64,000 nt of DNA, taken from assembly GCA_026414975.1 (NCBI GenBank), contig JAOAHZ010000006.1, positions 1 through 64,000 of the forward strand, written 5' to 3'. Under the pieces are notes generated by a model that was not told the DNA's origin, did not search any database, and saw only the letters and a program-made list of their open reading frames with translations. Of this stretch, positions 1-64,000 are shown piece by piece. The position numbers and the translations under genes are program-made. Within the stretch, counting starts at the first letter, position 1; each line of letters starts with the position of its first letter. This stretch comes from Bacteroidia bacterium. GTDB taxonomy: Bacteria > Bacteroidota > Bacteroidia > SpSt-205.

Positions 1-36
1 GGGGGGGGGGGGGGGGGCCGGCCCCCCCCCCCCCCC
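1..36. repeat. G17-CCGG-C15 palindrome at window start
   Basis: Seventeen G, then CCGG, then fifteen C. Positions 3-36 form a perfect inverted repeat centred between 19 and 20. It lies just upstream of the first gene and at the very edge of the window. It could be a real GC hairpin, but homopolymers with a self-complementary turn are also typical of a fold-back or assembly artefact at a contig end. The sequence alone does not decide this. Confidence 0.8.
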
Positions 37-74
37 GCCTCTACCCCCAACTAAGCAAGCCAAGGGTTGGAGTT

Positions 75-82
75 TATCTTTG
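75..82 (+). promoter_or_regulatory. -7 element TATCTTTG of the thiamine-diphosphate enzyme gene
   Basis: Perfect TAnnTTTG, the known Bacteroidota -7 box, ending 4 nt before the ATG at 87. I see no clear TTG -33 box at the usual distance. Confidence 0.65.
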
Positions 83-86
83 CGGC

Positions 87-1700
87 ATGAGTACAGGTGG
101 ACGCCTCATGGCGCGCCTTTTGAGGGATATGGGCATGACCCATCTCTTCACTCTATCGGGCGGACACATTATGGAGATTTACGAAGGGTGTGCGGATGCC
201 GGTGTGCCCGTGATAGACTTCCGGCATGAACAGGCCGCTGGCTTTGCTGCCGAAGCTGCAGCGCGGCTCACGCAAAAAATCGGTGTCTGCGCTGTAACGG
301 CCGGCCCTGGTGTGATGAATGTCGTTACCGCCGTAGCTAATGCTTGGCGGTCTCAAACCCCTATGATAGTTATCGGGGGTCAGGCAGCCCAGCCTACCCT
401 TGGTATGGGTGCCCTTCAAGAAATGGATCATGTCTCTGTCCTCAAGCCGATCACAAAATGGTCTGTGCAGGTTCCATCTCCCAAAGCTATACCCGACTAC
501 CTCAAACGAGCCTTCACAGCAGCAACTACGGGCGTAATGGGGCCTGTGTTTTTAGAGTGCCCCATGGATATTCTTTTTGACAAGGCCAGCACCACTGAGG
601 AGGAGATGCCCACCGATATAGAACCGTTTTCAGTAGGTGAGGCCGAAGTCAAAGCGGCGGCCGAGCTGCTCCGAGGCGCAGAACGCCCCGTTCTTCTCCT
701 CGGAAGTCAAATCCTCTTCTCTCCTTATGCCCATCAAATACGCCATGTAGTAGATTCGCTTTCTATTCCCACCTTCATGAATGGCATGGCTCGAGGCGCC
801 CTTGGAGCCGAGCATCCGTTATTTTTCCTCCATGCCAGAAAGTTTGCCCTCAGTCATGCCGATGTGGTAATACTGGCGGGTGTGCCCTTAGATTTTCGCT
901 TAAACTATGGAAGCTCCATTTCAGACAAGGCTCAGCTTATTCGGGTAGACCGGGACGCCTCGGAGCTCAAGCGTAACCGTTTGGCGACCGTATCCAGTTG
1001 GGGTGATCCGGGGGACTTTCTGGCTAAGTTGTCGCGTCTATTCTCCCCGCCTAATCATACATGGACGGAATGGAAAAATCTCCTTCGGCAAGAAGAGCAA
1101 ATGCGGCAAGCCCACGTAGAGGCAGAAGCAAGCGCCTCTTCGCGCCCTGTAAATCCCCTGAGACTGGGCTTAGAGGTCAATAAATGCCTCTCCCCCAAGA
1201 GTATCGTTATTGGGGATGGAGGCGACATTGTAGGCAGCGCAGCATACACGGTGCGTCCTCGGGGCCTGGGTCAATGGCTAGATGCGGGGCCTTTGGGCAC
1301 GCTGGGAGCCGGGGCTCCTTATGCTATAGCAGCCAAGCTAATTTATCCAGACAGCGATGTATGGGTGATTTTCGGGGACGGGGCATTCGGGCTCAACGGC
1401 ATGGAATACGATACGGCCGTCCGATTTCAGCTTCCTTTCGTAGGGGTGATAGGCAATGACGCAGCTTGGACTCAAATCAAACGCGCTCAACTCCCCTTCT
1501 ACGGGCGGGCTATTGCTACAGACCTCCGTCTTACCCGGTATGACAAGATGGTAGAAGCTCTGGGAGGATGGGGCACTTTCGTAGAAGATACCGCCGACCT
1601 GCCTGGCGCCCTGCAAGCCGCCTTGTCCGCCGGTAAGCCGGCCCTCGTCAATGTTCATATTAGCGAAACCGATTTCCGAAAGGGTTCTATCTCTATGTAG
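87..1700 (+). CDS. Thiamine-diphosphate-dependent enzyme, acetolactate synthase / 2-hydroxyacyl-CoA lyase family
   Basis: This 537-residue protein has the three-domain layout of the acetolactate synthase-like ThDP enzymes. The N-terminal pyrimidine-binding domain holds GGHIMEIYE near residue 25 and the expected catalytic Glu48 in DFRHEQAAGFAAEA. A central domain follows, then a C-terminal domain with the ThDP-Mg motif starting GDGAFGLNG near 430 and closing at the Asn of GND near 458. The N-terminal GGHI...DFRHE...TAGPG pattern resembles ILVBL/HACL2-type proteins more than biosynthetic IlvB, and there is no ilvN or other branched-chain gene nearby. The substrate is therefore open: 2-hydroxyacyl-CoA lyase, oxalyl-CoA decarboxylase-like, or a side-branch acetolactate synthase. 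The start is supported by the -7 box 4 nt upstream. Confidence 0.85.
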   Translation: MSTGGRLMARLLRDMGMTHLFTLSGGHIMEIYEGCADAGVPVIDFRHEQAAGFAAEAAARLTQKIGVCAVTAGPGVMNVVTAVANAWRSQTPMIVIGGQAAQPTLGMGALQEMDHVSVLKPITKWSVQVPSPKAIPDYLKRAFTAATTGVMGPVFLECPMDILFDKASTTEEEMPTDIEPFSVGEAEVKAAAELLRGAERPVLLLGSQILFSPYAHQIRHVVDSLSIPTFMNGMARGALGAEHPLFFLHARKFALSHADVVILAGVPLDFRLNYGSSISDKAQLIRVDRDASELKRNRLATVSSWGDPGDFLAKLSRLFSPPNHTWTEWKNLLRQEEQMRQAHVEAEASASSRPVNPLRLGLEVNKCLSPKSIVIGDGGDIVGSAAYTVRPRGLGQWLDAGPLGTLGAGAPYAIAAKLIYPDSDVWVIFGDGAFGLNGMEYDTAVRFQLPFVGVIGNDAAWTQIKRAQLPFYGRAIATDLRLTRYDKMVEALGGWGTFVEDTADLPGALQAALSAGKPALVNVHISETDFRKGSISM

Positions 1701-1729
1701 AAATGGCTTTCTTTTCGGTATAGGACTGG

Positions 1730-1737
1730 TATCTTTG
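1730..1737 (+). promoter_or_regulatory. -7 element TATCTTTG of the DtxR/MntR gene
   Basis: Perfect TAnnTTTG ending 4 nt before the ATG at 1742. It suggests that the regulator has its own promoter although the preceding gene ends only 41 nt upstream. Confidence 0.65.
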
Positions 1738-1741
1738 TCTC

Positions 1742-2377
1742 ATGGAGACCCCTGCAGAGGAAAATTACCTCAAGGCTTTGTGGTATTTAGGCGGGACAGA
1801 GAAGGAAGTATCCCTACAAGCTTTAGCCCAAAGAATGGGTACTACGCCCGGCGCTGTTACAGACATGGTCAAAAAACTCGCCGAGAAGGGGTACATCGCC
1901 TATCGTCCTTACTATGGAGTGAGCTTGACAGAAAAGGGTAGTGGTGTGGCTTTGAGGGTAATCCGACGACATCGGATATGGGAAACTTTTGTCTCCGAGC
2001 GGCTTGGTTACACCGGAGAAAAAATCCACGCCCTGGCGGAGCGTTTAGAGCATTTGTGCGATGATGAGTTTATAGATCGGCTCTACACTTATTTAGGACG
2101 GCCAGCGTTGGATCCGCATGGTGATGAAATACCCGCTCTAACTCCTAAGGTATATCCTCTGAGTCGCTTACGCGGAGGACAGCGTGGGCGGATTCAAAGC
2201 TATCTAAACCATCCGACTATTGCCGAATCCCTTAGTTTGTTGGGGCTTCAAGTGGGGGATATCGTAGAAGTGCTCGGTCCCTTTCCGGTGGATGGGGCGC
2301 TTTGGGTACGATGTGGCGAGCGAGAATATGCCTTACCGCCTACTATAGCGGAAAACTTGTTTGTAGATATTGTTTAG
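1742..2377 (+). CDS. DtxR/MntR-family metal-dependent transcriptional repressor
   Basis: The protein has 211 residues in the usual order: a winged helix-turn-helix at 1-60, the metal-binding and dimerisation domain at about 65-130, and a FeoA/SH3-like C-terminal domain at about 135-211. Likely metal ligands typical of the family are visible: His77 and Glu81 in RRHRIWE, Glu100 and His104 in the AERLEH helix, and His126 in DPHGDEIP. Members sense Mn(II) or Fe(II) and repress metal uptake genes. No transporter is adjacent, so the regulon cannot be read here. The WD40 gene follows after 6 nt and is probably co-transcribed. Confidence 0.9.
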   Translation: METPAEENYLKALWYLGGTEKEVSLQALAQRMGTTPGAVTDMVKKLAEKGYIAYRPYYGVSLTEKGSGVALRVIRRHRIWETFVSERLGYTGEKIHALAERLEHLCDDEFIDRLYTYLGRPALDPHGDEIPALTPKVYPLSRLRGGQRGRIQSYLNHPTIAESLSLLGLQVGDIVEVLGPFPVDGALWVRCGEREYALPPTIAENLFVDIV

Positions 2378-2383
2378 GTAGAT

Positions 2384-3280
2384 GTGCGCTTAATCGGAGA
2401 GTGGAGTTTACCTGGACACAGCGGCCCTGTTTACGCTCTAACTTGTGATTACGTCCATAGGACGCTTTTTTCGGCGGGGTCAGATGGATATATCGCTCAG
2501 TGGCGCTGCTCCAGCGGAAAGCATGCCTACGCAGTCGCTCGCACCCCCAACGCCATCTATTCGCTGCATTTTATCCCATCCAACCAAAATCTGTATGTCG
2601 GCGAGAGTTCAGGAACAGTGTATGTCTTAGACCTTGAGCATAAAAAGCTTAAGCGCTGCATGCGCGCCCATGAAAATGGGGTATTCGGTTTAGGCTCTCA
2701 TCCTTCAGACCCAGAAGGCTGGAGCTCAGGCCGAGATGGGTATTTTTTATTTTGGGACATAGAGCAAAGCGAACCCTTCGCTGCTATCCGAGTAAGTTCC
2801 GAAGGCCTTCGGGGGTTTGCTTTATCGGCCCAGACGAATAGCTTTTTCTGTGCCGGTCGGGATGGATATCTTTATGAAATCGCCCGTTCGGAGAGAGGGG
2901 TTAGACGAAAAGTTCAAGCTGATCCCCATTTTGTCCTAACGGTTCAGACTTGCCCTACAAATGATTGGGTGGCTTCGGGGGGAAAGTCTGGGGCTCTCAA
3001 GCTTTGGACGCTTGATCTTGAGCTGGTTTGGGAGCAGCCTGCCCACACTCTCACGCTTAATACCATTGCTTGGCATCCCAGTGGAAAGTACATCGCCACA
3101 GGTGGACGAGACAGACTTATTCATATCTGGAAAGCCGATTCGGGTGAGAAACTTTTGACTTTACCAGGGCATCTACGCAGCGTGAATGCCCTTATCTGGA
3201 TTAGCCCAGACACCTTGGCTTCGGGTGGAGACGATGGTCTGGTCAAGATATGGCATTTGGAGGGCCTACCCGAAAAATAA
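2384..3280 (+). CDS. WD40-repeat protein
   Basis: This 298-residue protein consists of about seven WD40-type repeats, with GH and W-D or I-W markers such as GHSGPVYAL, FWDIEQ, LKLWTL, IHIWKA and VKIWHL. That is enough for one beta-propeller. There is no signal peptide, so it is probably a cytoplasmic scaffold. No catalytic domain is attached and the partner is unknown. The start is GTG, 6 nt after the DtxR stop. The last 38 nt overlap the 3' end of the convergent dprA. Confidence 0.88.
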   Translation: MRLIGEWSLPGHSGPVYALTCDYVHRTLFSAGSDGYIAQWRCSSGKHAYAVARTPNAIYSLHFIPSNQNLYVGESSGTVYVLDLEHKKLKRCMRAHENGVFGLGSHPSDPEGWSSGRDGYFLFWDIEQSEPFAAIRVSSEGLRGFALSAQTNSFFCAGRDGYLYEIARSERGVRRKVQADPHFVLTVQTCPTNDWVASGGKSGALKLWTLDLELVWEQPAHTLTLNTIAWHPSGKYIATGGRDRLIHIWKADSGEKLLTLPGHLRSVNALIWISPDTLASGGDDGLVKIWHLEGLPEK

Positions 3281-4355
3281 CTCCGCCCGGTTTTTGGGCT
3301 ATCCAGCCCTCTATTTCCATTTGCATGAGTGCCCAACTAATCTCGGATATGGAGCGTCCCATGGCGGCACAGAGTTCATCCACGTGCCTCAAGCCCTTCT
3401 CTAAAAGGGCGTAAATCTGTGCATGAAGGGGATCAGAGGGTTTGGGTTGTTCTACCGGAGGGGGAGGCGAAGCTGAAAGCGGTAGCTGCTGGGTCTGCCA
3501 ACGAAGCTCCTCCAAAAGAAGGCGCGGTTCATAGGCTATCTGAGCGACTTGCTCGGCAATGAGATTATGAGTACCTTCTGAAGCAGGTGAGAAGATATCC
3601 CCTGGCACAGCGAATACAGGACGATTCATGGCAAAGGCGGCTCGCGCCGTAAAAAGAGCACCTCCTCTCTGCCTGGATTCTATCACCAGCGTCAGGTGGG
3701 CCAGCCCTGCAATAACGCGGTTTCGATAGGGAAAGTGAAGCGGGTGTAACTTGACGCCCGGAGGATACTCGCTTAGCCATGCCCCCCCTTCCAATATAGC
3801 CTCAGCTAAAGACCGATGGGCAGGAGGATAAATGCGCTCTAATCCATGAGCAAGCACAGCGATAGTTTTCCCTCCTTTTTCTAAAGTCGCCCGGTGCGCC
3901 TGCGCATCAATTCCGTAGGCTAAACCGCTCACAATCCCTACACCAGCTTCTACGAGCTTCTCCACAAAGTAATCCGTGACCCGAAGACCATAAGCGGTAG
4001 GCTTACGAGTTCCCACCACAGCTACCAGGGGTTGTCCTATAAGGGGATGAGGACCTTTCTTGAAAAGCAATGCTGGAGGGGGTGATGCAGCTTCCAGCAA
4101 GGGAGGGAAGGCTTGACTGTAATAGGGTATGAGCTGGATGCCCAAAGTCTCGCAGCGGCGCAAGGTAGCTTCGGCTGATTTACGAAGGGCAGCTAAGTGA
4201 GAGACCTGACCGCGCAAAGGGGAGGGCAGAGGCGCCGTGTCCTGATAGCTCCATAACACCTCTAAGCTGCCCCATGCCTCCCGTAGCTTTCGGATTTGGC
4301 GCCCGCCGATGCCTTCTTGGGCTAAAAGCGCTAGAAGCGCCAAAAGCTCCTCCAT
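3243..4355 (-). CDS. dprA: DNA processing protein DprA (Smf)
   Basis: The protein loads RecA on incoming single-stranded DNA during natural transformation. Its 370 residues show an N-terminal SAM/HhH-like region, then the DprA Rossmann core: VAVVGTRKPTAYG, SGLAYGIDAQAH, YRNRVIAGL, SRQRGGALFTA and FAVPGD. A C-terminal winged helix covers about residues 310-365. It directly abuts porQ upstream (stop 4356, start 4355), so the two are probably co-transcribed, and it overlaps the WD40 gene tail to tail. Length is normal. Confidence 0.95.
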   Translation of the reverse strand: MEELLALLALLAQEGIGGRQIRKLREAWGSLEVLWSYQDTAPLPSPLRGQVSHLAALRKSAEATLRRCETLGIQLIPYYSQAFPPLLEAASPPPALLFKKGPHPLIGQPLVAVVGTRKPTAYGLRVTDYFVEKLVEAGVGIVSGLAYGIDAQAHRATLEKGGKTIAVLAHGLERIYPPAHRSLAEAILEGGAWLSEYPPGVKLHPLHFPYRNRVIAGLAHLTLVIESRQRGGALFTARAAFAMNRPVFAVPGDIFSPASEGTHNLIAEQVAQIAYEPRLLLEELRWQTQQLPLSASPPPPVEQPKPSDPLHAQIYALLEKGLRHVDELCAAMGRSISEISWALMQMEIEGWIAQKPGGVIFRVGPPNAIS

Positions 4356-5378
4356 TTAGTTAGGGAAAGGCTTTACAGCTAAAGAGAAAGCATGGGCAGC
4401 GGCTTGACGGAAAAACAGAACATACCCGTAATCTAACTGCCATTTTCGTCCGCCAAAGCTCGCACCGAAGCTGACCCCTCCAAGAGCAGACGACCCCACG
4501 GGATTGAGTTCGCGGCGCCGCTGTACATGATAGGCAGCTCGTAGGCGAAATGCCCCTTCTGGAAAAAGCTCCACTCCTGCTACGATATGCCGAAAGAGGT
4601 GTTCAGTCCATTTGGGTGAAGGTGGTGGAAGGGGATTGCCTAATAAATCATAGCGCACCGGCTGAAGCGGATCATTGTAAGCCATGCGCCATCGCTCCAG
4701 GTGTATCGCTCCAATATGTACCCGAAAAGGGGCGTGCGGCACCCGATGGCTAAAAGTCATCTGGAGAGAAGTTGGGAAGGGCTGAGCGAAGGGCCGCCCT
4801 GCAGGACGAGATAGTTCTGCCCCTAAGCTGCGTAGGAGGACAGAAAACCCCAACCCTCCGACACTATCTTCATACCCTATGCCTATATCCGTTGCAATTC
4901 CGAAGCGGCGATATCTATCTACCGAAATCACTGAGAAAGGGAGCTTAATATTCATCCCAGCATGCCATCGTCCAAAATGACGCGCAGCTCCTGCCATCCA
5001 AGCACCCTCATAAGCGTGGAAGTTGCCTAAGGCATTTCCTAACTCATCTGTTTGCCGTATAGCACCATAGTTGACGTATAAGAGCCCCGTCCAAAAAGTA
5101 CCAATGTCCCGCCAGTGGTAAGCATACGATAGCTGGCTGATGAAGATATCAGCGAGGTAGGGTTGTACGGTCAGATGAAATGTCTGATGGTAGATAGGCC
5201 GCAGCAGAGCAGGGTTTTGAGCGACTGCATTGAGGTCCCTGCCGCCTTCCCAGGCTAAGCCTCCCAAAGAAGCACTACGAGCAGATGGAGCCATGTTCAG
5301 GAAATCATAACTCCATCCACCCGCTATCTGTCCCCAGAGTAGCCCTCCGAAGACACTACTGAGCCACCATCGTCGCAA
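4356..5378 (-). CDS. porQ: Type IX secretion system protein PorQ family (outer-membrane beta-barrel)
   Basis: The 340-residue protein has a signal peptide (MRRWWLSSVFGGLLWG) followed by the family opening YDFLNMAPSARSASLGG and NAVAQNPALLRP, then alternating hydrophobic strands of an outer-membrane barrel ending in FSLAVKPF. PorQ/PorV-type barrels work with the T9SS that exports proteins carrying C-terminal sorting domains. Candidate cargo in this window includes the products at 12204-14504, 24216-26066 and 55287-56543. It overlaps the 3' end of ispH by 23 nt. PorQ is preferred over PorV because of the length and N-terminal motif. Confidence 0.82.
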   Translation of the reverse strand: MRRWWLSSVFGGLLWGQIAGGWSYDFLNMAPSARSASLGGLAWEGGRDLNAVAQNPALLRPIYHQTFHLTVQPYLADIFISQLSYAYHWRDIGTFWTGLLYVNYGAIRQTDELGNALGNFHAYEGAWMAGAARHFGRWHAGMNIKLPFSVISVDRYRRFGIATDIGIGYEDSVGGLGFSVLLRSLGAELSRPAGRPFAQPFPTSLQMTFSHRVPHAPFRVHIGAIHLERWRMAYNDPLQPVRYDLLGNPLPPPSPKWTEHLFRHIVAGVELFPEGAFRLRAAYHVQRRRELNPVGSSALGGVSFGASFGGRKWQLDYGYVLFFRQAAAHAFSLAVKPFPN

Positions 5379-6225
5379 AGTGCGCCTCTATATGAGACTT
5401 CACTTTCTCCATCAGCCACTGGGGGGTGGAAGTAGCCCCAGCTATACCTATCTTTTCCGCTCCTTCTAACCAGGCCCATACAATCTCTTCTGGAGAAGAG
5501 ATGTAATAACTCCGAGGGTTAGCCGCTTGACATACAGAGAAAAGGGATTTGCCATTGGAGCTTTTTTTACCGGCGACGAAAAGGACGACATCTTGACTCC
5601 GAGCGAACGCTTCCAGGTGGGGCTCTCGATTGGAAACCTGGCGACACAACGTGTCGGCTATGATAGAGTCGGGACAGCGTTGCAGCAGTCGCTCAGCCAC
5701 TGCGGCAAAAAGAGCCGGCGACTTCGTGGTCTGACTGAATAAGTAAGTAACTTTACGAGGCTCTAAGGGTAGGGTATCTACCTCTTCTGGTGAGGACACC
5801 ACGAATAGCTTGGCTTTTTCAAGCTGACCTACTAAACCTATAATCTCAGGGTGTCCCAGCTTTCCTAAAAGCACAATCTGGACATCAGGACGGTCTATCT
5901 CGCGTAAACGATTCTGTAGCTTGAGGACTACGGGGCATGAGGCATCCAAAAGCCGAATCCCATATCGTAAGGCCAACTCATATGTTTCTGGCGGTTCTCC
6001 GTGAGCTCGAATCAAAACAGTTTCTCCGGCTAAGTTGGGCAAGTCAGAATGGCTGATGATTCGCAGACCTTTCTGCTTGAGCCGCTGTACTTCCTCATCA
6101 TTGTGCACGATATCACCCAAGCAATAGAGGTAAGGGTGATGAGCGAGGTAAGACTCGGCCATCTCCACGGCATAGACGACTCCAAAGCAAAAACCTGAGT
6201 TAGAACTGATGGTTACAGTGGGCAT
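5356..6225 (-). CDS. ispH: 4-hydroxy-3-methylbut-2-enyl diphosphate reductase IspH
   Basis: This is the last enzyme of the MEP isoprenoid pathway and forms IPP and DMAPP using a [4Fe-4S] cluster. The three cluster cysteines are in place: Cys13 (GFCFGV), Cys97 (DASCPVV) and Cys194 (DTLCRQVSNR). The conserved histidines in IVHND, RAHGE and LGHPE are present. At 289 residues it has normal length. It lies 23 nt downstream of cmk. A TACCTTCG box, one mismatch from the -7 consensus, ends 7 nt before the ATG, so it may also be transcribed separately. Confidence 0.95.
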   Translation of the reverse strand: MPTVTISSNSGFCFGVVYAVEMAESYLAHHPYLYCLGDIVHNDEEVQRLKQKGLRIISHSDLPNLAGETVLIRAHGEPPETYELALRYGIRLLDASCPVVLKLQNRLREIDRPDVQIVLLGKLGHPEIIGLVGQLEKAKLFVVSSPEEVDTLPLEPRKVTYLFSQTTKSPALFAAVAERLLQRCPDSIIADTLCRQVSNREPHLEAFARSQDVVLFVAGKKSSNGKSLFSVCQAANPRSYYISSPEEIVWAWLEGAEKIGIAGATSTPQWLMEKVKSHIEAHFATMVAQ

Positions 6226-6248
6226 GCTAATCCGAAGGTAATAACTTT

Positions 6249-6935
6249 TTACGAAGGGGAGGGTGCATAGATAAGGACCTCAGCCCACTTCGTGACGATA
6301 GCGATTTGTTCAGGGATAGTTAGGTGGCTTGTGTCCAATATACGAGCATCGGGAGCACGCCGCAGAGGACTGATTGGGCGAGTTTCGTCTCGCTGGTCTC
6401 TCTCCAAGAGCTCTTTCTCTACAGCTTCACGCGTAGTAGGGATGCCTTGAGCGATTAGCTCTTTGTACCGGCGCTCTACTCGGGCCTGGATATCAGCCTG
6501 CATAAACACCTTTAGATCAGCTTGGGGAAATACAACTGTACCGATGTCTCGCCCATCCATAACAATCCCCCCCTTCTCTCCCAAACGTCGCTGTTCCCGA
6601 ATAAGCCGTTCTCTCAGCCACGCTATACCACTTACCTCACTAGCAAGAATCCCTATCTCAGGTTGGCGTAGTTCATCCCGCAAGAGCTTTCCATTCACAT
6701 AGATTAGCATTTCTGTGCCTCGCCTCTCCATATCGAGAGAAAAGCTACTCATAAGCTCGGGAAGATTTTCTTCGTCTATGTGTCGTACCTGTTTCTGTAG
6801 TAGATACCAAGCTGCAGCTCTATACATCGCACCAGAATCTATATGTAGATATCCAAGCAGTTCTGCTACCCCTTGAGCTGTAGTGCTTTTCCCAGTAGCG
6901 GCATATCCGTCTATGGCTATCACTATTGGACGCAC
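6249..6935 (-). CDS. cmk: Cytidylate kinase
   Basis: The enzyme phosphorylates CMP and dCMP. The P-loop GYAATGKST lies near the N-terminus, followed by the DSGAMYRA motif and MDGRDIGTVVFP, and a C-terminal R-x-x-D region typical of Cmk. The open frame can begin with TTG at 6944, but those bases are part of a perfect -7 box (TATATTTG, 6942-6949). I therefore place the start at GTG 6935, 6 nt after the box, giving 228 residues that begin MRPIVIAIDG. It is followed by ispH. Confidence 0.93.
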   Translation of the reverse strand: MRPIVIAIDGYAATGKSTTAQGVAELLGYLHIDSGAMYRAAAWYLLQKQVRHIDEENLPELMSSFSLDMERRGTEMLIYVNGKLLRDELRQPEIGILASEVSGIAWLRERLIREQRRLGEKGGIVMDGRDIGTVVFPQADLKVFMQADIQARVERRYKELIAQGIPTTREAVEKELLERDQRDETRPISPLRRAPDARILDTSHLTIPEQIAIVTKWAEVLIYAPSPS

Positions 6936-6941
6936 AAGGCT

Positions 6942-6949
6942 CAAATATA
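6942..6949 (-). promoter_or_regulatory. -7 element TATATTTG of cmk
   Basis: Perfect TAnnTTTG on the minus strand, ending 6 nt before the GTG at 6935. It argues against the longer TTG start at 6944. Confidence 0.6.
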
Positions 6950-6994
6950 AGTCTATCTGGTTTGATTAGCCGTACAGCGTATGATCTAACTTTT

Positions 6995-7002
6995 TACCTT
7001 TG
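6995..7002 (+). promoter_or_regulatory. -7 element TACCTTTG of the first Wzz-like gene
   Basis: Perfect TAnnTTTG ending 4 nt before GTG 7007. This spacing decides the start of the gene. Confidence 0.62.
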
Positions 7003-7006
7003 TCTT

Positions 7007-7999
7007 GTGCAGCGTGAGAAGCTCCTCTGGATTCCCGCCCACTTGCTTCTATACGTGAAGGTGTGGAGGCAATCTCTCCCTTGGATAATAGGATTCACAC
7101 TCCTTGTAGCTACGATAGTAGGTATTTGGCAATACCTTCAACCCAATCAGTATCTCTGTGAGGTTGAGTTCGTTCCTCCCTCAACTTTTCATCTCTCTAC
7201 CCACCCCCCCCAAGTTGTTCCCGGCTCAACGATAGATTTGGAGAGATTCTATACCTATCTCCAATCTCCTGTCTTATGGGGAGCTGTAGTGGATAGCTTT
7301 AGGCTTATAGAGCACTACAACTTAGCCAAAATCAAAGATCCACTAAAGCTTGAGAAGGCTCTCAGGCGAGAGTTATCTCGCCGGTCCTCATACCGCATCA
7401 CAAATAATTCTACTTTGTATCTTTCTTTCTTGGATGAGAATCCGGACTATGCCTATAGAATTGTCAATTTTATCTTGGATAAGATTAAAGAAGAGCTGGA
7501 TGTTTTCACTCATGAATCTAAAATCAAGCAAGGAGTTTTATTAGAAGAAGAAGTTGCTGTGGATAAGCGACTGCGTGAAGTTCAGGAGCAATTAGCTGCA
7601 CTGCGCCGGATGTATAAATACCTACCAGTACTCGAGTCAAATACTGGACGCATAAATCTGGCTCCTCAGGGGCTTTTATATAGGGATGAAATGCTAACCG
7701 AATATCTTGCTCACTACGATGAGATGATAACGTTAGAGAGAGAGCTTCACAATCTTACTCAACTAAAAATCAGGTTCTCCAACTATCGCACCGAACGTTC
7801 TTACTATCTCTCCATATACAAGGAGAAGCTATGGCTAATCGTGAGGCCTACCCGTCCCACTGCCCCCGCATACCCTCGACCTCTGCGGTGGATAGTACTA
7901 AGCGGGCTATTCGCCTTTACCTTATCATCACTGCTGGTTATCTATCTCTATCACATGCGTCGTCTTTCTGAAAAAGAACTATTTGAGAAAGTTTCCTGA
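7007..7999 (+). CDS. Wzz-like polysaccharide chain-length determinant (copy 1)
   Basis: A 330-residue inner-membrane protein with the Wzz topology: one membrane segment near the N-terminus (WIIGFTLLVATIVGIW), a long periplasmic part with coiled-coil helices in the middle, and a second membrane segment near the C-terminus preceded by a Pro-rich stretch (VRPTRPTAPAYP). It shares CEVEFVPP, a DLER-YLQS block and D-NP(D)-YAY with the next gene, so the two are tandem paralogues. The frame is open back to 6926, but GTG 7007 is chosen because of the -7 box and because it matches the length of copy 2. No polymerase, flippase or glycosyltransferase is adjacent. Confidence 0.75.
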   Translation: MQREKLLWIPAHLLLYVKVWRQSLPWIIGFTLLVATIVGIWQYLQPNQYLCEVEFVPPSTFHLSTHPPQVVPGSTIDLERFYTYLQSPVLWGAVVDSFRLIEHYNLAKIKDPLKLEKALRRELSRRSSYRITNNSTLYLSFLDENPDYAYRIVNFILDKIKEELDVFTHESKIKQGVLLEEEVAVDKRLREVQEQLAALRRMYKYLPVLESNTGRINLAPQGLLYRDEMLTEYLAHYDEMITLERELHNLTQLKIRFSNYRTERSYYLSIYKEKLWLIVRPTRPTAPAYPRPLRWIVLSGLFAFTLSSLLVIYLYHMRRLSEKELFEKVS

Positions 8000-8004
8000 G
8001 AAGC

Positions 8005-8976
8005 GTGTATCCTCTCACCTTGGCTGGTAAGGTCCAGCTCTTTTTAGATGCGCTTGCTCTATACTGGAGAGGTGTATTGGTTTTTTCGGTTGTAGTAACC
8101 TCTATATTTTCTTATATAGTCCTCTCGGCTCCCGACCTATATGTGTGCGAAGTAGAATTTGTCCCACCTGATTTCAGCATGGCGTCCCCTCTGCTTGAGC
8201 ATGCGGCTCTCATACCTGGCAACTCAGCTGATTTAGAGCGCACTTATAGCTACCTCCAGTCCTATTCACTAAGGCAGGAGCTAATAGATACCTTCAAACT
8301 ATACTCTCACTACGGTCTGGATAAGATAGAAGATCCTCGTCGTCGCGGTAAAAAGCTAAAATCTATGATTGAGGAAAGCATTCATATTCGTATTACGAAA
8401 AACGCTACTATTCTTATTCAGATTACCGACCCTAACCCTGAGTTTGCCTACAAGGTGGCTGGCTTCTTTCAGAGAAAGGTTGAATCTTTCTGCAGAAGCG
8501 CCATTGGTATGGATAAAGCCCTTGCCGAAACAGAACAACAGCTTCAGGAGCTGCTGAGTGAAATAAAAAATTTAGAACAAACTTTATCAGAGCTGAGGGT
8601 TAGATACAAAATTATTACTTCGGGACCGTCAGCCTTAGGTATGCCTCAGGTACCGTCTCCGGAGGCATTCGCAGAATACGATAAAGTACTTAGCTTAGAA
8701 AGCCGGCTGGTTGAGCTACAAAAGGCTTATACTGGCCTTCTTGAAGAGAGAGGGCGAAGGAAAGATTTTGTGCGAGTCTACCCTAGTCCCATTTTCGTGA
8801 TACAACCCCCATACAAACCCATATATCCAATTAACACCAACCCCTATCTACTCATTGGATTGGCTTTTCTAAGTAGCTTTGGATTTGCAGTTGCAGTAAC
8901 AGCATACGCTTATCACATAGGGCTTTTTAGAAGAAACACCAAAGCAGAAGTGTCAGAAGTTTATTCTGTGTCTTAG
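8005..8976 (+). CDS. Wzz-like polysaccharide chain-length determinant (copy 2)
   Basis: A 323-residue paralogue of the preceding gene, separated by 5 nt and starting with GTG. It has two membrane segments (about 25-42 and 288-308), the shared CEVEFVPPDF, DLERTYSYLQS and DPNPEFAYK motifs, a central coiled coil rich in Glu, Leu and Lys (about 165-250), and the Pro-rich YPSPIFVIQPPYKPIYP before the second segment. It is probably co-transcribed and may form a mixed ring with copy 1, which is inference. Its 3' end overlaps the end of aroQ by 4 nt. Confidence 0.75.
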   Translation: MYPLTLAGKVQLFLDALALYWRGVLVFSVVVTSIFSYIVLSAPDLYVCEVEFVPPDFSMASPLLEHAALIPGNSADLERTYSYLQSYSLRQELIDTFKLYSHYGLDKIEDPRRRGKKLKSMIEESIHIRITKNATILIQITDPNPEFAYKVAGFFQRKVESFCRSAIGMDKALAETEQQLQELLSEIKNLEQTLSELRVRYKIITSGPSALGMPQVPSPEAFAEYDKVLSLESRLVELQKAYTGLLEERGRRKDFVRVYPSPIFVIQPPYKPIYPINTNPYLLIGLAFLSSFGFAVAVTAYAYHIGLFRRNTKAEVSEVYSVS

Positions 8977-9398
8977 TCCCGCAAGAGGGCTATTAGAGCC
9001 AACTCATACCCTAACCATCCTAAACCACTGATTACCCCGCGGCATGCTTGTGCAGTGATGAGGCGCTGGCGAAATCGCTCTCGCTGATGTATAGGACTGT
9101 AATGCACCTCTATACATGGTTTTCCACATCCGAGAAGGGCGTCGTATAAGGCGTAACTTGTATGAGCCAAAGCTCCTGGATTAAGGATGAGGGCATCGTA
9201 CTGGTCTGTCTCCCATATCCAGTCTACGAGTTGGCCTTCGTAAGAGCTCTCTAAGTAGGTGAGTTCAGCTTGATGGGCGTAGGTATTGCGTAGGTATCCC
9301 CAGAAATCCGACCAAGGCTGACTTCCATACCACATAGGCTCGCGTCCACTGCCAATCTGCGCTACATTTGGGCCATGAAGGATTCGGATTCGTTTCAC
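8973..9398 (-). CDS. aroQ: Type II 3-dehydroquinate dehydratase
   Basis: Third step of the shikimate pathway. The 141-residue protein has the family order: HGPNVAQIG with REPMWYGS (Tyr24 is the expected catalytic Tyr), ESSYEGQLVDWI, LNPGALAHTSYAL, EVHYSPIHQRERFR with the catalytic His, and GLGWLGYELAL at the end. The start is GTG 9398, 5 nt after a perfect -7 box that lies inside the divergent xerC gene. The first 24 nt overlap the first 24 nt of xerC on the other strand. Confidence 0.93.
   Translation of the reverse strand: MKRIRILHGPNVAQIGSGREPMWYGSQPWSDFWGYLRNTYAHQAELTYLESSYEGQLVDWIWETDQYDALILNPGALAHTSYALYDALLGCGKPCIEVHYSPIHQRERFRQRLITAQACRGVISGLGWLGYELALIALLRD
9363..9370 (+). promoter_or_regulatory. 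-7 element TACATTTG of xerC/xerD
   Basis: Perfect TAnnTTTG ending 4 nt before ATG 9375. It lies within the aroQ coding sequence. Confidence 0.62.
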
Positions 9399-10271
9399 CT
9401 CACCAAAGATATCTTGACTGAGTGGCTTCAGTACCTTCAGATAGAAAGAGGACTTCGTTCAGCCACTCTCCAAGCGTATGCAAGGGATATAAAGCCTTTT
9501 GTAGATGATCGGCTGAGCCAAACTCATCTTCAAGAAAAGCTGAGCCTTCTGTCTCGGACCAACGAATGGCAGGCTATCACTGTAGCTCGTAAGCTTGCGG
9601 CTTTACGCAGTCTACTGCGATTTTTGTACGAAGCCGGATATGTCTCTACGGATTGGTCAGACTTTTGGGAGAATCCGCGTTTCTGGCGAAAGGTGCCTAC
9701 TTACCTCACTCCACAGGAAGCTCAAAAGCTGATAGATACCTATCCAACAGACCGACGCCATGGCTGGCGAAATAGACTTTTGTTGGAACTTCTGTATGGA
9801 GCAGGACTTCGCGTGAGTGAAGCATGTCAACTTCGCTTAGAGGATATAGAAACAACCGAGGAGGTGCTGCGGGTAGAAGGTAAAGGTGGAAAGGTACGCT
9901 GGGTGCCTTATGGGTCGGGGGTTCGAGTCGCTCTGGAGGCTTATTGGCCTTTACGAGCGAGCTACCCTTCTCGGGGTACGACCATTTTACTACTGAGTCA
10001 AAAAGGTGGGCCGCTAACTCGCGTACAGGCCTTCACTATCGTAAGACAAGCGGCCATTCTAACGGGCATAGGACGACCTATCAGTCCCCATGCCTTAAGG
10101 CATAGCTATGCTACCCACTTATTGCTTAGTGGGATGGATATAGCCTATCTCCAGAGGCTTCTGGGGCACGCTTCCCTTACGACGACGCAGCACTATCTTC
10201 AGCTTTTGCCTGGGGAGTTGTCTCAGATCCTAAGGCACTACCACCCCCGCGCAAAAGAAGTCCCAAAATAA
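9375..10271 (+). CDS. Tyrosine recombinase XerC/XerD
   Basis: Site-specific recombinase that resolves chromosome dimers at dif. The 298-residue protein has a SAM-like N-terminal core-binding domain (about 10-90) and a C-terminal catalytic domain with the full set of residues: Arg146 (GAGLRVSEAC), Lys173 region (GKGGKVRW), His239 and Arg242 (PHALRHSYATH), His265 (LLGHASL) and Tyr274 (TTTQHYL). There is no att site, phage gene or excisionase nearby, so it is a housekeeping recombinase rather than an integrase. Whether it is XerC or XerD cannot be settled here. The 3' end overlaps the convergent membrane-protein gene by 95 nt. Confidence 0.92.
   Translation: MKDSDSFHLTKDILTEWLQYLQIERGLRSATLQAYARDIKPFVDDRLSQTHLQEKLSLLSRTNEWQAITVARKLAALRSLLRFLYEAGYVSTDWSDFWENPRFWRKVPTYLTPQEAQKLIDTYPTDRRHGWRNRLLLELLYGAGLRVSEACQLRLEDIETTEEVLRVEGKGGKVRWVPYGSGVRVALEAYWPLRASYPSRGTTILLLSQKGGPLTRVQAFTIVRQAAILTGIGRPISPHALRHSYATHLLLSGMDIAYLQRLLGHASLTTTQHYLQLLPGELSQILRHYHPRAKEVPK
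9404..9411 (-). promoter_or_regulatory. -7 element TATCTTTG of aroQ
   Basis: Perfect TAnnTTTG on the minus strand ending 5 nt before GTG 9398. It lies within the xerC coding sequence. Confidence 0.62.
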
Positions 10272-10809
10272 GCCCGTATATCATTCCTAATACTCCTAAC
10301 ACCTTCATTCTATCTATCACAACCTTATCTAAATGGGCTTGACGGGCTCTGTATGCCCGATAAAGTTCTATCTGCTGGTTTATCAATCGCTCCTGCTGCT
10401 CTACCGGCACGTCCACGCGTCCGCTTTCCGACTGAGCTCTGAAGTAAGCTCGTAGAGCTGCCGCGCGCTTTTCTGGGTAAGCTTCATAGGCTTCTCTCAA
10501 GAGAGGCTCTATCAGTCTCTCGCCCAGAGCTTTGAGAGGAGCGCTTAGAAGACTCACGCCTAAAACCCAGAGAATGATGCGTACGGGGTCTAAATAGCCC
10601 CATCGGCGCATACGCAGCAGGGCTAAGGCCAAGACCATCAAAAGCCAGATGCCTCCTACTAGCAACAGAAGCTGACCTGCCATAACATCATACACAACTC
10701 CACTTTGCCAAACTGCGTAATCTATCCCCAAAGCCCCCATCACATGCAAAAGTGTCGCCCATAGAGCTGTTTGTATCCAGACCCTAAGAGGTAATAAATG
10801 AGCTTCCAT
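10177..10809 (-). CDS. Predicted integral membrane protein, function unknown
   Basis: A 210-residue protein with about four hydrophobic segments: 10-30, 42-62, 77-95 and 168-187. A charged, helical, probably soluble stretch of about 60 residues lies between the third and fourth (EAYPEKRAAALRAYFRA to HLDKVV). The topology resembles the DUF4199 family common in Bacteroidota, but I am not sure of that assignment. It overlaps the upstream DUF1599 gene by 26 nt and is probably co-transcribed with it. Its last 95 nt are antisense to the end of xerC. Confidence 0.65.
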   Translation of the reverse strand: MEAHLLPLRVWIQTALWATLLHVMGALGIDYAVWQSGVVYDVMAGQLLLLVGGIWLLMVLALALLRMRRWGYLDPVRIILWVLGVSLLSAPLKALGERLIEPLLREAYEAYPEKRAAALRAYFRAQSESGRVDVPVEQQERLINQQIELYRAYRARQAHLDKVVIDRMKVLGVLGMIYGLILGLLLRGGGSALGSETTPQAKAEDSAASS

Positions 10810-11296
10810 ATCGGCTTAGATAGAGAAGGGCATAATTCATTATGTCAAACAGATTATCTGCAATAGAGGTTGCATACTGCTGGGGATTCATATCCATTTG
10901 CTTTAAGCGAGCCAGCTTCATGAGAATGAATTCAATAAAAGTAAGAGGACGCATGTCTTGCCATGCATCCCCATAGTCTAGGTTTTTTTTTATCAAAAGG
11001 GTTTGAGCTTCGGTGTATATGTCAGACAAGGCTTTATCTGGAGAGATACCTCTTAGCTTAGTCAAAGCGAGAGCCGAGTAGTTAGCTAAGGCAAGCCAAT
11101 CATGTAAGATGGCTTCCCCCGTAGCGGGTTCCCGGCTCTCCGTGAGAAGGGTCCGAATGCGGCTGGCCTTAATGTGCAGCATGTCTATAAGAGAGGGCAG
11201 AGATAGCTCTTTCCAGCTCTCGCCGTATTGGCTGCGCTTCTGAGCGAAAATGTCAAGAGCTTGCTGACGCCAAAAGGAATAGTTGGGGGGAAGCAC
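10784..11296 (-). CDS. DUF1599-family protein (nucleotide-modification-associated domain)
   Basis: The 170-residue protein carries the DUF1599 signature twice: KRSQYGESWKELSLPSLIDMLHIKASRIR near the start and KKNLDYGDAWQDMRPLTFIEFILMKLARL in the second half. DUF1599 proteins are MazG/dUTPase-like helical proteins. The open frame runs upstream through a tRNA gene, which is not credible as protein. The first usable start after the tRNA is GTG 11296, 23 nt from its 3' end. I see no -7 box in that gap, so the gene is probably transcribed together with the tRNA. Confidence 0.78.
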   Translation of the reverse strand: MLPPNYSFWRQQALDIFAQKRSQYGESWKELSLPSLIDMLHIKASRIRTLLTESREPATGEAILHDWLALANYSALALTKLRGISPDKALSDIYTEAQTLLIKKNLDYGDAWQDMRPLTFIEFILMKLARLKQMDMNPQQYATSIADNLFDIMNYALLYLSRYGSSFITS

Positions 11297-11319
11297 GGAG
11301 CTAACTCGTAGTGTTAGAG

Positions 11320-11401
11320 TGCCGAAGGTGGGACTCGAACCCACACGGGAAACCCCACACGCCCCTGAAACGTGCGCGTCTACCAGTTCCGCCACTTCGG
11401 C
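11320..11401 (-). tRNA. tRNA-Leu (anticodon CAG)
   Basis: The reverse complement folds as an 82-nt class II tRNA. The acceptor stem GCCGAAG pairs with CTTCGGC, with discriminator A at 11320. The D arm contains GGCGGAACTGGTAGACGC. The anticodon stem CACGT/GCGTG frames the loop TTCAGGG with anticodon CAG. A long variable arm (TGTGGGGTTTCCCGT) follows, then the T arm GTGGGTTCGAGTCCCAC. CCA is not encoded; CTC follows the discriminator. Confidence 0.96.
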
Positions 11402-11411
11402 TGGGTTAGGG

Positions 11412-11419
11412 CAAAAGTA
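11412..11419 (-). promoter_or_regulatory. -7 element TACTTTTG of the tRNA-Leu transcript
   Basis: Perfect TAnnTTTG on the minus strand, ending 10 nt before the mature 5' end of the tRNA. This leaves room for a short 5' leader to be removed by RNase P. Confidence 0.65.
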
Positions 11420-11686
11420 CGAGAAAAAATCTGAGCTACCGCTCAAGATCACTCTCCTGAGGGGTGGCCTCTAAGATGGGAGAGCCTTTGCCTCAAACCG
11501 AGCAAGCAAAAAGCAAATGGGTCGGTCAGCTCCTTATTTTTTCCCTTCAAGGGTTCTGCTTCTTAGGCTCTTTATACCCGCTCTAAAGGATTACGAAGGT
11601 CTTCTGTTTCGTAGAGAGGTGGAGATGAGAGTACTTGGGGCCGCTTTTATTGCCAAAGAGGAACTACTATCTAACAGTTCGCTGCC
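11420..11686. other. Intergenic stretch without a recognised gene
   Basis: This covers the gap between the tRNA promoter and the end of the fRMsr gene. It holds a 5-bp hairpin (TGAGC, loop TACC, GCTCA) near 11431-11444. I find no credible coding frame; the open plus-strand frame at 11517 looks like chance and runs antisense into the fRMsr gene. No RNA family is recognised. Confidence 0.5.
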
Positions 11687-12163
11687 TCATGACCTCCAGA
11701 TGGCATGGGCGATTTTGTCAGCGATAGCTCCTAATAGGGCGCGGTCTGATTCGTCAAATGCTCCCACCTGGTTGCCATCTATGTCAATTTGACCAATGAT
11801 GTCGCCGCTCTCAGGATGATAAATCAGTACGACTATCTCTGAGAGCGTTTCTGGGTTGCAGGCAAGGTAGTTAGTACAAGTCCGGACATCAGCGACTATC
11901 TGGTCTTTTCTCTCTGCCACAGCTGTACCGCACACACCGCGTCCCACGGGAATGCATGTATGCTCGGTTGGCGGACCGGCATAAGGGCCTAACTTGAGTT
12001 CCTCCCCTTCCAGCCAGTAGATACCCACCCAGTAAGCATGAGGTATGCGATCATGTAAAAACTGCATAAGATCCGACAACCGATTTTCTATAGGGCGCTC
12101 TGCTTGGGCTAATATGGCCTCGCTCTCCGATAAGATGGTCTTTGCCACCCCTTCGCTTATCAT
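11687..12163 (-). CDS. GAF-domain free methionine-R-sulfoxide reductase (fRMsr/MsrC-like)
   Basis: A 158-residue single GAF domain with the fRMsr motifs GIYWLEGEELKLGPY, IPVGRGVCGTAVAE, ADVRT, NYLACNPETLSEIVV and IGQIDID. Cys78 (GRGVCG) and Cys102 (LACN) occupy the expected positions. The remaining family cysteine, usually in ACTRIP, appears here as THTC-like (Cys70), about two residues closer to Cys78, with His in the usual place. The family reduces free Met-(R)-sulfoxide. It has its own -7 box 4 nt before the ATG. Confidence 0.82.
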   Translation of the reverse strand: MISEGVAKTILSESEAILAQAERPIENRLSDLMQFLHDRIPHAYWVGIYWLEGEELKLGPYAGPPTEHTCIPVGRGVCGTAVAERKDQIVADVRTCTNYLACNPETLSEIVVLIYHPESGDIIGQIDIDGNQVGAFDESDRALLGAIADKIAHAIWRS

Positions 12164-12167
12164 GGCT

Positions 12168-12175
12168 CAAAGGTA
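12168..12175 (-). promoter_or_regulatory. -7 element TACCTTTG of the fRMsr gene
   Basis: Perfect TAnnTTTG on the minus strand ending 4 nt before ATG 12163. Confidence 0.65.
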
Positions 12176-12203
12176 ACAAAGCATTTCTGAGGTTCGAGCC
12201 TTC

Positions 12204-14504
12204 TTACGGTACAAGTATGCGCAGAACTTGTGCCTCCATGCGTACAATGTAAGGGCCGGGCGGGAGAGGGACTGGTTGCTCGCCTGGCGTCATGTTTGTC
12301 TTCCAGACAAGTTGGCCTGCTGGATTGAAGGCTTCTAGGGTAGCGGTGTATCCATTTGGAGCTGAAAGGATTAGGGTGCTCCGAGTCGCATCGTAGATCA
12401 AGCGCGGGGTAGAGGGTAGAGGCAGCAGTTCTATGGTGTTAGAGTAGGTGGCCTGACCTCCATCCTCGTCTGTACGGAGGCGATAAAACCAGCGCTCTGT
12501 TGAGGGAGGATATCTATCCTCGTAAACGTAGAGAGAGTTCTGGCCTTTAGCTGGCGTGTAACCAATGGGTATAAATCGGCCTTCCTCGGTGGCCCGCTCT
12601 ATCCAGTAGCCCTTTACGCCCGCCTCTACAGCGACTGCCCACTCTAAGAGGTTATAGCCTTCATACACTTTTCCTCGTATGGGGGCGGCCCAGACGATCG
12701 GTAGGACGGTGCAGAATAGGGTGCTTTGATCGCGGCAATAAGGATACCTGGATGAGACGGCCGTGACTTGAAAAGTGATATTCACAGCGTTTCCATTCTG
12801 GACTACGGGAAAAGTGAGAATAACCTCAGTCCACTGAGGGTCGCTGGTATTTATCACGGTATCTATGGCTGGACCTAAAAGCCCAGCTGGGGTTGTACTG
12901 ACAGACCATGAGACGGATGAAAAGGGTATCTCGTGCCAAAAACGGAGCTGAACCTCCACGCCATTTGGTCCCGTGCAACTTAGAATTTGAGAGAAGACAC
13001 GCCATTTAGCGGAGTCTACGTCCATGACAAAAGTATGTTGTTCAGTGTTGGTATACCACCAGGTATTGATGACTTCAGGGTTCTGGTTATTAACGCCTCG
13101 GTTTTGCCACCTATGGCATCCGAAGGTAGGGGTAGGCTGGCAGCCGGGCGATAAGTTCTGGACCCCATCTAAGGAGTTTGCAGGGTCTGTGAGTAGGATG
13201 TCATCCCAGTAGACTCGGGGGTCAGGTAACGGTGTGTTGTTGGGTCTCAGCGTAGGTCTTACAAGGAATACGCGAAATCCATTATTGTGGTGCTCTACGT
13301 CTACCAGCGGTAGATGGGTTAGCCCAGTGAAAAACTCAAGTTGGGCATTCACTAAGGTCTGGTTGGGAATTAGGGTTCCATTGCCATCTCGCCCATCCCA
13401 GGGGATGCAATTGGGGCCAGCGTTTAAGTTCTCAATAAAGGTGCGAGGCACATAAGGAGGAGGGAAATTAAGGGTTACGGAAACTTGCCCTGGCTTGGTG
13501 AGGGAAACGTAGATACAATAGCTCTCTCGCGTACAAGGGATGACAGAAAAGGAATCTACGCTGCCTATAATCCCTGTAGGGTAGTACTCATGGTCGGGAT
13601 CGTTGAGAAAGACAGGATATTCAGGGGCAGCGGGTATTCCGCCTGCGTTGATAATATTTTGTCGGTAATCCGAGCGGCGGCGCTGCTGAGGCGTTCCTAC
13701 TGTAGAGGCTCCAAAGGAGTTACAGCTTACCTCAAATCCCCATGGTCGCATTCCGTTGAAGTTGAAGCTCGTTACAACGGAGTCCAGGGAATAGGTATAG
13801 AGGGTTCCGACGAAAGGGTTATTCCCGCCCCGAGTCGTAAAATCCCACTTACGGCTCCAGAGCCGCCCTGGTTTCGGTATCCACCCCGTGCCGTTCCAAC
13901 GAGCCACAGTAATATCGAACCATCTAAAAACCCGCTTTACATATTGGGTAGGGTTGTTATTGACAGCGAACTCTATATAGTAGTTCCCCCCTGAGCCTGA
14001 AGGTACATTGTATATGAGGGGATTATATCCGCCTGCGTAGAGCGGAGCCGGTCCTATGAGAGCCTGATTACAGGTAGTAATCCAGCCGGCTCCCATACCA
14101 CTTGTGAGCTGTATGGGGCCCATGACGATGTTGCCATTGGGATCGCGCAATCGCATCCATACGTCGTTAGCGATCGTGTTGGGGTCTGAGCCCGCGTCAG
14201 TTACTATATGAAAGCCCATATAAATACGCTCGCCGCCAGCTACTCGGATATAAAGGCGGGAGTACTCAGGACAGCTGTAGGTGGCAAAGGTCCGGAGAGG
14301 ATCTGCGTTGTCCCAGATTTGAATGTAACCGTGATTGGCGCAGTTATTGTTCATAAGCTGTCTGGTGCCCTCCGCATACAGAAGGGAGAGACATAGTATG
14401 GTTCCTATAAGGAGGAATTGCATCATAGAATACATACGCAAGATGAGAGGATGCAGTTGCCCAAAGCCCAGCCAGAGAGAGACGGACTTCGGTCTCCTCT
14501 TCAT
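12204..14504 (-). CDS. Large secreted protein with Bacteroidota-type C-terminal region
   Basis: The 766-residue protein has an export signal near residues 24-44 (MQFLLIGTILCLSLLYAEG). Translation may start at the ATG for Met24 (14435) rather than at 14504. The body is rich in Asn, Gly, Pro and Thr, with several Cys pairs and beta-sandwich-like segments and no enzyme motif I recognise. Around 650-700 a fibronectin-like module (GYWIERATEEGRFIPIGY ... RWFYRLRTDEDGG) is followed by an end resembling a T9SS sorting domain (AFNPAGQLVWKT ... PPGPYIVRM). It is likely a surface or extracellular protein of unknown role. Confidence 0.75.
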   Translation of the reverse strand: MKRRPKSVSLWLGFGQLHPLILRMYSMMQFLLIGTILCLSLLYAEGTRQLMNNNCANHGYIQIWDNADPLRTFATYSCPEYSRLYIRVAGGERIYMGFHIVTDAGSDPNTIANDVWMRLRDPNGNIVMGPIQLTSGMGAGWITTCNQALIGPAPLYAGGYNPLIYNVPSGSGGNYYIEFAVNNNPTQYVKRVFRWFDITVARWNGTGWIPKPGRLWSRKWDFTTRGGNNPFVGTLYTYSLDSVVTSFNFNGMRPWGFEVSCNSFGASTVGTPQQRRRSDYRQNIINAGGIPAAPEYPVFLNDPDHEYYPTGIIGSVDSFSVIPCTRESYCIYVSLTKPGQVSVTLNFPPPYVPRTFIENLNAGPNCIPWDGRDGNGTLIPNQTLVNAQLEFFTGLTHLPLVDVEHHNNGFRVFLVRPTLRPNNTPLPDPRVYWDDILLTDPANSLDGVQNLSPGCQPTPTFGCHRWQNRGVNNQNPEVINTWWYTNTEQHTFVMDVDSAKWRVFSQILSCTGPNGVEVQLRFWHEIPFSSVSWSVSTTPAGLLGPAIDTVINTSDPQWTEVILTFPVVQNGNAVNITFQVTAVSSRYPYCRDQSTLFCTVLPIVWAAPIRGKVYEGYNLLEWAVAVEAGVKGYWIERATEEGRFIPIGYTPAKGQNSLYVYEDRYPPSTERWFYRLRTDEDGGQATYSNTIELLPLPSTPRLIYDATRSTLILSAPNGYTATLEAFNPAGQLVWKTNMTPGEQPVPLPPGPYIVRMEAQVLRILVP

Positions 14505-14665
14505 AACACCCCTAAGTAAAACAAAACTGATGAAATTTCCAAAAGTTTGTCCTTTGCTCCATGGATGACTTTTACGCTATTCATACGACAAAGCATAGCT
14601 TGAGCCTTTATATCTATGGGTGAAGGTCGGACGGATTTCTCTCCGATGCTTTAGGTTATTTTACG

Positions 14666-14673
14666 CATATTTG
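14666..14673 (+). promoter_or_regulatory. Near-consensus -7 element CATATTTG of fur
   Basis: One mismatch to TAnnTTTG. It ends 6 nt before ATG 14680 and supports that start over the longer open frame. Confidence 0.4.
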
Positions 14674-14679
14674 GACGAT

Positions 14680-15162
14680 ATGTATCCACCTTCTCCTTTA
14701 GAGCGAGCCATACGGGCCTTAGATGAGCATATTGCTCGGAAAGGTCTGAGAAGGACCGAGGAGCGCTACGAGATTTTGCGAGCTATATACTCCGAGCTCA
14801 CTCACTTCAACGCTGAAACTTTGCATCGGCATCTTATAGGTAAGGGACTGCGTGTTAGCCGAGCTACGGTTTATAATACACTGGATTTACTCACAGAATG
14901 TGGGTTGGTCAAGCGATATAGCTTCGGAAGCGGTTATACTCTATATGAACGCAGCTTGGGACGCAGGCAACATGACCACCTTCTCTGCGTAGAGTGTGGG
15001 CATATCCAAGAGTTTTGCGATCCTCAGTTAGGCTCCATTGTCGAGAGTGTAGGGGCTCTTTTTCAAATGCGTCCTATCCGTCATGAGCTGGTCATTCATG
15101 CAGAGTGCACTCAGCCTGAATGTCCTCATCGGAGAGAAAGCGCTACCTTTGCTGAAAAATGA
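14680..15162 (+). CDS. Fur-family transcriptional regulator
   Basis: The 160-residue protein has an N-terminal winged helix (about 1-85, with FNAETLHRHLIGKG and SRATVYNTLDLL) and a C-terminal dimerisation domain with the metal-site block RQHDHLLCVECGHIQEF and a closing Cys pair (AECTQPECPHR). It is a Fur, Zur or PerR homologue; the CxxC pairs are of the structural-zinc type. The frame is open back to 14620, but MYPPSPLERAIRALDEH is a typical Fur beginning and has a near-consensus -7 box. It overlaps the STAS gene by ATGA. Confidence 0.9.
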   Translation: MYPPSPLERAIRALDEHIARKGLRRTEERYEILRAIYSELTHFNAETLHRHLIGKGLRVSRATVYNTLDLLTECGLVKRYSFGSGYTLYERSLGRRQHDHLLCVECGHIQEFCDPQLGSIVESVGALFQMRPIRHELVIHAECTQPECPHRRESATFAEK

Positions 15163-15521
15163 GCTTCAATCCAGACCTTCATATGACATATACGCAGGAG
15201 ACCAAGGGTAAGGTGATTATATTTCGTTTGGAGGGCAGCCTTATGGGCGATTCTACTCAGCAACAGTTTAAGGATGCCCTATTGAGCCAGCTGGATGCAG
15301 GCCAAAAACATTTTATCTTAGACCTCTCGGCGGTTCGAAACGTCAATAGCTCAGGCTTAGGTTCTCTCATCACTCTTTTCTCTCGGACTCGGTCGGCGGG
15401 GGGTGATTTCATTTTGGCTTCTGTTCCGGCTAATGTGCGTAATCTCTTGCATATCACGCGTTTAGACACTGTTTTCCCTGTACGAGAGACGGTACAGGAG
15501 GCTCTCCAAGCGATTCAGTGA
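15159..15521 (+). CDS. STAS-domain anti-sigma factor antagonist
   Basis: A 120-residue single STAS domain of the SpoIIAA/RsbV type. It has the VIIFRLEGSLMGDS strand, the HFILDLSAVRNVNSSGLG switch region with the phosphorylatable Ser of NSSG, and FILASVPANVRNLLHITRLD. Partners would be a Ser/Thr kinase or phosphatase of the RsbW/RsbU type, but none is in the window. It overlaps fur at its start and purA at its end by 4 nt each, so the three are one transcription unit. Confidence 0.9.
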   Translation: MSFNPDLHMTYTQETKGKVIIFRLEGSLMGDSTQQQFKDALLSQLDAGQKHFILDLSAVRNVNSSGLGSLITLFSRTRSAGGDFILASVPANVRNLLHITRLDTVFPVRETVQEALQAIQ

Positions 15522-16693
15522 AGGCTCTCCGAGTAGATGCTGTTTTAGGGCTTCAGTGGGGTGATGAGGGAAAAGGGAAGGTTGTAGATACCCTAGCTTG
15601 CCGCTACTCTGTGGTGGCCCGCTTTCAGGGAGGGCCTAACGCAGGACATACTCTCTACCACCGAGGGCATAAGGTAGTCCTTCATCAAATCCCCTCAGGT
15701 ATATTCCACGAAGGGGTATATTGCCTGATTGGGGATGGAGTGGTTTTAGACCCAGAGGTTCTTTTGCGCGAAGTGGAAGGGCTTCGGATGTTAGGGATTG
15801 ACCCTCTGGAACGCCTCGTGATTGGGGAAAATGTTCATCTTATTCTGCCCGTTCATATTTGGCTGGAGGAAGTCTCGGCGGAGGGAGAAAAGATTGGGAC
15901 GACTCGTCGGGGGATTGGTCCGGCGTATGCCGACCGATACGCTCGTCGGGGTATCCCCGTTGCTTGGCTTGATCGGTCGGACTTTCGTCAGCGAATAGAA
16001 GAGCTGACGGCTTATCATGTGGCTCGATTCCCTGGGGCCCCTCCACCTATCTTTTCAGAGTCGTTTTGGATGGGTATAGAGCTTCTTCGGGAGCTTCCAC
16101 GCGTTCGTCTCAGTGAATGGCTTATTCAGTTTGATAGCGTATTAGCTGAGGGCTCTCAGGGCACAATGCTAGATATTTTTGCTGGCACTTACCCCTATGT
16201 AACTTCCTCGCATACGACTATAGCGGGTGTTTTGGCGGGATTAGCTGTGCCGCCCCAAGCTATCCGAGAGGTCTATGGGGTAACTAAGGCTTATGCGACG
16301 CGGGTCGGGGAGGGGGCTTTTCCAACGGAGGTTTTTGGGGAAGAAGCTCAGTGGCTGCAAACCCGCGGCAGCGAACGCGGCTCTACCACGGGTCGCTTAA
16401 GGCGATGTGGATGGCTAGACCTTGTGGCGCTTCGTTATGCGATAGAGATAAATGGCGTCAGTCGACTCACCCTCACCAAAGCCGATGTGCTCTGCGGGCT
16501 ACCCCAGGTCAAGGTGCGAACCGGCGGCTCCGATACCCACCCAGAATATACCATTCTTCCGGGCTGGCAAACTTTAGAGGATGCAAGTTTTGAAGAATTC
16601 ATCCGATTCATAGAAGGATTTACAGGGGTTTCTGTTTGGGGTGTTTCTACGGGGCCTTCTCGGGAAGATTGGTATGAGCGGATAGCTGTTTAA
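15518..16693 (+). CDS. purA: Adenylosuccinate synthetase
   Basis: The enzyme converts IMP and aspartate to adenylosuccinate with GTP. The 391 residues hold LGLQWGDEGKGKVVD (the catalytic Asp and GTP loop), GGPNAGHTLY, GIGPAYADRYARRGIPV, EGSQGTMLDI, TSSHTTIAGV and TKADVLCGLPQVKV. It is somewhat shorter than the usual 420-430 residues; the shortening appears to be in the middle helical part and the C-terminal end, with no catalytic motif lost. The GTG start overlaps the STAS stop. Confidence 0.94.
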   Translation: MKALRVDAVLGLQWGDEGKGKVVDTLACRYSVVARFQGGPNAGHTLYHRGHKVVLHQIPSGIFHEGVYCLIGDGVVLDPEVLLREVEGLRMLGIDPLERLVIGENVHLILPVHIWLEEVSAEGEKIGTTRRGIGPAYADRYARRGIPVAWLDRSDFRQRIEELTAYHVARFPGAPPPIFSESFWMGIELLRELPRVRLSEWLIQFDSVLAEGSQGTMLDIFAGTYPYVTSSHTTIAGVLAGLAVPPQAIREVYGVTKAYATRVGEGAFPTEVFGEEAQWLQTRGSERGSTTGRLRRCGWLDLVALRYAIEINGVSRLTLTKADVLCGLPQVKVRTGGSDTHPEYTILPGWQTLEDASFEEFIRFIEGFTGVSVWGVSTGPSREDWYERIAV

Positions 16694-16775
16694 TGGACCG
16701 GGCTTAGTCCGAGTCGAGGGGTATCTGGTTAGAGGGCCCCGGAGGGTTTGGATTGAGGATAGCGGGACATTCAGG

Positions 16776-19325
16776 TTACCCTTTCAGGGCCATGGTGCGC
16801 AGCTCTTGGAGTCGAAAGAGGGCTTCTATAGGCGTGATAGCATTAGGGTCTATTTCCAAGAGGCGGCGTTGTAACTCTTTTTCTGTGTTTGATGAGGAGT
16901 CAAAGAGCGTGGGTTCGGTAATAGTAGGGGTTAGGGGCTCCTGCTTCTCAAAATGGCGTAATAGTTCATAGGCTCGGGCCAAGAGAGGGCCGGGCAGCCC
17001 GGCTTTTTCAGCGACAGCTAATCCAAAGCTTTTTCGGATAGGTCCGCGACGAAGTTGATGGAGGAAGATGATTTTCTCACCTTGCTGCTCCACAGCCAAA
17101 TGATAGTTAGCTAAGCGGGGTAGAACCTTTTCTAACTGGGTGAGCTCGTGGTAATGGGTCGCAAATAGCGTCCAAGGGCGGCAGTTCGGGTGATGGTGGA
17201 GGTATTCTAGTAGAGCCCAAGCAATAGCTAACCCATCGTAGGTGCTAGTGCCGCGCCCTACTTCATCTAAAATCACGAAGCTGCGGGAAGTAGCTGAGTG
17301 CAGAATATAGGCCGTTTCCCCCATCTCCACTAAAAACGTGCTCTGGCCTGCTGCGAGGTTATCGGAGGCGCCTACACGACTAAAGATTTGATCTACGGGG
17401 CATATTTCAGCTTCTTCCGCCGGCACAAAGCTGCCTATCTGGGCCAGTAGGATAATCAAAGCGTTTTGACGCATGTAAGCCGACTTTCCGGCCATATTAG
17501 GTCCTGTAAGCAGAAGTATGCGGGTCTCGGGCGTCAAGAGCAAGTCATTAGGCTGATAGGGCAGATGGGGTGGCAGAAATCGTTCTATGACTGGATGACG
17601 ACCTCCTTTGATATAAAGGCGAGGTTGCTCGGTAAAACGAGGACGACAATACCTATAGCGACGAGCCGCTATAGCCAAAGCTAAATGGACATCTACCTCA
17701 GCTACCCAACGCGCTAACTGCTGAAGGGCAGGAACAAAGGCCTGCAGCTCTTGTAAAAGAGCCTGGTAAACTCGGCTCTCCCACTCCTCTACGACTTCTT
17801 GAGCTGAGGCGATTTCGGCGTTGAGTTTATCTAACTCATCGCTGCTATAACGGGCGGCTCCTTGAGCTAACTGTTGCCTCAGGCGATACTCAGGAGGTAC
17901 CTTGGGTAGGTGAGAAGCCGTTATGTGAAAGACATATCCGAGCTGGCGATTAGCTTGAATCTTGAGTGTGGGAATGCCTAATCGGGTGCGCTCCTTCTCT
18001 TCTAAGCGCTCCAGCTCTTCCTCTGCGTGATGGAGTAGGTAGCGAGCTCGATCTAAGGCCTCGTTTACCCCTTCTCGGATGACTTTACCTTCTCCGGGCT
18101 TGTCCCCTATCCCGTCAAGTATAAGGTAAGTACTTAGGCACAGAAGAAGGGGCTGGATGCGAGACAGCGCCTCCGGAACCTCATAAGCTGAGGGTAAAGC
18201 TTGCTGAAGCTGGATACAACCTTTCAAGGCTTGATATAGCTGCACCAGTTCTCGGGGAGAAGTGCGGCGAGCACTAAGCCGTGCTGTTCTCCGCTCCAAA
18301 TCCCCGATGCTCTGGAGAATAGCTTGCCAGTTAGCATGAGCCTCGGGATGATCGTATAGAATCTGCACCTTGTTCAATCGTTCTTCTATCGCCCCTATGT
18401 CCCATAGCGGCATGGACAAGCGATGACGCAAAAGTCGCCCTCCTGAGGGGGTTGCTGTGAGCCGAAGGATTTCTAAGAGGCTCTTCCCCTCTCGTTGCAG
18501 GGGTTCTAAGACCTCTAAGTTTCTAAGGGTGGCAGGATGCAGAAAAAAAGCCTTATCTATCAAGAGACGGTGAGGAAAGTTGAGATGTGTTAGGCTAGTT
18601 TGCTTGAGTTCCTTTAGGTAGTTCAGGAGAGCTGCGAAGGCTCGACTTACTTCTACGCTCAGGGGGATGCTTTTAGGGTAAGGGTAGCCATAAACTTCCC
18701 TAAAGGAAGCTTCCAAGGTCTCGGTATCAAAATACCCCTCCGGTAAAGCCTCTATGCGTTGAACACTCGTGCATAGAGCCTGCCAGATAGACTCCTGTCT
18801 TGGGAAGACCAGAGTTTCTGAAGGGGTTAGAGCGGCTACAATCCTTTCTATGTCTGAGAGAGCTCCTTCGTGGTAGAAAATCCGACCTGAACTGGTGATG
18901 TCAGCTAACAAGAGTACGGCTTCGGTTGGACTGTAGGCTCGAAAAACGGTAAGGTAGCTTGTTCCAAGGTCTCCCTCCTGAAACCACATAACACCAGGGG
19001 TAATCACTTGAGTGACATCCCGCTTGACGATCTTTTTAGACTTCTTGGGGTCCTCTACTTGGTCGCAGATGGCAACCCGATATCCTGCCTCTATAAGCTG
19101 CCGCACATAGGTATCTACGGCCCGAATGGGGAAGCCTGCCATGGGTACCTCTTCGGCCTTGCCATTATTCCGTCGGGTGAGGGTCAATCCTAAGATGGAC
19201 GCCAAGAGCTGAGCATCTTCTTCAAAAGCCTCGTAGAAATCACCTACTTGGAATAAGAGAAGGGTACCAGGGTATTTAGCCTTCATGGCGTAATACTGCT
19301 CCATCAACGCGGTCGTCTCAGACAT
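16776..19325 (-). CDS. mutS: DNA mismatch repair protein MutS
   Basis: Mismatch recognition ATPase of 849 residues. The N-terminal mismatch-binding motif is GDFYEAF. The connector and lever domains follow, then the ABC-type ATPase with Walker A (GPNMAGKSAYMRQ), the SRVGASDNLAAGQSTF region, Walker B (FVILDEVGRGTST) and FATHYHEL. Length and order match MutS1. The start overlaps the 3' end of the upstream acyltransferase by 8 nt, so it probably belongs to that transcript. mutL is not in the window. Confidence 0.97.
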   Translation of the reverse strand: MSETTALMEQYYAMKAKYPGTLLLFQVGDFYEAFEEDAQLLASILGLTLTRRNNGKAEEVPMAGFPIRAVDTYVRQLIEAGYRVAICDQVEDPKKSKKIVKRDVTQVITPGVMWFQEGDLGTSYLTVFRAYSPTEAVLLLADITSSGRIFYHEGALSDIERIVAALTPSETLVFPRQESIWQALCTSVQRIEALPEGYFDTETLEASFREVYGYPYPKSIPLSVEVSRAFAALLNYLKELKQTSLTHLNFPHRLLIDKAFFLHPATLRNLEVLEPLQREGKSLLEILRLTATPSGGRLLRHRLSMPLWDIGAIEERLNKVQILYDHPEAHANWQAILQSIGDLERRTARLSARRTSPRELVQLYQALKGCIQLQQALPSAYEVPEALSRIQPLLLCLSTYLILDGIGDKPGEGKVIREGVNEALDRARYLLHHAEEELERLEEKERTRLGIPTLKIQANRQLGYVFHITASHLPKVPPEYRLRQQLAQGAARYSSDELDKLNAEIASAQEVVEEWESRVYQALLQELQAFVPALQQLARWVAEVDVHLALAIAARRYRYCRPRFTEQPRLYIKGGRHPVIERFLPPHLPYQPNDLLLTPETRILLLTGPNMAGKSAYMRQNALIILLAQIGSFVPAEEAEICPVDQIFSRVGASDNLAAGQSTFLVEMGETAYILHSATSRSFVILDEVGRGTSTYDGLAIAWALLEYLHHHPNCRPWTLFATHYHELTQLEKVLPRLANYHLAVEQQGEKIIFLHQLRRGPIRKSFGLAVAEKAGLPGPLLARAYELLRHFEKQEPLTPTITEPTLFDSSSNTEKELQRRLLEIDPNAITPIEALFRLQELRTMALKG

Positions 19326-20106
19326 AAGGCATGTCTTTTAGGAGGGCTACCATGAGGGCTTTGACTCGTTCGGCCTCACCATGTAGTTGAAACCATCGCT
19401 CTCGGGGACGGCTGCTGAGCTGATCATAGGAAAGTCGAGGGAAGTAAAGAATGGAACGCAAGCTAAATTTCGGAATGCGTGTCAGGCGAGTAGGTAGGTT
19501 GAGTATGGGATTTTTCATGAGAGGCCTTATGTAGGCAGGCTCTATGCGTCGAACCCACCGAAGCATCCAGCTGGGAATGTAGAAATCCTTGCCCCACTCT
19601 TCCGCTCCCCGATGTACCGTAACAAGGATAGGCGCATTAGCTGCAATCGCTAACTCCACGAACTTTGGCGAACGGAAAGGACGAATCTCATACACATCGC
19701 CTAATATGCAGTTATCGCCTTCAGGAAACACTGCTATATCATTAATAGGCCCGTTCTTGAAGACTTCTACCACTTGTGCGAAAGTGGGGGGCTCCATACT
19801 TTGAAATACGGTCCGAAGCACCCAACGACTTAAGGTGAAGCGATAGAGGCCTCTGTGAAAGATACCCAGAGCTTTGCGATGATGTCCCCCCTCTAAGAGG
19901 GCTACGCGCAGCAGAGAGAGGATCGCCGGTATCCAACCCAGCGTGCCGGCATGGCTGATGGCATGGACAACCTTGGGATAACGGCTCATAATCTCGCGAA
20001 AAGGCGGGGTAGAGCGTACGATGATCTCATCAAAGAGCAGAGGGTATAGCCAGCCGATTCGGTTGTATAGCTCTGGAAGCGCTAAAGGAATTCCGGCTTG
20101 CTGCAT
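19318..20106 (-). CDS. Lysophospholipid acyltransferase-like protein
   Basis: The 262-residue protein belongs to the PlsC-like glycerolipid acyltransferases. It has a His motif in SHAGTLGWIP (the usual H-x4-D is degenerate), a second block around RTVFQSMEPP, and the FPEGDN motif followed by EIRPFRSPKFVELAI. It is probably membrane-associated and acylates a glycerolipid or another alcohol. The missing Asp in the first motif makes the exact reaction uncertain. It has its own -7 box 4 nt before the ATG. Confidence 0.72.
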   Translation of the reverse strand: MQQAGIPLALPELYNRIGWLYPLLFDEIIVRSTPPFREIMSRYPKVVHAISHAGTLGWIPAILSLLRVALLEGGHHRKALGIFHRGLYRFTLSRWVLRTVFQSMEPPTFAQVVEVFKNGPINDIAVFPEGDNCILGDVYEIRPFRSPKFVELAIAANAPILVTVHRGAEEWGKDFYIPSWMLRWVRRIEPAYIRPLMKNPILNLPTRLTRIPKFSLRSILYFPRLSYDQLSSRPRERWFQLHGEAERVKALMVALLKDMPYV

Positions 20107-20110
20107 ATGG

Positions 20111-20118
20111 CAAAAATA
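20111..20118 (-). promoter_or_regulatory. -7 element TATTTTTG of the acyltransferase-mutS unit
   Basis: Perfect TAnnTTTG on the minus strand ending 4 nt before ATG 20106. It is formed from the T tract of the terminator just upstream. Confidence 0.62.
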
Positions 20119-20150
20119 AAAAAGAGCGGGAGGGCGGTCTCCGTCCTCCC
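20112..20150 (-). terminator. Rho-independent terminator of the FecR-like gene
   Basis: On the minus strand GGGAGGACGG pairs with CCGCCCTCCC over a 3-nt loop (positions 20128-20150, ten pairs with one non-Watson-Crick). GCTC and then a T-rich run (TTTTTTATTTTT) follow. It lies 30 nt after the stop of the 20180-21091 gene. Confidence 0.85.
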
Positions 20151-20179
20151 ACTGTTAGATTTTTAGTACAGGAGTGTCT

Positions 20180-21091
20180 CTATTCGCTTACACTTGCTGC
20201 TGTACGAGCGACGCGCTGAGACAGCTCGTCTCGTAGGGTCACATAGCCATCTGCACCCGCTTCCAGGGTGGCAGCTTGGTTATATGCATTCCATGCATAC
20301 CCGTACAGACCATTCTGCTCATAAAAGGCACCCAGAGCGGCATAGTCTAAAGCGGAGTTGGGGTCCATGGAACGGCGTAGGGCTTCCTCTTCTTTCTTGA
20401 GAGCAGCGGCACGATCAGCAGGTAGCACTCGGAAACAAGAATTGTTAGAGTGTAAAGTGGGATGGCGGCGGGTGCTGACTCGCCAATAGTAGCAAGGACC
20501 AGCCTTGACTTTACCCTCCAGATTAAGCTCTAAGGAGGTCTGCTCAGCCGCTACCTCTTGGCTCAGTAGCACTTGTCCAGCGTCGTCTAACACTTGTACG
20601 ATGTAGCCTTCCGAGCCTGGGACTCTATCCCAGTTGAACTGAACTCTGTCTGCATAAAATGAGCTTTGTATAGGGGTTCGAGGCAAAGGAGCCATGGTAG
20701 AGCGGGTTACAGCTCCGAGAGTCTTGCCCGAGGCGCGTCCAGCTCCTGAGACGACTGCTTGATTGAGTACATAACCTGTGTACTTAGATGCGTAAGGGTT
20801 GTCGTCAGAAGCAGCTTTCTGAGATAGGAGCTGACTAAGGGTATAAGTCCCAGGCTGACGAAGCTCTCGTGCCTTATTTCCGGGGAAAACTAAAGCGATA
20901 TAAGACTGCTGCCCGACACGGACTTTTTGCTGCTCAGAGAGCTTCATGCCTGCAGTGGCCCTAATCCAGTTACCTCCTGCCTGCTCTACTTGGACATCTC
21001 CGCGAGTGGCTAACACAGTTATGCTCTGAGCATACACTATGGAGAGTAGAATCCCTCCAATAAAACTTTTGCTTAGGCCTGAGTAACGCAT
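20180..21091 (-). CDS. FecR-domain-like secreted protein with C-terminal TPR-like helices
   Basis: The 303-residue protein has a signal peptide (FIGGILLSIVYAQS). Next comes a FecR-like beta domain: VLATRGDVQVEQAGGNWIRA, GMKLSEQQKVRVG and YIALVFPGNKARELRQPGTY. A fibronectin-like segment with paired cysteines (VQFNWDRVPGSEGYIVQVLD, then CYYWRVS) leads to a short TPR-like C-terminus (YAALGAFYEQNGLYGYAWNAYNQAA). The start is placed at ATG 21091 before the signal peptide. The open frame extends further up but would overlap the CHASE2 gene. It follows that gene by 20 nt, a pairing that suggests a shared envelope-sensing role. Confidence 0.7.
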   Translation of the reverse strand: MRYSGLSKSFIGGILLSIVYAQSITVLATRGDVQVEQAGGNWIRATAGMKLSEQQKVRVGQQSYIALVFPGNKARELRQPGTYTLSQLLSQKAASDDNPYASKYTGYVLNQAVVSGAGRASGKTLGAVTRSTMAPLPRTPIQSSFYADRVQFNWDRVPGSEGYIVQVLDDAGQVLLSQEVAAEQTSLELNLEGKVKAGPCYYWRVSTRRHPTLHSNNSCFRVLPADRAAALKKEEEALRRSMDPNSALDYAALGAFYEQNGLYGYAWNAYNQAATLEAGADGYVTLRDELSQRVARTAASVSE

Positions 21092-21111
21092 GGTAGGCCT
21101 ATACACAAACT

Positions 21112-22227
21112 TTATGCCAGTGGGCGAGGCGGAGCTATTCGCCATAGATCTACCTCCCCTCCTATAAGGACGGCCCACAAAACGGGTTCTACTTCAAGCC
21201 ACCAGCCCTGTGTCCCTAAATAGATAGTCAGTTCAATCGCAGCCCAGAGAAGGCCTATCTGTAGAGTTCGCACGAGAGCGCTGCGCCCTATACCTGGGCG
21301 AAGAAAAAACCCCGGTATGGAGATAAGAAGGTAAGTTGTACCGAGGAGTCCGAGGACCCAGAGCAAAGAAACTTCCTTGAAGAAACTCCGATGAAGAAGC
21401 ATGGCTGCTACATTCGCATGAATCAGGACCCCATACATATCGGGAAAACTCCGTCGTAGGAAGGCTTCATTTAGCGGACTAAAGAAAATGTCCTCCATGG
21501 TTCGGTACAAGGGGTCCGCCAGGCCTAGTAAAAGAATCCGTCCCCGAAGCCAACCTAAAGGAATGTTCTCTTGAAGCACCTCCTCCCCGCTGACAAAATA
21601 AAAGTGCGACAGTCCTCCTCTATAACGAATGTGAAATCGGGAAGGTAAAAAAGAAAGTGTATCCAGGAGAGCTGGATCAGCGGCTAAAGCAGCTCGCAAG
21701 CCCAGAGAGAATGCTGTATCTTTCCCTGATACGGTATAGAGCTGATACTCTCGTACAATGCGAGCGGTGGTATCGTATAGAATCAAGTTGGCGAATGCCT
21801 GCTCCACGCAGCCAGTGAATAGAGGATGGCTAATGGGTACTTGAGGAGCTTGTTCCATGGGATAAGAGAGGTCTAAGGTAGAGACTAAACAGACAGGCAG
21901 CTTTTGGGCTACAGTGCATAATGCTGCTTGCCATAAGCTATCGTCTTGGATTCTGAAAGGGGCCTGAAATACAGCGTCTATGCCGATAAAGCTGGGCTGA
22001 GCCTCACCAAGTTTGAGGAGAAGGGAGGCTAATCTTGGACGCTCCAACTGAGCAATGTCTACGATAACGATCTGTGTATCGGGAGGAGATTGGGGTAAGC
22101 GGCGGTAAATCAGGTCTTGTATGCGCCAGCTCCACTCTCGCGCTGGAAGATAACTGTCTATGAGCAGAGCTAAGGCGCTAACTAAAGCCAGGCGGAATGT
22201 CCACCCCAGTAGGGCAGGTAGATTCAT
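21112..22227 (-). CDS. CHASE2-domain membrane protein
   Basis: The 371-residue protein has an N-terminal membrane segment (FRLALVSALALLI), then an extracytoplasmic CHASE2 sensor domain. CHASE2 motifs visible are QIVIVDIAQLERP, PSFIGIDAVFQAP, FANLILYDTTARIVREYQL, RIHYRGG-like RFHIRYRGG, GRILLLGLADPLYRTMEDIFFSPL and MYGVLIHANVAAMLL. Three C-terminal membrane segments follow. No kinase or cyclase output domain is attached, so it would need a partner. It overlaps the pdxJ stop by 4 nt. Confidence 0.82.
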   Translation of the reverse strand: MNLPALLGWTFRLALVSALALLIDSYLPAREWSWRIQDLIYRRLPQSPPDTQIVIVDIAQLERPRLASLLLKLGEAQPSFIGIDAVFQAPFRIQDDSLWQAALCTVAQKLPVCLVSTLDLSYPMEQAPQVPISHPLFTGCVEQAFANLILYDTTARIVREYQLYTVSGKDTAFSLGLRAALAADPALLDTLSFLPSRFHIRYRGGLSHFYFVSGEEVLQENIPLGWLRGRILLLGLADPLYRTMEDIFFSPLNEAFLRRSFPDMYGVLIHANVAAMLLHRSFFKEVSLLWVLGLLGTTYLLISIPGFFLRPGIGRSALVRTLQIGLLWAAIELTIYLGTQGWWLEVEPVLWAVLIGGEVDLWRIAPPRPLA

Positions 22228-22940
22228 ACAAGAAGAGCTTGCTTATAGCGGCGTAGCGTTTCAGCAATACCGTTGTATAAAGCATCAGCTATGAGGGCGT
22301 GTCCTATGGAAACCTCAGCAAGGTTGGGAAGGTTTAGGCGCAGGAATCGTAAGTTATGAAGATTCAGGTCATGACCAGCGTGTAAGCGCAAGCCTAAGGC
22401 TTCGGCCTTTTGAGCAGCAGGAATGTAGGGAGCTATGGCCTCTTCAGGGGATTGCATGAAGCGGTGGGCATAGGGGCCTGTATAAAGCTCTATACAGTCA
22501 GCTCCAAGTTGAGCTGCAGCTTGTACTTGCTCTGGATCAGGGTCTATAAAGAGGCTTACCCGAATCCCCCATGCCTTGAGCTGGGCAACGATAGGCTGCA
22601 GAAAGTCTCTTTGACTAATCACATCCCACCCCCGATCCGACGTAAGAGCATGAGGGGGGTCTGGAACAAGAGTAGCTTGAGTAGGGCGAACTTGCTCCAT
22701 GAGCTGAAGGTAGCTTGGAGAGGGGAATCCTTCTACATTCAGCTCGACCTGAAGAGCATCCCGCAAAGCATATACATCGGCTCGTCGGATATGTCGCTCG
22801 TCGGGACGGGGGTGGACGGTGATCCCGTCAGCGCCGAGTCGTTCACAGGTCTGGGCAAAAGCTATCACATCAGGAATAGACCCGCCCCGAGCGTTTCTTA
22901 GTAGGGCAACCTTGTTGATATTGACACTTAGGCGCGTCAT
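22224..22940 (-). CDS. pdxJ: Pyridoxine 5'-phosphate synthase
   Basis: PdxJ condenses 1-deoxyxylulose 5-phosphate with 3-amino-2-oxopropyl phosphate. The 238-residue TIM barrel shows LSVNINKVALLRNARGG, GITVHPRPDERHIR (catalytic His and phosphate contacts), ELNVEGFPS (catalytic Glu), CIELYTGPYA and HAGHDLNLHNL, then EVSIGHALIADAL. Length is normal. It overlaps the upstream dehydrogenase stop by 4 nt. Confidence 0.96.
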   Translation of the reverse strand: MTRLSVNINKVALLRNARGGSIPDVIAFAQTCERLGADGITVHPRPDERHIRRADVYALRDALQVELNVEGFPSPSYLQLMEQVRPTQATLVPDPPHALTSDRGWDVISQRDFLQPIVAQLKAWGIRVSLFIDPDPEQVQAAAQLGADCIELYTGPYAHRFMQSPEEAIAPYIPAAQKAEALGLRLHAGHDLNLHNLRFLRLNLPNLAEVSIGHALIADALYNGIAETLRRYKQALLV

Positions 22941-24145
22941 TCGGGAACATCTGTAAAGTCAAGGGGATAGTCCAATACAGCCTTCCATGGTAGTCCGGCT
23001 TCAGGCAGCCGCTCTAATAAAGGTTCTGGATCAAGCTGCTCTACATTCCAGACACCTGCTTTTTTCCATACACCAGAAACAATAAGCTCGGCCGCTACGG
23101 CAGGAGGGACGCCCGCTGTGTAAGCGATGGCTTGGGAACCACAATCGGCGTATGCCCATTCGTGCCGAATGTTTGTATAAAGGAAAGCGGTTCGAGGCGC
23201 TCCATCTTTTATACCCCTCAGTTGTACTCCTATGGATACCCATCCTTTATAATTGGGAGCCAAACTGGCAGGGTCTGGTAAAAGTTTCTGTAGGAACTTG
23301 ATAGGTACTACTTTGCATCCGTTGTAATCTACCTCATCAATCCGAGTGAGTCCTGCATTCATGAAAGCTCGCAGATGCATCAGGTAGTTGTCAGAAAAAG
23401 TCATCCAAAAACGAGCTCGCCTTATGGTCGGAAAGTGCTTCACGAGGGATTCAAGTTCCTCGTGAAAGATAAGGTAGGCTTTGCGCACTCCGATCTCAGG
23501 GAATCGGACATCTTGGGAGATAGAAAGGGGGGGTACTTCTATTAGCTGGCCATCTTGATAGTAGCGACCGTTTTGAGTAATCTCTCTCAGATTGATTTCT
23601 AAGTTAAAGTTTGTGGCGAAGGGGTGCCCGTGATCACCTGCGTTGCAGTCTACGATGTCTAAGTAGTGGATTTCATCAAAGAAGTGCTTGGCAGCATAAG
23701 CCACCATGGCATTGGTAACCCCCGGATCAAAGCCAATCCCTAAAACAGCGGTTATGCGAGCTTTTTGATAGCGCTCGTGGTAAGCCCACTGATACTTGTA
23801 CTCATACAAAGGGAGGTCAGGTGGTTCATAAGAAGCCGTATCTAAGTAATCTACCCCTGCCTCCAAGCAGGCCTCCATTAGAGCGAGGTCTTGATAGGGT
23901 AGGGCCAGATTTAGAAGGAGTGCGGGTTTGTGTTTTTTGAGGAGAGCGACGGTTTCGCTGACATGGTCAGCGTCGAGGGGTTCTGGAATAATGCGTGCCT
24001 GAGGGTACCTCTCAGCGAGGGCCTTACATTTAGACAGAGTACGGCTGGCGAGGACAATCTCTGGAAACAGGTCTGGGCGGCGAGCTAACTTACAAAGAGT
24101 TACTTGAGCCACGGCACCTGCTCCTACCACCATTACCTTTGGCAT
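22937..24145 (-). CDS. Saccharopine dehydrogenase-family enzyme, likely carboxynorspermidine dehydrogenase
   Basis: The 402-residue protein has an N-terminal Rossmann fold (KVMVVGAGAVAQV) and the Lys1/Lys9-type catalytic core: GIGFDPGVTNAM, DIVDCNAGDHGHPFATNFN, EINLREI and RFWMTFSDNYL. The pattern is that of Bacteroidota carboxynorspermidine (carboxyspermidine) dehydrogenases, which act in an alternative polyamine route; saccharopine dehydrogenase is the other option. The partner decarboxylase NspC is not in the window. The frame is open to 24259, but ATG 24145 is chosen because a perfect -7 box ends 4 nt before it and the Rossmann fold begins at once. Confidence 0.85.
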   Translation of the reverse strand: MPKVMVVGAGAVAQVTLCKLARRPDLFPEIVLASRTLSKCKALAERYPQARIIPEPLDADHVSETVALLKKHKPALLLNLALPYQDLALMEACLEAGVDYLDTASYEPPDLPLYEYKYQWAYHERYQKARITAVLGIGFDPGVTNAMVAYAAKHFFDEIHYLDIVDCNAGDHGHPFATNFNLEINLREITQNGRYYQDGQLIEVPPLSISQDVRFPEIGVRKAYLIFHEELESLVKHFPTIRRARFWMTFSDNYLMHLRAFMNAGLTRIDEVDYNGCKVVPIKFLQKLLPDPASLAPNYKGWVSIGVQLRGIKDGAPRTAFLYTNIRHEWAYADCGSQAIAYTAGVPPAVAAELIVSGVWKKAGVWNVEQLDPEPLLERLPEAGLPWKAVLDYPLDFTDVPE

Positions 24146-24149
24146 GCTG

Positions 24150-24157
24150 CAAAGATA
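24150..24157 (-). promoter_or_regulatory. -7 element TATCTTTG of the saccharopine dehydrogenase-family gene
   Basis: Perfect TAnnTTTG on the minus strand ending 4 nt before ATG 24145. Confidence 0.68.
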
Positions 24158-24179
24158 CAAAAGCCACGAAGGGGGGGTA

Positions 24180-24210
24180 TTGCGAGGAAAAGTTTGACTA
24201 CATACCTTTG
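24180..24210 (+). promoter_or_regulatory. Promoter of the phoD-nuoN gene run (TTG, 20-bp spacer, TACCTTTG)
   Basis: A TTG at 24180-24182 is followed after 20 bp by TACCTTTG at 24203-24210, which ends 5 nt before GTG 24216. Both boxes and the spacing fit the Bacteroidota -33/-7 promoter. Confidence 0.72.
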
Positions 24211-24215
24211 CTCTG

Positions 24216-26066
24216 GTGAAAAGCTTACTTTTATTAGGGCTTGCTATGGCGCAGCCCACCCATCCAAATCGCGCCTACGCTCGCCTAAGTCAAGCTCCCT
24301 TCTTGCATGGGGTAGCTTCAGGAGATCCCTTGATAGACCGAGTGATTATATGGACCCGCATTACTCCTCCCCAGAACTGGACAGGGAGCGTCTCAGTTGG
24401 ATGGGAGGTTTCAGAAAATCCAGCCTTCACTTCGGTTGTGGCTTCAGGTACGACTACCACCGATGCCAGTCGCGACTACACTGTGAAAGTGGATGTTGCA
24501 GGGTTGCAGCCCGGACGATGGTATTACTATCGCTTCACCGCTTTTTCAGCGGTTTCTCCTGTTGGACGCACCCGAACCCTGCCGAGTGGTAGTTCTTCTC
24601 GCCTGCGCATTGCTGTCGTTTCTTGCTCTGACTATCAAAATGGTTTTTACACGGCCTACGAGAATATCGTCCTTCGCAACGATGTAGACTTGGTTTTACA
24701 CTTAGGCGACTATATTTACGAGTACGGCCCCTCTCAAAATAGCGTTCGTTCGTCTGAGCCTCCCCGAGAAGTTCTGACCTTGGAAGACTACCGCATTAGG
24801 TATTCCCACTACCGACTGGATAGCAGCCTGCAGTGGCTTCACCAAAACTATCCTATGATAGCCGTATGGGATGATCACGAGCTGGCTAACGACGCTTGGA
24901 CTGGAGGGGCTGAAAATCATAACCCCAGCACAGAGGGACCCTTTATAGAGCGCCGAGCAGCGATGCTGCGCGCTTACCATGAATGGCTCCCCTTTCGTAT
25001 GCCTGATCCGAATGACTCCCTGCGCTTGTGGCGGAGTTTTACATGGGGAGACTTGGCTGAGCTGATTATGCTGGACACTCGGCACTATGGACGCGACCGG
25101 CAAGCAGCCAGTAGTCCAATCAATGTGAATGATCCCAATCTGAATAATCCTAACCGAAATCTTCTTGGTCCGACTCAGCGAACATGGGTGTTTGATCGGC
25201 TCAAGTCCTCATCTGCTATGTGGAAAGTCATTGGGCAGCAAGTTATGGTGGCTCCCTTGCGGGCCTCTTTGCTTGGTAACACCGTCGTCTTAAATCCTGA
25301 CCAGTGGGACGGGTACCCTGCTGAGCGTCGCCGACTTATGGATACGATTATTCAAAACAACATCAATAATGTAGTCATCCTAACTGGTGATATCCATACT
25401 TCATGGGGGAATGATCTGCCTTTTGGACCAGGCAGCTATAATAGCTCTACAGGAGCGGGCTCTACCGCCGTAGAGTTTGTTACCCCAAGTATTACCTCAG
25501 CTAATGCTGCCTTCTTGGGGAACATTTCTAATCCTTCCATCGTGATTTCCCAGAATCCTCATGTCAAGTATGTGGATTTGTCTCGGCATGGATACCTACT
25601 CATAGACGTGACGCCCCAGCGTGTTCAAGGAGACTGGTATTATGCTAATACGATTTCGCAGCCTACACCTGGCGAGGCTCCCGGTCAGAGCTGGTATGTG
25701 CAAGCAGGTGAGCGATTCTTGAGGCGAGCCTCTGGACCGACCGTAGCTCCTAATGGATATAATCCTCCTCTCCTTCCTCGTCCGTCTAGTTCCACTTCTG
25801 TAGAGTCGGCCAGTGTTTTCCTTTTAGGGGTGTACCCGAATCCTGCCCAGTCTTACACAACCCTTCAGCTCTATACGCCTACTGCTCAAAGTTTAGAGCT
25901 TACTCTGCTTACGGCGGAAGGGCGAAAAATAGTTAGCTACACCATACAGACTCCGTCGGCAGGTACGCATTACTATCAGCTTCCTTTGGAGGGGGTCCCG
26001 GCGGGGGTCTTCCTACTTCAGATAAAGGGTGCGGGTACGGCTATCTATCGCCTTGTCAAGCAGTAG
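24216..26066 (+). CDS. PhoD-like alkaline phosphatase with T9SS C-terminal sorting domain
   Basis: The 616-residue protein has a short signal peptide (KSLLLLGLAMAQP). A PhoD N-terminal domain follows (FLHGVASGDPL ... VIIWTRITPP, then YYYRF). The metallophosphatase core has the metal-site motifs VVSCSDYQNGF (the PhoD Cys), LHLGDYIYEYG, IAVWDDHELAND and VILTGDIHTSWG. Residues from about 540 form a T9SS sorting domain (LLGVYPNPAQSYTTLQL ... GVFLLQIKG). It should release phosphate from phosphodiesters or monoesters at the cell surface or outside. GTG start after a good promoter. Confidence 0.92.
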   Translation: MKSLLLLGLAMAQPTHPNRAYARLSQAPFLHGVASGDPLIDRVIIWTRITPPQNWTGSVSVGWEVSENPAFTSVVASGTTTTDASRDYTVKVDVAGLQPGRWYYYRFTAFSAVSPVGRTRTLPSGSSSRLRIAVVSCSDYQNGFYTAYENIVLRNDVDLVLHLGDYIYEYGPSQNSVRSSEPPREVLTLEDYRIRYSHYRLDSSLQWLHQNYPMIAVWDDHELANDAWTGGAENHNPSTEGPFIERRAAMLRAYHEWLPFRMPDPNDSLRLWRSFTWGDLAELIMLDTRHYGRDRQAASSPINVNDPNLNNPNRNLLGPTQRTWVFDRLKSSSAMWKVIGQQVMVAPLRASLLGNTVVLNPDQWDGYPAERRRLMDTIIQNNINNVVILTGDIHTSWGNDLPFGPGSYNSSTGAGSTAVEFVTPSITSANAAFLGNISNPSIVISQNPHVKYVDLSRHGYLLIDVTPQRVQGDWYYANTISQPTPGEAPGQSWYVQAGERFLRRASGPTVAPNGYNPPLLPRPSSSTSVESASVFLLGVYPNPAQSYTTLQLYTPTAQSLELTLLTAEGRKIVSYTIQTPSAGTHYYQLPLEGVPAGVFLLQIKGAGTAIYRLVKQ

Positions 26067-26075
26067 GTGGTGGTT

Positions 26076-26654
26076 ATGAATAGAGAAGAGCGGGCTCTAC
26101 GAGCTGAAAAGCTGATTCGGGAACACATGATTGCGGCGATGGGGGCTGGGCTTATTCCTCTTCCGTTCGCCGACTGGGCTACGACTACAGCGGTTCAGCT
26201 CAATCTTGTCCGTAAGCTGGCAGAGTTGTATGAGGTGCCTTTCTTCTCGGGGGTAGCTAAGGGTCTGATTGCTAGTCTGGTTGGGGCGACGGCGGTGCGG
26301 GGAGGAGCTTCCTTGGTCAAGCTAATACCAGGAGTAGGATGGATGGTAGGAGGGCTGACGGCTTCTATTCTTGCTGCCGCTACGACTTATGCGGTGGGGA
26401 AGGTATTTATGAGCCACTTCGCCGGGGGAGGTACCCTTCGTGATTTTGATGTAGATGCTGCCCGAAAAGCCTATGATAGGGCATTCAAAGAGGGGCAAAA
26501 AGTCTATTACGAAGAGGTCCAAAAGCAGGCTCCCTCTACGAGCCCTTCGGATCCTTACGAGCAGTTGCGCAAGCTCTATGAGCTTCGTCAGGCAGGCATC
26601 TTGACAGAGGAGGAGTATGAAGCGCAGAAACGAAAAGTGTTAGAGAAGTTGTGA
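26076..26654 (+). CDS. DUF697-like membrane protein with C-terminal SHOCT-like motif
   Basis: The 192-residue protein starts with MNREERALRAEKLIREH and then has DUF697-type features: GLIPLPFADWATTTAVQLNLVRKLAELY and two hydrophobic stretches (about 60-105). The C-terminus is a SHOCT-like short helix pair (YEQLRKLYELRQAGILTEEEYEAQKRKVL). Its function is unknown. GTG 26067, directly after the phosphatase stop, is an alternative start; ATG 26076 has AGGTGG a few bases upstream. It overlaps the next gene by 4 nt. Confidence 0.8.
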   Translation: MNREERALRAEKLIREHMIAAMGAGLIPLPFADWATTTAVQLNLVRKLAELYEVPFFSGVAKGLIASLVGATAVRGGASLVKLIPGVGWMVGGLTASILAAATTYAVGKVFMSHFAGGGTLRDFDVDAARKAYDRAFKEGQKVYYEEVQKQAPSTSPSDPYEQLRKLYELRQAGILTEEEYEAQKRKVLEKL

Positions 26655-27892
26655 GCTTTAGGTTGAGCTACCAGGTGCCTCCGCTTCCCCAACGGTTAGA
26701 TATTCACAAGCTGCGGGTATACTGGCTTCCGGCCCAGCTGCCTTTGGCTCAGGTGAATTTTATTTGGAATGCTCCTGCTCTCAAGGCCTATCCTGCGGGA
26801 CTGCGGCGGCTCTTGTTGCGTCTCCTTAGCGAGGAGAATGGCTACTACGCTGGAGGAAAGCTTCGTCAAAACTTGTATCGGCTGGGATGGGAATACAGTT
26901 GGCATGCTGATTGGGATGGAATTTATCTTTTTGCCGAAGGTTTAGTTGAAAATCTACCCAAAGCTTTGGAGCTGTTATATGCGATGGTGGCGTATCCTCT
27001 TTTATCTGGTCCTTTAGTTAGGCATCACCTAAACCGACTCGTAGAAGCGGAAGCCCGAGCTCGCGCTAATCCCGCCTATCAGGCCGACATGCGGCTGGAT
27101 ACCTACTTATGGGGATTTAGTTATGCCGATATAGGTAGTGTCTCTTTAGAAGCATTCGCTGAGATGGATACCAGCCAGCTTATATCGTATTGCGAGCGAT
27201 TTCTTTGGAAGGGCCTGTGGGGGGCGGTTTTGCTGGCTCCCTTCGTGCCTCCTCAACTTAGCTCTTGGGCTCGCTGGTGCAAAGGTGTCTATTATCAGTT
27301 GCCCATTCCTTTAGACCGCTTATTGGTCTGTGAGACGGTACCCTATGAGGCTCAGCAGGTATCTCTTCGCCTGGCTTACCCTTGGCTTAGTCCCTCTCAT
27401 CCGAGTTATGCATACTATCGTTTAGCGCTGATGCGATTGGGTGGCTATTTTGGGGCTCAACTCATGCGGTCCGTTCGAGAAGAAGGGGGGCTGACTTATG
27501 GCATCTACGCTCGTCCCAGCGTGCATAAGGCAGGGAGCTTCTTTATCATTTCAGCGGAAGTAGCGCGGGAGCGCGCCCAAGAAGCTGTGGGGCGCATCGG
27601 AGCTGAAATAGACTCTTGGGCCCAAACCCCTTTTCCTGACGAAGCCAGCTTGGCTGAAGCCCGTAACTATCTCCTCGTACAAAGTATGCCTGAGGGACTG
27701 AGCGAGTGGGCTCAGCGGGTTGTCCGAATAGTGAGCGCAGGACTTGAGCCTGAATCCTTTATTCATCAAAATCAGCAGATAGAAGCTATATCCCAACTTT
27801 CAGATTTTCCCAAGCTGCCTTTACCTACCCAACCTACGGTGCAAATAGCTGTAGGGACAGAGGCACCTATCTTTGCCGCTGCATGCGCCTGA
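26651..27892 (+). CDS. M16 (pitrilysin) family protein lacking the zinc motif
   Basis: The 413-residue protein has the two-domain M16 half fold. The C-terminal half carries the typical LGGYFGAQLMRSVREEGGLTYGIYA block. In the N-terminal half the position where active enzymes have HxxEH reads GLRRLLLRLLSEENGYY, so no zinc-binding His-Glu set is visible. It should be a non-catalytic M16 subunit, like the alpha subunit of processing peptidases. No active partner gene is adjacent. It sits between the DUF697 gene and purQ with overlapping ends. Confidence 0.85.
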   Translation: MSFRLSYQVPPLPQRLDIHKLRVYWLPAQLPLAQVNFIWNAPALKAYPAGLRRLLLRLLSEENGYYAGGKLRQNLYRLGWEYSWHADWDGIYLFAEGLVENLPKALELLYAMVAYPLLSGPLVRHHLNRLVEAEARARANPAYQADMRLDTYLWGFSYADIGSVSLEAFAEMDTSQLISYCERFLWKGLWGAVLLAPFVPPQLSSWARWCKGVYYQLPIPLDRLLVCETVPYEAQQVSLRLAYPWLSPSHPSYAYYRLALMRLGGYFGAQLMRSVREEGGLTYGIYARPSVHKAGSFFIISAEVARERAQEAVGRIGAEIDSWAQTPFPDEASLAEARNYLLVQSMPEGLSEWAQRVVRIVSAGLEPESFIHQNQQIEAISQLSDFPKLPLPTQPTVQIAVGTEAPIFAAACA

Positions 27893-28533
27893 GAGCTGGT
27901 ATCGTTGTCTTTCCTGGCAGCAACTGCGACCGAGATTTATACTACGCTCTGGAAAGAGCAGGGTTTATTCCCCGCTACATTTGGCATGCAGAGACAACCC
28001 TTCCCTCGTTAGAGGCGGTGTTTTTGCCGGGAGGATTCTCCTACGGTGACTATCTACGCGCTGGGGCAATAGCCCGCTTTGCCCGAATCATGCCAGCTAT
28101 AGAGGCGTTTTGGCGAAAAGGGGGATTTGTAATGGGGATTTGTAATGGCTTTCAGATTCTTTTAGAGGCGGGATGGCTGCCCGGAGCTTTACGCAAAAAC
28201 GCCAATGGTCGCTTCATCTGCCGCACTATTTCAGTAACTCTCCGAGGAGGGGGTCCCTTAGAGAGTTATATAGGTCAACGCTCGTATCGCTTGCCTATAG
28301 CGCACGCTGAGGGTCGGTATGTGCCGGGTGAGACTCTACCAGCATGGAGTTTGGGTTATGAGCTCGCCCCTGCTCCTAATGGAAGCTACGCCTGTATCGC
28401 CGGTATAGGTAATCCGGAAGGCACGGTCTTCGGACTCATGCCCCATCCTGAACGGGCCTGCGACCCTTACCAAGGGCTGGTTGATGGCTTAGACTTTCTA
28501 CGAGGTATAGCGCGTTATCTGAAGAGTCGTTAG
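27883..28533 (+). CDS. purQ: Phosphoribosylformylglycinamidine synthase subunit PurQ
   Basis: This glutaminase subunit supplies ammonia for FGAM synthesis. The 216-residue class I amidotransferase has VVFPGSNCDRD, LPGGFSYGDYLRAGAIAR, the nucleophile Cys in GICNGFQIL, and the His-Glu pair in PHPER near the C-terminus. Length is normal. purL and purS are not in the window. The start overlaps the M16-like gene by 10 nt and the stop overlaps the nuoL GTG by 1 nt. Confidence 0.96.
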   Translation: MRLRAGIVVFPGSNCDRDLYYALERAGFIPRYIWHAETTLPSLEAVFLPGGFSYGDYLRAGAIARFARIMPAIEAFWRKGGFVMGICNGFQILLEAGWLPGALRKNANGRFICRTISVTLRGGGPLESYIGQRSYRLPIAHAEGRYVPGETLPAWSLGYELAPAPNGSYACIAGIGNPEGTVFGLMPHPERACDPYQGLVDGLDFLRGIARYLKSR

Positions 28534-30053
28534 TGCCCCCCTTTTGGATTTTAGGAGCGTTATCTATCGGCTGCGCTGTAGCTTGGTTATTTACGGATGA
28601 GCCTCTCCTTCAAGCCTCTCTGGAAATTACCGCAGCGGTCGGCTTGTATATTGCATGGACTCTACCCGTTCTCAGCGCAAAGGGTAGAAAGAGCCATGCT
28701 ACGCTCTCTCAGTTAGCGGACTCCCACAGGGCGGCTGAACCTTTGGATAGTTCTAACAGCTATTCCACTTGGGGGCCCTTGACCTTGTCTCTCTTGTATG
28801 CATGCAGCCTAAGTTTAGCTCTGATAGGCGTAGCCCTTTTTATACAGGCGTCGCATCCGATTCTGCTTTTTGCTGGATGGGAGGCAGTTAGTTTGGCAGG
28901 ATGGCTCCTAATTGCCTTTGCTCGGGGGATTAGTCGCCGCAGCCTTGAAGCTGCCTTTATAGCCTTTCTCACGAATAGAGTAGGGGATGCGTTTTGGATA
29001 GCTGGCGTTTTTTCTGAGGGCAAGTTTGTAATCGGCGTATGGATAGGTATTCTGGTGAAGGCGGGTTTATTTCCATTCACCTTCTGGCTTATTCAAGCGA
29101 TGTTTGCTCCGGCTGCGGTATCGGCTTTGCTGCATTCGGCGGTAATAGTGGGGTTGGGCGCCTATATGCCCTTGAAGTATCCAAGTCTTACAGGGACTCT
29201 CCCGACATGGGGCATCAATGGCTTATGGCTTATGGGAGTTATGGCTGGGATAGGGGCGGTATTCAGTCGCACTCCTAAAAGCATACTGGCATGGACGACT
29301 TCGGCGCATTTAGCTGTAGCTCTTTTTCTTAGTCAGCGCAGCTCCGAGTCGGTTTTTTATCTACTTCATCACAGCTATCTCAAAGCTGCGCTTTTTCTTC
29401 TATTAGGCCTGGCTCAGAAGCAGGGCGGATTCTCTCCCATCCTCACTGTGGCTTGGATACTAAGTGCGTTTCTCTTAGAGGCAGGCCATTCTAGTATGGA
29501 TAGTTGGCTTTGGCCAGTGGAGATACTGACGGCTATTGCGTTGGGGCGGGTCTGGTGTCGTACGGGGATTCGTTCTACTCATCAAGGTGTCTCGGCAGCT
29601 GTGGTGGTCCCCCTTTTTTTAGGGGGGAGAGTCTTCTTCTTGAATGGTACTACTTTACAGCTTTCAGGAGAAGCTATGCTGGTAGTTGCTGGCTTGGGTT
29701 TAGGTCTATTGTATAGGCAGCCAGTGAGATTTCGGTTAGAGGCTGCTGTTCTATCGATTCTCGCTATCTTCCTTCAAGGCTGGCTAAGGTTTGGGCGATG
29801 GGTTTCCGATTTAGAAAAGTCCCTGGATATCGCTATGCAGTGCGTTGCAAAGTGGGTAGTAGATTTTGGAAAGGTTTCCGCCGAGAGTGATCGGCGAGCT
29901 GCTGGTGAAGGGTGGCGATGGATAGCGGCTCGGGTGAGACAGGGCTTAGGTTTTCTTAGTGGAGCGAATACACCTCTTTCTTACACCCAGGGTTTGAGTT
30001 GGGGATTTTTGATAACGCTCATGATAAGCATGCTATGGCGGCTTTTGCGCTAA
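28533..30053 (+). CDS. nuoL: NADH-quinone oxidoreductase subunit L (NuoL-like), short form
   Basis: Antiporter-like membrane subunit of complex I. The 506 residues carry the NuoL core: LLFAGWEAVSLAGWLL with the membrane Glu, FLTNRVGDAFW, LVKAGLFPFTFWLIQAM with the membrane Lys, and ALLHSAVIVGLGAY. About 100 residues are missing compared with the usual NuoL of about 610. The N-terminal part and several central helices are reduced, and a non-conserved hydrophilic stretch (residues 50-80) sits before the core. An amphipathic C-terminal helix with a final membrane segment is kept. Confidence 0.86.
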   Translation: MPPFWILGALSIGCAVAWLFTDEPLLQASLEITAAVGLYIAWTLPVLSAKGRKSHATLSQLADSHRAAEPLDSSNSYSTWGPLTLSLLYACSLSLALIGVALFIQASHPILLFAGWEAVSLAGWLLIAFARGISRRSLEAAFIAFLTNRVGDAFWIAGVFSEGKFVIGVWIGILVKAGLFPFTFWLIQAMFAPAAVSALLHSAVIVGLGAYMPLKYPSLTGTLPTWGINGLWLMGVMAGIGAVFSRTPKSILAWTTSAHLAVALFLSQRSSESVFYLLHHSYLKAALFLLLGLAQKQGGFSPILTVAWILSAFLLEAGHSSMDSWLWPVEILTAIALGRVWCRTGIRSTHQGVSAAVVVPLFLGGRVFFLNGTTLQLSGEAMLVVAGLGLGLLYRQPVRFRLEAAVLSILAIFLQGWLRFGRWVSDLEKSLDIAMQCVAKWVVDFGKVSAESDRRAAGEGWRWIAARVRQGLGFLSGANTPLSYTQGLSWGFLITLMISMLWRLLR

Positions 30054-31411
30054 ATCTCCTGTGGCTCTTGCCTGTGACGATGGCTGGAGCGGCTCTTATG
30101 CTCAACCGTAAGAGTCTGCGAGTTCTCACCCTTATGCATGCCCTTTGGCAGCTTTTTTTCTGGGGCATTTTATATCGTGAGAAAGGTGCGGGGCTGCAGT
30201 GGCTGTGGTTTAGGTTGGGTGGGAAGGCGTTTTTTTATGGATTGGGAGCCCACTCGGCTAATCTTGCTCTGCTTCTCTTAACTATCCTCGTGGGGCATAT
30301 AGCCCTTTTGTATGGACAGGGGAGCGTAGGACGAGTTCGCTCCTTCTCTGCGCTGCTTTTTCTTGTCATGGGCTTTGCTCAGGGCGTATTCTTAGCCCGG
30401 GACCTGCTCCTCTTTTTTGTCTTCTACGAAGCAGCATTGGTGCCGGCTTTTCTCCTTATATATGGCTGGGGAGGTGAGAGACGAAGAGAGGCTGCCGTCA
30501 AGTTTGCGCTCTTTACTCTCGGGGGATCGGTCTTCTTCCTTATAGGCATTCTATTAGCGCTACAAGAGATGCCTACGGGCTTACGTGAAGACTGGTCGCC
30601 TGAGCGGCTTCCTTCTACTGCGTGGCTCTTGATGACGATAGGATTAGGCGTGAAGCTCCCTTTGGTGCCCTTGCATAGTTGGCTCGGCGAAGCTCACGTG
30701 GAAACAGATACCAGTATTTCCATGATACTGGCAAGTATTCTGTTGAAGTTAGGTGGGTATGGGCTGCTTTACTGGGTTTGGCGGGCTCTTTCGGGGGAGG
30801 AAGCGCTCCTGCTTAGGATATGGGGGGGCTTGAGCCTTCTATACGCCGCAGCCATAGCTACGGGTGAAATAGACCTTAAGCGACTTATTGCATTTACCTC
30901 TATCGGTCACATGGCCTTAGTAGCGCTGGGGGCTGGCTCGCAGAGTCTGTATGGCTTGCAGGGAGCTTATCACCAGCTCTTCACGCACGGGCTAATCAGC
31001 GCTGGTTTGTTCGCTTGGGTGGGTACGATAGAGAAAGCCTTTGGCAATCGTCGCATAGACGAGCTTCGGGGCATTTTGAAGGATCGCCCCTTTCAAGCCG
31101 TACTCCTCTTTTTTGGGGCTATGGGAGTGCCGGGGATGGCGCTCTTCGTATCTGAACTTATGGTGGTATGGGGTACAGCGGTGGGCGTGGGTTGGTGGTG
31201 GGCTCTTATACCCGCTTTGAGTTTGGTGCTGACGGCCATATATTTTCTGCGAGCTTATCGAGAGCTTGCTGCGCCGACGCCTCTGCTCCTAAGTCCGGGG
31301 TCTCTTGCCCCATTTTTTAGAGCCGTCGTGTGGTTCTTCATTCTTCTTTCGGTTGGAGTGGGGCTTTATCCCAAGGTATGGTTAGACCTACTGGCTGATG
31401 TGGGGTATTGA
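30035..31411 (+). CDS. nuoM: NADH-quinone oxidoreductase subunit M (NuoM-like)
   Basis: The 458-residue membrane protein has the complex I antiporter core: FFVFYEAALVPAFLLIYGWGG with the membrane Glu, AVKFALFTLGGSVFF, GLGVKLPLVPLHSWLGEAHVE with the membrane Lys, and SILLKLGGYGLLYW. IDLKRLIAFTSIGHMALVALG and HGLISAGLF follow. The frame is open from 29999; ATG 30035 is chosen as the start because the first membrane segment follows directly, leaving a 19-nt overlap with nuoL. Confidence 0.92.
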   Translation: MAAFALNLLWLLPVTMAGAALMLNRKSLRVLTLMHALWQLFFWGILYREKGAGLQWLWFRLGGKAFFYGLGAHSANLALLLLTILVGHIALLYGQGSVGRVRSFSALLFLVMGFAQGVFLARDLLLFFVFYEAALVPAFLLIYGWGGERRREAAVKFALFTLGGSVFFLIGILLALQEMPTGLREDWSPERLPSTAWLLMTIGLGVKLPLVPLHSWLGEAHVETDTSISMILASILLKLGGYGLLYWVWRALSGEEALLLRIWGGLSLLYAAAIATGEIDLKRLIAFTSIGHMALVALGAGSQSLYGLQGAYHQLFTHGLISAGLFAWVGTIEKAFGNRRIDELRGILKDRPFQAVLLFFGAMGVPGMALFVSELMVVWGTAVGVGWWWALIPALSLVLTAIYFLRAYRELAAPTPLLLSPGSLAPFFRAVVWFFILLSVGVGLYPKVWLDLLADVGY

Positions 31412-32603
31412 GTGGCTTTGGCCGGAGCTTATTCTCTTGGGGGCGGGCTTAGGGAATCGCTGGAGGGTCGTGCCACCTGTCTTAATCTTAGGATACGGTA
31501 TAGCTCTATACACACAGCGGTACGGCGAGGCGCTTCTTCTTAGTTTCACCCCAGAGGCGTGCAGAATGATTCTGCTTTTTTGTGGCCTAAGTTCTTTGGC
31601 TTGGATCATGCACCCTCTTAGAGGGGCTGCTGCATGGGCCCTTCTCCTTCAGTTGGGTAGTTATAGCCTTCTCTTACGCAGCCGGCATTTGGCTTTTACA
31701 TGGACTCTTTTAGAAAGCGGGGCGATTGCTGGGTATTTTTTCGTAGTCGGTGCCAGTAGCTCAGCTCAGAAATGGGCTGCAGGGGTGAGGTATTTCAGTT
31801 GGAGTGTGGCGGGTTCGGCCCTGATTCTCATGGGTATTGCTGCTCGGCTGATGGGAGAGGTGCCTTTATCCTATCCCCTTGCCTCTGGGCGAATATGGTC
31901 CGACAGTCTTTTATCCATAGGGTGGGCTATCAAGGTGGGCTTCATCCCCTGGCACTTTTGGCTAATGGGTATCTATCGATGCCTGCCCGTTGTATGGGGG
32001 GGGTGGTTTGCAGTAGTACCTAAGGGAGCGCTTTTGCTCAATCTTATTTCAGGGATACCTTCTGCGGGGCTTAGCTTAGAGTTGTTCTATATGTGTGGGG
32101 CGCTTTCACTTTTGAGCGCCTATGCTTGGGCTTGGAAGGCGGAGTCATTGACGGAAATGGTCTTCTGGGGGAGCTTTGCGCAGGGGGGGTATGTAGTCTT
32201 AGCTGCTACGAGAGAAGGAGCAAGCGCAGCCTGGGATTTCTGGGCTGTTTATGGCGGTGCAGGATTTTTAGGGCTTTTGTATGCCGAGGCTCCTTGGCAA
32301 GGGCGGGGCGGTTCAAGCATAGGCCTTCTCCTATTAGCGAACTTGGCAGCTCTCCCTCCCGTGTTGGGGTTCTGGGTCAAGTTCCAGCTTTTCTGGGTGG
32401 GTTTGAACTACTTGACTGGGGGCCTTCGCTGGCTGCTTATAGGCTCAGCTTTGCTGGCCACCTTAGGAGGCTTCGCAGTCTATGGCAAGGTTCTCTGGCG
32501 ATTATGGACGGGTGAAGCAGCTCCCGTTCCATCCCTCAGCCGAAAAATCTTATATAGCATAGGTGCCTTAGGGCTATTCGTCTTGGGATTGAATGGACTG
32601 TAA
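31398..32603 (+). CDS. nuoN: NADH-quinone oxidoreductase subunit N (NuoN-like), short form
   Basis: The 401-residue membrane protein is the most diverged of the three. The recognisable core is SIGWAIKVGFIPWHFWLMGIYRCLP with the membrane Lys and VVPKGALLLNLI, then LTEMVFWGSFAQGGYVVLAA and LANLAALPPVLGFWVKFQLF. It lacks roughly 60-80 residues compared with typical NuoN. Assignment rests on these blocks and on its place directly after nuoM with a 14-nt overlap. It ends the seven-gene run. Confidence 0.84.
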   Translation: MWGIEWLWPELILLGAGLGNRWRVVPPVLILGYGIALYTQRYGEALLLSFTPEACRMILLFCGLSSLAWIMHPLRGAAAWALLLQLGSYSLLLRSRHLAFTWTLLESGAIAGYFFVVGASSSAQKWAAGVRYFSWSVAGSALILMGIAARLMGEVPLSYPLASGRIWSDSLLSIGWAIKVGFIPWHFWLMGIYRCLPVVWGGWFAVVPKGALLLNLISGIPSAGLSLELFYMCGALSLLSAYAWAWKAESLTEMVFWGSFAQGGYVVLAATREGASAAWDFWAVYGGAGFLGLLYAEAPWQGRGGSSIGLLLLANLAALPPVLGFWVKFQLFWVGLNYLTGGLRWLLIGSALLATLGGFAVYGKVLWRLWTGEAAPVPSLSRKILYSIGALGLFVLGLNGL

Positions 32604-32773
32604 GCTAATGAGGTAGAAGGCGATTAGGGCGGGTCTCCCTTATGCGACAGTGTTAGCCCATCCAACCGTATCAGAGCGGCTTAGGAACGCATGCATCCAT
32701 GCCTCAGCTATACAAATGGTGAGATTGAGAGCAGTCAGTGCAAGCTGCGCCGTCGGGATTCAGTCAGCCTCGG
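32604..32773. other. Intergenic region between convergent nuoN and amidohydrolase genes
   Basis: These 170 nt between two gene ends show no open frame of note, no terminator-like hairpin with a T tract on either strand, and no recognised RNA. Confidence 0.5.
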
Positions 32774-33979
32774 TCATACAATTTTATGCGCCTTAGACCC
32801 TTTCATCTCTAAGGCTCTTAGGGCGACGTGAGCTAAAATAGCAGCCCCGATGCTTAGAGCCCTTTCGTCTATATCAAAGTAAGGTGTGTGCACAGGCTGA
32901 TGAGTTTCTGATACTTCTCCAGCGGTGCCTAAACGGATAAAGCAGGCAGGAATCCGCTGGCTGTAAAATGCAAAATCCTCTGAGCTCAGCCATAGGGGAA
33001 TCTCTTGAATGCGGTCTTCGTCTATTATCTCCGCTATCCACCGTCGGGTTAGGTCTGTGAGTTGAGGATGATTGTAGAGGACGGGATAACCCGGAGCGAA
33101 TACAATCTCAGCTTGAAGTCCCCATAACTCAGCGGTTTGCCGGGTCAGGTGTTGGATGAGGTTTTTGGAGCGCGCTCGCCACTCTTCATCAAAAGTGCGA
33201 AGGGTACCGGCCAGCTCTACCTGAGTGGGGATGACATTGGGGGCTGTGCCACCCCAGAATCGCCCAAAGGTAAGTACGGTCGGGGAGCGGGGATCTGAGG
33301 CCCGACTTACAACCATTTGAAGTTGGGTAAGGAGGGAAGCCGCCACCGCTATAGGGTCGCTCGTAAGGTGAGGATAAGCAGCATGGCCTCCCCTTCCGAT
33401 GAGTCGGATGTGAATCTCATCGCTGGCCGCCATAAAAGGTCCTGGGCGCAAACCCACTTCTCCAACCTGGAGCTGAGGGGTTACGTGTATGCCCCATATG
33501 GCTTGGATGGGTACTTCGTCTAAGATGCCTTCTTTGATGAGGAGAGAAGCCCCGCCTGGGGACTTCTCTTCGCCTGGTTGGAATATAAATCGTATTCCGC
33601 CACTCCATTCGCTTCTTCGATAGCTGAGCAGAAAGAGAGAGCCTAAAAGAATCGCCATATGGGCATCATGCCCGCAAGCATGCATATAGCCAGGGCGTTG
33701 GGATCGATAAGGGCGGTCGCTTTGCTCGGCTATGGGAAGGGCATCCATATCGGCGCGCAAAGCTATCCATGGACCTTTGGGGTCTGTAATGAGATCGGCG
33801 ACTATGCCTGTTTGAGCGCTTGCTTTTAGGCGTAAGTCTGGGACAGCCTCAAGCTGGCTAAGTAGATAGCGCTGGGTGTTCCATTCCTCAAAGGAGGGTT
33901 CAGGATGCTGATGAAGGTAGCGTCTCCATTCAACGAGCCGAGGTAAGAGAAGCTGAGCAGCTTGTAAGAGATGAGCCAC
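32774..33979 (-). CDS. M20-family amidohydrolase (N-acyl amino acid / IAA-type hydrolase)
   Basis: The 401-residue metallohydrolase has the peptidase M20D signature: RRYLHQHPEPSFEE, ALRADMDALPIAE, MHACGHDAHMAILLG, RFIFQPGEEKSPGGA and SSEDFAFYSQRIP. Metal-binding Cys, His, Glu and a late His (THQPVHTPYFD) are present. These enzymes deacylate N-acyl amino acids or peptides; the substrate cannot be told. The start is GTG with a near-consensus -7 box 4 nt upstream. It is transcribed divergently from the DUF445 gene. Confidence 0.92.
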   Translation of the reverse strand: MAHLLQAAQLLLPRLVEWRRYLHQHPEPSFEEWNTQRYLLSQLEAVPDLRLKASAQTGIVADLITDPKGPWIALRADMDALPIAEQSDRPYRSQRPGYMHACGHDAHMAILLGSLFLLSYRRSEWSGGIRFIFQPGEEKSPGGASLLIKEGILDEVPIQAIWGIHVTPQLQVGEVGLRPGPFMAASDEIHIRLIGRGGHAAYPHLTSDPIAVAASLLTQLQMVVSRASDPRSPTVLTFGRFWGGTAPNVIPTQVELAGTLRTFDEEWRARSKNLIQHLTRQTAELWGLQAEIVFAPGYPVLYNHPQLTDLTRRWIAEIIDEDRIQEIPLWLSSEDFAFYSQRIPACFIRLGTAGEVSETHQPVHTPYFDIDERALSIGAAILAHVALRALEMKGSKAHKIV

Positions 33980-33983
33980 TTTG

Positions 33984-33991
33984 CAAAAGTG
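33984..33991 (-). promoter_or_regulatory. Near-consensus -7 element CACTTTTG of the M20 gene
   Basis: One mismatch to TAnnTTTG. It ends 4 nt before GTG 33979 and lies 2 bp from the -7 box of the divergent gene. Confidence 0.48.
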
Positions 33992-33993
33992 GC

Positions 33994-34001
33994 TACTTTT
34001 G
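33994..34001 (+). promoter_or_regulatory. -7 element TACTTTTG of the DUF445 gene
   Basis: Perfect TAnnTTTG ending 4 nt before GTG 34006. Confidence 0.65.
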
Positions 34002-34005
34002 CTCA

Positions 34006-35094
34006 GTGCGGGAGCTATTGGAGCGATACTTCGCTCGGCACTTTCGCTTAGATGAGGTGTTATCCTTAGAGACCATCACAACCGCTGCACCCGTCCCTCC
34101 ACTGCGTTTGCGGTACCGAATCATGGCTCGTATTCTTCGGTATGCTCCGCATTTTCTTGGTATCGTGGTGGCTCTCTACCTTGTCCATCAGCGTTGGCCC
34201 TTTCTACCCCCAGCTTATGGGGAGTGGTACTATATCGCCTATGTTCTGGCCGTAACAGGTCTCGTGGGATACGGTACAAACTGGTTGGCCATTAAGATGC
34301 TCTTTTATCCCCGTAAGCCGCGTCCAATCTGGGGGCAGGGACTGGTACCTGCGTATAAAATGCGTATTGTAGAGCGCTTTTCGGAGGCTATCAGCCGCTA
34401 TATATTGAATGAAGAAGTGCTGCAGCGAGTCCTTCATGAAGCAGGTGTGGCTCAGAAGCTCGCCAACGCTCTCACCGAAGGTACCTCTAATCTTCTGAAT
34501 GACCCAGAGTTTCGGGAGGAAGTTACACAGGCGGGGAAAAGAACCCTTCAGCGGCTTGTGGAGGACCCCGTACAGCAGCGGCGCCTTATACAGGTGATCG
34601 ACGCTCGGCTGCTCCAAATCGTACCTACCGGTATTGCTGGAAGTCTATTTCGGTCTTATCGCCAGCTCAACGAAAAAGGGTATCGGGAAGTATTGGCTCG
34701 TACGGTCCTTTCTATTCCAGAGGCGTTTGAGGAAGCCATGCGGGGCCTCAACCTCTCCGAAGCCGACATTCGGGCTAGTATTTTAGCTCATACAGACGAG
34801 TTAGAGAGCTTGCTCACTGAAGTCATCCGCTCCATCATTAGCCGCGTACCCTTGTATCCCATTATCTACAATCAACTGGCTGCCTTTGACGAACGACAAC
34901 TGGAACAGCTTTTTCTATACACCACCAGCGAGCATCTAGAGTTTATCCAGAACCTTGGAGCTCTCTTGGGGGTATTAGCAGGGGTATTTATCATGAACCC
35001 CTGGCTCTCGCTGGCTGGCGCTACTTTGACCATTGGGGGACTCTGGATCTTAGACGAGCTGCTCTATCGCTGGCAAAATCGCTCGCGTGCCTGA
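34006..35094 (+). CDS. DUF445-family membrane protein
   Basis: The 362-residue protein has the DUF445 (YheB-like) layout. A membrane segment (about 48-62) is followed by the family motif VGYGTNWLAIKMLFYPRKP. A long alpha-helical part has AYKMRIVERFSEAIS and repeated helices (120-310), and two C-terminal membrane segments close the protein. The role of the family is not known. The next gene, bshC, overlaps its end by 8 nt. Confidence 0.85.
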   Translation: MRELLERYFARHFRLDEVLSLETITTAAPVPPLRLRYRIMARILRYAPHFLGIVVALYLVHQRWPFLPPAYGEWYYIAYVLAVTGLVGYGTNWLAIKMLFYPRKPRPIWGQGLVPAYKMRIVERFSEAISRYILNEEVLQRVLHEAGVAQKLANALTEGTSNLLNDPEFREEVTQAGKRTLQRLVEDPVQQRRLIQVIDARLLQIVPTGIAGSLFRSYRQLNEKGYREVLARTVLSIPEAFEEAMRGLNLSEADIRASILAHTDELESLLTEVIRSIISRVPLYPIIYNQLAAFDERQLEQLFLYTTSEHLEFIQNLGALLGVLAGVFIMNPWLSLAGATLTIGGLWILDELLYRWQNRSRA

Positions 35095-36562
35095 GCGCTG
35101 GGCTCGCTATATCGCTGGGGATCCGGCTTTATTACCTCTTATCCCCTGGGATTGGCGAGAGCCTCCTTGGGAAGCTATCCTTCGCACGCGCCAATCCGCC
35201 CTTATAGACAGGCCGACTTTAGTCGAGGCGCTCAGGCGACAAAATGAGGTTTTCTTAGGGGATGACCCAACTCTACGCTCCAATATTGAAGCCCTTCTTT
35301 CACTAGATACATTTGTTGTTACGACGGGACAACAGCCAGGATGGCTTTTAGGCCCTCTCTATACTCTTGTAAAGGCTGCTCATACCATTCAGCTTGCGGA
35401 GGAACTCAATAAACGGTTCCAGGGTCAGTATCGGTTCGTGCCGCTTTTCTGGATAGCCGCAGAAGACCACGATGCAGACGAGGTGCGAGGGATTGCGCTG
35501 GGTTGGGGCTCTCGTTTAGAATACAGAGGCCATTTTCAAGGACCTGTAGGCAGGCATCTTATAGAAGCAGCTTTTCCGCCTGAAGCTGAGGATTTAGCTC
35601 TCCAGCGTTATTGGAAGGTCGGAAAAAGATGGGATACGGCTTTTCGCGAGAGCATGCAGGCTCTCTTTCAGGGAACAGGACTCGTCTGGCTATCCTCGGA
35701 TGATCCTGCTCTTAAGGCCACTGCCATACCCCTTTGGGTGCGAGAAATACAGGATAAGCTCACCTTTCATGCCCATGGTCTGGCCAGACAGTATCTCCGT
35801 GCCATAGGCGAAACAGCTTCACTGCACCCCCGACCGATAAATCTTTTTTGGCTTAGTGACACAGAGCGCCGCTATCCCGAGCCTAAAGAGGAGTCAGAAC
35901 TTCTCCAAGCCGCTTATCGGTTTCCTCAGTCTTTGAGTCCCAATGTTCTACTTCGCCCTGTTTTTCAGGAGTATATCTTGCCGAATGTAGCTTATGTTGC
36001 AGGACCAGGGGAGGTTAGGTATTGGCTGGAGCTGCTACCGATTTTTCAGGCGTTTGAGGTGCCGATGCCCGTGATATACCCCAGAGGCCATCTGCGGGTG
36101 CTGACAGCCCCGCCGCCCTCCCTTCCAAGGGGCTTGTCTTGGCGAGATATATGGGGCTTATCTCAGAATCGCCTAAGAACCCTTTTAGCTGAGCTGTGGG
36201 GGGAATCAACGCTACGGGCTATCCAGGAAGCATGGCTGGCTTATCGCCCGCCAATAGAGAAGCTAGCTGAAGGGTCTTATATGGTTCGGGTGGAACGAGA
36301 GCTTCAGCGGCTATGGCGCAAAGGAGCCGAGAGACTTCGGCGAGCTGCCCTGAAAGAACTTCAAAACCGTTTTCAGCCCCACATATCAGAGGTCCTTCGG
36401 TACCGAGAAGCCATAGAGCCGGAGGGACAGCTTCAGGAGCGTACCCTAAATATCCATGCGTTTTCAAAAAAACAGCCCGAGGAGTGGCTTAGGAACTTAA
36501 TGAGAGAGATACGATTCGTTTCGGGTGAGTTCTCGGTTTATCACGCTTGGTCTGCGAGTTAG
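35087..36562 (+). CDS. bshC: Bacillithiol biosynthesis cysteine-adding enzyme BshC
   Basis: BshC ligates cysteine to glucosaminyl-malate, the last step of bacillithiol synthesis. The 491-residue protein shows the conserved N-terminal core: VVTTGQQPGWLLGPLYTLVKAAHTIQLAEEL, VPLFWIAAEDHDADEV and, further on, LRPVFQEYILPNVAYVAGPGE. A C-terminal helical part (about 375-450) is rich in Arg and Glu. Length fits the family (about 500-540). The start is GTG. bshA and bshB are not in the window. Confidence 0.93.
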   Translation: MPERWARYIAGDPALLPLIPWDWREPPWEAILRTRQSALIDRPTLVEALRRQNEVFLGDDPTLRSNIEALLSLDTFVVTTGQQPGWLLGPLYTLVKAAHTIQLAEELNKRFQGQYRFVPLFWIAAEDHDADEVRGIALGWGSRLEYRGHFQGPVGRHLIEAAFPPEAEDLALQRYWKVGKRWDTAFRESMQALFQGTGLVWLSSDDPALKATAIPLWVREIQDKLTFHAHGLARQYLRAIGETASLHPRPINLFWLSDTERRYPEPKEESELLQAAYRFPQSLSPNVLLRPVFQEYILPNVAYVAGPGEVRYWLELLPIFQAFEVPMPVIYPRGHLRVLTAPPPSLPRGLSWRDIWGLSQNRLRTLLAELWGESTLRAIQEAWLAYRPPIEKLAEGSYMVRVERELQRLWRKGAERLRRAALKELQNRFQPHISEVLRYREAIEPEGQLQERTLNIHAFSKKQPEEWLRNLMREIRFVSGEFSVYHAWSAS

Positions 36563-36655
36563 CTTTAGAGGGATAGGCTTAGGGGGGGTAGGTCTAAGGC
36601 TCATGGTCCGTTTATCTTGCGATAGGGGGATGTGGGGCAGACCTTAAGTCTTTGC

Positions 36656-37192
36656 TCAGAGAATTTGGGGTACCCAGATAACGCCTTCCTCGCCCCTCAT
36701 ACAATCTGCTAAGCCTTTGAGATGGAGCCAGCCCAAAGCCCAGCAGGCTAGGGCGTCCCATTCGTGTACGGAAGCCAGGTTTTCTTTGAAGCCTTCTTGG
36801 GCGGCCCATCGTTTTAGGAGGAGGGGATTCTTTTTTTGGCTGCGTTGAGCTCCTAACCACACATACACGCTCCAAGGAAAAGTTTCGCGCCAATCAGCCT
36901 CAGCTACCCCTTGACGCAGGCGATTGGCCCTATGGTATAGAGCCTGCATAGACCGCCAGGTGAGAGGCAGAGTATTCAGACCTTTCCTTCGTAGCATTTG
37001 GTCGCAGTCTCGGAAAGCCCCTCTTCCCATAGTCAGTGGCGCATCTACCCATATCACCTTCATACCCTTGAGGGCGGCGATTATCTCGTCGTCAGTGTAC
37101 AGGGTGCTCACCCTTAGCTGTTCCCAGGTCGTCCCTATGGCTAAGGCTGAAGGGCGTTCTGAGATAGCGGCTAAGTCTAAGCCTCCCCACAT
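36656..37192 (-). CDS. DUF429-like protein (predicted RNase H-fold nuclease)
   Basis: The 178-residue protein opens with GGLDLAAISERPSALAIG and has VIWVDAPLTMG, RDCDQMLRRKGLNTLPL and HEWDALACWALGWLHL. These are the acidic and Arg-Cys-Asp motifs of DUF429. The spaced Asp residues (in GLDLA, WVDAP and EWDAL) suggest a metal-dependent nuclease active site. It starts right at the stop of the upstream PstS-like gene and is shorter than many DUF429 proteins. Confidence 0.78.
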   Translation of the reverse strand: MWGGLDLAAISERPSALAIGTTWEQLRVSTLYTDDEIIAALKGMKVIWVDAPLTMGRGAFRDCDQMLRRKGLNTLPLTWRSMQALYHRANRLRQGVAEADWRETFPWSVYVWLGAQRSQKKNPLLLKRWAAQEGFKENLASVHEWDALACWALGWLHLKGLADCMRGEEGVIWVPQIL

Positions 37193-38158
37193 TTATTGGC
37201 CTCGCTCAATCTGCAGAGGTTCCTCCTTTATCTCTACTACTCGAACCGGAGCTATAGCCGGTAAAAGTTCAGATTTGAGAAGAATGCGCTGTCCTTCGGG
37301 TCCAGCGGCAAAACTAATAAAGCCTGATCCTAACCCCATTCGTGGTTCGCGGCTCAGGGCATACACATCTCTGGATAGAGGATAGTACCCTGGTCGTAGA
37401 TACCCCGCATAAGGGTAGTAGTAGGCTTGTTCTTTTCGGCCAGATAGAGCAAAGAGACGGACTGTTTTCAGGAATTTCTGCGTGGTAGAGTCCTCTCGGT
37501 CGCATACCCAAGCCGCTCCGATCAAGCCTATAGCACGAGGATTAGCTTGCACATAGGAGATTACGCTTGGGGCGGAGTCCGCTCTGTAAAGGCGAGCTCG
37601 GGGCAGCTCACCCCCTAATAGCGAATCCCTCAGATACCGCAGAATGCCGGAGCCTCCCCCCCCCTCTATCACGAAGGTGTAAGGGCAAGCCGGATTGCGC
37701 AACCAGGCTATCAGCGTATCTAACTGAAGCGTACTATCTTTCCTACCCGGAAAGCCTATCACAGCAATTCCTTCGCGAACCAGTCGGGTTTTTTTCGGGC
37801 GAATCTTCTGCTCTACGAGGGCCAGTGAGTCTTCTGGCGTATAAGTCCTTGGTACAATAACCACTCGGAAGCTGTCTGCCAGAAGTCCCGCTATGGCCTC
37901 GGCTTCGGAGGTATAGACTATCTCTACATGGGCTTTGGGGTAGGTGCGATGAAACTGCTCCACTAAGGCATCCAGGGCCGGCTTGAGGCTTACATCAGCC
38001 GCAACGCGTACTCGTCCGCTCGTCGGTGTGTCTGCTTCTTGAGATGAGCTATCGGAACCGCAGCCTATAAGGGCGACTTCAGCGAGCAGGAGTAGGCTGA
38101 AACTTGCGCCGCTGAGCCAGCCGCTCTCGTATAAGCGCTGATATATCGCTCGCCACAT
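37193..38158 (-). CDS. PstS-like phosphate-binding lipoprotein
   Basis: The 321-residue protein has a lipoprotein signal with the lipobox LIGC at Cys33. A PBP-like fold follows: RVRVAADVSLKPALDALVEQFHRTYP, SEAEAIAGLL, GIAVIGFPGRKDST, IEGGGGSGILRYLRDSL and PRAIGLIGAAWV. This is the PstS-like substrate-binding family for phosphate ABC import; no pstCAB or phoU is adjacent. The signal peptide cannot be encoded without overlapping the 3' end of secDF, so the 80-nt overlap appears real. Confidence 0.85.
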   Translation of the reverse strand: MWRAIYQRLYESGWLSGASFSLLLLAEVALIGCGSDSSSQEADTPTSGRVRVAADVSLKPALDALVEQFHRTYPKAHVEIVYTSEAEAIAGLLADSFRVVIVPRTYTPEDSLALVEQKIRPKKTRLVREGIAVIGFPGRKDSTLQLDTLIAWLRNPACPYTFVIEGGGGSGILRYLRDSLLGGELPRARLYRADSAPSVISYVQANPRAIGLIGAAWVCDREDSTTQKFLKTVRLFALSGRKEQAYYYPYAGYLRPGYYPLSRDVYALSREPRMGLGSGFISFAAGPEGQRILLKSELLPAIAPVRVVEIKEEPLQIERGQ

Positions 38159-41042
38159 AAATGGTGGAGAAGATGCCTAAAATGAACCCTAAAAGCAAGA
38201 GCAGCGAAAACCCTTTTGTATTTTCCCCTCCAATCAGGAGAAGAATAAATACCACCATAGCCGAGGTGAAAGTCGTTAGAATCGTACGGGACAGCACGAG
38301 ATTGATACTACGGCTATGAAGGTCGGCGATTCTGAGCTCTACTCCGGGCCGCCGACCTTCCTCGCGTATGCGGTCAAAGAGTACGACAGCATCGTTGATC
38401 ACATAACCTATCACAGTTAGTACGGCAGCGATGGTATCTTGATTAGCTTCTAAGCTAAACGGCAGGAAGTCAGCTCGGCTCAAGACAGCATACAGGCCTA
38501 AGAGGACAGCTACGGTGGCTATCAGCGAGATGGCGCTACCTACCGAGTAGGCAATACTTCGGAAGCGAAGCAGTATGTATAGGGCTATGCCAAGTATCCC
38601 GAAGATTACAGAAGTAAAAGCGCTGGAGCGTATATCTTCGGCGACTGTCGGGCCGATAAGCGCCGAGCGCACGATTTGCGGGTTGGCTTCAGCGTGATGC
38701 TTCTGGAGTCCTTTCAGCAGGGCTGCTTCCACTTGAGGTTGCATGTTGGGCTGGTCGTAAAGATAGCTGGTACTTATGAGCACATCATTTTTGGCACCTA
38801 CGGTTTTAATGATGGGGGCATTGCCTGAAAAGGCTTCAGTCAGGTCGGCTCGCAAGGCATCTAAGTTAGGCACCTGCGAAAAGGAAACCTGAAACTGATA
38901 CCCCCCTGTGAACTCCAGCCCTTGGCGAATCCCTACGCCAAAAATTGCCCCTACACCTAAAACTACCAGCCCGAGGACAACCCATCGGCTGCGAGGATAG
39001 TGTCGGGCAAAGTTTATTTGGGGGGTGCGCCCAAGTAGCCGTTCCATAGTAGCCGAGCGAAAGCGTAAGTAGGTACTCCACCGAGGCGAAGCGTAGGCGC
39101 CCTCCACTATAAGACGCGTGATTATGACACCTGTTAGGAGAGTCCCCACTATCCCGATAATCAGCGTAACAGCAAAGCCCCGAATCGGTCCTATACCAAA
39201 GGTATAAAGGATAATCCCCGCAATCAGGGTCGTTAGGTTAGAGTCTACAATCGCCGAAAGTGCATTATTGAAGCCACTCTCTATGGCCCCCTTGATAGAC
39301 TTGCCTGAGCGCAGCTCCTCTAAGATGCGTTCGTAAATCAGGATGTTCGCATCCACCGCCATCCCCAGCGTAAGGACGATCCCAGCTATCCCTGGCAGCG
39401 TAAGAACGACATTCATCGCTGCCATGACACCTAAAATGAAGAGAAGGAGCAAAAGAAGAGCTAAATCAGCTATAATACCGGCTGTACTGTAGAAAAGGCC
39501 CATGAACCCCAATATGGAGACAAAAGCTATGCTAAGGGCGATAAGCCCCTGGCGAATAGTAGCTTCTCCAAGAGAAGGTCCGACAATTTCTTCGGCTTCT
39601 ATGCGGATGGTAGCTGGTAAGCGTCCTGCCTTGAGTACATTCGCTAAGTCTTTGGCCTCCTCAACGGTGAAGTTCCCTGTAATCTGAGAGTTGCCGTTAG
39701 CGATGACGCTCTGAACGACGGGGTAGGTATAGACATACCCGTCTAAGACGACGGCGATAGATTTTCCTAAGTAATCGGTGGTCAGCCGCCGCCATATGCG
39801 GGAGCCTTCGGCGTTCATCCGCATGGTTACCATGGGACGCCCGTCGTCTGGGTTGAAGTCTTGTCGAGCATCCTCGATTACTTCTCCGGTGAGGGGAGCT
39901 TGACGAGTGGGATTTACACGCAGAGCGATAAGCGTAAGTACATCTGAGCCTTCCTGTTCGGGTTTTACCGTCCAAGCGAAGGCTAAGTTGTCAGGGAAAA
40001 GGAGCTGAACCTCTGGCTGGCGCAGCATGGCGTTAATAGCAGCCGTATCGGGAATCCGAGCGTACCCCATCACAGGGCTTGTCTCGGGTGGATTTTGAGG
40101 TGGCACCAAGACAGAAAAGAGGGGATTCTCAGCTTCAAATCGCTTGCGTTTCTCCTCTTCGGACATAGCTGTGTCTTTCTTGGCGGTATCGGTTGGTGCC
40201 TTCCTTTTCCCTAAGAGAAGCTCTTCTGTAGAAAGGGAAGTGCCCCGAGTTGTATCGGCCGCTTGGGTCGTGTCGGAGGAGACTTTGGTAGTGTCGCGGC
40301 GTCCTGCTCGGAGGGCGGCTATTTTTTCGTTTGCCCGCTGAAGGAGGGGGAAAACCTCCTTGATAGTATAGGTAGGCCAAAATTCCAGTTGAGCCGTCGT
40401 ACGTAAAAGCCGTCTCACTCGGTCGCTATCTTTTACCCCCGGCAGTTCTAAGAGAATCCGCCCTGTCCCAGGTTGTCGTTGTATGTTCGGCGATACCACA
40501 CCAAACTGATCTATCCGCACTCGCAGTATTTTGTAAGTGCGGTCTACGGCGTCTTCTACTTCTTGACGGAGTTTGGATAACACCTCGCTATCCCGAGCAT
40601 CATAGGCTAATCCTAACTTTGGTCCAGCAAAGAACTGAGCGAGCGTCGTATTGGGACTTTTCTCCCGCAGGACTTGAGCAAATAGGTCCACTAAGTTGCC
40701 TTCCCCGCGTCGGTAGCGTCTCACCGCTTCTGTCAGCGTCTCCCGAAAGAGCGTGTCATTGGGCACTTCGCACAAACCGCGTAGAATGTCTTCTACCCCT
40801 ACTTCCAAGGTTACATACATGCCGCCTTGAAGGTCTAAACCCAGTGTAAAGGCGTTTTCTACAGCGCGGCGATAGTGATCGTAGTTGCTGGGGTCCTTGA
40901 GCCAGGCGCTTCGGGCTTCTGGCTTCATGCTGCTTAGCTTCTGCTCTATGCGGAACCGCTCTACGACCCAGTATAGGTTATACAAAACGATCGCAAAGAA
41001 TATGCCTAAGAGGGTCAGGATGAAAGCTCTATGTCTGAGCAT
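38079..41042 (-). CDS. secDF: Protein translocase subunit SecDF (fused)
   Basis: The 987-residue membrane protein fuses SecD (about 1-650) and SecF (about 690-980) with two sets of six membrane segments, as is usual in Bacteroidota. SecD shows GLDLQGGMYVTLEV, RIDQFGVVSPNIQRQ, RILLELPGVKD and DANILIYERILEELR. SecF shows GLEFTGGYQFQVSF, GPTVAEDIRSSA and INDAVVLFDRIREEGR. A low-complexity, Thr- and Ser-rich insert (about 230-300) sits in the first periplasmic domain. It drives late steps of Sec export with the proton gradient. Confidence 0.97.
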   Translation of the reverse strand: MLRHRAFILTLLGIFFAIVLYNLYWVVERFRIEQKLSSMKPEARSAWLKDPSNYDHYRRAVENAFTLGLDLQGGMYVTLEVGVEDILRGLCEVPNDTLFRETLTEAVRRYRRGEGNLVDLFAQVLREKSPNTTLAQFFAGPKLGLAYDARDSEVLSKLRQEVEDAVDRTYKILRVRIDQFGVVSPNIQRQPGTGRILLELPGVKDSDRVRRLLRTTAQLEFWPTYTIKEVFPLLQRANEKIAALRAGRRDTTKVSSDTTQAADTTRGTSLSTEELLLGKRKAPTDTAKKDTAMSEEEKRKRFEAENPLFSVLVPPQNPPETSPVMGYARIPDTAAINAMLRQPEVQLLFPDNLAFAWTVKPEQEGSDVLTLIALRVNPTRQAPLTGEVIEDARQDFNPDDGRPMVTMRMNAEGSRIWRRLTTDYLGKSIAVVLDGYVYTYPVVQSVIANGNSQITGNFTVEEAKDLANVLKAGRLPATIRIEAEEIVGPSLGEATIRQGLIALSIAFVSILGFMGLFYSTAGIIADLALLLLLLFILGVMAAMNVVLTLPGIAGIVLTLGMAVDANILIYERILEELRSGKSIKGAIESGFNNALSAIVDSNLTTLIAGIILYTFGIGPIRGFAVTLIIGIVGTLLTGVIITRLIVEGAYASPRWSTYLRFRSATMERLLGRTPQINFARHYPRSRWVVLGLVVLGVGAIFGVGIRQGLEFTGGYQFQVSFSQVPNLDALRADLTEAFSGNAPIIKTVGAKNDVLISTSYLYDQPNMQPQVEAALLKGLQKHHAEANPQIVRSALIGPTVAEDIRSSAFTSVIFGILGIALYILLRFRSIAYSVGSAISLIATVAVLLGLYAVLSRADFLPFSLEANQDTIAAVLTVIGYVINDAVVLFDRIREEGRRPGVELRIADLHSRSINLVLSRTILTTFTSAMVVFILLLIGGENTKGFSLLLLLGFILGIFSTIYVASDISALIRERLAQRRKFQPTPAR

Positions 41043-41608
41043 GGAGGAGGCAAAGTTAGCTCTTTCCGATGAAGGAGGCTTTCTACATATAGAAGTCCTG
41101 CAACTGATAAGGAGTCGGTGATCCTACCCGTATGGACCCAGTGAATTGCTTCGCGGAGGGGTAGTCGTAGGAGGTCCAAGGCCTCCGTAGATTCAGGGTG
41201 GGCTTCCCCTGTTTCAAGCCCCCAAGCCAGGTAGATCAAGGCCAGTTCGTCGGATACACTATTAGAAAGATGCATCCGCAGTAGGAGCTTCCAGTGGTGC
41301 GCCTTTAATCCTGTTTCTTCTGAAAGTTCTCTTTGTATCTCTGCGAGGGGATCAGCCCCTATCTTGCCCCCTCCTTCAGGAATCTCCCATGAATACTCGG
41401 ATAAAGGATAACGATATTGTCCCACGAGATAGGTATAGCCCTCGTTGTCTATGGGAATAGCGCCCAAGGCTAAATTTTTGTAATGTATAACGCCATAAAT
41501 CCCCGGCCTTCCACTGGGGTCTATGATCTGGTTTTCACGCAGGGCTATCCAGGGGTTCTCATATATCAGCCGAGAAGAAAGCGTTTGCCATGGGTTATCC
41601 TTTTTCAC
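41015..41608 (-). CDS. NUDIX hydrolase, ADP-ribose pyrophosphatase-like
   Basis: The 197-residue protein carries a full Nudix box: GGGKIGADPLAEIQRELSEE continuing TGL. It is preceded by VGQYRYPLSEYSWEIPEGG, a context typical of ADP-sugar pyrophosphatases (NudF-like). The likely role is hydrolysis of ADP-ribose or related sugar nucleotides. The start is GTG 41608, 5 nt after a perfect -7 box. The 3' end overlaps the secDF start by 28 nt. Confidence 0.9.
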   Translation of the reverse strand: MKKDNPWQTLSSRLIYENPWIALRENQIIDPSGRPGIYGVIHYKNLALGAIPIDNEGYTYLVGQYRYPLSEYSWEIPEGGGKIGADPLAEIQRELSEETGLKAHHWKLLLRMHLSNSVSDELALIYLAWGLETGEAHPESTEALDLLRLPLREAIHWVHTGRITDSLSVAGLLYVESLLHRKELTLPPPCSDIELSS

Positions 41609-41613
41609 ATAAG

Positions 41614-41621
41614 CAAATTTA
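41614..41621 (-). promoter_or_regulatory. -7 element TAAATTTG of the NUDIX-secDF unit
   Basis: Perfect TAnnTTTG on the minus strand ending 5 nt before GTG 41608. Confidence 0.65.
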
Positions 41622-41646
41622 CGCAGTATAAGAGCAGATAATTTCG

Positions 41647-41654
41647 TACATTAG
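41647..41654 (+). promoter_or_regulatory. Near-consensus -7 element TACATTAG of the TPR gene
   Basis: One mismatch to TAnnTTTG; it ends 5 nt before ATG 41660. Confidence 0.42.
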
Positions 41655-41659
41655 CATAC

Positions 41660-42634
41660 ATGAAAGCCTTAAGTACTACAGCCTTCTTGTCGGTTCTTCT
41701 CTACGCTCAGGCTTCTCTCCCTACTCCTCCTAAGTCCATAGATACGAAAGTGGAAAGGGATGTCCGAGGTGGGGAAGGCAACCGAGATTTTATACGCGGC
41801 TATGGATTAGCTCAGGAGGGCAAATACGCACAGGCTCTGCAGATGCTGGAGCGCAGCAAGAGTCAAGATCCCCACAATCCCCTGGTATGGTATTGGATTG
41901 GGTATTGTCAAGAGCACTTGGGTCAAAACGAGGCAGCTTTGCAATCTTATCGTACAGCCCTGCAGAAAAATCCGCATCTGGTTCAGGCTTGGTGGGGGAA
42001 AGGCAGTATCTTATTCAAGGACAAACAATATGAAGAAGCCTATCAAGCTTTTCAGCAGGTTATCCATTACGCTCCTAAGGAGCCAATAGGTTACTTCTAC
42101 GCTGGAGCTTCTTTGTGGATGATGGAGAGGAAGTTAGAAGCGGTTCCGCTCTGGGAGAGAGCCATAAGCTTGGGACTGGCGGATTCTATCGGTGCTCTGG
42201 TTTGGATTGGAGACGCTTACTGGGAGTCTGATAGCTTCAGTCTGGCAGAGGGGTACTACCGGCGAGCAGCATCCCATCCTCAAGCGCCAGCCGAGGCTCT
42301 GCTGGGCTGGGGCAAAGCTCGCTTGGCTCAGAACGACCCTCAAGCTGCCCTGCCTCTCCTTAGCCAAGCTGAGAGCCGCCTTCCTGAAGACCCTTCTCCA
42401 TCTTACTACAAGGGCATGGCTTACAAGCGTATCGGCCTTATGAAGGATGCCCAAGCCGCTTTTCAGGAGGCTCTCCGTCGTAAGCCCGATCACGCTCGCT
42501 CACTCTACGAGTTAGGGAAAATCGCCTTGGCCGACAATAAGGTAGACGAGGCGCAGATGTACTACGAAAAGCTCAAATCTATCAATACCCGTCTGGCCCA
42601 GCAGCTTCTACAGGAGATTCTCAGTAAGCGCTAA
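41660..42634 (+). CDS. Secreted or periplasmic TPR protein
   Basis: The 324-residue protein has a signal peptide (LSTTAFLSVLLYAQAS) and then about eight tetratricopeptide repeats covering residues 45-320, with repeats such as PLVWYWIGYCQEHLGQNEAAL, PHLVQAWWGKGSILFKDKQY and PSPSYYKGMAYKRIGLMKDA. No enzyme domain is present. It is likely a scaffold in the envelope. It ends only 8 nt from the convergent giant gene. Confidence 0.88.
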   Translation: MKALSTTAFLSVLLYAQASLPTPPKSIDTKVERDVRGGEGNRDFIRGYGLAQEGKYAQALQMLERSKSQDPHNPLVWYWIGYCQEHLGQNEAALQSYRTALQKNPHLVQAWWGKGSILFKDKQYEEAYQAFQQVIHYAPKEPIGYFYAGASLWMMERKLEAVPLWERAISLGLADSIGALVWIGDAYWESDSFSLAEGYYRRAASHPQAPAEALLGWGKARLAQNDPQAALPLLSQAESRLPEDPSPSYYKGMAYKRIGLMKDAQAAFQEALRRKPDHARSLYELGKIALADNKVDEAQMYYEKLKSINTRLAQQLLQEILSKR

Positions 42635-42642
42635 TAAAGGAC

Positions 42643-45600
42643 TCAGGGTCCTACGCTCTCCCGCAGCCCATTTTGATTCTGTAAGAGGAGGATTAGGGCG
42701 TCGGTTGCATTTACGACCCCATCGCTGTCTAAGTCAGCCCAAGAGAAGCCTGTCGTGACGCCGTTTCTTGGAATGAGGAACTCCCAGTCCGCCGCATTGA
42801 CCACACCAGCATCGTGGTGAGGTCCTGGGATGAAAGCATTGAATTGATCGGCACAGTTGCCCGTCCAGGCAGCTGCGCGCATACGGGGCGGCGAGACACT
42901 ACTATCAGCCAAGAGGGTGTAGTGGATATTAGGGATGCCCCTAAGCGCCGATGGATCAGTAAGGTCTAAGCTATCGGCTACACCAGCACCTCGTCCAGGG
43001 AGGGAAAGAGACGGGGTGTAAAGCGGGAGATGATTCGGTGTACGCACGACGAGGTATTTGGGAGGGGTCGTGTCACAATGACAAAAGTGTAGCACATCGC
43101 CATTATATTGGTCTCCTAAGGGAGCTCTGTAAAAGAATATTCGCCCCACTGTATCTATGAGACCGTAGGTGCTATCCACGCGCATACCAGTCGTGGCGTC
43201 ATACAGCTCTACGAGTGCTATCTGGGACCAGTTAGGATTGCACCACCAAGTGTTAGGGCTGGGGCATCCTCCTGAGGGTGGATCAAGTAGGCTTAGGTTC
43301 CACATTCTAGCCAAGGAGTCGCCTTTGGGACGCGGTAGTTTCCATAAAGAGTCGGCTGTAACTCCACTGGTACGCTCATTGTAGTAACCTATGTTATGGC
43401 GATTCAGGAAGGGGTGGGGTCTCATCCATTGCTCGCGCCCCGACTGAGATGCCCAAGGCCCCTCTAAGGCTGCCCGAAGACGCACACGATGACCTCGCCT
43501 TATCCGGATAGGATGACGGTCTTTGACTGAATAAAAAAGCCAACGCCACCGCGAGAGGGTCAAAAAAAGCGTATCATGACCTTGGGCGTTAGCTTGCCAC
43601 TGATGAAAATCCCGTTGGTGGGTAAGGGCAAGGGTAACCTTTCCTACAGCTCGATCTATCGTTCCAAGCCGGCCTCCTACTACGCAGCCCTCTTCCATAG
43701 GAAAGTCTCTCCTATCAATAAAGGAGCTAAACCACATGCCTTCACAAACTGTATCTGGTGCTACTATGTTCAGAGCTGTAAAACCTGGAAACTCGTACCG
43801 CCCATACCAAAAAGATTTGCCTAGCCAGCTGCCTCCGCACGTACCTATGCTCAAGCGAGTTGAGTCGGTAGAGAGGACGAGATACAGAGTATCTTGACTA
43901 TAATAGCTGGCTGAGGAGGCTGAAATGGGGCTTTCTGCTCGCAGCGTATCGCCCCACATAAAAATGTTAGCGACAGGGATAATAGCTCTAAGCTCGCTAC
44001 TTCCGCTTCGGTATATGATGGCCCCCCCTCGTAAAACGACATAGGGAAAGGTAGGAGCGCTTGGCTGCACATAGTCACTCAAGTCATAATCGCAGCAAGA
44101 AGACGCTAAACAAGCTAATATTGTATCGCGTCGCCGAGTTTGGAGATCGTACCATAGCATGAGTCGGTCACTCCCTCGGGTCGCATTCATGTAGAAGCCT
44201 GGCGAAGGCACAGGACTGAACTGTATGTCGTAGTAGTTTGAAGCTGAGCTCCCGTCAAGCGTATCAATGGTCTGGACCTGATAAATGCGACGCTCAGTGG
44301 GGTTAGTAGGCCAAGCTTTTCTCAGAAGGCGCTGAGCATTCAAGCAGCCAGAACCTGCTCGCTCCACCCAGTATAAAGTGTCTCCCCAGCTCGTGATGCG
44401 GGAGAAATCACCTGATAGAGTGGCAGCGCCTCCTACACCGTCTTGGGGACAAGGACTATTTCCTCCGCCTACTACGAGGTGAATGCTGTCTCGCTCTGGT
44501 GCAATCCGAGCTATGATCCAGCGAGAATCCGTAGAGGTCACCCAGTGTTGACCAAAAAACACCAGGTCTCCGTTTGAGGTGCAGGTAGGCGACCGGACCT
44601 GATCCAACCATCTTTGGGAACTGCCGATAGGATAGCCTCCAGTGTGGGTCACGCCAGTAGCTGAAAAGGTAGCGCCCGCTCGGTATAAAAGGAGTGAGTC
44701 ATCCTTAGCTGCATCGGCGGTATCTAATCGCCAGAAGACCCGATTTTCTGATACGCTCCATAGAGCCCCTCGGACTCCGTCTCCAAAGAGAGAGGCTCCC
44801 CTAGACCCCGAGCCCGATACAGGCCATGAGCGCAGCGGCGTGAATAGGCCAGTGCTCAAATCTAACCGATACAGCTTGTAGCTATTAGCGAGAGCCTCTA
44901 AGAGATAAATCGCCTCTCGCCCGCCTGTCCATGCTTCCCAAGGGAGATACACGAGGCGGTGTATTGACTCAAATCTGCGCTCCTTTCGGTAAAAAGGTTG
45001 AGTGGCTGTAGATGCAGGAGGCAGAAAACCAGAAGCGGGTCCTTCACCCGCATACCGAACCACCATACGATTCCAGCGCAAGGCACCTGCTCGCTGAAGA
45101 AAGGGGATGGTCGTGCCGCCTGCATACAGCCAGACGGTATCAGTGATGTCAGCGAAGCGATTTCTCATTACAGGACTTCTCAGGGCGAGGAAATAGCGTC
45201 CAGGCGGTAGGCGACCTGGTGCGATGAGAGGCAAATTAGCCGACACAGCCCCCTCCTCAAAAGCTGAAGTCGGCCCAATCGGGTTGGCTGTAATTCTCGC
45301 CCATGCATGCTGAGCCCAGTAGGGGCGATCAGCTGGTACCCAAACCAGTTCTCGCTGGATAGAAGGGGCCCAAGTACCAGTTATGATCACAGGTTCACTG
45401 AAATGAGTCGTGTCGGGGGTACAAAGACTAAACGGAAGGGCGGATGTGCCATGTTTTATGCGATACAAGTCCAGTCGTCCTATCCACAATCGGGGTGGCT
45501 GATTAGAACTGTTTACAGGTCTTATAGTATCAGCAGCTCCACTGCTCCAACGGGGCTCTACCAGCACGCTATCAAGAGCCCAGCCATATAGATAAAGCTG

Positions 45601-47274
45601 AGGTAGAGTAGGGTGTTGGGCCATACCAGCGCTGACTACGAGATGTCGCAGGGGCTCGGTTGCTAAGCTATAAAGAGGTTTATAGCCTTGGAAACGCCAC
45701 TGAACCCCTTTCCACCTGACCCCCAAAATAAACCCCGCCTCCGCTCCTATGGGAGAAGCCGGAAGAGTTACACTACCCCCCCCTGCCAAGCCTTGCAAAG
45801 TCCAGCTTTGCGTTCGTATGGTACCGCTCAGATACAAATGGGGTTCAGGCCCTATAGGCCCCATTTGAGGCTCTATAGAAAGCCCTGTAAGCGTCAGATT
45901 TTGTACGTTGGTACCGATAGGAGCGCTGAAGACCGCTCTGTGACCCGTCAAACCATTACTACTAAGTAAGGCCCGGCATAAGATGAGTCTCGGTCCGTCA
46001 CTGCGTGTGAAAGTACCAACAAAAGGTAGGAAGTACCATGCCGTGTCAGATACAGCCCAAAAAAGCTCTCCTCCCGATGAACCCGTGCGCTGAAAAGCTA
46101 CATAGTAGTGAGGTGGTGCAGATTGGGGAATGGGGTTAGGGGGGGTTGCATACATAGCCAAGTTGTTGAATGCAGAGAACACATGAAGTCCCATCGTAGA
46201 GGCTCGTATGAGAAGGACTCGCAAACTTGGCTGATCTCCTAAGGCTGTCCCTGAGCTACTACCTACCACTCGGTAGCGTTTATTTCCCTGCTCGCGCAGA
46301 GCAACCACCCATCCTACGGTATCCGGACCGTATGCAAAAAGGGCTCGTCCATAACAAGCTGGATGGCTGCCCAAACTAACACTACTCTGTACTACAGAGG
46401 CTGAATCTACAGACAGAGAGGCAGGGTCTATCCGTAGTAAGGTAGCTTGCAAGTTGATACCTTCTGTGAGAAGCCCCAAGACTAAATTCAGTAACCCGGT
46501 TAGAAGCCCGGGCGAACCGATTCCACTGGGATTAAGGTAGGTCGATCCCGAAGCTGCTCTGTTAGTCTTTACTGTGCCACTAGCCCATAGTTTCCCTTCG
46601 TGGAGAAGGAGGGAGAAAAAGTTTGCTTCAAAGTTACTTCCATCACAAAGAGGGGCTGTGAAGCTCGTTCGTCCGCATCCCAATCGTAGCACTGTAACGT
46701 CCCCCAAGTTAGAGGGGTGTAGCCGCGCGATGAAGCTAAGAGGGTAGTTATCTAAAGTGCTATTACCTGTGATAGTAGCTGGGTTAAATAGAGGGTTCTG
46801 GTCGGTTGCGTAAGCCGCAGCGAGGCTACCCAAACCGCCTGTCGCTTGACCATGTAAAATGGCATACACTGTATGAGATTCGTCTACTAATAGCTCTACC
46901 CCTCGGATAGCCGATCCTCCCGCCGGCTGAGGGAAAAAATGCGTAACCCATATAAAAGCACCCGTCTGACGATTATAGGCGGCTATGTAAGCTGAAGTAC
47001 CCGGCGCATTAAGGCTAATAGGGGGGCCTCCGTTCGGTAGAGCGAGAGAGTCTAAAGGGTTTGTATAAGAAGCTGTACCGAGCGTGTAAACGGTGTCTCC
47101 CATGACGACAACTTTTCCAAGAATAGAACGAAAGTTAGGACCATTCTCGCCGATCCAGCCGACTGTAGGGGTAGCTCTTCCGGTAGTGCTATGATGATGC
47201 CAGTGCCAGACCCCTGCTGTCTGAGAGAGGACCACGCCATACCCACAAACAAGCCAAAGCGTCCGATAAAACAT
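42643..47274 (-). CDS. Giant secreted protein with dockerin-like C-terminal repeats
   Basis: The 1543-residue protein has an N-terminal signal (TLWLVCGYGVVLSQT). The body is beta-rich with many SBBP/propeller-like phrases such as GDTVYTLGTASY and AYIAAYNRQTGAFIWVTHF, and later GDGVRGALWSVSENRVFWRLD. The last 70 residues hold two calcium-loop-like units: AGVVNAADWEFLI and DLDSDGVVNATDALILL, the second a good match to a dockerin type I or EF-hand-like loop. No standard T9SS sorting domain follows. It is likely an extracellular or surface protein; function unknown. Confidence 0.78.
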   Translation of the reverse strand: MFYRTLWLVCGYGVVLSQTAGVWHWHHHSTTGRATPTVGWIGENGPNFRSILGKVVVMGDTVYTLGTASYTNPLDSLALPNGGPPISLNAPGTSAYIAAYNRQTGAFIWVTHFFPQPAGGSAIRGVELLVDESHTVYAILHGQATGGLGSLAAAYATDQNPLFNPATITGNSTLDNYPLSFIARLHPSNLGDVTVLRLGCGRTSFTAPLCDGSNFEANFFSLLLHEGKLWASGTVKTNRAASGSTYLNPSGIGSPGLLTGLLNLVLGLLTEGINLQATLLRIDPASLSVDSASVVQSSVSLGSHPACYGRALFAYGPDTVGWVVALREQGNKRYRVVGSSSGTALGDQPSLRVLLIRASTMGLHVFSAFNNLAMYATPPNPIPQSAPPHYYVAFQRTGSSGGELFWAVSDTAWYFLPFVGTFTRSDGPRLILCRALLSSNGLTGHRAVFSAPIGTNVQNLTLTGLSIEPQMGPIGPEPHLYLSGTIRTQSWTLQGLAGGGSVTLPASPIGAEAGFILGVRWKGVQWRFQGYKPLYSLATEPLRHLVVSAGMAQHPTLPQLYLYGWALDSVLVEPRWSSGAADTIRPVNSSNQPPRLWIGRLDLYRIKHGTSALPFSLCTPDTTHFSEPVIITGTWAPSIQRELVWVPADRPYWAQHAWARITANPIGPTSAFEEGAVSANLPLIAPGRLPPGRYFLALRSPVMRNRFADITDTVWLYAGGTTIPFLQRAGALRWNRMVVRYAGEGPASGFLPPASTATQPFYRKERRFESIHRLVYLPWEAWTGGREAIYLLEALANSYKLYRLDLSTGLFTPLRSWPVSGSGSRGASLFGDGVRGALWSVSENRVFWRLDTADAAKDDSLLLYRAGATFSATGVTHTGGYPIGSSQRWLDQVRSPTCTSNGDLVFFGQHWVTSTDSRWIIARIAPERDSIHLVVGGGNSPCPQDGVGGAATLSGDFSRITSWGDTLYWVERAGSGCLNAQRLLRKAWPTNPTERRIYQVQTIDTLDGSSASNYYDIQFSPVPSPGFYMNATRGSDRLMLWYDLQTRRRDTILACLASSCCDYDLSDYVQPSAPTFPYVVLRGGAIIYRSGSSELRAIIPVANIFMWGDTLRAESPISASSASYYSQDTLYLVLSTDSTRLSIGTCGGSWLGKSFWYGRYEFPGFTALNIVAPDTVCEGMWFSSFIDRRDFPMEEGCVVGGRLGTIDRAVGKVTLALTHQRDFHQWQANAQGHDTLFLTLSRWRWLFYSVKDRHPIRIRRGHRVRLRAALEGPWASQSGREQWMRPHPFLNRHNIGYYNERTSGVTADSLWKLPRPKGDSLARMWNLSLLDPPSGGCPSPNTWWCNPNWSQIALVELYDATTGMRVDSTYGLIDTVGRIFFYRAPLGDQYNGDVLHFCHCDTTPPKYLVVRTPNHLPLYTPSLSLPGRGAGVADSLDLTDPSALRGIPNIHYTLLADSSVSPPRMRAAAWTGNCADQFNAFIPGPHHDAGVVNAADWEFLIPRNGVTTGFSWADLDSDGVVNATDALILLLQNQNGLRESVGP

Positions 47275-47279
47275 CTTAG

Positions 47280-47287
47280 CAAAGATA
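47280..47287 (-). promoter_or_regulatory. -7 element TATCTTTG of the giant secreted protein gene
   Basis: Perfect TAnnTTTG on the minus strand ending 5 nt before ATG 47274. Confidence 0.65.
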
Positions 47288-47362
47288 TATCTTTTGAGTT
47301 GTGTGTGAGTACAACCTACTCAGTTGGTCCCTCTACGGTTTAGGCGAAGTTGAGTTATTCAG

Positions 47363-48705
47363 CTAAGGTAGGAGATGGCGCAGAAAGGCATAGGCAAAGC
47401 CAAAATACACCATGACTCCGAGAAGGTCCATGATGGAGGTAATCACAGGAGCGCTGAGGATGGCGGGATCAGCCTCTACCTTTTTAGCGGCAAAGGGTAA
47501 AATAATACCTATCAAGCTGCCTAGCACGGTAACGGTGATCATACTGAGACTGACGACCAGGAGGACATCACTGGTGAGGTCTTTCGTGATGAAAGCCAAT
47601 CCCGCTTCTAATGCCCCAATAGCGAGCCCTAAGGTCAAAGCAACGGGAAAGTCGCGCCCGACTATACGCAAAAAGTCTCGCAGCGTAGGACGGACCTGAC
47701 CCAGAGCCATCGCTCGGATGACTAAGGTCGCCGTTTGACTACCTGTATTCCCGCCCATGTCTATGATAGGAGCGATGAAGGCGGCAAGGATGAGCACGGC
47801 TCCAAGCATTTCCTGCTGGGCAGCGATAAAAGTGGAAGTAAAAGCCCCAAAGAAGGTTAGCAGCGCCAGCCACAAAAACCTTCCCATGAAAATGCGACGG
47901 AGGGGGTCTCTTAGCATGTCAATATCTTCTCCCTTGGGAGGTATGCCGGGGGTCCCCCCAAAACGCACGATACGGCGCATCTCCCGTTCTTGAATCTCTC
48001 GTAGCATCCGTTCAGCGTGTATCACGCCGAGCAATCGTCCCTCTTTGTCTACCATGGGGAGAAGATTGAGACGCTTTTCCACAAACATCTCTGCGACGCG
48101 CTCCTCGGGCGCATAGGCAGAGACGGCGACATGAGCTTCCCGCGCCAGTTGGATGAGGCGATGCTGAGGAGGGGCTTTGACCAGGCGGGAAAGCTCCACA
48201 TACCCTTTGAATAGACGCCTCTCACCCAGGACGAAGACGACTTCTAAATCCTGTGGAGCAAGCGGGGAGAAATGAACTTCATCCAGCGCTTCCCGAGCTG
48301 TGACGCTCTCAGGCAGCGCTAAATAAGCGGGGTCCATGAGACGTCCAGCGCTTCCTTCAGGAAAGCCAAGTACCAAACCTACTTGGGTACGAGCCTCTTC
48401 GGGCAGCTCACGGAGGACCCGCTTGACAACCTTTGCTGGAAGCTCCTCTAAGAGTTCAGCCTGCCGCTCTCTATCCAACTCCCCCAAAACTCTATGAGCT
48501 GCGGGTCCTCCATCGCTCGCACCAGTTCGTTTTGCTCCGCTCGGTCCATCTGCTCGAAGACTTCTAAGGCCTTAGCTTTCTCCAGCAGCCGAAATGTCAG
48601 TACTCGCTCGGTCGGAGGCATCTCTCGCAAGCGCATGAGGATACCCTCCACAGAGAGGCGATTGAGGCGTGCTTTTCTTGTGTCCAGTTCTTGCGGCGTG
48701 ACCAT
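47363..48705 (-). pseudogene. mgtE: Magnesium transporter MgtE, interrupted by a single frameshift
   Basis: Two overlapping frames together make one MgtE. Frame 1 (48705 to 48448) gives the first 73 residues of the N-terminal helical domain up to QLIEF. Frame 2 (from 48487) continues with LGELDRERQAELLEELPAKV, two CBS domains (VAVSAYAPEERVAEMFVEKR, LLPMVDKEGRLLGVIHAERM), and five membrane segments with the Mg-selective signature PIIDMGGNTGSQTATLVIRA. Adding one T in TTTTGGGGG (48481-48489) joins them into a protein of about 447 residues, the normal MgtE length. Either a homopolymer sequencing error or a recent mutation explains it. Confidence 0.88.
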
Positions 48706-48720
48706 AGACTACATCAGGTT

Positions 48721-50295
48721 TTAGAATATGTGTTGAAAAGCAAAGAATGTTTGTGTCCCCTCGCGACTGCGAGCAATATCCCAGCGAAGGATGGTACTCT
48801 GATTCCAGGCGATACGCAAGCCGCCCCCGGGAGCGCCTATCCAGCCCTCGGTAGACGCTTTGATTTGACGGAGGTGGTCCCAGACACTCCCTGCATCATA
48901 AAAGGCCACGGTACCGATAATCCAATCTTGTTTGAGAAAACGAAAGCCATATAGATGGGTGCGAGCTTCTAAGTTGATTTGAGCGACGGCCGGCGCTACG
49001 AAGCGACTTTCTCGGAAGCCCCGAACGGAGCGAGCACCGCCTAACACGAGGATACCCCCAGCTTCAGCTTGGCTGGAGATGTCGTACAGCTCTATGAAGT
49101 TGATACGAGGGCCCCAGATGTACCCAAACGCCGATAACCCCGCAAAAGTTAGCCTTCCCCACCTTCCCCATCGCAGCGGTGTATGGAAGCCTACCGCCTG
49201 CACCATGACTTTATTCTGGCGGAAGTCACCGCCCAACCACGGTGCTTGGAGCTCATGCGAATACTCCAGAAATACCCCATGAGTCGGGTCTGGCTCTAAA
49301 TCACGAGTATCATACATAACGGCCCAGGCTAAAATGCTGGATACCCACCAGCGGCGGCTTTCTTCATAGCCTGTGAGGTTGAGCTGGGTCCAGGTCCCAT
49401 CGGCTACCTCTTCATCTAAACGGGTTCGGCGTTGGATGGCTTCCACGACCTGTCCTTGGGGTCCCGATACCCTAAACCGCTTGCCTGCATGGCTGCGAAA
49501 CCGGGTCAAGTCTACCTCATACCCTATGAAGAGACGAAGCCTGCCTCCCGCTAAAAGCCGCTCAAAAGCCACATTGTAGAGCTGAGACTCCAGCAGCATA
49601 CGGGTGTAGTTCTCATCCGTGTAATAGGCCCCATCTGGACCTACGAAAACCTCTGCCAGGGCTTCTTCGTAATCCTTGACTCGCCGAAAGGTACGGGGAG
49701 CTTCACCTGGCTCCCGAGCCGGGGCTACAAGAGGACGGAAGAGATGCTTTCGTCCGATCCCCCAGTACTGAGCATCGGGGTCCCGAATGATTTCAATGTT
49801 GGCGCGCATGCGATAGGGCCCATTCCCTAAAAAGGGTGCATCGTAGTTGCCCACCAGGTGATAACGGGTGTTTTGAAAGACAAAGATGTTCATGTCTATC
49901 CGATGCCGATAAGGGCTATAGGCGAAAAAGGGGTCCTTTCGCGTCTTGTTGATGTACAAGAACCCTTCTGCTCCGATGCCAAAGCCGCGTATGGGATCGT
50001 ATTCCCAGCGAGGCAATCCTGTTACGAAAGTGCCTTCCCGCTTCTCTGCCAGCTCTTTCTCATCCAAGCGCTTGAGTGGATGAATAAAAAACGGCGGTTC
50101 GGGATAGGTATCACGGAGAGGCACCGAGGGGGCTTCTGGGGCTTTTTGTCCGAGAAGCTGGGGAGAATATAGGGAGCTCAAGAAGGCAGTAAGCCATATG
50201 AGATGCCTTATAGGACGGACCTGCAGGTCTTTCTTCCATAAGCTGTGTGTTCGCCCAGGGCGAACGTCAGAAATTAGTCTAATCTTCATCGTCAT
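48721..50295 (-). CDS. Omp85/BamA-like outer-membrane protein
   Basis: The 524-residue protein has a signal peptide around residues 31-50 (IWLTAFLSSLYSPQLLG) and a beta-barrel. Its features are those of the Omp85 surface-antigen domain: alternating strands, the LGGARSVRGFRESRF motif (the VRGF motif of the L6 loop), AQINLEARTHLYGF, and a C-terminal Phe (FAFQHIF). No POTRA repeats precede the barrel. It may insert or export a surface lipoprotein or polypeptide. It lies 15 nt upstream of mgtE. A leader of more than 200 nt with a promoter may precede it. Confidence 0.8.
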   Translation of the reverse strand: MTMKIRLISDVRPGRTHSLWKKDLQVRPIRHLIWLTAFLSSLYSPQLLGQKAPEAPSVPLRDTYPEPPFFIHPLKRLDEKELAEKREGTFVTGLPRWEYDPIRGFGIGAEGFLYINKTRKDPFFAYSPYRHRIDMNIFVFQNTRYHLVGNYDAPFLGNGPYRMRANIEIIRDPDAQYWGIGRKHLFRPLVAPAREPGEAPRTFRRVKDYEEALAEVFVGPDGAYYTDENYTRMLLESQLYNVAFERLLAGGRLRLFIGYEVDLTRFRSHAGKRFRVSGPQGQVVEAIQRRTRLDEEVADGTWTQLNLTGYEESRRWWVSSILAWAVMYDTRDLEPDPTHGVFLEYSHELQAPWLGGDFRQNKVMVQAVGFHTPLRWGRWGRLTFAGLSAFGYIWGPRINFIELYDISSQAEAGGILVLGGARSVRGFRESRFVAPAVAQINLEARTHLYGFRFLKQDWIIGTVAFYDAGSVWDHLRQIKASTEGWIGAPGGGLRIAWNQSTILRWDIARSREGTQTFFAFQHIF

Positions 50296-50333
50296 AGGAG
50301 TTGGTTTGTGTCAGTTTTCAAATGGTTAGGTAT

Positions 50334-50352
50334 GCCTGGGCTAAGCTCAGGC
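50334..50352 (+). other. 8-bp hairpin in the leader of the Omp85-like gene
   Basis: GCCTGGGC, loop TAA, GCTCAGGC, with one G-T pair on the plus strand. No T tract follows on either strand, so it is not an obvious terminator. It lies 38 nt upstream of the Omp85-like start. Confidence 0.45.
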
Positions 50353-50427
50353 AGAGTCATGGCATGAAGGTCTTTTCTGCGTGTTTAGGAGCGGTAAAGA
50401 CGGCTCCCTATGGCAAGATAGTACGAG

Positions 50428-50526
50428 TCAGGCGCGAGACGGCGGGTGTGCTTGCCGCCCGAAATAGCGCATGAGCGAGCCCAGCGTAGAGAGGCTGCGT
50501 TCGGTGTAGAAGGCATGAGCTCGCAT
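50428..50526 (-). CDS. Possible small ORF (32 aa) behind a -7 element
   Basis: ATG 50526 to TGA 50428 encodes 32 residues rich in Arg and Ser (start MRAHAFYTERS, end HPPSRA). A perfect -7 box ends 7 nt before the ATG. No homologue is recognised and there is no membrane segment. It could instead be part of an untranslated leader or a small RNA that reads towards the Omp85-like gene. Confidence 0.28.
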   Translation of the reverse strand: MRAHAFYTERSLSTLGSLMRYFGRQAHPPSRA

Positions 50527-50533
50527 GGCGCCG

Positions 50534-50541
50534 CAAAGGTA
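50534..50541 (-). promoter_or_regulatory. -7 element TACCTTTG upstream of the Omp85-like gene
   Basis: Perfect TAnnTTTG on the minus strand in the 285-nt gap between tadA and the Omp85-like gene, 239 nt before that gene's start. The rest of the gap holds only the small ORF and one hairpin. Confidence 0.5.
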
Positions 50542-50580
50542 GGGTTTTTCAGGGCAAATCTCCAAACGCTCTATTACTGT

Positions 50581-51024
50581 CTATAGGCGCCGCTCTTGAA
50601 AAAATCGCTTTAGTAGGGCGAGGGCCTCCTGTTCAAAAGGGCCTTGACGCCATTGGGTTTTAGGGTGCAAGGGAGAAGGTTTATAACGAGAAAAGCCCCG
50701 CTCTGGGTCCGAGGCAGCAAAGACGATTTCACCGATCTGCACCCAAGCGAGGGCGCCGGCACACATGGCGCAAGGTTCAAGGGTAATATACATCACAGCT
50801 TGCCGTAAATACTTGCTGCGTAGATGAGCTGTAGCTGCTGTCAAGCATAGCATTTCTGCATGAGCTGTGGCATCACAGAGCTGCTCGGTGCGATTGTGGT
50901 CGCGGGCAATGAGCTCACCCCCTAAAGTTAGTACCGCTCCCACGGGTACCTCCCCTTCCTCATAGGCTAACTGCGCCTCCTCTATGGCTATCCGCATGAA
51001 GTGGTAGTCTCTATCCTGAATCAC
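50581..51024 (-). CDS. tadA: tRNA-specific adenosine deaminase TadA
   Basis: TadA converts A34 to inosine in tRNA-Arg(ACG). The 147-residue deaminase fold shows [21 protein letters not shown], the zinc-site motif TAHAEML with the catalytic Glu, and [29 protein letters not shown]. Length is normal. It overlaps the upstream macrodomain gene by 14 nt. Confidence 0.95.
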
Positions 51025-51526
51025 GGGTCAGCTTGATTAGAGCTTGATGATAGGCAGCGAAAGTGTTTTCATCAAAAGCCACCATGTAGAGAGCATCAAA
51101 GTGAGGAGCTTCTTCTAAGAGGACTCGTATGGCTATTGGGGCAGCTGCCTCTACTGGGTAGCCGTAGATGCCTGTGCTGATAGAGGGAAAAGCTACGGTG
51201 CGCAGTCCCTGAGATTGAGCGAGGGCGAGACTGCTTCGGTAAGCTTTTTCTAATAGCTTGTCTTCCCCGAAGGTCCCGCCTCGCCAGATGGGGCCGACGG
51301 TGTGAATCACATAGCGAGCAGGTAAGCGATACCCCGGAGTGAGGCGGGCTTCACCTGTAGGGCAAGGGGCTACGCGCCGACAGGCTTCTGCTAACTCTGG
51401 GCCTGCCGCTCGGTGAATAGCCCCCGAGACACCTCCTCCAGGCAAAAGGGCTTCGTTGGCAGCATTGACAATGACATCTACCTCCATCTTGGTGATATCG
51501 CCTCGTATGACCTCTACTTTACCCAT
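51011..51526 (-). CDS. Macrodomain protein (O-acetyl-ADP-ribose deacetylase-like)
   Basis: A 171-residue single macrodomain of the YmdB/MacroD type. It has the opening [36 protein letters not shown], the ADP-ribose-binding loop [17 protein letters not shown], and [10 protein letters not shown]. It probably hydrolyses O-acetyl-ADP-ribose or ADP-ribosylated targets. It is followed by tadA with a 14-nt overlap. A TAGCTTCG box, one mismatch from the -7 consensus, ends 4 nt before the ATG. Confidence 0.93.
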
Positions 51527-51530
51527 ACAG

Positions 51531-51538
51531 CGAAGCTA
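51531..51538 (-). promoter_or_regulatory. Near-consensus -7 element TAGCTTCG of the macrodomain gene
   Basis: One mismatch to TAnnTTTG; it ends 4 nt before ATG 51526. The -7 box of the divergent gene begins only 2 bp away. Confidence 0.45.
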
Positions 51539-51540
51539 CA

Positions 51541-51548
51541 TAGCTTTG
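51541..51548 (+). promoter_or_regulatory. -7 element TAGCTTTG of the glycosyltransferase-like gene
   Basis: Perfect TAnnTTTG ending 4 nt before GTG 51553. Confidence 0.65.
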
Positions 51549-51552
51549 ATTA

Positions 51553-52575
51553 GTGCAGGTATGGCTAACCCGTGAAGTAGCGTTTCATCCGCGAGGGTAT
51601 TATCGCTTAGCCCTCACTTTAGCCAAACAGCGTAAGGTATCAATCTGGGGGCGACCACTGCCTTCTGTGCACTTGAGAGGTCCCTTGGCTAAAGAGGTAC
51701 ATCCCGTCGTCTGGAACAACCTCACCACTCCTCCTCTCTCACCTGCTACCGTGGAGGTGCATTACCTAACGACAAGCCTCAGCTCGTGGACCCCCAGCTT
51801 ACTTAGTTCCTCTGAGCCTACCTTTATTTGTAACCCCTCTGACCTCTGGCGAGCTCTCCTGAATCGGTTCGTAATATGGGATGTGTGGGAGGATTACGCC
51901 CAAAACTTCAAATACGATCCAGTCTACTCGCCTCTCCAATCCCAATGGCGGCGCTTGCAGTGGTCTCTTTTGTATCCCCTTCGCTGGATGCCCAGAGGCT
52001 ATATCCTTGCTGAGTATGACTATGCTTCGCTTTTCCCCCTGTGCAAGAGCTGCTTCTTACCTAATGCGTTTGTGGCCGTGGAAAACGAGACGCCCCTGCT
52101 TCCGAACCTGGCTGGACAATACACTTTATACACCGGCAATATCACTGAAAGCTGGGGAACCTTTGCGGCCGTGGAAGAAGCCCTCAAGACGCCCGACCGC
52201 CCTTTCGTTATAGCGGGCAGCCTCAAATCTTCTTTAGCGGAGACTCGACTTCGCTTGGCTCTGCAGCATCACCGAGCTTGGCTATGGATACAGAGCCCCT
52301 TTGTGCCATACCCCGTCATACAGAACCTTCAGCGATATGCTTCGCTTTTATACGCTCCTTACGAGCCCCTCCCCCACCTGAGGCACAAGGTACCAGGTAA
52401 GTTTTACGAAGCAGCTGCTCTGGGTATTCCAATAGAATACCCTGTGGGGAAAAGCAAGGTATGGGATGCTTTTTGGCGGCGCTATAGGGGAGCGTCAAAT
52501 GCGCCGGAGTTGTATTGGAGTCATTATGAAAAAGTCTTGATAGAATGGGTCGGCGAGGTATTAGACGATGCATAG
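51553..52575 (+). CDS. Glycosyltransferase-like protein (GT4-type, divergent)
   Basis: The 340-residue protein resembles a two-domain GT-B enzyme. An N-terminal half contains VWLTREVAFHPRGYYRLALTLAK. A middle block QYTLYTGNITESWGTFAAVEEAL and a C-terminal block VPGKFYEAAALGIPIEYPVG match the GT4-like donor-site region. The usual E-x7-E is partly degenerate. The acceptor and sugar are unknown and no other glycosyltransferase is adjacent. The start is GTG. Confidence 0.65.
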   Translation: MQVWLTREVAFHPRGYYRLALTLAKQRKVSIWGRPLPSVHLRGPLAKEVHPVVWNNLTTPPLSPATVEVHYLTTSLSSWTPSLLSSSEPTFICNPSDLWRALLNRFVIWDVWEDYAQNFKYDPVYSPLQSQWRRLQWSLLYPLRWMPRGYILAEYDYASLFPLCKSCFLPNAFVAVENETPLLPNLAGQYTLYTGNITESWGTFAAVEEALKTPDRPFVIAGSLKSSLAETRLRLALQHHRAWLWIQSPFVPYPVIQNLQRYASLLYAPYEPLPHLRHKVPGKFYEAAALGIPIEYPVGKSKVWDAFWRRYRGASNAPELYWSHYEKVLIEWVGEVLDDA

Positions 52576-52634
52576 GCAAAGATGAGTAGAGGGGTAAAAG
52601 CCGCCTCTGATAGCGAAGGTTCTGAAAAACCCTC

Positions 52635-52916
52635 TCAACCCCCCCTAATCTCAACTCGTCTTATGCCTGAAAACCCAGCGCTGCGTAGTAGCTCCAAAAT
52701 AGAGGATGTCTGGTAGCGCAGCTCCTCCCGAATCACCGAGTCTCTGACATAGATGATACATGACCTACCCTGTAAGACTATGCGAGGGGTGGCCTGAGCA
52801 ATATCGGGTCCCATGAGGCGTTTCCATGTATCCATGAGCTGAGCTTCAAGCGGCTCTTTGTTGGAAAGGCGCCCAGCTAAGAATTGGCTTAGGAGGTCTC
52901 CGATGGATTTATACAT
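52635..52916 (-). CDS. DUF721/DciA-like protein
   Basis: A protein of about 93 residues with the DUF721 pattern: SIGDLLSQFLAG near the start, then LMDTWKRLMGPDIAQATPRIVLQGRSCIIYV and a second half with RDSVIREELRYQTSSILELL. DUF721 includes DciA, which helps load the replicative helicase. A longer start at 52931 is possible; the chosen ATG overlaps the uvrC stop by 8 nt. Confidence 0.82.
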   Translation of the reverse strand: MYKSIGDLLSQFLAGRLSNKEPLEAQLMDTWKRLMGPDIAQATPRIVLQGRSCIIYVRDSVIREELRYQTSSILELLRSAGFSGIRRVEIRGG

Positions 52917-54708
52917 TTTGGAGAAAGGCATGAAGGAGTTGAGCGCGCCGCTTGCCTATGAGCTGTTGTAAGTCCTCTATCGGAGCGGCTTTGAGCTGCT
53001 CCATAGAACCGAATGTACCAAGCAGCTTTTCTGCGAGCTTCTCTCCTATACCCGGAATAGAGAGGAGGGTCGTGCGAAGGGTGGCGGCATCTCGCCGCTG
53101 CCGATGAAAGCCCACCGCTGTACGATGGGTTTCGTCTCGGATGCGCTGAAGTAGTTTCAAAACAGGGCTGCGTGTATCTATGTAGATCGGTTCGCTTCTG
53201 TCAGGAGCGAAGATTTCCTCCTTTTTCTTTGCCAAAGCGAAGGTGGGTACGCTTAGCCCTATCTCCGCCAGGGCTTGGAGAGCAGCTGAAAGCTGGCCCT
53301 TACCGCCATCTATGAGTAAGAGATCCGGCAAGGGCATTCCCTCTCGTAAGCGGCGCTCATAACGCCGACGAATCACGGCTCGCATGGCTGAAAAGTCATC
53401 TCCCAGGGCAATATCCTCATGGACATACCGCCGGTATTCGCTGCGTCGGGCTTCCCCTTGTATAAAGACCGTTACGCCTGAGACAAGATGAGCTCCCTGG
53501 ATATGAGAGTTGTCTATGCACTCAATTCGGGTAGGCGGTTTGGGTAGCTTGAGGAGCTCAGCCAGCTCGCGCAGGACTTTATGGTGTTTAGAATTCGGTT
53601 CTGATAGGAAGGCGTTTTTTTGCTCGGCGATAGACTCAGCGGTTTTTCGGCACAGGGCGGCCAAGGCCTGCCATGCAGGGCTATCGGGGAAGAGGTAGGT
53701 TATCTCAGTGCTTTCGGGTGGAGAGAAAGAGGCATCCCAGCCATCCAAAAGGATTTGAGGGGCAATGCGACCTTGATCGGCCGCTAACTCTCCTAACACA
53801 CGTTCCAGCACTTCTGAGGGTCGTTCTGTCCAGTGTGAAGTAGGAAACTGCCACGTGTGACTGGCCACGATTCGTCCCTTTTGGACTGAGAGATGATGAG
53901 CTACGGTGGCTTTTACCCCTTGGACGAAGCTCAGCACCTCTACATCGCCCAATCCAGCGTCTGCAACCAGGCTGCGTTGCTGATAGGCTCGCAGTTGTTC
54001 TAAGCGCTTTTTGAGTTCATGCGCCCTTTCAAACTCCAAAGCTGCTACCGCCGCTTGCCTCTGCCGATCTATCTCGGTTAGGACGGATTCCCAGTCCCCT
54101 TCTAAAAGACGCTGGATTTCCTCAACCACCGATCGGTACGCTTCCTGGGTCTGCTTTCCAATGCAGGGAGCGCTGCAGCGCCCGATATAGTATTCTACGC
54201 AAGCCCGAAATCGTCCCGCTGCCACGCTCTCTGGGGTCAGCTTGAGATGACAATCTCTCAGTTTATATAGGTTTCGTAAGAGGTCCATTAGGGTCCTCAA
54301 CATGCCTCCTCCAGGGAAGGGGCCGTAGTACTTAGCATTGGGGTAGATTTTCTGGCGCACAAAGACAAGCCGAGGGTAGGGTTCCTCTGTGATGCAGAGG
54401 TAAGGGTAGGTCTTCCCATCCTTGAGTAAGACATTGTAGCGGGGCGTGTAGTGCTTGATAAGGTTATTTTCTAAAAGGAGAGCATCCCACTCGCTATCTG
54501 TAACGATCCATTCAATAGCTGTGGTGTGCCGTACAAGGAGGCGCGTTTTATAGTCTGAGGTGGCATCCTCCGCCCGACTAAAGTAGCTCAGTACGCGACG
54601 CCGCAAGTTGCGCGCCTTGCCTACATAGATCACCTCGCCCTTAGCGTTGAGAAACTTATATACGCCGGGAAGGTCTGGTAGGCTCTGCTTGGCCGCCTCG
54701 ACGTCCAT
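52909..54708 (-). CDS. uvrC: UvrABC system protein C
   Basis: This subunit makes both incisions in nucleotide excision repair. The 599 residues show the N-terminal GIY-YIG nuclease (LPGVYKFLNAKGEVIYVGKARNLRRRV), a Cys-containing region (FRACVEYYIGRCSAPCIG), a UVR motif (EFERAHELKKRLEQL) and the RNase H-like C-terminal nuclease (IECIDNSHIQGAHLVSGVTVF, LLLIDGGKGQLSAA, FHRQRRDAATL). A helix-hairpin-helix end (LLSIPGIGEKLAEKLLGTFG) closes the protein. ATG 54708 is used rather than the TTG just before it. Confidence 0.97.
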   Translation of the reverse strand: MDVEAAKQSLPDLPGVYKFLNAKGEVIYVGKARNLRRRVLSYFSRAEDATSDYKTRLLVRHTTAIEWIVTDSEWDALLLENNLIKHYTPRYNVLLKDGKTYPYLCITEEPYPRLVFVRQKIYPNAKYYGPFPGGGMLRTLMDLLRNLYKLRDCHLKLTPESVAAGRFRACVEYYIGRCSAPCIGKQTQEAYRSVVEEIQRLLEGDWESVLTEIDRQRQAAVAALEFERAHELKKRLEQLRAYQQRSLVADAGLGDVEVLSFVQGVKATVAHHLSVQKGRIVASHTWQFPTSHWTERPSEVLERVLGELAADQGRIAPQILLDGWDASFSPPESTEITYLFPDSPAWQALAALCRKTAESIAEQKNAFLSEPNSKHHKVLRELAELLKLPKPPTRIECIDNSHIQGAHLVSGVTVFIQGEARRSEYRRYVHEDIALGDDFSAMRAVIRRRYERRLREGMPLPDLLLIDGGKGQLSAALQALAEIGLSVPTFALAKKKEEIFAPDRSEPIYIDTRSPVLKLLQRIRDETHRTAVGFHRQRRDAATLRTTLLSIPGIGEKLAEKLLGTFGSMEQLKAAPIEDLQQLIGKRRAQLLHAFLQNV

Positions 54709-54713
54709 CAAGC

Positions 54714-54721
54714 CAAAATAA
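54714..54721 (-). promoter_or_regulatory. Near-consensus -7 element TTATTTTG of uvrC
   Basis: One mismatch to TAnnTTTG; it ends 5 nt before ATG 54708. Confidence 0.42.
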
Positions 54722-54864
54722 CAAATCCCTCTCTGTCCTTATAGACAGACCATAGCAGGACCTTAGAAGGAGGCGAAGTGGCTATAGTCTCCCTGAGACT
54801 TCATAAGCGCTATTCCATGGGGGTGCTCAATGTCCTGTGGGGACTTGTGCTCGGCGGGAGATAG

Positions 54865-55203
54865 CTATCGGTTTAGCATGCCCCACAGCCCTAATCCTAT
54901 CCAAGTGAGGATAAGTAAGGTTCCGCCAGCAGGAGCGGCAGCCGTAGCCCACCTTATGCCCCCTAAATAGCGTAGATATATCGTTCCTGTAAAAAGGCTC
55001 ACCCCGATTACGAACCCCATAGCAATTATTAGAGGAAATAGTCCGTACCTTTCCCGGCTTAGCCAGAGTAGGACGGGAGCATGGAAGAGAGCTATGTAGG
55101 CTGCCTGAGCCAGAGCGGATACAGGGCGAGCATGGGCATAAAGCGTCGCTCCGATGAGCCCTGAAGCCCCCATAACTCCAGCCACTATTACGAGCCATCG
55201 CAT
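54865..55203 (-). CDS. DUF423-family small membrane protein
   Basis: The 112-residue protein has four hydrophobic segments and the DUF423 pattern: an N-terminal GASGLIGATLYAHA-like start, FHAPVLLW, IAMGFVIGVSLFTGTIYLRYLGG and PAGGTLLILTWIGLGLWG. Function is unknown. A near-consensus box TACCTTCG (55208-55215) ends 4 nt before the ATG. Confidence 0.86.
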   Translation of the reverse strand: MRWLVIVAGVMGASGLIGATLYAHARPVSALAQAAYIALFHAPVLLWLSRERYGLFPLIIAMGFVIGVSLFTGTIYLRYLGGIRWATAAAPAGGTLLILTWIGLGLWGMLNR

Positions 55204-55207
55204 ACCC

Positions 55208-55215
55208 CGAAGGTA
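55208..55215 (-). promoter_or_regulatory. Near-consensus -7 element TACCTTCG of the DUF423 gene
   Basis: One mismatch to TAnnTTTG; it ends 4 nt before ATG 55203. Confidence 0.42.
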
Positions 55216-55270
55216 TGGCCTTGACGGGAACTTTTCCCAGCTTATTTGGATTTATTCCAGACAAAACTCT

Positions 55271-55278
55271 TACCTTAG
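55271..55278 (+). promoter_or_regulatory. Near-consensus -7 element TACCTTAG of the HmuY-like operon
   Basis: One mismatch to TAnnTTTG; it ends 8 nt before ATG 55287. I see no Fur- or DtxR-type operator beside it. Confidence 0.3.
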
Positions 55279-55286
55279 CAGCCGCC

Positions 55287-56543
55287 ATGAAAGGGACTAC
55301 AGTTACCTTAGCAGTCCTGTCTGCAGGGCTCATGGGCGTGGCATCCGCCCAATCATTTCGGCGAGATACCGATACTATCGTAATGGGTCAAGGTTATCAG
55401 CGACAAGTGTATTACCAGCTCTCCAGTGGTCAGCAAGACACGGCTGGGCGGTGTAGTTGGCACTTAGCTTTTGAGGTGCCTATACGCGGAGCTGCTATTC
55501 GAGTCAATCATCCTTGTGGAGTAGTGGTATATAAAACCATTCGGGATACGAGCCAATGGGCTCAGGTTAGCCTAAGCGATACAGTGCATCCTCTGTATGA
55601 TGACCTTTGTCGCTGGGAAGTAGGGGCCTTCAATACCACGGCTGGGCCTAATCCGTTTGATGTAGGGTGGGGGCTCTACAGCCTCACTGACCATATCACT
55701 CGGGGCGACTCCCTCTATATCATTCGGGTCGGAGGTGTGTTCAAGAAGCTCTGGATTCAGCGCTTGCAAGGGACGAACTACTTTATTCGCATCGCTAATC
55801 TTGATGGCTCGCAGGACACAAGTTACGCTGTGTCTAAGACGAGGGCGCCGGGCAAAAACTTTGTCTATCTCAACCTGAGCACCCACCAAGTCTTAGACAT
55901 AGAGCCTACTCCTCAGGGCTGGGACCTGCTCTTCACTCAATACACCAGACTGCTTGCGCCGCCTAATGACCCTAATAATCCTATCCCCTACAATCTGACA
56001 GGTGTGCTAATGAATTTGGGGGTGCGAGCGGTGCGCGTCCGCCTCACCTCTCAAGCCAACCCTGATACCTTGACTCCGAGCGCCTATAGCTTAGACTCAT
56101 GCATCTCTGTCATAGGGGATGACTGGAAGCGCTTTACGGGCTCGGGCTGGGCTTTGGCTGATACACTTTACTTTTTGGTGCGCGATAGAGCGGACAATCT
56201 CTGGCGTATCCGATTCATCGGCTTTGGAGGCAGTGCCACGGGGATGATTGTCTTGGAGAAGGTCCTAATCCAGCGCAATACAGCTTTGATAACCGATCGT
56301 ACGACGGAGGCGATTAGGGTTTATCCCCAGCCAGCTCAAGAGGGTATTTATGTGGTTATGCCTGAGCTTGGCGTAGCTCAGATAGAACTGCTGACCCTGA
56401 CGGGTGACCAGGCCCTGAAAACCGTCTTGACCAGCGGAGAAGCTGTCTATGTGCCTCGTCCCGCAGGGCTGACTAGCGGCATCTATCTCCTGCGCATCAC
56501 AACGCCTGTCGGGAGCTGGACCCGACGAGTCTGTTTTGAGTGA
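55287..56543 (+). CDS. HmuY-like secreted protein with T9SS sorting domain
   Basis: The 418-residue protein has a signal peptide (VTLAVLSAGLMGVASAQS). Two blocks resemble the HmuY haem-binding family: YYQLSSG ... SWHLAFEVPIRG with WGLYSLTDHITRGDSLYIIRV and LWIQRLQGTNYFIRIANLDG, then FVYLNLSTHQVLDIEPTPQGWDLLFTQYTR with a second copy-like end (DTLYFLVRDRADNLWRIRFIGFGG). Residues from about 340 form a T9SS sorting domain (IRVYPQPAQEGIYVVM ... SGIYLLRITT). The frame is open to 55215, but the signal peptide fixes ATG 55287. The TonB receptor gene overlaps or abuts its end. Confidence 0.75.
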   Translation: MKGTTVTLAVLSAGLMGVASAQSFRRDTDTIVMGQGYQRQVYYQLSSGQQDTAGRCSWHLAFEVPIRGAAIRVNHPCGVVVYKTIRDTSQWAQVSLSDTVHPLYDDLCRWEVGAFNTTAGPNPFDVGWGLYSLTDHITRGDSLYIIRVGGVFKKLWIQRLQGTNYFIRIANLDGSQDTSYAVSKTRAPGKNFVYLNLSTHQVLDIEPTPQGWDLLFTQYTRLLAPPNDPNNPIPYNLTGVLMNLGVRAVRVRLTSQANPDTLTPSAYSLDSCISVIGDDWKRFTGSGWALADTLYFLVRDRADNLWRIRFIGFGGSATGMIVLEKVLIQRNTALITDRTTEAIRVYPQPAQEGIYVVMPELGVAQIELLTLTGDQALKTVLTSGEAVYVPRPAGLTSGIYLLRITTPVGSWTRRVCFE

Positions 56544-56545
56544 GC

Positions 56546-58708
56546 ATGAACAGGCTGATGGCTCTCGTCGGAGGACTGTCTCTCATGTGGAGTCAATCCC
56601 TTCGCCTCCTTAGTGAGGAAGGGGAGCCTGTCCCTCGTGCTTTAGTGCGATTAGACCCCTTGCCCACTGGACGGTCGCTGTTTCTTCAGAGTGATAGCTC
56701 GGGGGCAGTAGAGGCTCCCCCAGGACTGTATAAAATATGGATATCAGCTGGGGGATTTCTACCTTTCACTAGCCAAGTGAGTCTGCCTGCTACAACCCCG
56801 ATTGTTTTGGTCCGCCCTACCTACACTCTCAGCGAAAATGTTATCACGGGTAGTTATACACCAATCCAAGAAATACGGAGCTTGTACCCCGTACGGGTCC
56901 TCACAGCGGAACGGCTGCAGGCACAAGGGGCTCTGTACCTTCCTCAAGTTCTGATGACAGAGCTCAATGCCCGAGTAGCGCAAGACCCTAATCTGGGAAC
57001 TTTTGCTAACCTTCAAGGGTTAGGAGGCGAACATGTCAGGATACTCCTGGATGGGGTTCCTGTTATAGGCAGAGTGAGTGGGAGCATAGACTTGGCTCAG
57101 TTACCTCTGTCTGAAGTGGAACGGGTAGAAATCGTAGAAGGTCCGATGAGTGTGCTGTATGGGACCGATGCGATGGGAGGGGTAATCAACCTTATCACGC
57201 GTACGAGTCGTTGTCAATGGGAGGGGCGTGCGCGTTTTCAGTATGAGGGCGTGGGAGTGTACGATGTGGGTTTCTCTTTGGCTGGCGGACCGGTGAAACA
57301 TCGGTTGTCCTTAGCGGGAGGGCGTTACTACTTCGATGGCTGGGATCCTAATCCCAGCCGACCCCGTGCCCAGCTCTGGCGCCCCCGTGAGCAATATAAC
57401 TTCCTTCTGTCCTATCAATTTCGTCCATCCGACCGTCTGCATCTGCGCCTTCAGCTACCGTATAATGATGAGACCTTCTTCAACCTCAAAGAGCCTACTA
57501 TTACCCCTCGCCGCATTTACGCTTTAGATGAATACTACTACACCCGACGACTCCTTCCTATGGCTAATTTGAGCTATCAACTTTCCCCTAAGCTAAGATG
57601 GACTCAGCAGGGAGCCTTTCTGTATTACCGCCGCATTCGAAATGTCGTCTACAAAGATTTGGTGACGCTGCAGGAGACCCTCGTTCCTCTGGAAGGGCAG
57701 CAGGATAGCACGCAAGAGTATCAGGCTTGGGCTCGCGGGGGAGTTTCCTACGCTACAGAGCGACTCTCGTTTCAAGCTGGCCATGAGATTCAGTACACAG
57801 TTATTACGGGGAGCCGGATTCGGAATGGACGAGCTGAGATGGGCGATTATGCGGTATGGGGTACCGCTGAGTGGCAGCTAAGCCCCACTTTGGCTATTAG
57901 TCCGGGTTTCCGCTGGGCCTACAACACTCGCTATCAAACTCCATTTCTTCCTGCGCTTCACCTTCGCTGGAGTCCTACGCCTGAGCTCACGTGGCGAATC
58001 GGTTACAGCCGAGGTTTTCGGGCTCCTTCGCTCCGAGAGCAGTTTTTATACTTAGTCTTTACGAACCATAACATCCAGGGTAACCCTGACCTGCGCCCTG
58101 AACAGAGTCATCACCTTCATACCAATCTTACCTACACTCACGCTAAAACTTCCCTTCTTTGGCGGCTTCGTCTGTCCGCTTTTTACAACGATGTACGGGA
58201 CATTATTCAGTTGGTCATCGTGGATCCCATGACGCTTTTCACGACTTACTACAATCTACAACGGTTCCAGACCTTGGGGCTGCAGCCCCGCGTAGAGTTT
58301 CGCACTCAGCGTCTCTCTCTGTTAGCTGGAGCGACTTTCACGGAATATCGCAGACAACGCTGGGGCTGGGAAGCGGTGACTCAGATTATCTACAACTGGA
58401 AAGGTTTTTCTCTTGGTACCTTCTTCAAATATCAAGGTCGAACCCCTATATTCTTCGGCGAACAGAATGGCGACGTTACTTGGCGCTGGATAGGCGGGTT
58501 TCCCTGGTTAGACCTTTCCCTTAGTAAAGCCTTTTGGCGAGAGCACTGGCACATCACCGTCGGATTGCGGAATGCCTTGGGTATCACGAATGTGCAAGCC
58601 AACTTGGCTGGAGGCGTCCATGTGGCTGGTGGGTTTAGTTCCCCAGTGGGCATGGGCCGATATCCTTTTATTCGGCTTGATTATCAACTTCGGCGAGGAG
58701 AACTATGA
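56546..58708 (+). CDS. TonB-dependent outer-membrane receptor (HmuR-like context)
   Basis: The 720-residue protein has a signal peptide, an N-terminal carboxypeptidase-regulatory-like domain (about 20-95), and a plug domain. Plug motifs are TLSENVITGSYTPIQEI, LQGLGGEHVRILLDGVPVIG and VERVEIVEGPMSVLYGTDAMGGVINLITR. A 22-stranded-type barrel follows, with YSRGFRAPSLREQFL and NPDLRPEQSHH, ending in RLDYQL. It takes up a bound ligand through TonB. Flanking HmuY-like genes suggest haem or a similar metal chelate. GTG 56540 is an alternative start overlapping the previous stop. The ATGA overlap with the next gene supports one operon. Confidence 0.9.
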   Translation: MNRLMALVGGLSLMWSQSLRLLSEEGEPVPRALVRLDPLPTGRSLFLQSDSSGAVEAPPGLYKIWISAGGFLPFTSQVSLPATTPIVLVRPTYTLSENVITGSYTPIQEIRSLYPVRVLTAERLQAQGALYLPQVLMTELNARVAQDPNLGTFANLQGLGGEHVRILLDGVPVIGRVSGSIDLAQLPLSEVERVEIVEGPMSVLYGTDAMGGVINLITRTSRCQWEGRARFQYEGVGVYDVGFSLAGGPVKHRLSLAGGRYYFDGWDPNPSRPRAQLWRPREQYNFLLSYQFRPSDRLHLRLQLPYNDETFFNLKEPTITPRRIYALDEYYYTRRLLPMANLSYQLSPKLRWTQQGAFLYYRRIRNVVYKDLVTLQETLVPLEGQQDSTQEYQAWARGGVSYATERLSFQAGHEIQYTVITGSRIRNGRAEMGDYAVWGTAEWQLSPTLAISPGFRWAYNTRYQTPFLPALHLRWSPTPELTWRIGYSRGFRAPSLREQFLYLVFTNHNIQGNPDLRPEQSHHLHTNLTYTHAKTSLLWRLRLSAFYNDVRDIIQLVIVDPMTLFTTYYNLQRFQTLGLQPRVEFRTQRLSLLAGATFTEYRRQRWGWEAVTQIIYNWKGFSLGTFFKYQGRTPIFFGEQNGDVTWRWIGGFPWLDLSLSKAFWREHWHITVGLRNALGITNVQANLAGGVHVAGGFSSPVGMGRYPFIRLDYQLRRGEL

Positions 58709-59676
58709 GCAGCCGATCGTTTGTAAGACTTTGGCTTATTTCGTTTATAGCCTTAGCGTGTCGTAAGGCTGAGAAACCTTGGAAGCTGCCAGATTATGGG
58801 GGGGGCCGCATCATAGAAGCCAAAACAGGGGTGGAATACGATACGGTGGTATGGGCCAGTTTGGAGCTTGGTCAAGTCCAAGGGATTTTGCGGACGAACT
58901 GGGACCTTAGGCTTAGAGCCGAGGGAGGGGTCTATCAAGTTTGGCTCAACGCGGCGATGTACGCTTTTGCAGCGGAGGTATCTGAGTCTGAATGGTATGC
59001 TCTGACAGAGGCCTCTCGGTCCCTTCCTTGGCGCTGTGACCTTGCTGATACCGCTGCTCTGCTCCCCTTGCGTCGAGGTGAGGTTCGCTACTTCCTCTTA
59101 GATAGAGACAGAGGTGAGGTTTTCTATCGCCAGCCTCAAAGGCGATATAGAAAAGTTGCTGTCCGTTGGCAAGGGCCGAATGTGGAAATCGTAGCGGTCC
59201 CGCTGGCAGGAGGGGATACAGCTCGCTGGCTCGTACCTGTAGGCACTGAGAGCGCTTTCATCCATGTGGAAAAGCCAGGACAGCTTTTGTCCCTTCAGCC
59301 CTCCTGGCGTCCAGAACTCATCGTTACTCGGTATGTGCATCCCTTCTACAACCAGCCTGAAGAGTTTCGTTGGTATCCTGTTTTAGGCGTCCTGTTGGGC
59401 GATGCTGTAGAAGCGGCTGTGGTGCGCACCGCTAATGTACCTTACGAGTCCATGGACTATTCTAAGGTAGAACAGCTCGTTTTTACCTCTAAGCGCGACC
59501 TGATCGGTTATGATTGGAAGCGGTACGATTTTGGTACAGGTACTTATACGATAGATTTTAGCCGCTATTTCGTCCTGCGCATGGGACCTACGACCTACTA
59601 TAAGTTGCGCTTTATAGACTTCTACGACGAGCAAGGACGGAAAGGGACTGTAAAGATAGAGTATGAACCCCTTTAG
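58705..59676 (+). CDS. HmuY-like lipoprotein
   Basis: The 323-residue protein has a lipoprotein signal with lipobox IALAC near residue 19. Two halves show HmuY-like elements: EYDTVVWASLELG with TNWDLRLRAEGG early, and KRDLIGYDWKRYDF, TYTIDFSRYFVLRMG and TYYKLRFIDFYDEQGRKG at the end. The last block is the best match to the HmuY family end. It would be anchored to a membrane and hand ligand to the receptor encoded just upstream. Its ligand residues cannot be fixed by eye. Confidence 0.72.
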   Translation: MSSRSFVRLWLISFIALACRKAEKPWKLPDYGGGRIIEAKTGVEYDTVVWASLELGQVQGILRTNWDLRLRAEGGVYQVWLNAAMYAFAAEVSESEWYALTEASRSLPWRCDLADTAALLPLRRGEVRYFLLDRDRGEVFYRQPQRRYRKVAVRWQGPNVEIVAVPLAGGDTARWLVPVGTESAFIHVEKPGQLLSLQPSWRPELIVTRYVHPFYNQPEEFRWYPVLGVLLGDAVEAAVVRTANVPYESMDYSKVEQLVFTSKRDLIGYDWKRYDFGTGTYTIDFSRYFVLRMGPTTYYKLRFIDFYDEQGRKGTVKIEYEPL

Positions 59677-59792
59677 CTTAGAGCTGGATAAGGATAGCTT
59701 GCGCAGGGCTAATAAAGGAACTTCTCTTAGCTTCTGCGTGCTGACTCTGTGGCGGTTTGATGGAGAGGTAGGGGAGGTGTAGTTTGGTTAGT

Positions 59793-59841
59793 GGGGGTGG
59801 TGGGGCGCCAGCGCCGACGGCGCTGGCGCCCCACCACCCCC
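59793..59841. repeat. Perfect 23-bp GC-rich inverted repeat (hairpin, 3-nt loop)
   Basis: The left arm 59793-59815 and right arm 59819-59841 pair over 23 bp without a mismatch, around the loop GAC. The arm begins GGGGGTGGTGGGG and continues CGCCAGCGCC. No T tract follows on either strand. It lies between the HmuY-like lipoprotein gene and the methyltransferase promoter. The 116 nt before it (59677-59792) hold nothing I recognise. Confidence 0.9.
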
Positions 59842-59859
59842 GACTTCCAAGCTAAAACC

Positions 59860-59867
59860 TACTTTTG
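59860..59867 (+). promoter_or_regulatory. -7 element TACTTTTG of the methyltransferase gene
   Basis: Perfect TAnnTTTG ending 6 nt before ATG 59874. The longer open frame would begin with the TTG inside this box. Confidence 0.6.
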
Positions 59868-59873
59868 CCATCC

Positions 59874-60620
59874 ATGGACTCAGCCGAGAAGAAGGCTACG
59901 AACACCGCCTTCACCGAAGCTCAAAACTCTAATATATATCCAGACGGTATCCAGAAAAACTTTTGGCACATAGGCAGAAACAAAACGATACTTCATTACT
60001 TGAATCGGTGGCGAGCTGAGCCTCTATTAGAAATAGGGGCCGGTCGGGGCATTCCGCTTGAGGCTCTGCTTCAGCATGGATGGAAGGCTCAAGGCGTAGA
60101 CTTGACTCTGACTACGCCCATTAGTCCTCAGCTCCCTATTCAGTATGGGGTGGATGTTTTATCCGAGACCTTTTCCCACACATCTCGTTATAGAAGTGTC
60201 GCTCTCTTTGATGTGATAGAGCACCTCCCCGATAGGATAGACTTCTTGACTCGGCTAAGGCATCGCTTTGAGAACCTACGCTACCTGTACGTAACCGTGC
60301 CTTCTCCCCCCGACCTATGGTCTAACTACGATGAAGCGGCAGGGCATTACCTGCGATACGACCCTCGCACTCTTAAGCAGGAGCTGGAAGCCTCTGGATA
60401 TCGGGTGATCTTCATGCGCTACTTCTTTCATGGGCTGTATTGGGTCATAAAGCTCACTTTGTCAGCGCGTCAAAAGCGAGCCGAAAGCTTTACCCCTCCA
60501 AAAGGTCTATGGATTCTCTTCCACCGAGCGATAGGTGAATACTGTTACTACGAAGCTCGGATTCTACCTGGCAGTTGGCGGGGTAGCTCTATCATCGCTG
60601 TTGCCGAGCCGATAAAGTAG
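59874..60620 (+). CDS. Class I SAM-dependent methyltransferase
   Basis: The 248-residue protein has motif I LLEIGAGRGIPLEALL near residue 52, an acidic loop QGVDLTL, a post-motif II SVALFDVIEHLPDR and a motif III-like YLYVTVPSPPD. This is the Methyltransf_11/23 type. The substrate is unknown and no methylated pathway is adjacent. The ATG is set by the -7 box 6 nt upstream. It ends 122 nt before the convergent dus gene; that gap holds a 5-bp hairpin (GAGTC/GACTC) and nothing else I recognise. Confidence 0.85.
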   Translation: MDSAEKKATNTAFTEAQNSNIYPDGIQKNFWHIGRNKTILHYLNRWRAEPLLEIGAGRGIPLEALLQHGWKAQGVDLTLTTPISPQLPIQYGVDVLSETFSHTSRYRSVALFDVIEHLPDRIDFLTRLRHRFENLRYLYVTVPSPPDLWSNYDEAAGHYLRYDPRTLKQELEASGYRVIFMRYFFHGLYWVIKLTLSARQKRAESFTPPKGLWILFHRAIGEYCYYEARILPGSWRGSSIIAVAEPIK

Positions 60621-60742
60621 GTAGGGTTGCCTTGATGAGAGGAGTCAAAAGCGGAGGACTCTAATGGGTACTCTTGCTTGTATTAGCTTGAATGCGCGGA
60701 GGGTGTAAGCTTGAAGAATAGATTGCCGTACTCTCGGGACCC

Positions 60743-61747
60743 TTAGCTTGGTACAGCTTCTTTCTGAGAGAGAGTAGGGAGAGCTGCCAGAGATCGGCGC
60801 AATTCATCGGGCGTGCGTGCTTCCATGAGGGAGAGGCGGAGCTTCTTGGCATAAGGCAAGCCTTTGAAGTAACCGGCGTAATGTTTGCGCAGTTCTATCA
60901 CGACTTTTTGGGGGGACTCGGGCAAGAGTCGCAAGGCATAAGAGAGATGTTTGTCTATCATAGCAATCCGCTCTTCCAGAGAGGGAGGAGGAAGGAGTTG
61001 GCCTGTCAGGAAATAGTGCTTGATTTCTCGGAATATCCAAGGGTATCCGATAGCGGCGCGTCCAATCATCATTCCATCGGGACGGTAAGCGTGATAAAAC
61101 TCCCAGGCGCGCTGAGGGGAATCAATATCGCCGTTTCCAATGATGGGTATATGTAGATTTGGATCGCTCTTAAGCCTACCTATCCATTCCCAGCGGGCAT
61201 CCCCGGCGTATCCATCGGCTCGGGTGCGGGCGTGCACGGTCAGTGCAGCGATACCAACCGCTTGCAGGCGATGCGCTACCTCCATAATCCGAATGCTGGA
61301 AGCATCCCATCCCAAACGCGTCTTTACTGTAACGGGTAGGGCGGTACTTTGAACGATCTCGCGGGTTAGGTGCTCCATTCGGTCAATATCACGGAGGATG
61401 CCCGCTCCAGCCCCTTTGCATACAACCTTGCTGACGGGGCAACCATAGTTTATATCCAGCCAGTCTGGACGTACTCTTTCTATGAGGCGGGCCGCTTCAC
61501 GCATAGAGCTTATGTCTCCTCCGAAAATCTGAATGGCCACGGGTCGCTCCTCATCCCATATACGAGCCTTTTGCCAGCTTTTCTCTATTTGGCGGATCAA
61601 GCCTTCGCTGGAAATAAACTCTGTGACGACCGCATCGGCTCCCATCTCTCGGCACAATCGCCGAAAAGCCGCATCACTCACATCCTCCATCGGGGCTAAG
61701 AAGAGCGGAGGCATGATCCCCCTCCACTCAACTCGTCCTATGCGCAC
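60743..61747 (-). CDS. tRNA-dihydrouridine synthase (DusB-like)
   Basis: This flavoenzyme reduces uridine in tRNA. The 334-residue protein starts near PLFLAPMEDVSDAAFRRLC and has VTEFISSEG, the family signature DINYGCPVSKVVCKGAGAGIL with the catalytic Cys, TVKTRLGWD, VHARTRADGYAG, IIGNGDI and MIGRAAIGYPWIF. A C-terminal helical domain closes it. The frame is open to 61882, but GTG 61747 is chosen: a perfect -7 box ends 5 nt before it, and the longer start would lie inside cysS. Confidence 0.93.
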   Translation of the reverse strand: MRIGRVEWRGIMPPLFLAPMEDVSDAAFRRLCREMGADAVVTEFISSEGLIRQIEKSWQKARIWDEERPVAIQIFGGDISSMREAARLIERVRPDWLDINYGCPVSKVVCKGAGAGILRDIDRMEHLTREIVQSTALPVTVKTRLGWDASSIRIMEVAHRLQAVGIAALTVHARTRADGYAGDARWEWIGRLKSDPNLHIPIIGNGDIDSPQRAWEFYHAYRPDGMMIGRAAIGYPWIFREIKHYFLTGQLLPPPSLEERIAMIDKHLSYALRLLPESPQKVVIELRKHYAGYFKGLPYAKKLRLSLMEARTPDELRRSLAALPTLSQKEAVPS

Positions 61748-61752
61748 AGAGG

Positions 61753-61760
61753 CAAATATA
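61753..61760 (-). promoter_or_regulatory. -7 element TATATTTG of dus (part of a shared palindrome)
   Basis: Perfect TAnnTTTG on the minus strand ending 5 nt before GTG 61747. It overlaps the cysS -7 box by 4 bp within the palindrome CAAATATATTTG (61753-61764). Confidence 0.65.
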
Positions 61761-61764
61761 TTTG
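61757..61764 (+). promoter_or_regulatory. -7 element TATATTTG of cysS (part of a shared palindrome)
   Basis: Perfect TAnnTTTG ending 4 nt before GTG 61769. Only 21 bp separate the two divergent start codons. Confidence 0.65.
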
Positions 61765-61768
61765 TCGG

Positions 61769-63238
61769 GTGGCACTCGTCCTCTACAATACCCTTACCCG
61801 CCGAAAAGAGCCTTTTTCCCCCCTCAATCCCCCCTATGTGGGCATGTATGTGTGCGGTCCCACTGTATATGGAGATCCGCATTTAGGGCATGCCCGAGCT
61901 GCCGTGGTCTTTGATGTTCTTTATCGGTATTTGACCTTTCAGGGCTATAAGGTTCGGTATGTGCGCAACATCACCGATGTAGGGCATTTGGAGGGCGATG
62001 CTGATGAGGGGGAGGACAAAATCCTCAAAAAAGCCCGCTTGGAAAAAATAGAACCTATAGAGGTAGCCCAGCGTTACACAGCCTTGTATCATAAGGCGAT
62101 GGATGCCCTGAATGTGCGGCGTCCTTCTATAGAGCCTACGGCTACGGGCCATATTCCTCAGCAGATCGCTATGGTACAGCGGATACTGGAGCGGGGCTAC
62201 GCCTATGTCGTGAATGGCTCGGTTTATTTAGATGTAGAGCTCTATCGTCAGGATTTTCCTTATGGAGTTCTATCGGGGCGTCAGGTGGAGGAACTCATAG
62301 CGGGGAGTCGTGAGTTAGAGGGCCAGGCCGAGAAGCGGCATCCCTGGGATTTCGCTTTATGGAAACGAGCTGAGCCAACTCATCTCATGCAGTGGGACTC
62401 TCCATGGGGACGCGGCTACCCCGGCTGGCATATTGAATGCTCAGCCATGAGCACGCATTACCTTGGAGTGCCATTTGACATTCATGGGGGTGGATTGGAT
62501 CTGATTTTTCCTCATCATGAAGCTGAAATTGCACAAGCTCACGCTTGTTATGGCGAAGCAGCTCATCATCAAGCTCGCTTTTGGATACACAATAACCTTG
62601 TTACCATAGATGGACAGAAAATGAGTAAGTCCCTCGGCAACTTCATCACCATAGAAGAGGTCTTTTCAGGGAACCATCCCAAGCTAAGCCGAGGCTATCC
62701 TCCTATGGCTCTGCGCTTTCTCATTCTCCAAGCCCACTACCGAAGCACCTTAGATTTTTCGGAGGAAGCCCTTAGAGCGGCTTATCGCGCCTACTTGCGC
62801 CTAATGAATGCCTATCGTCGTCTCTTGCAGGTGCGCCCTCACAGCTATGCTACTTACTCCATAGGAGCTTGGAAGGAAAAAGTATTCGCAGCGTTAGATG
62901 ATGATCTCAACACGGCAGCTGCTCTGGCTCTTTTCTTTGAGCAAACCGATGATATACTCCGCTTATACCGAAATGAAATTTACCTCTCTCCAGAGGACTT
63001 GGATAGCTTAAAGCGCATCTGGCAGGAGGTCTTGTTTGATATTTTAGGGCTTACTCCGATCCATCAAGTCGAGTGGGAGAGGTGGGAGCGGGTGGTAAAT
63101 CTACTGATTCACTTGCGGCGTCAGGCTCGTTCAGAACGGAACTTTGCCTTAGCTGACTTCCTCCGAGATGAGCTTCAGCGGCTTGGTGTGAGACTTTTGG
63201 ACTTTCCAGAGGAGACCTTATGGGAGCTGGCCGAGTGA
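61769..63238 (+). CDS. cysS: Cysteinyl-tRNA synthetase
   Basis: Class I synthetase of 489 residues. YNTLTRRKEPF opens the protein; MYVCGPTVYGDPHLGHARA carries the HIGH motif and a zinc Cys. FALWKRAEP and GWHIECSAMST (second zinc Cys) follow, then FPHHEAEIAQ with zinc-site His and Glu. The ATP-site KMSKSLGNF is present. Length is normal. The start is GTG. The next gene overlaps its stop by GTGA. Confidence 0.97.
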   Translation: MALVLYNTLTRRKEPFSPLNPPYVGMYVCGPTVYGDPHLGHARAAVVFDVLYRYLTFQGYKVRYVRNITDVGHLEGDADEGEDKILKKARLEKIEPIEVAQRYTALYHKAMDALNVRRPSIEPTATGHIPQQIAMVQRILERGYAYVVNGSVYLDVELYRQDFPYGVLSGRQVEELIAGSRELEGQAEKRHPWDFALWKRAEPTHLMQWDSPWGRGYPGWHIECSAMSTHYLGVPFDIHGGGLDLIFPHHEAEIAQAHACYGEAAHHQARFWIHNNLVTIDGQKMSKSLGNFITIEEVFSGNHPKLSRGYPPMALRFLILQAHYRSTLDFSEEALRAAYRAYLRLMNAYRRLLQVRPHSYATYSIGAWKEKVFAALDDDLNTAAALALFFEQTDDILRLYRNEIYLSPEDLDSLKRIWQEVLFDILGLTPIHQVEWERWERVVNLLIHLRRQARSERNFALADFLRDELQRLGVRLLDFPEETLWELAE

Positions 63239-64000
63239 GCCCCCGCTGCTTTTTAGTGGGTTTTTGGGTAGCTGTGTTAGAAACCTTACAGGCTCAACTC
63301 CCCTCCATCACGATCGGGGTGATAGGGCGTGATTCTCGGTTTATCTTGCAGAAGCCTTCCCCTCACCAAGTAGATTCCCTTCGGCGAGCTGCCCGAGCGG
63401 GAGACCCCTCAGCTCAGATGGCTATGGTGGAGTACTTTCAGCTTATAGACCTGAGGCCTGATAGCGCTCGAGCTTATCTTAGGATGGCGGTCAACAACGG
63501 CTTACCTGAAGCCCAATACCTCTTAGGACTGATGTACCTGCGTGGTGTAGAAGGACCCAAGCGCCCCCAAGAAGGTCGTCGCCTCTTAGAGCAAGCCGCT
63601 GCCAAAGATCACATCCTGGCTCTGCGGGTGTTATACGAAGCTTTGGAACCCCCTGATAGCATCGGTCCTCTATATGTGCAAGTTTTGCCTCATGACGCTA
63701 AAGCGGCCTTTCGTTACGCCCTTAGGGCAGCGGAGTTAGGGGATTACCCCTCCATGGTAAGGGTGGCTCAGTATTACTTCGCTGGAAAAGGCGTAGGGCG
63801 CAGCGATTCCTTAGGTGAGCTATGGCTACGTCGTGCAGCAGAGAAGGGGTATATACCCGCTCAGGTCCTTCTCGCTGAGTGGCATGTTAGCTCGCAAGGC
63901 TGGAACCCCGAGCGCGCCCGCTTCTGGGCCGAAAAAGTGCTCTCTCACGAATATGCTCTCCCCGAGGAGCAGATTCGGGCGAAGGTCGCTTTATACTACG
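63235..64000 (+). CDS. Secreted Sel1-like repeat protein (3' end outside the window)
   Basis: An open frame starts at GTG 63235, overlapping the cysS stop (GTGA), and runs to the window edge with 255 codons visible. The start has a signal peptide (FLVGFWVAVLETLQAQ). Sel1-like repeats follow, for example PEAQYLLGLMYLRGVEGPK, RLLEQAAAKDH and RVAQYYFAGKGVGRSDS, with LWLRRAAEKGYIPAQVLLAE. These solenoid repeats mediate protein contacts, probably in the envelope. No catalytic domain is visible in the part present. Confidence 0.85.
   Translation, partial: MSPRCFLVGFWVAVLETLQAQLPSITIGVIGRDSRFILQKPSPHQVDSLRRAARAGDPSAQMAMVEYFQLIDLRPDSARAYLRMAVNNGLPEAQYLLGLMYLRGVEGPKRPQEGRRLLEQAAAKDHILALRVLYEALEPPDSIGPLYVQVLPHDAKAAFRYALRAAELGDYPSMVRVAQYYFAGKGVGRSDSLGELWLRRAAEKGYIPAQVLLAEWHVSSQGWNPERARFWAEKVLSHEYALPEEQIRAKVALYY

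Follow-up and report, generated by a model that had tools for sequence, protein, structure and literature searches.

The HmuY fold, T9SS-tailed HmuY proteins and HmuY-receptor pairs are already known, and the described systems compared here, as far as the accessible parts of their reports go, belong to host-associated bacteria, namely oral and gut anaerobes and pathogens of fish and ducks. In the hmuYRSTUV haem-supply locus of P. gingivalis and Bacteroides, an HmuY-fold lipoprotein is encoded beside a TonB receptor (PMC12583661, PMC12106395). The HfpR-HfpY system of F. psychrophilum also combines a TonB receptor with an HmuY-family protein; it is iron-regulated, HfpY binds haem, and the gene order is receptor, DoxX-type gene, HfpY (PMC9331221). 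The HmuY of F. columnare (C6N29_01035) consists of a pfam14064 domain and a Por_Secre_tail and is described as secreted by the T9SS; a flanking receptor or lipoprotein partner is not mentioned in the accessible part of that report, and deletion of the gene left growth normal in the media tried (PMC9618737). In Riemerella anatipestifer, hmuY-hmuR (RAYM_06175/06180) is regulated by Fur together with the neighbouring hypothetical gene RAYM_06185 (PMC5609570). Most characterised HmuY members, though not all, coordinate the haem iron through a pair of His or Met residues. HmuY-Bf-2 (BfrB) of B. fragilis binds haem without iron coordination and favours protoporphyrin IX, and HmuY-Bf-3 binds neither haem nor protoporphyrin, according to the accessible text of the source (PMC12106395).

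The window analysed here, a stretch of 64,000 nt from a Bacteroidia bacterium (contig JAOAHZ010000006.1), contains a TonB receptor gene (R) between two genes for HmuY-type proteins (A and B), and the main features are collected in Table 1. The three genes overlap by four bases at each junction and span 55287-59676; the original prediction had placed the locus at 55271-59676, which is essentially correct. It had also described one binder with a T9SS tail and another with a lipobox around the receptor, and this layout is confirmed by profiles and by fold. B is a lipoprotein like the HmuY of hmuYRSTUV, and A has the make-up of the F. columnare protein in outline. Unlike hmuYRSTUV as described in the accessible parts of its reports, the present locus has two double-unit HmuY proteins around the receptor, one of them T9SS-tailed, and hmuSTUV does not adjoin it. 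The ORFs of at least 100 aa that flank the triad (54827-55333 on the minus strand; 59865-60620 on the plus strand, 251 aa) are too small to be hmuS, because HmuS has 1469 residues (PMC12583661). A receptor enclosed by an exported and a lipid-anchored binder, each of two units, was not found described in the openly accessible literature searched, and this silence on such a triad or on tandem HmuY units is a weak sign of novelty.

Table 1. Features of the A-R-B locus (positions in the window).
Feature	Positions	Strand	Description
Fur-box-like palindrome	55243..55263	+	TATTTGGATTTATTCCAGACA; directly upstream of A
Gene A	55287..56543	+	418 aa; two HmuY-type units, T9SS type A tail
A HmuY-like unit 1	55353..55808	+	residues 23-174; His136 kept in 27/30
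A HmuY-like unit 2	55809..56285	+	residues 175-333; Tyr219 kept in 29/30
A T9SS type A sorting domain	56319..56531	+	residues 345-415
Gene R	56540..58708	+	TonB-dependent receptor, 722 aa; GTG start
Gene B	58705..59676	+	323 aa; two-unit HmuY-type lipoprotein
B lipobox Cys19	58759-58761	+	invariant in 31/31 sequences
B HmuY-like unit 1	58777..59217	+	residues 25-171
B HmuY-like unit 2	59218..59673	+	residues 172-323; GYDWKRYDF motif
Perfect inverted repeat	59793..59841	.	23 bp, 3-base loop; 117 bases past B

Structure models of B (pLDDT 91.2) and A (pLDDT 89.2) both match crystal structures of HmuY, so the original prediction stands on this point. With VIA-align, B gave Z scores of 10.8-14.7 over 132-160 aligned residues (rmsd 2.8-3.6) and A gave 10.4-13.0 over 127-159 (rmsd 2.6-4.3), so that the models indicate a shared HmuY fold. 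Foldseek alone matched B to HmuY chains at E 1.9e-5 to 7.5e-4 (nine at E<=0.001) and A at 2e-3 at best. The DUF4466 chain 4ei0 also matches (Z 8.3-8.8), below the HmuY chains. Against the Pfam HmuY profile, B scored 31.7 bits (cut-off 27; profile positions 2-157 of 157) and A 25.4 bits, slightly below the cut-off; at E<=0.01, PF14064 was matched by 31/31 B-type and 23/30 A-type proteins, the best of the latter at 6.6e-18. A phmmer search of the PDB returned no match for A and weak ones only for B, and the PDB HmuY matches of both came via profiles, B being closest to HmuY-Bf-2 (8b6a; E 3.7e-11).

The original prediction had seen signs of internal duplication in both binders, and profile comparisons confirm it. 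The halves of A match each other at E 1.3e-6 (probability 90.5) and those of B at 5.8e-5 (65.5). Taken singly, the first and second halves match PF14064 in 14/30 and 17/30 A-type and in 23/31 and 31/31 B-type members, the first halves of the window's own A and B falling short of E 0.01 when taken alone. These half-against-half comparisons and per-half scans weaken the idea of one HmuY domain with an unrelated insertion. The structural alignments extend from residues 19-35 to 323-332 yet pair only 127-160 residues, suggesting that strands may be exchanged between the two units. In addition, the corresponding halves of the two proteins are related (A-N to B-N, E 1.6e-19; A-C to B-C, E 3.7e-33), and the tree separates A (30 sequences) from B (31) by one branch with an SH-aLRT of 100. 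Before any counting, five fragments, tail-only or doubtful matches had been removed from the reference set, and alignment A1 excludes L091 and L012, though both are in that set. A and B are therefore ancient paralogues of two HmuY-like units each.

A has an N-terminal signal sequence, as judged by eye, and no lipobox. An in-frame ATG also occurs upstream of its start, at 55215. The tail reaches 26.4 bits with TIGR04183, the profile of the T9SS type A sorting domain, for which the curated cut-off is 23. All 30 A-type proteins match this profile (E<=0.01), and the tail of A resembles T9SS C-terminal domains in structure (Z 9.7-10.1); A is therefore a predicted T9SS type A cargo. Further T9SS-tail matches are present elsewhere in the same genome. 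Meanwhile, R carries Plug and TonB-dependent barrel domains (Pfam), and its His510, between the FRAP and NPDL boxes, is invariant in 35/35 receptors. A His flanked by FRAP and NPxL boxes is a trait of haem-type (HmuR/HemR-like) receptors, to which R would belong by its sequence, and none of the other 14 of the 15 barrel matches in the genome has this FRAP-NPDL box with its His. A receptor motif with such a His may be common across the phylum. The score of R against TIGR01785, 98.5 bits, is far under the curated cut-off of 316.85; BtuB is also among its best curated profiles, likewise far under cut-off.

The palindrome ahead of A scores 16 of 18 specified positions, a value that 100 shuffled versions of the upstream sequence never reached, and is the one site in the whole window, seen on both strands, with 0 expected. 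The consensus was derived from the very upstream regions on which it was scored. Similar palindromes precede the operon in 23/36 related loci, and 19/29 upstream regions of A score at least 15/18, L067 being left out because only 50 bases upstream of it are present. Over the 36 loci (497,002 bases; six further loci that share contigs with L002-L007 were omitted), 33/35 strong sites lie within 200 bases of the start of A, R or B. By eye, 14/19 positions are identical to the Fur box of R. anatipestifer, ATTTAGAATTATTCTAAAT, and a similar box at the hmuR promoter of Riemerella is bound by Fur, as stated in the accessible part of that report (PMC5609570). The palindrome is thus likely to be an iron-controlled, Fur-type switch of the operon.

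The original prediction had found no evident ligand-binding residues. For the haem iron, no conserved His/Met pair was found in the A or B families, which would differ in this respect from hmuYRSTUV and its His/His, His/Met or Met/Met pairs as described in the accessible literature. In unit 2 of B, the profile consensus contains no Met or His where it aligns with residues 96-150 of T. forsythia HmuY, and A has a single conserved His, His136, for which no partner residue was identified. For the porphyrin contacts, by alignment, Tyr219 of A corresponds to the porphyrin-binding Tyr89 of HmuY-Bf-2, with Trp, Tyr or Phe at the second pocket position in 28/30, and Tyr210 (23/31) and Tyr281 (25/31) of B correspond to Tyr89 and Tyr165. 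Equivalents of these residues were found in unit 2 of A and B and not in unit 1; HmuY-Bf-2 itself has a single unit, compared with two in B. Porphyrin-contacting Tyr positions therefore appear to be conserved in the second unit of both proteins.

The A-R-B order holds across the genus and recurs in many other families. Five of the 36 related loci (L079, L081, L086, L089 and L093) hold members of one shared set of HemS/ABC-importer gene clusters, whereas haem ABC and HemS genes do not adjoin the triad in the window's genus. By their scores, the extra genes in L079 encode Peripla_BP_2 and FecCD proteins together with a HemS/ChuX protein and an ATPase of the haem ABC type (NF010068; 268 bits against a cut-off of 261); the binding protein of L093 scores as IsdE-like and the L089 protein as HutX-like, both under cut-off. 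The genome of the window encodes a two-domain HemS, present in 11/12 genomes of its family, and two COX1 matches for haem-copper oxidases, and neither a ferrochelatase nor a FecCD permease was detected in it. Bacteria with this operon thus seem to need haem for respiration yet to be unable to make it. Among 40 relatives, ferrochelatase is missing in 16 and present in three of the 19 genomes with A, against six and 15 of those without (Fisher p 0.0005); by genus the numbers are 7/3 and 5/15 (p 0.045), kinship being uncorrected in both tests. Only full-length or near-full-length matches were counted as A, tail-only matches and a partial match in G049 being scored as absent. Exceptions are G049, G273, G274 and G280, which lack both ferrochelatase and full-length A, and G012, G262 and G282, which carry both.

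On this evidence, A-R-B is probably an operon of the Hmu/Hfp kind that takes up haem under iron control and whose two haemophore-like proteins are paralogues. Iron shortage would turn the operon on through the Fur-type box. A would cross the outer membrane via the T9SS, be held at the surface or released, and capture haem or another porphyrin at a distance from the receptor; B, lipid-anchored in the outer membrane beside R, would receive haem that is either handed over by A or present in the medium, and R would move it into the periplasm using TonB energy. What we infer is that haem is the ligand, that B sits at the surface, that Fur is the regulator and that transfer runs from A through B to R. 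Several points count against this reading: the missing His or Met ligands, the lack of a FecCD permease in the genome, haem ABC and HemS genes that do not adjoin the triad in this genus, the exceptions to the ferrochelatase pattern, a receptor motif that may be common in the phylum, and an HmuY protein, HmuY-Bf-3, that binds neither ligand. If so, the triad would represent a conserved haem module of Bacteroidota in which an exported haemophore and an anchored one divide the labour, and which also occurs in environmental lineages; the nearest relatives of the window's organism are presumably of hot-spring origin. A link of the module to ferrochelatase loss would mean that haem is traded among free-living microbes. 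A and B are small enough to be produced and assayed directly.

A two-stage relay between the binders, as originally suggested, is plausible from the sequences. In its fuller form, which we put forward tentatively and with some doubt, the relay would be old and widely kept: the exported double-unit HmuY would strip haem from its environment and hand it to its receptor-docked, anchored paralogue, the units having split their tasks (a Tyr pocket in unit 2, His136 in unit 1 of A), and thereby supply haem to an oxidase-bearing organism that does not make it. Parallel action of A and B, A as a roaming or source-specific scavenger and B as the receptor-bound partner, either feeding R alone, has a little short of an even chance of being right and is about equally compatible with the sequences. 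Five f5 genomes and one f2 genome retain B and R with no detectable A, A and R occur without a nearby B in L086 and L088, and F. psychrophilum manages, according to the accessible text, with a single HmuY-like protein in its operon (PMC9331221). Among 14 genomes searched for A, eight had it at full length and six had only partial matches inside B. Against parallel action, most of the sampled families have retained both A and B, as two sister lines of old standing, a pattern that suggests roles that are distinct and linked.

For the ligand, the sequence evidence points to haem or a porphyrin. The original prediction had warned that the ligand may not be haem, and this doubt is weakened rather than removed: the axial iron ligand is not conserved, but the relatives' operons, the His of the receptor, the Fur-like box, the pocket Tyr and, in this genome, HemS together with the missing ferrochelatase all point to haem or a porphyrin. 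A tetrapyrrole other than haem, iron-free or not, seems unlikely; the candidates would be protoporphyrin IX, a cobalamin-like ring and a haem precursor. Such a ligand would fit the preference of HmuY-Bf-2, the closest solved relative of B, for protoporphyrin IX, the BtuB profile among those of R, and the CbiX-type chelatase encoded between A and R in L073 and L076 and, by clustering, in L074; however, a bacterium that lacks ferrochelatase could do little with protoporphyrin IX, and the HemS and haem-type ABC ATPase of relatives, as well as the HemS in 11/12 genomes of the window's family, also argue against it. That a reused HmuY fold binds a siderophore, or some other iron chelate that is not a tetrapyrrole, is very improbable: a Fur-like box alone signals iron and not haem, and axial haem ligands are not conserved, but the HmuY ligands named in the accessible text of the source are haem or porphyrin (PMC12106395), the pocket Tyr is conserved, haem genes occur in relatives' operons and the genome has no FecCD permease.

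Concerning the ends of the haem-uptake operon, scans for sigma-70 promoters and terminators gave hits at chance level only. The inverted repeat downstream of B, which has no T run after it and was not picked by the terminator scan, possibly marks the end of the operon.

The original prediction placed a TonB-dependent receptor (R) between two HmuY-like proteins, here A and B, and profile searches identified all three members of this A-R-B triad. The genome containing the window measures 2.2 Mb and is 96.7% complete, and its nearest named relatives are metagenome-assembled Bacteroidia; hot springs are presumably the source of the SKY and KatS3 isolates. One T9SS-tailed and one lipobox-bearing binder had been foreseen, and both were found: A scores above the cut-off for the NCBIfam T9SS type A tail, TIGR04183 was matched by 30/30 A sequences, and the lipobox Cys of B is invariant in 31/31 sequences. 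B also lies above the Pfam HmuY cut-off and A slightly below it; at E<=0.01, PF14064 was matched by 31/31 B and 23/30 A. AlphaFold models based on these 31 B and 30 A sequences (mean pLDDT 91.2 and 89.2, respectively) were compared by VIA-align, and HmuY crystal structures top the list for both B (Z 14.7 to 10.8) and A (Z 13.0 to 10.4), while beta-sandwich domains, those of T9SS tails among them, also match the C-terminal 78 residues of A. Profile searches of the PDB retrieved 8b6a (HmuY-Bf-2 of B. fragilis, the nearest solved relative; E 3.7e-11), 6eu8 (6e-7) and 3h8t (1.1e-6) with B and, more weakly, 8b6a (1.9e-4) with A. The structural match to HmuY on which the original prediction depended is therefore present for both proteins. 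Judged from profiles and modelled folds, A and B are HmuY proteins.

Coordinates of the triad and associated features
Feature	Location	Strand	Remark
Palindrome TATTTGGATTTATTCCAGACA	55243-55263		upstream of A
A	55287-56543	+	same direction as R and B; 4-base overlap with R
R	56540-58708	+	4-base overlap with A and with B
B	58705-59676	+	4-base overlap with R
Inverted repeat	59793-59841		downstream of B; perfect, 23 bp, 3-base loop, no T run; read from sequence
Two-domain HemS-type protein	G000 (source genome):C11:404860-405801 (L139, L140)		410-aa open frame; far from triad
CbiX-type chelatase	L073:9563-10522		between A and R; Pfam
CbiX-type chelatase	L076:2804-3862		between A and R; Pfam
CbiX-type chelatase	L074:2702-3655		between A and R; clustering only
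268-aa protein	L089:10778-11584		between divergent A and R

Both binders had been thought to be duplicated internally, and profile comparison of first with second halves bears this out (A, E 1.3e-6; B, E 5.8e-5). The first half of A also matches the second half of B (E 2.6e-7), and like halves of the two proteins match each other with E 1.6e-19 (first) and 3.7e-33 (second). Taken singly, the first and second halves match PF14064 in 14/30 and 17/30 A and in 23/31 and 31/31 B, and the first halves of the window's own A and B do not reach the PF14064 threshold. The structural alignments of A and B to HmuY span almost the full chain, yet contain only 127-160 aligned pairs, so the two units of each protein may swap strands. 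On the profile evidence, A and B are internally duplicated and paralogous to each other. In an unrooted tree of the 61 proteins built by a quick method, one branch separates all A from all B (SH-aLRT 100), which makes the split look older than the families sampled.

The suggestion that the ligand may not be haem has some support: in the profile alignment, no conserved His or Met occupies the region that binds iron in other HmuY proteins, which counts against haem. It is opposed by four lines that point to haem or a porphyrin, namely the pocket Tyr, a receptor His, the operon neighbours and the haem need of the genome. According to PMC12106395, HmuY-Bf-2 favours protoporphyrin IX and does not coordinate the iron of the haem that it binds, and its Tyr89 and Tyr165 help to bind both ligands. 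In alignments inspected by eye, A Tyr219 (29/30) and B Tyr210 (23/31) correspond to Tyr89 and B Tyr281 (25/31) to Tyr165; at the second position A has Trp, Tyr or Phe in 28/30, and unit 1, the first HmuY-like half, is without pocket Tyr in the alignments with HmuY-Bf-2, a further point against haem. In the receptor, His510 lies between FRAP-type and NPDL-type boxes and is His in 35/35 receptors compared; the window's genome has 15 barrel matches, of which R alone has the box with His, a motif that may point to haem or porphyrin. As for the neighbours, a common set of gene clusters was found in five of the 36 loci drawn (L079, L081, L086, L089 and L093), typed in L079 as a Peripla_BP_2 protein, a FecCD permease, a HemS/ChuX protein and an ABC ATPase that exceeds the haem-transporter cut-off (NF010068). 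Three other loci carry CbiX-type chelatases of 317-352 aa, a possible counterpart of the Bacteroides HmuS de-chelatase, and one of these loci, L073, also holds a PepSY-type protein.

Ferrochelatase gave no match in the window's genome, in a search positive in 8/14 control genomes. The other 11 genomes of the window's family likewise gave none, and several of the 12 are 96-99% complete. Haem-copper oxidase gave two matches in the window's genome, which also encodes a HemS protein of two domains; COX1 occurs in 12/12 genomes of the family and HemS in 11/12, and elsewhere among the 40 relatives HemS was found in G262 and G012 only. Unless the ferrochelatase step is performed by a non-homologous enzyme, the family would be auxotrophic for haem while carrying oxidases. 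Among the 40 relatives, ferrochelatase is missing from 16 and found in 3 where A is present, against 6 and 15 where A is absent (Fisher p 0.0005); by genus the figures are 7/3 against 5/15 (p 0.045), both uncorrected for kinship. No FecCD permease was matched in the window's genome, and 13/14 control genomes were positive.

The region upstream of A contains a palindrome with the consensus TATTTrGAnTnAnTCyAAATA; its copy in the window is the sole such site in the 64 kb, where none was expected. It scores >=15/18 in 19/29 A upstream regions tested, and across 36 loci (497,002 bases) 33/35 strong sites are no more than 200 bases from where A, R or B starts, spread over 23 loci; these counts overstate independence, because the consensus was derived from the same regions as were scored and the genus members are closely related. 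The window palindrome, a candidate switch for the operon, is similar to the Riemerella anatipestifer Fur box ATTTAGAATTATTCTAAAT (14/19 positions equal). PMC5609570 reports gel-shift support for that box at the hmuR promoter and lists HmuY, HmuR and the adjoining RAYM_06185 as Fur-regulated; the abstract of the same paper gives another, E. coli-like Fur box. The inverted repeat beyond B may be a transcript end or a repeat element.

The A-R-B order is present in the window's genus and in many other families, and a single-sequence B query (E<=0.001) detected B-like proteins in at least 15 of 247 genomes of the phylum, a lower bound because such a search is insensitive. Variants include R-B-A (L075), B and A with no R in between (L084), A divergent from R-B (L081, L089), R-B with no A close by (L087, L090, L092, L093), and A with R but no B close by (L086, L088). 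Export of A, anchoring of B and import by R make up the most likely scheme: A, with its signal sequence and T9SS tail, would cross the outer membrane and catch haem outside, B would be held on that membrane by its lipid, and R would import the haem. Direct passage from A to B to R would be the simplest use for two paralogues around one receptor. However, some genomes hold R and B only and some A and R without nearby B, so not every genome needs the full chain, and parallel action of A and B with no handover is therefore about as likely.

The HmuY fold, HmuY-receptor pairs and Fur control are already published. A HmuY with a T9SS tail is described for F. columnare in PMC9618737, and one genome may encode several HmuY proteins, as stated in PMC12106395. 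In the open-licence literature searched we found no account of a double-unit HmuY paralogue pair, exported and anchored, around a receptor, and relative to that literature a receptor so flanked is apparently new.

Among further observations, four loci from the window's genus (L004, L005, L006 and L007) carry a Redoxin/AhpC-type gene of 170-171 aa directly 3' of B, typed by Pfam in one of the four and by clustering in the rest; unlike these loci, the window has no such gene directly after B. The 268-aa protein of L089 matches the T9SS tail PF18962 at 26.7 bits, slightly below the cut-off of 27, and L081 has a 272-aa ORF in the corresponding place.

Follow-up and report, generated by a model that had tools for sequence, protein, structure and literature searches.

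The DNA analysed here, a window of 64,000 nucleotides, comes from a draft genome of 2.2 Mb, assembled into 58 contigs. The genome is a member of a genus in the class Bacteroidia whose named members are metagenome-assembled genomes, for example KatS3mg025/026 and the SKY series; judging by their names, we take the KatS3mg025/026 and SKY-series genomes to be hot-spring genomes. In this window, genes for a tRNA dihydrouridine synthase (dusB, or dus) and a cysteine–tRNA ligase (cysS) diverge from start codons separated by an interval of 21 bp (61748–61768; Table 1). An earlier note, written from the sequence alone, had named the genes dus and cysS, and both names were upheld by matches to TIGR00737 (301 bits, cut-off 293) and TIGR00435 (447 bits, cut-off 340), respectively. 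We also found support for both start codons. The N terminus of Dus, (V/M)-(R/Q)-I-G, and that of CysS begin at the same point in relatives, and the next in-frame ATG of dus (61714) is absent from the related genomes G002 and G010.

Table 1. Features of the dusB–cysS region, in window positions
Feature	Position	Strand	Remarks
12-bp palindrome CAAATATATTTG	61753–61764	both	a pair of TAnnTTTG boxes with TATA in common; same sequence in four genomes of the genus
predicted -7 element of cysS, TATATTTG	61757–61764	+	4 nt upstream of GTG
predicted -7 element of dusB, TATATTTG	61753–61760	-	5 nt upstream of GTG
cysS, cysteine–tRNA ligase	61769–63238	+	TIGR00435; GTG start, from alignment
dusB, tRNA dihydrouridine synthase	60743–61747	-	TIGR00737; GTG start, from relatives

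Overlapping predicted -7 boxes between dusB and cysS

The earlier note had described a 12-bp palindrome in the 21-bp gap, 5 nt from one GTG and 4 nt from the other, and these figures are exact in the sequence. The palindrome, CAAATATATTTG, is present as a single copy in the whole 2.2-Mb genome, sited exactly between the two start codons. It consists of two Bacteroidota sigma-A -7 boxes (TAnnTTTG) that overlap by 4 bp, and it reads as the promoter box TATATTTG on either strand, with TATA common to both. The letters of the box allow two back-to-back copies to overlap by only 2 or 4 bp, and an overlap of 4 bp forces all twelve letters, so the palindrome needs no further explanation. No other exact, correctly oriented TAnnTTTG was found within 500 bp upstream of dus or cysS. 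The distances from box to GTG are the two modal values of a genome sample; that of dus (5 nt) is one off the modal 4 nt, which counts against the reading we favour below. A further point against that reading is that the TATATTTG variant is a minority form, carried by 10 of the 82 putative leaderless genes in the sample, and TACCTTTG and TATCTTTG are commoner.

Sigma-A promoters of Bacteroidota have an optional TTG at about -33, 17–23 bp upstream of the box. Reading the sequence of the locus, we observed no TTG at 17–23 bp upstream of either the dus or the cysS box. In Flavobacterium psychrophilum, the sigma-A box TAnnTTTG was mapped at -12 to -5 (PMC9723704), which places +1 about 4 nt past the box. 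By this spacing, the transcription start of cysS is predicted at or within a base of 61769 (PMC9723704), and that of dusB would lie at or within a base of 61747–61748, making both transcripts leaderless.

Box placement and divergent pairs across the genome

We combined gene-level statistics from a 350-kb sample, obtained with simple ORF calling, with pattern counts over the whole genome. Among long ORFs in the sample, the distance from TAnnTTTG to the start codon peaked at 4 nt (37 cases) and 5 nt (16 cases), as compared with 0–1 for four control motifs. The box stood 3–8 nt before the start in 34 of the 74 genes (about 46%) that have a divergent upstream neighbour, and controls did so in 0–2 (0–3%). 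Genome-wide, TAnnTTTG-N4-ATG had 192 matches against 8 for the backward control pattern, the largest excess ratio in a sample of 60 genomes of the class. This enrichment 4–5 nt before start codons makes initiation of transcription at the start codon likely for many genes, and transcripts in the genus probably begin there, to judge from box position. Examples in the window with a box 4–5 nt before the start include the starts at 87, 1742, 7007, 20106, 24145 and 24216. Elsewhere in the class, G051 had 356 TAnnTTTG-N4-ATG matches against 75 for the control, which suggests that leaderless genes are frequent in that genome too. Across 54 aligned promoters of the source genome, no -33 element was visible or enriched, and the box alone may therefore define the promoter.

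Close pairs of divergent boxes were abundant. Back-to-back boxes 0–30 bp apart numbered 50 in the source genome against 0 in the control, and 532 against 15 in the genus. For 26 of the 49 back-to-back pairs examined, with gaps of 1–30 bp, start codons lay within 2–8 nt on both sides. The dus/cysS pair is at the tight end of this range. The source genome has no other 4-bp overlap, and dus/cysS is the one locus where we saw divergent starts flanking an overlap of that length. Overlaps of 2 bp numbered 38 in the genus against 12 in the control, and 2 of the 36 distinct sites checked had starts on both sides. Given these counts, we rejected overlap as a generally favoured design. The dus/cysS site is thus most likely the extreme form of a close divergent arrangement found often in the genus, rather than a special on/off switch.

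Additionally, we observed other close pairs of this kind. In the source genome, CAAATATATTATATTTG (G000, C55, 165472–165488; L224) is another near-fused pair, with boxes 1 bp apart between divergent starts. Divergent boxes that overlap by 2 bp, with starts within 4–7 nt on both sides, make G007:C3:250331–250344 (L153) and G003:C1:134844–134857 (L148) candidate shared promoters.

Conservation in the genus

The cysS gene is present in 10 of the 11 genomes of the genus, and TAnnTTTG-N4-RTG precedes it in all ten. In eight genomes dus lies divergently beside cysS, and in seven of these the dus box is 4–7 nt before the start; the exception is G008, where dus starts 24 nt away. We did not find dus beside cysS in any of the 71 loci compared from outside the genus; within this comparison, the arrangement is peculiar to the genus. 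The palindrome is identical in the source genome (G000), G002, G004 and G010, flanked by spacers of 4–5 nt and 4 nt that vary in sequence. The dus and cysS boxes are separate in G005, G007 and G009 (10, 21 and 27 bp apart, respectively) and overlap by 2 bp in G008. The dus start codon is GTG in the palindrome clade and ATG in linked relatives outside that clade.

In a tree of the Dus and CysS proteins combined, the palindrome carriers grouped together, set apart by a branch supported at 100/97, so a single origin of the palindrome suffices, and the fused form probably arose once. Four-fold degenerate sites of the four carriers are near saturation, with pairwise identities of about 0.23–0.39, and only 9% (cysS) and 7% (dus) of these sites are identical in all four. 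Retention of 12 of 12 bases against this background points to selection and not to recent descent. The earlier note had named conservation of the palindrome in related genomes as a check on its proposal. The outcome was mixed: conservation held within one clade, and the spacing between box and start is conserved more widely than the palindrome itself.

Interpretation and comparison with known systems

With a probability of about 0.8, we favour a reading in which the palindrome serves both divergent genes as a symmetric, bidirectional promoter core and both predicted mRNAs are leaderless. What is observed is the boxes and how they are spaced, a leaderless signature across the genome, and conservation of the 12 bp in one clade; from these we infer the actual start sites, the use of both directions and polymerase exclusion at dus/cysS. 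The earlier note had assigned the palindrome to both genes as their -7 elements, and this assignment is the most likely one, given a box 4–5 nt before starts throughout the genome and conservation in four species with saturated silent sites. One 12-bp site would hold the sigma-A -7 elements of both dusB and cysS. Sigma-A would recognise TATATTTG either way round, RNA polymerase would load in either orientation, and RNA would begin on each GTG or one base from it, with the predicted start sites about 22 bp apart. The fused form probably has a single origin, in which a divergent pair whose boxes already lay close together became more compact, and it would persist because every base is required by one promoter or the other. 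Steric exclusion of one polymerase by the other would then be a by-product, common to dozens of close divergent pairs. An unlikely extension of this reading is that promoters in the genus need no more than the 8-bp -7 box, in which case fusion of the boxes would create a single loading site where the choice of orientation sets the ratio of dus to cysS leaderless mRNA.

The earlier note had further proposed that the two genes may be mutually exclusive at the initiation step. As a selected property, this would make dus and cysS transcription alternatives and couple tRNA modification to the supply of cysteinyl-tRNA. Predicted start sites 22 bp apart leave no room for two polymerases together, and the common core is conserved across four diverged species. 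However, other genus members have dus and cysS divergent but with their boxes apart; at about 50 places in the genome, divergent boxes are close enough for two polymerases to clash, and dozens of unrelated divergent pairs are nearly as tight; and of the loci compared, only those of the genus have dus next to cysS. Polymerase footprints would still overlap in the relatives with separate boxes. Because the clash would also apply to these relatives and to other close pairs, exclusion is plausible as a by-product. Strong activation in one direction represses the other in E. coli (PMC12825309), but all five bidirectional promoters tested there compete little at basal activity, with competition appearing once one direction is strongly activated (PMC12825309). 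A selected dus-versus-cysS switch is not supported, and we consider it improbable.

Also of low probability is that the palindrome works as a promoter for just one gene, cysS or dus, and that the box on the opposite strand is a by-product of symmetry. Consistent with such one-sided use, the cysS box keeps a distance of exactly 4 nt in each of the ten genomes with the gene, and the dus spacing is more variable, reaching 24 nt in G008. Against it, conservation extends to the full 12 bases, and the CAAA half among them is of use to dus alone; relatives whose boxes are separate have a well-placed box for dus itself; and dus has no other exact box within 500 bp upstream. A perfect 12-bp palindrome between two starts could instead be an operator that binds a dimeric regulator controlling both genes. 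An operator would be expected in several copies ahead of a set of genes, but each carrier genome has one, and elsewhere in the genus the sequence turns up twice more, neither time between divergent starts. Moreover, two TAnnTTTG boxes at the given offset already force all 12 letters, and the palindrome is absent from relatives that retain the boxes; we rejected the operator as very improbable. A chance AT-rich palindrome is barely credible even for so short a sequence of few letters, and was rejected on an expectation of about 0.01 per 64 kb in dinucleotide shuffles and on conservation at the same place in four species with saturated silent sites.

The symmetric bidirectional core that we favour resembles the bidirectional promoters described in E. 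coli and Salmonella by Warman, Grainger and co-workers (PMC12825309, PMC10268837), and we would class it as a leaderless form of that promoter type in Bacteroidota. The class is defined by a shared core and starts 7–25 bp apart, with 18, 10 and 23 bp as common start-to-start distances (PMC10268837, PMC12825309). In both cases a symmetric core presents a promoter box on each strand and opposing polymerases would be unable to bind together, and the dus/cysS distance of 22 bp, predicted from box position and genome-wide spacing, falls within the range. By contrast, the dus/cysS core is the Bacteroidota -7 box TAnnTTTG and not TATAAT, the 4-bp overlap of its boxes dictates a perfect 12-bp palindrome, there is no visible -33/-35 element, and both mRNAs are predicted to be leaderless from starts that are themselves predicted, not mapped. 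The locus would be an example of a bidirectional promoter whose core is not of the E. coli type, one that is conserved and whose evolution can be traced. The series in its relatives, from boxes 27, 21 and 10 bp apart through a 2-bp overlap to the fused form, is a natural test of where polymerase interference sets in.

Sigma-A promoters of F. psychrophilum have the same -7 consensus and a +1 about 4 nt downstream (PMC9723704). Unlike those promoters, the source genome has no visible -33 motif, and whereas 5.5% of mRNAs with mapped starts are leaderless in F. psychrophilum (PMC9723704), the box directly precedes about half of the sampled divergently placed genes here. Leaderless genes of Actinobacteria and Deinococcus-Thermus likewise have a box about 12 bp before the start codon and RNA that begins at the start codon (PMC3160421). 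That survey, which considered Pribnow-type boxes only, covered 37 Bacteroidetes/Chlorobi genomes and reported leaderless genes in one of them, at 2.4% (PMC3160421). The dus/cysS locus also draws attention to a genus of Bacteroidota where leaderless promoters in back-to-back pairs appear to be common.
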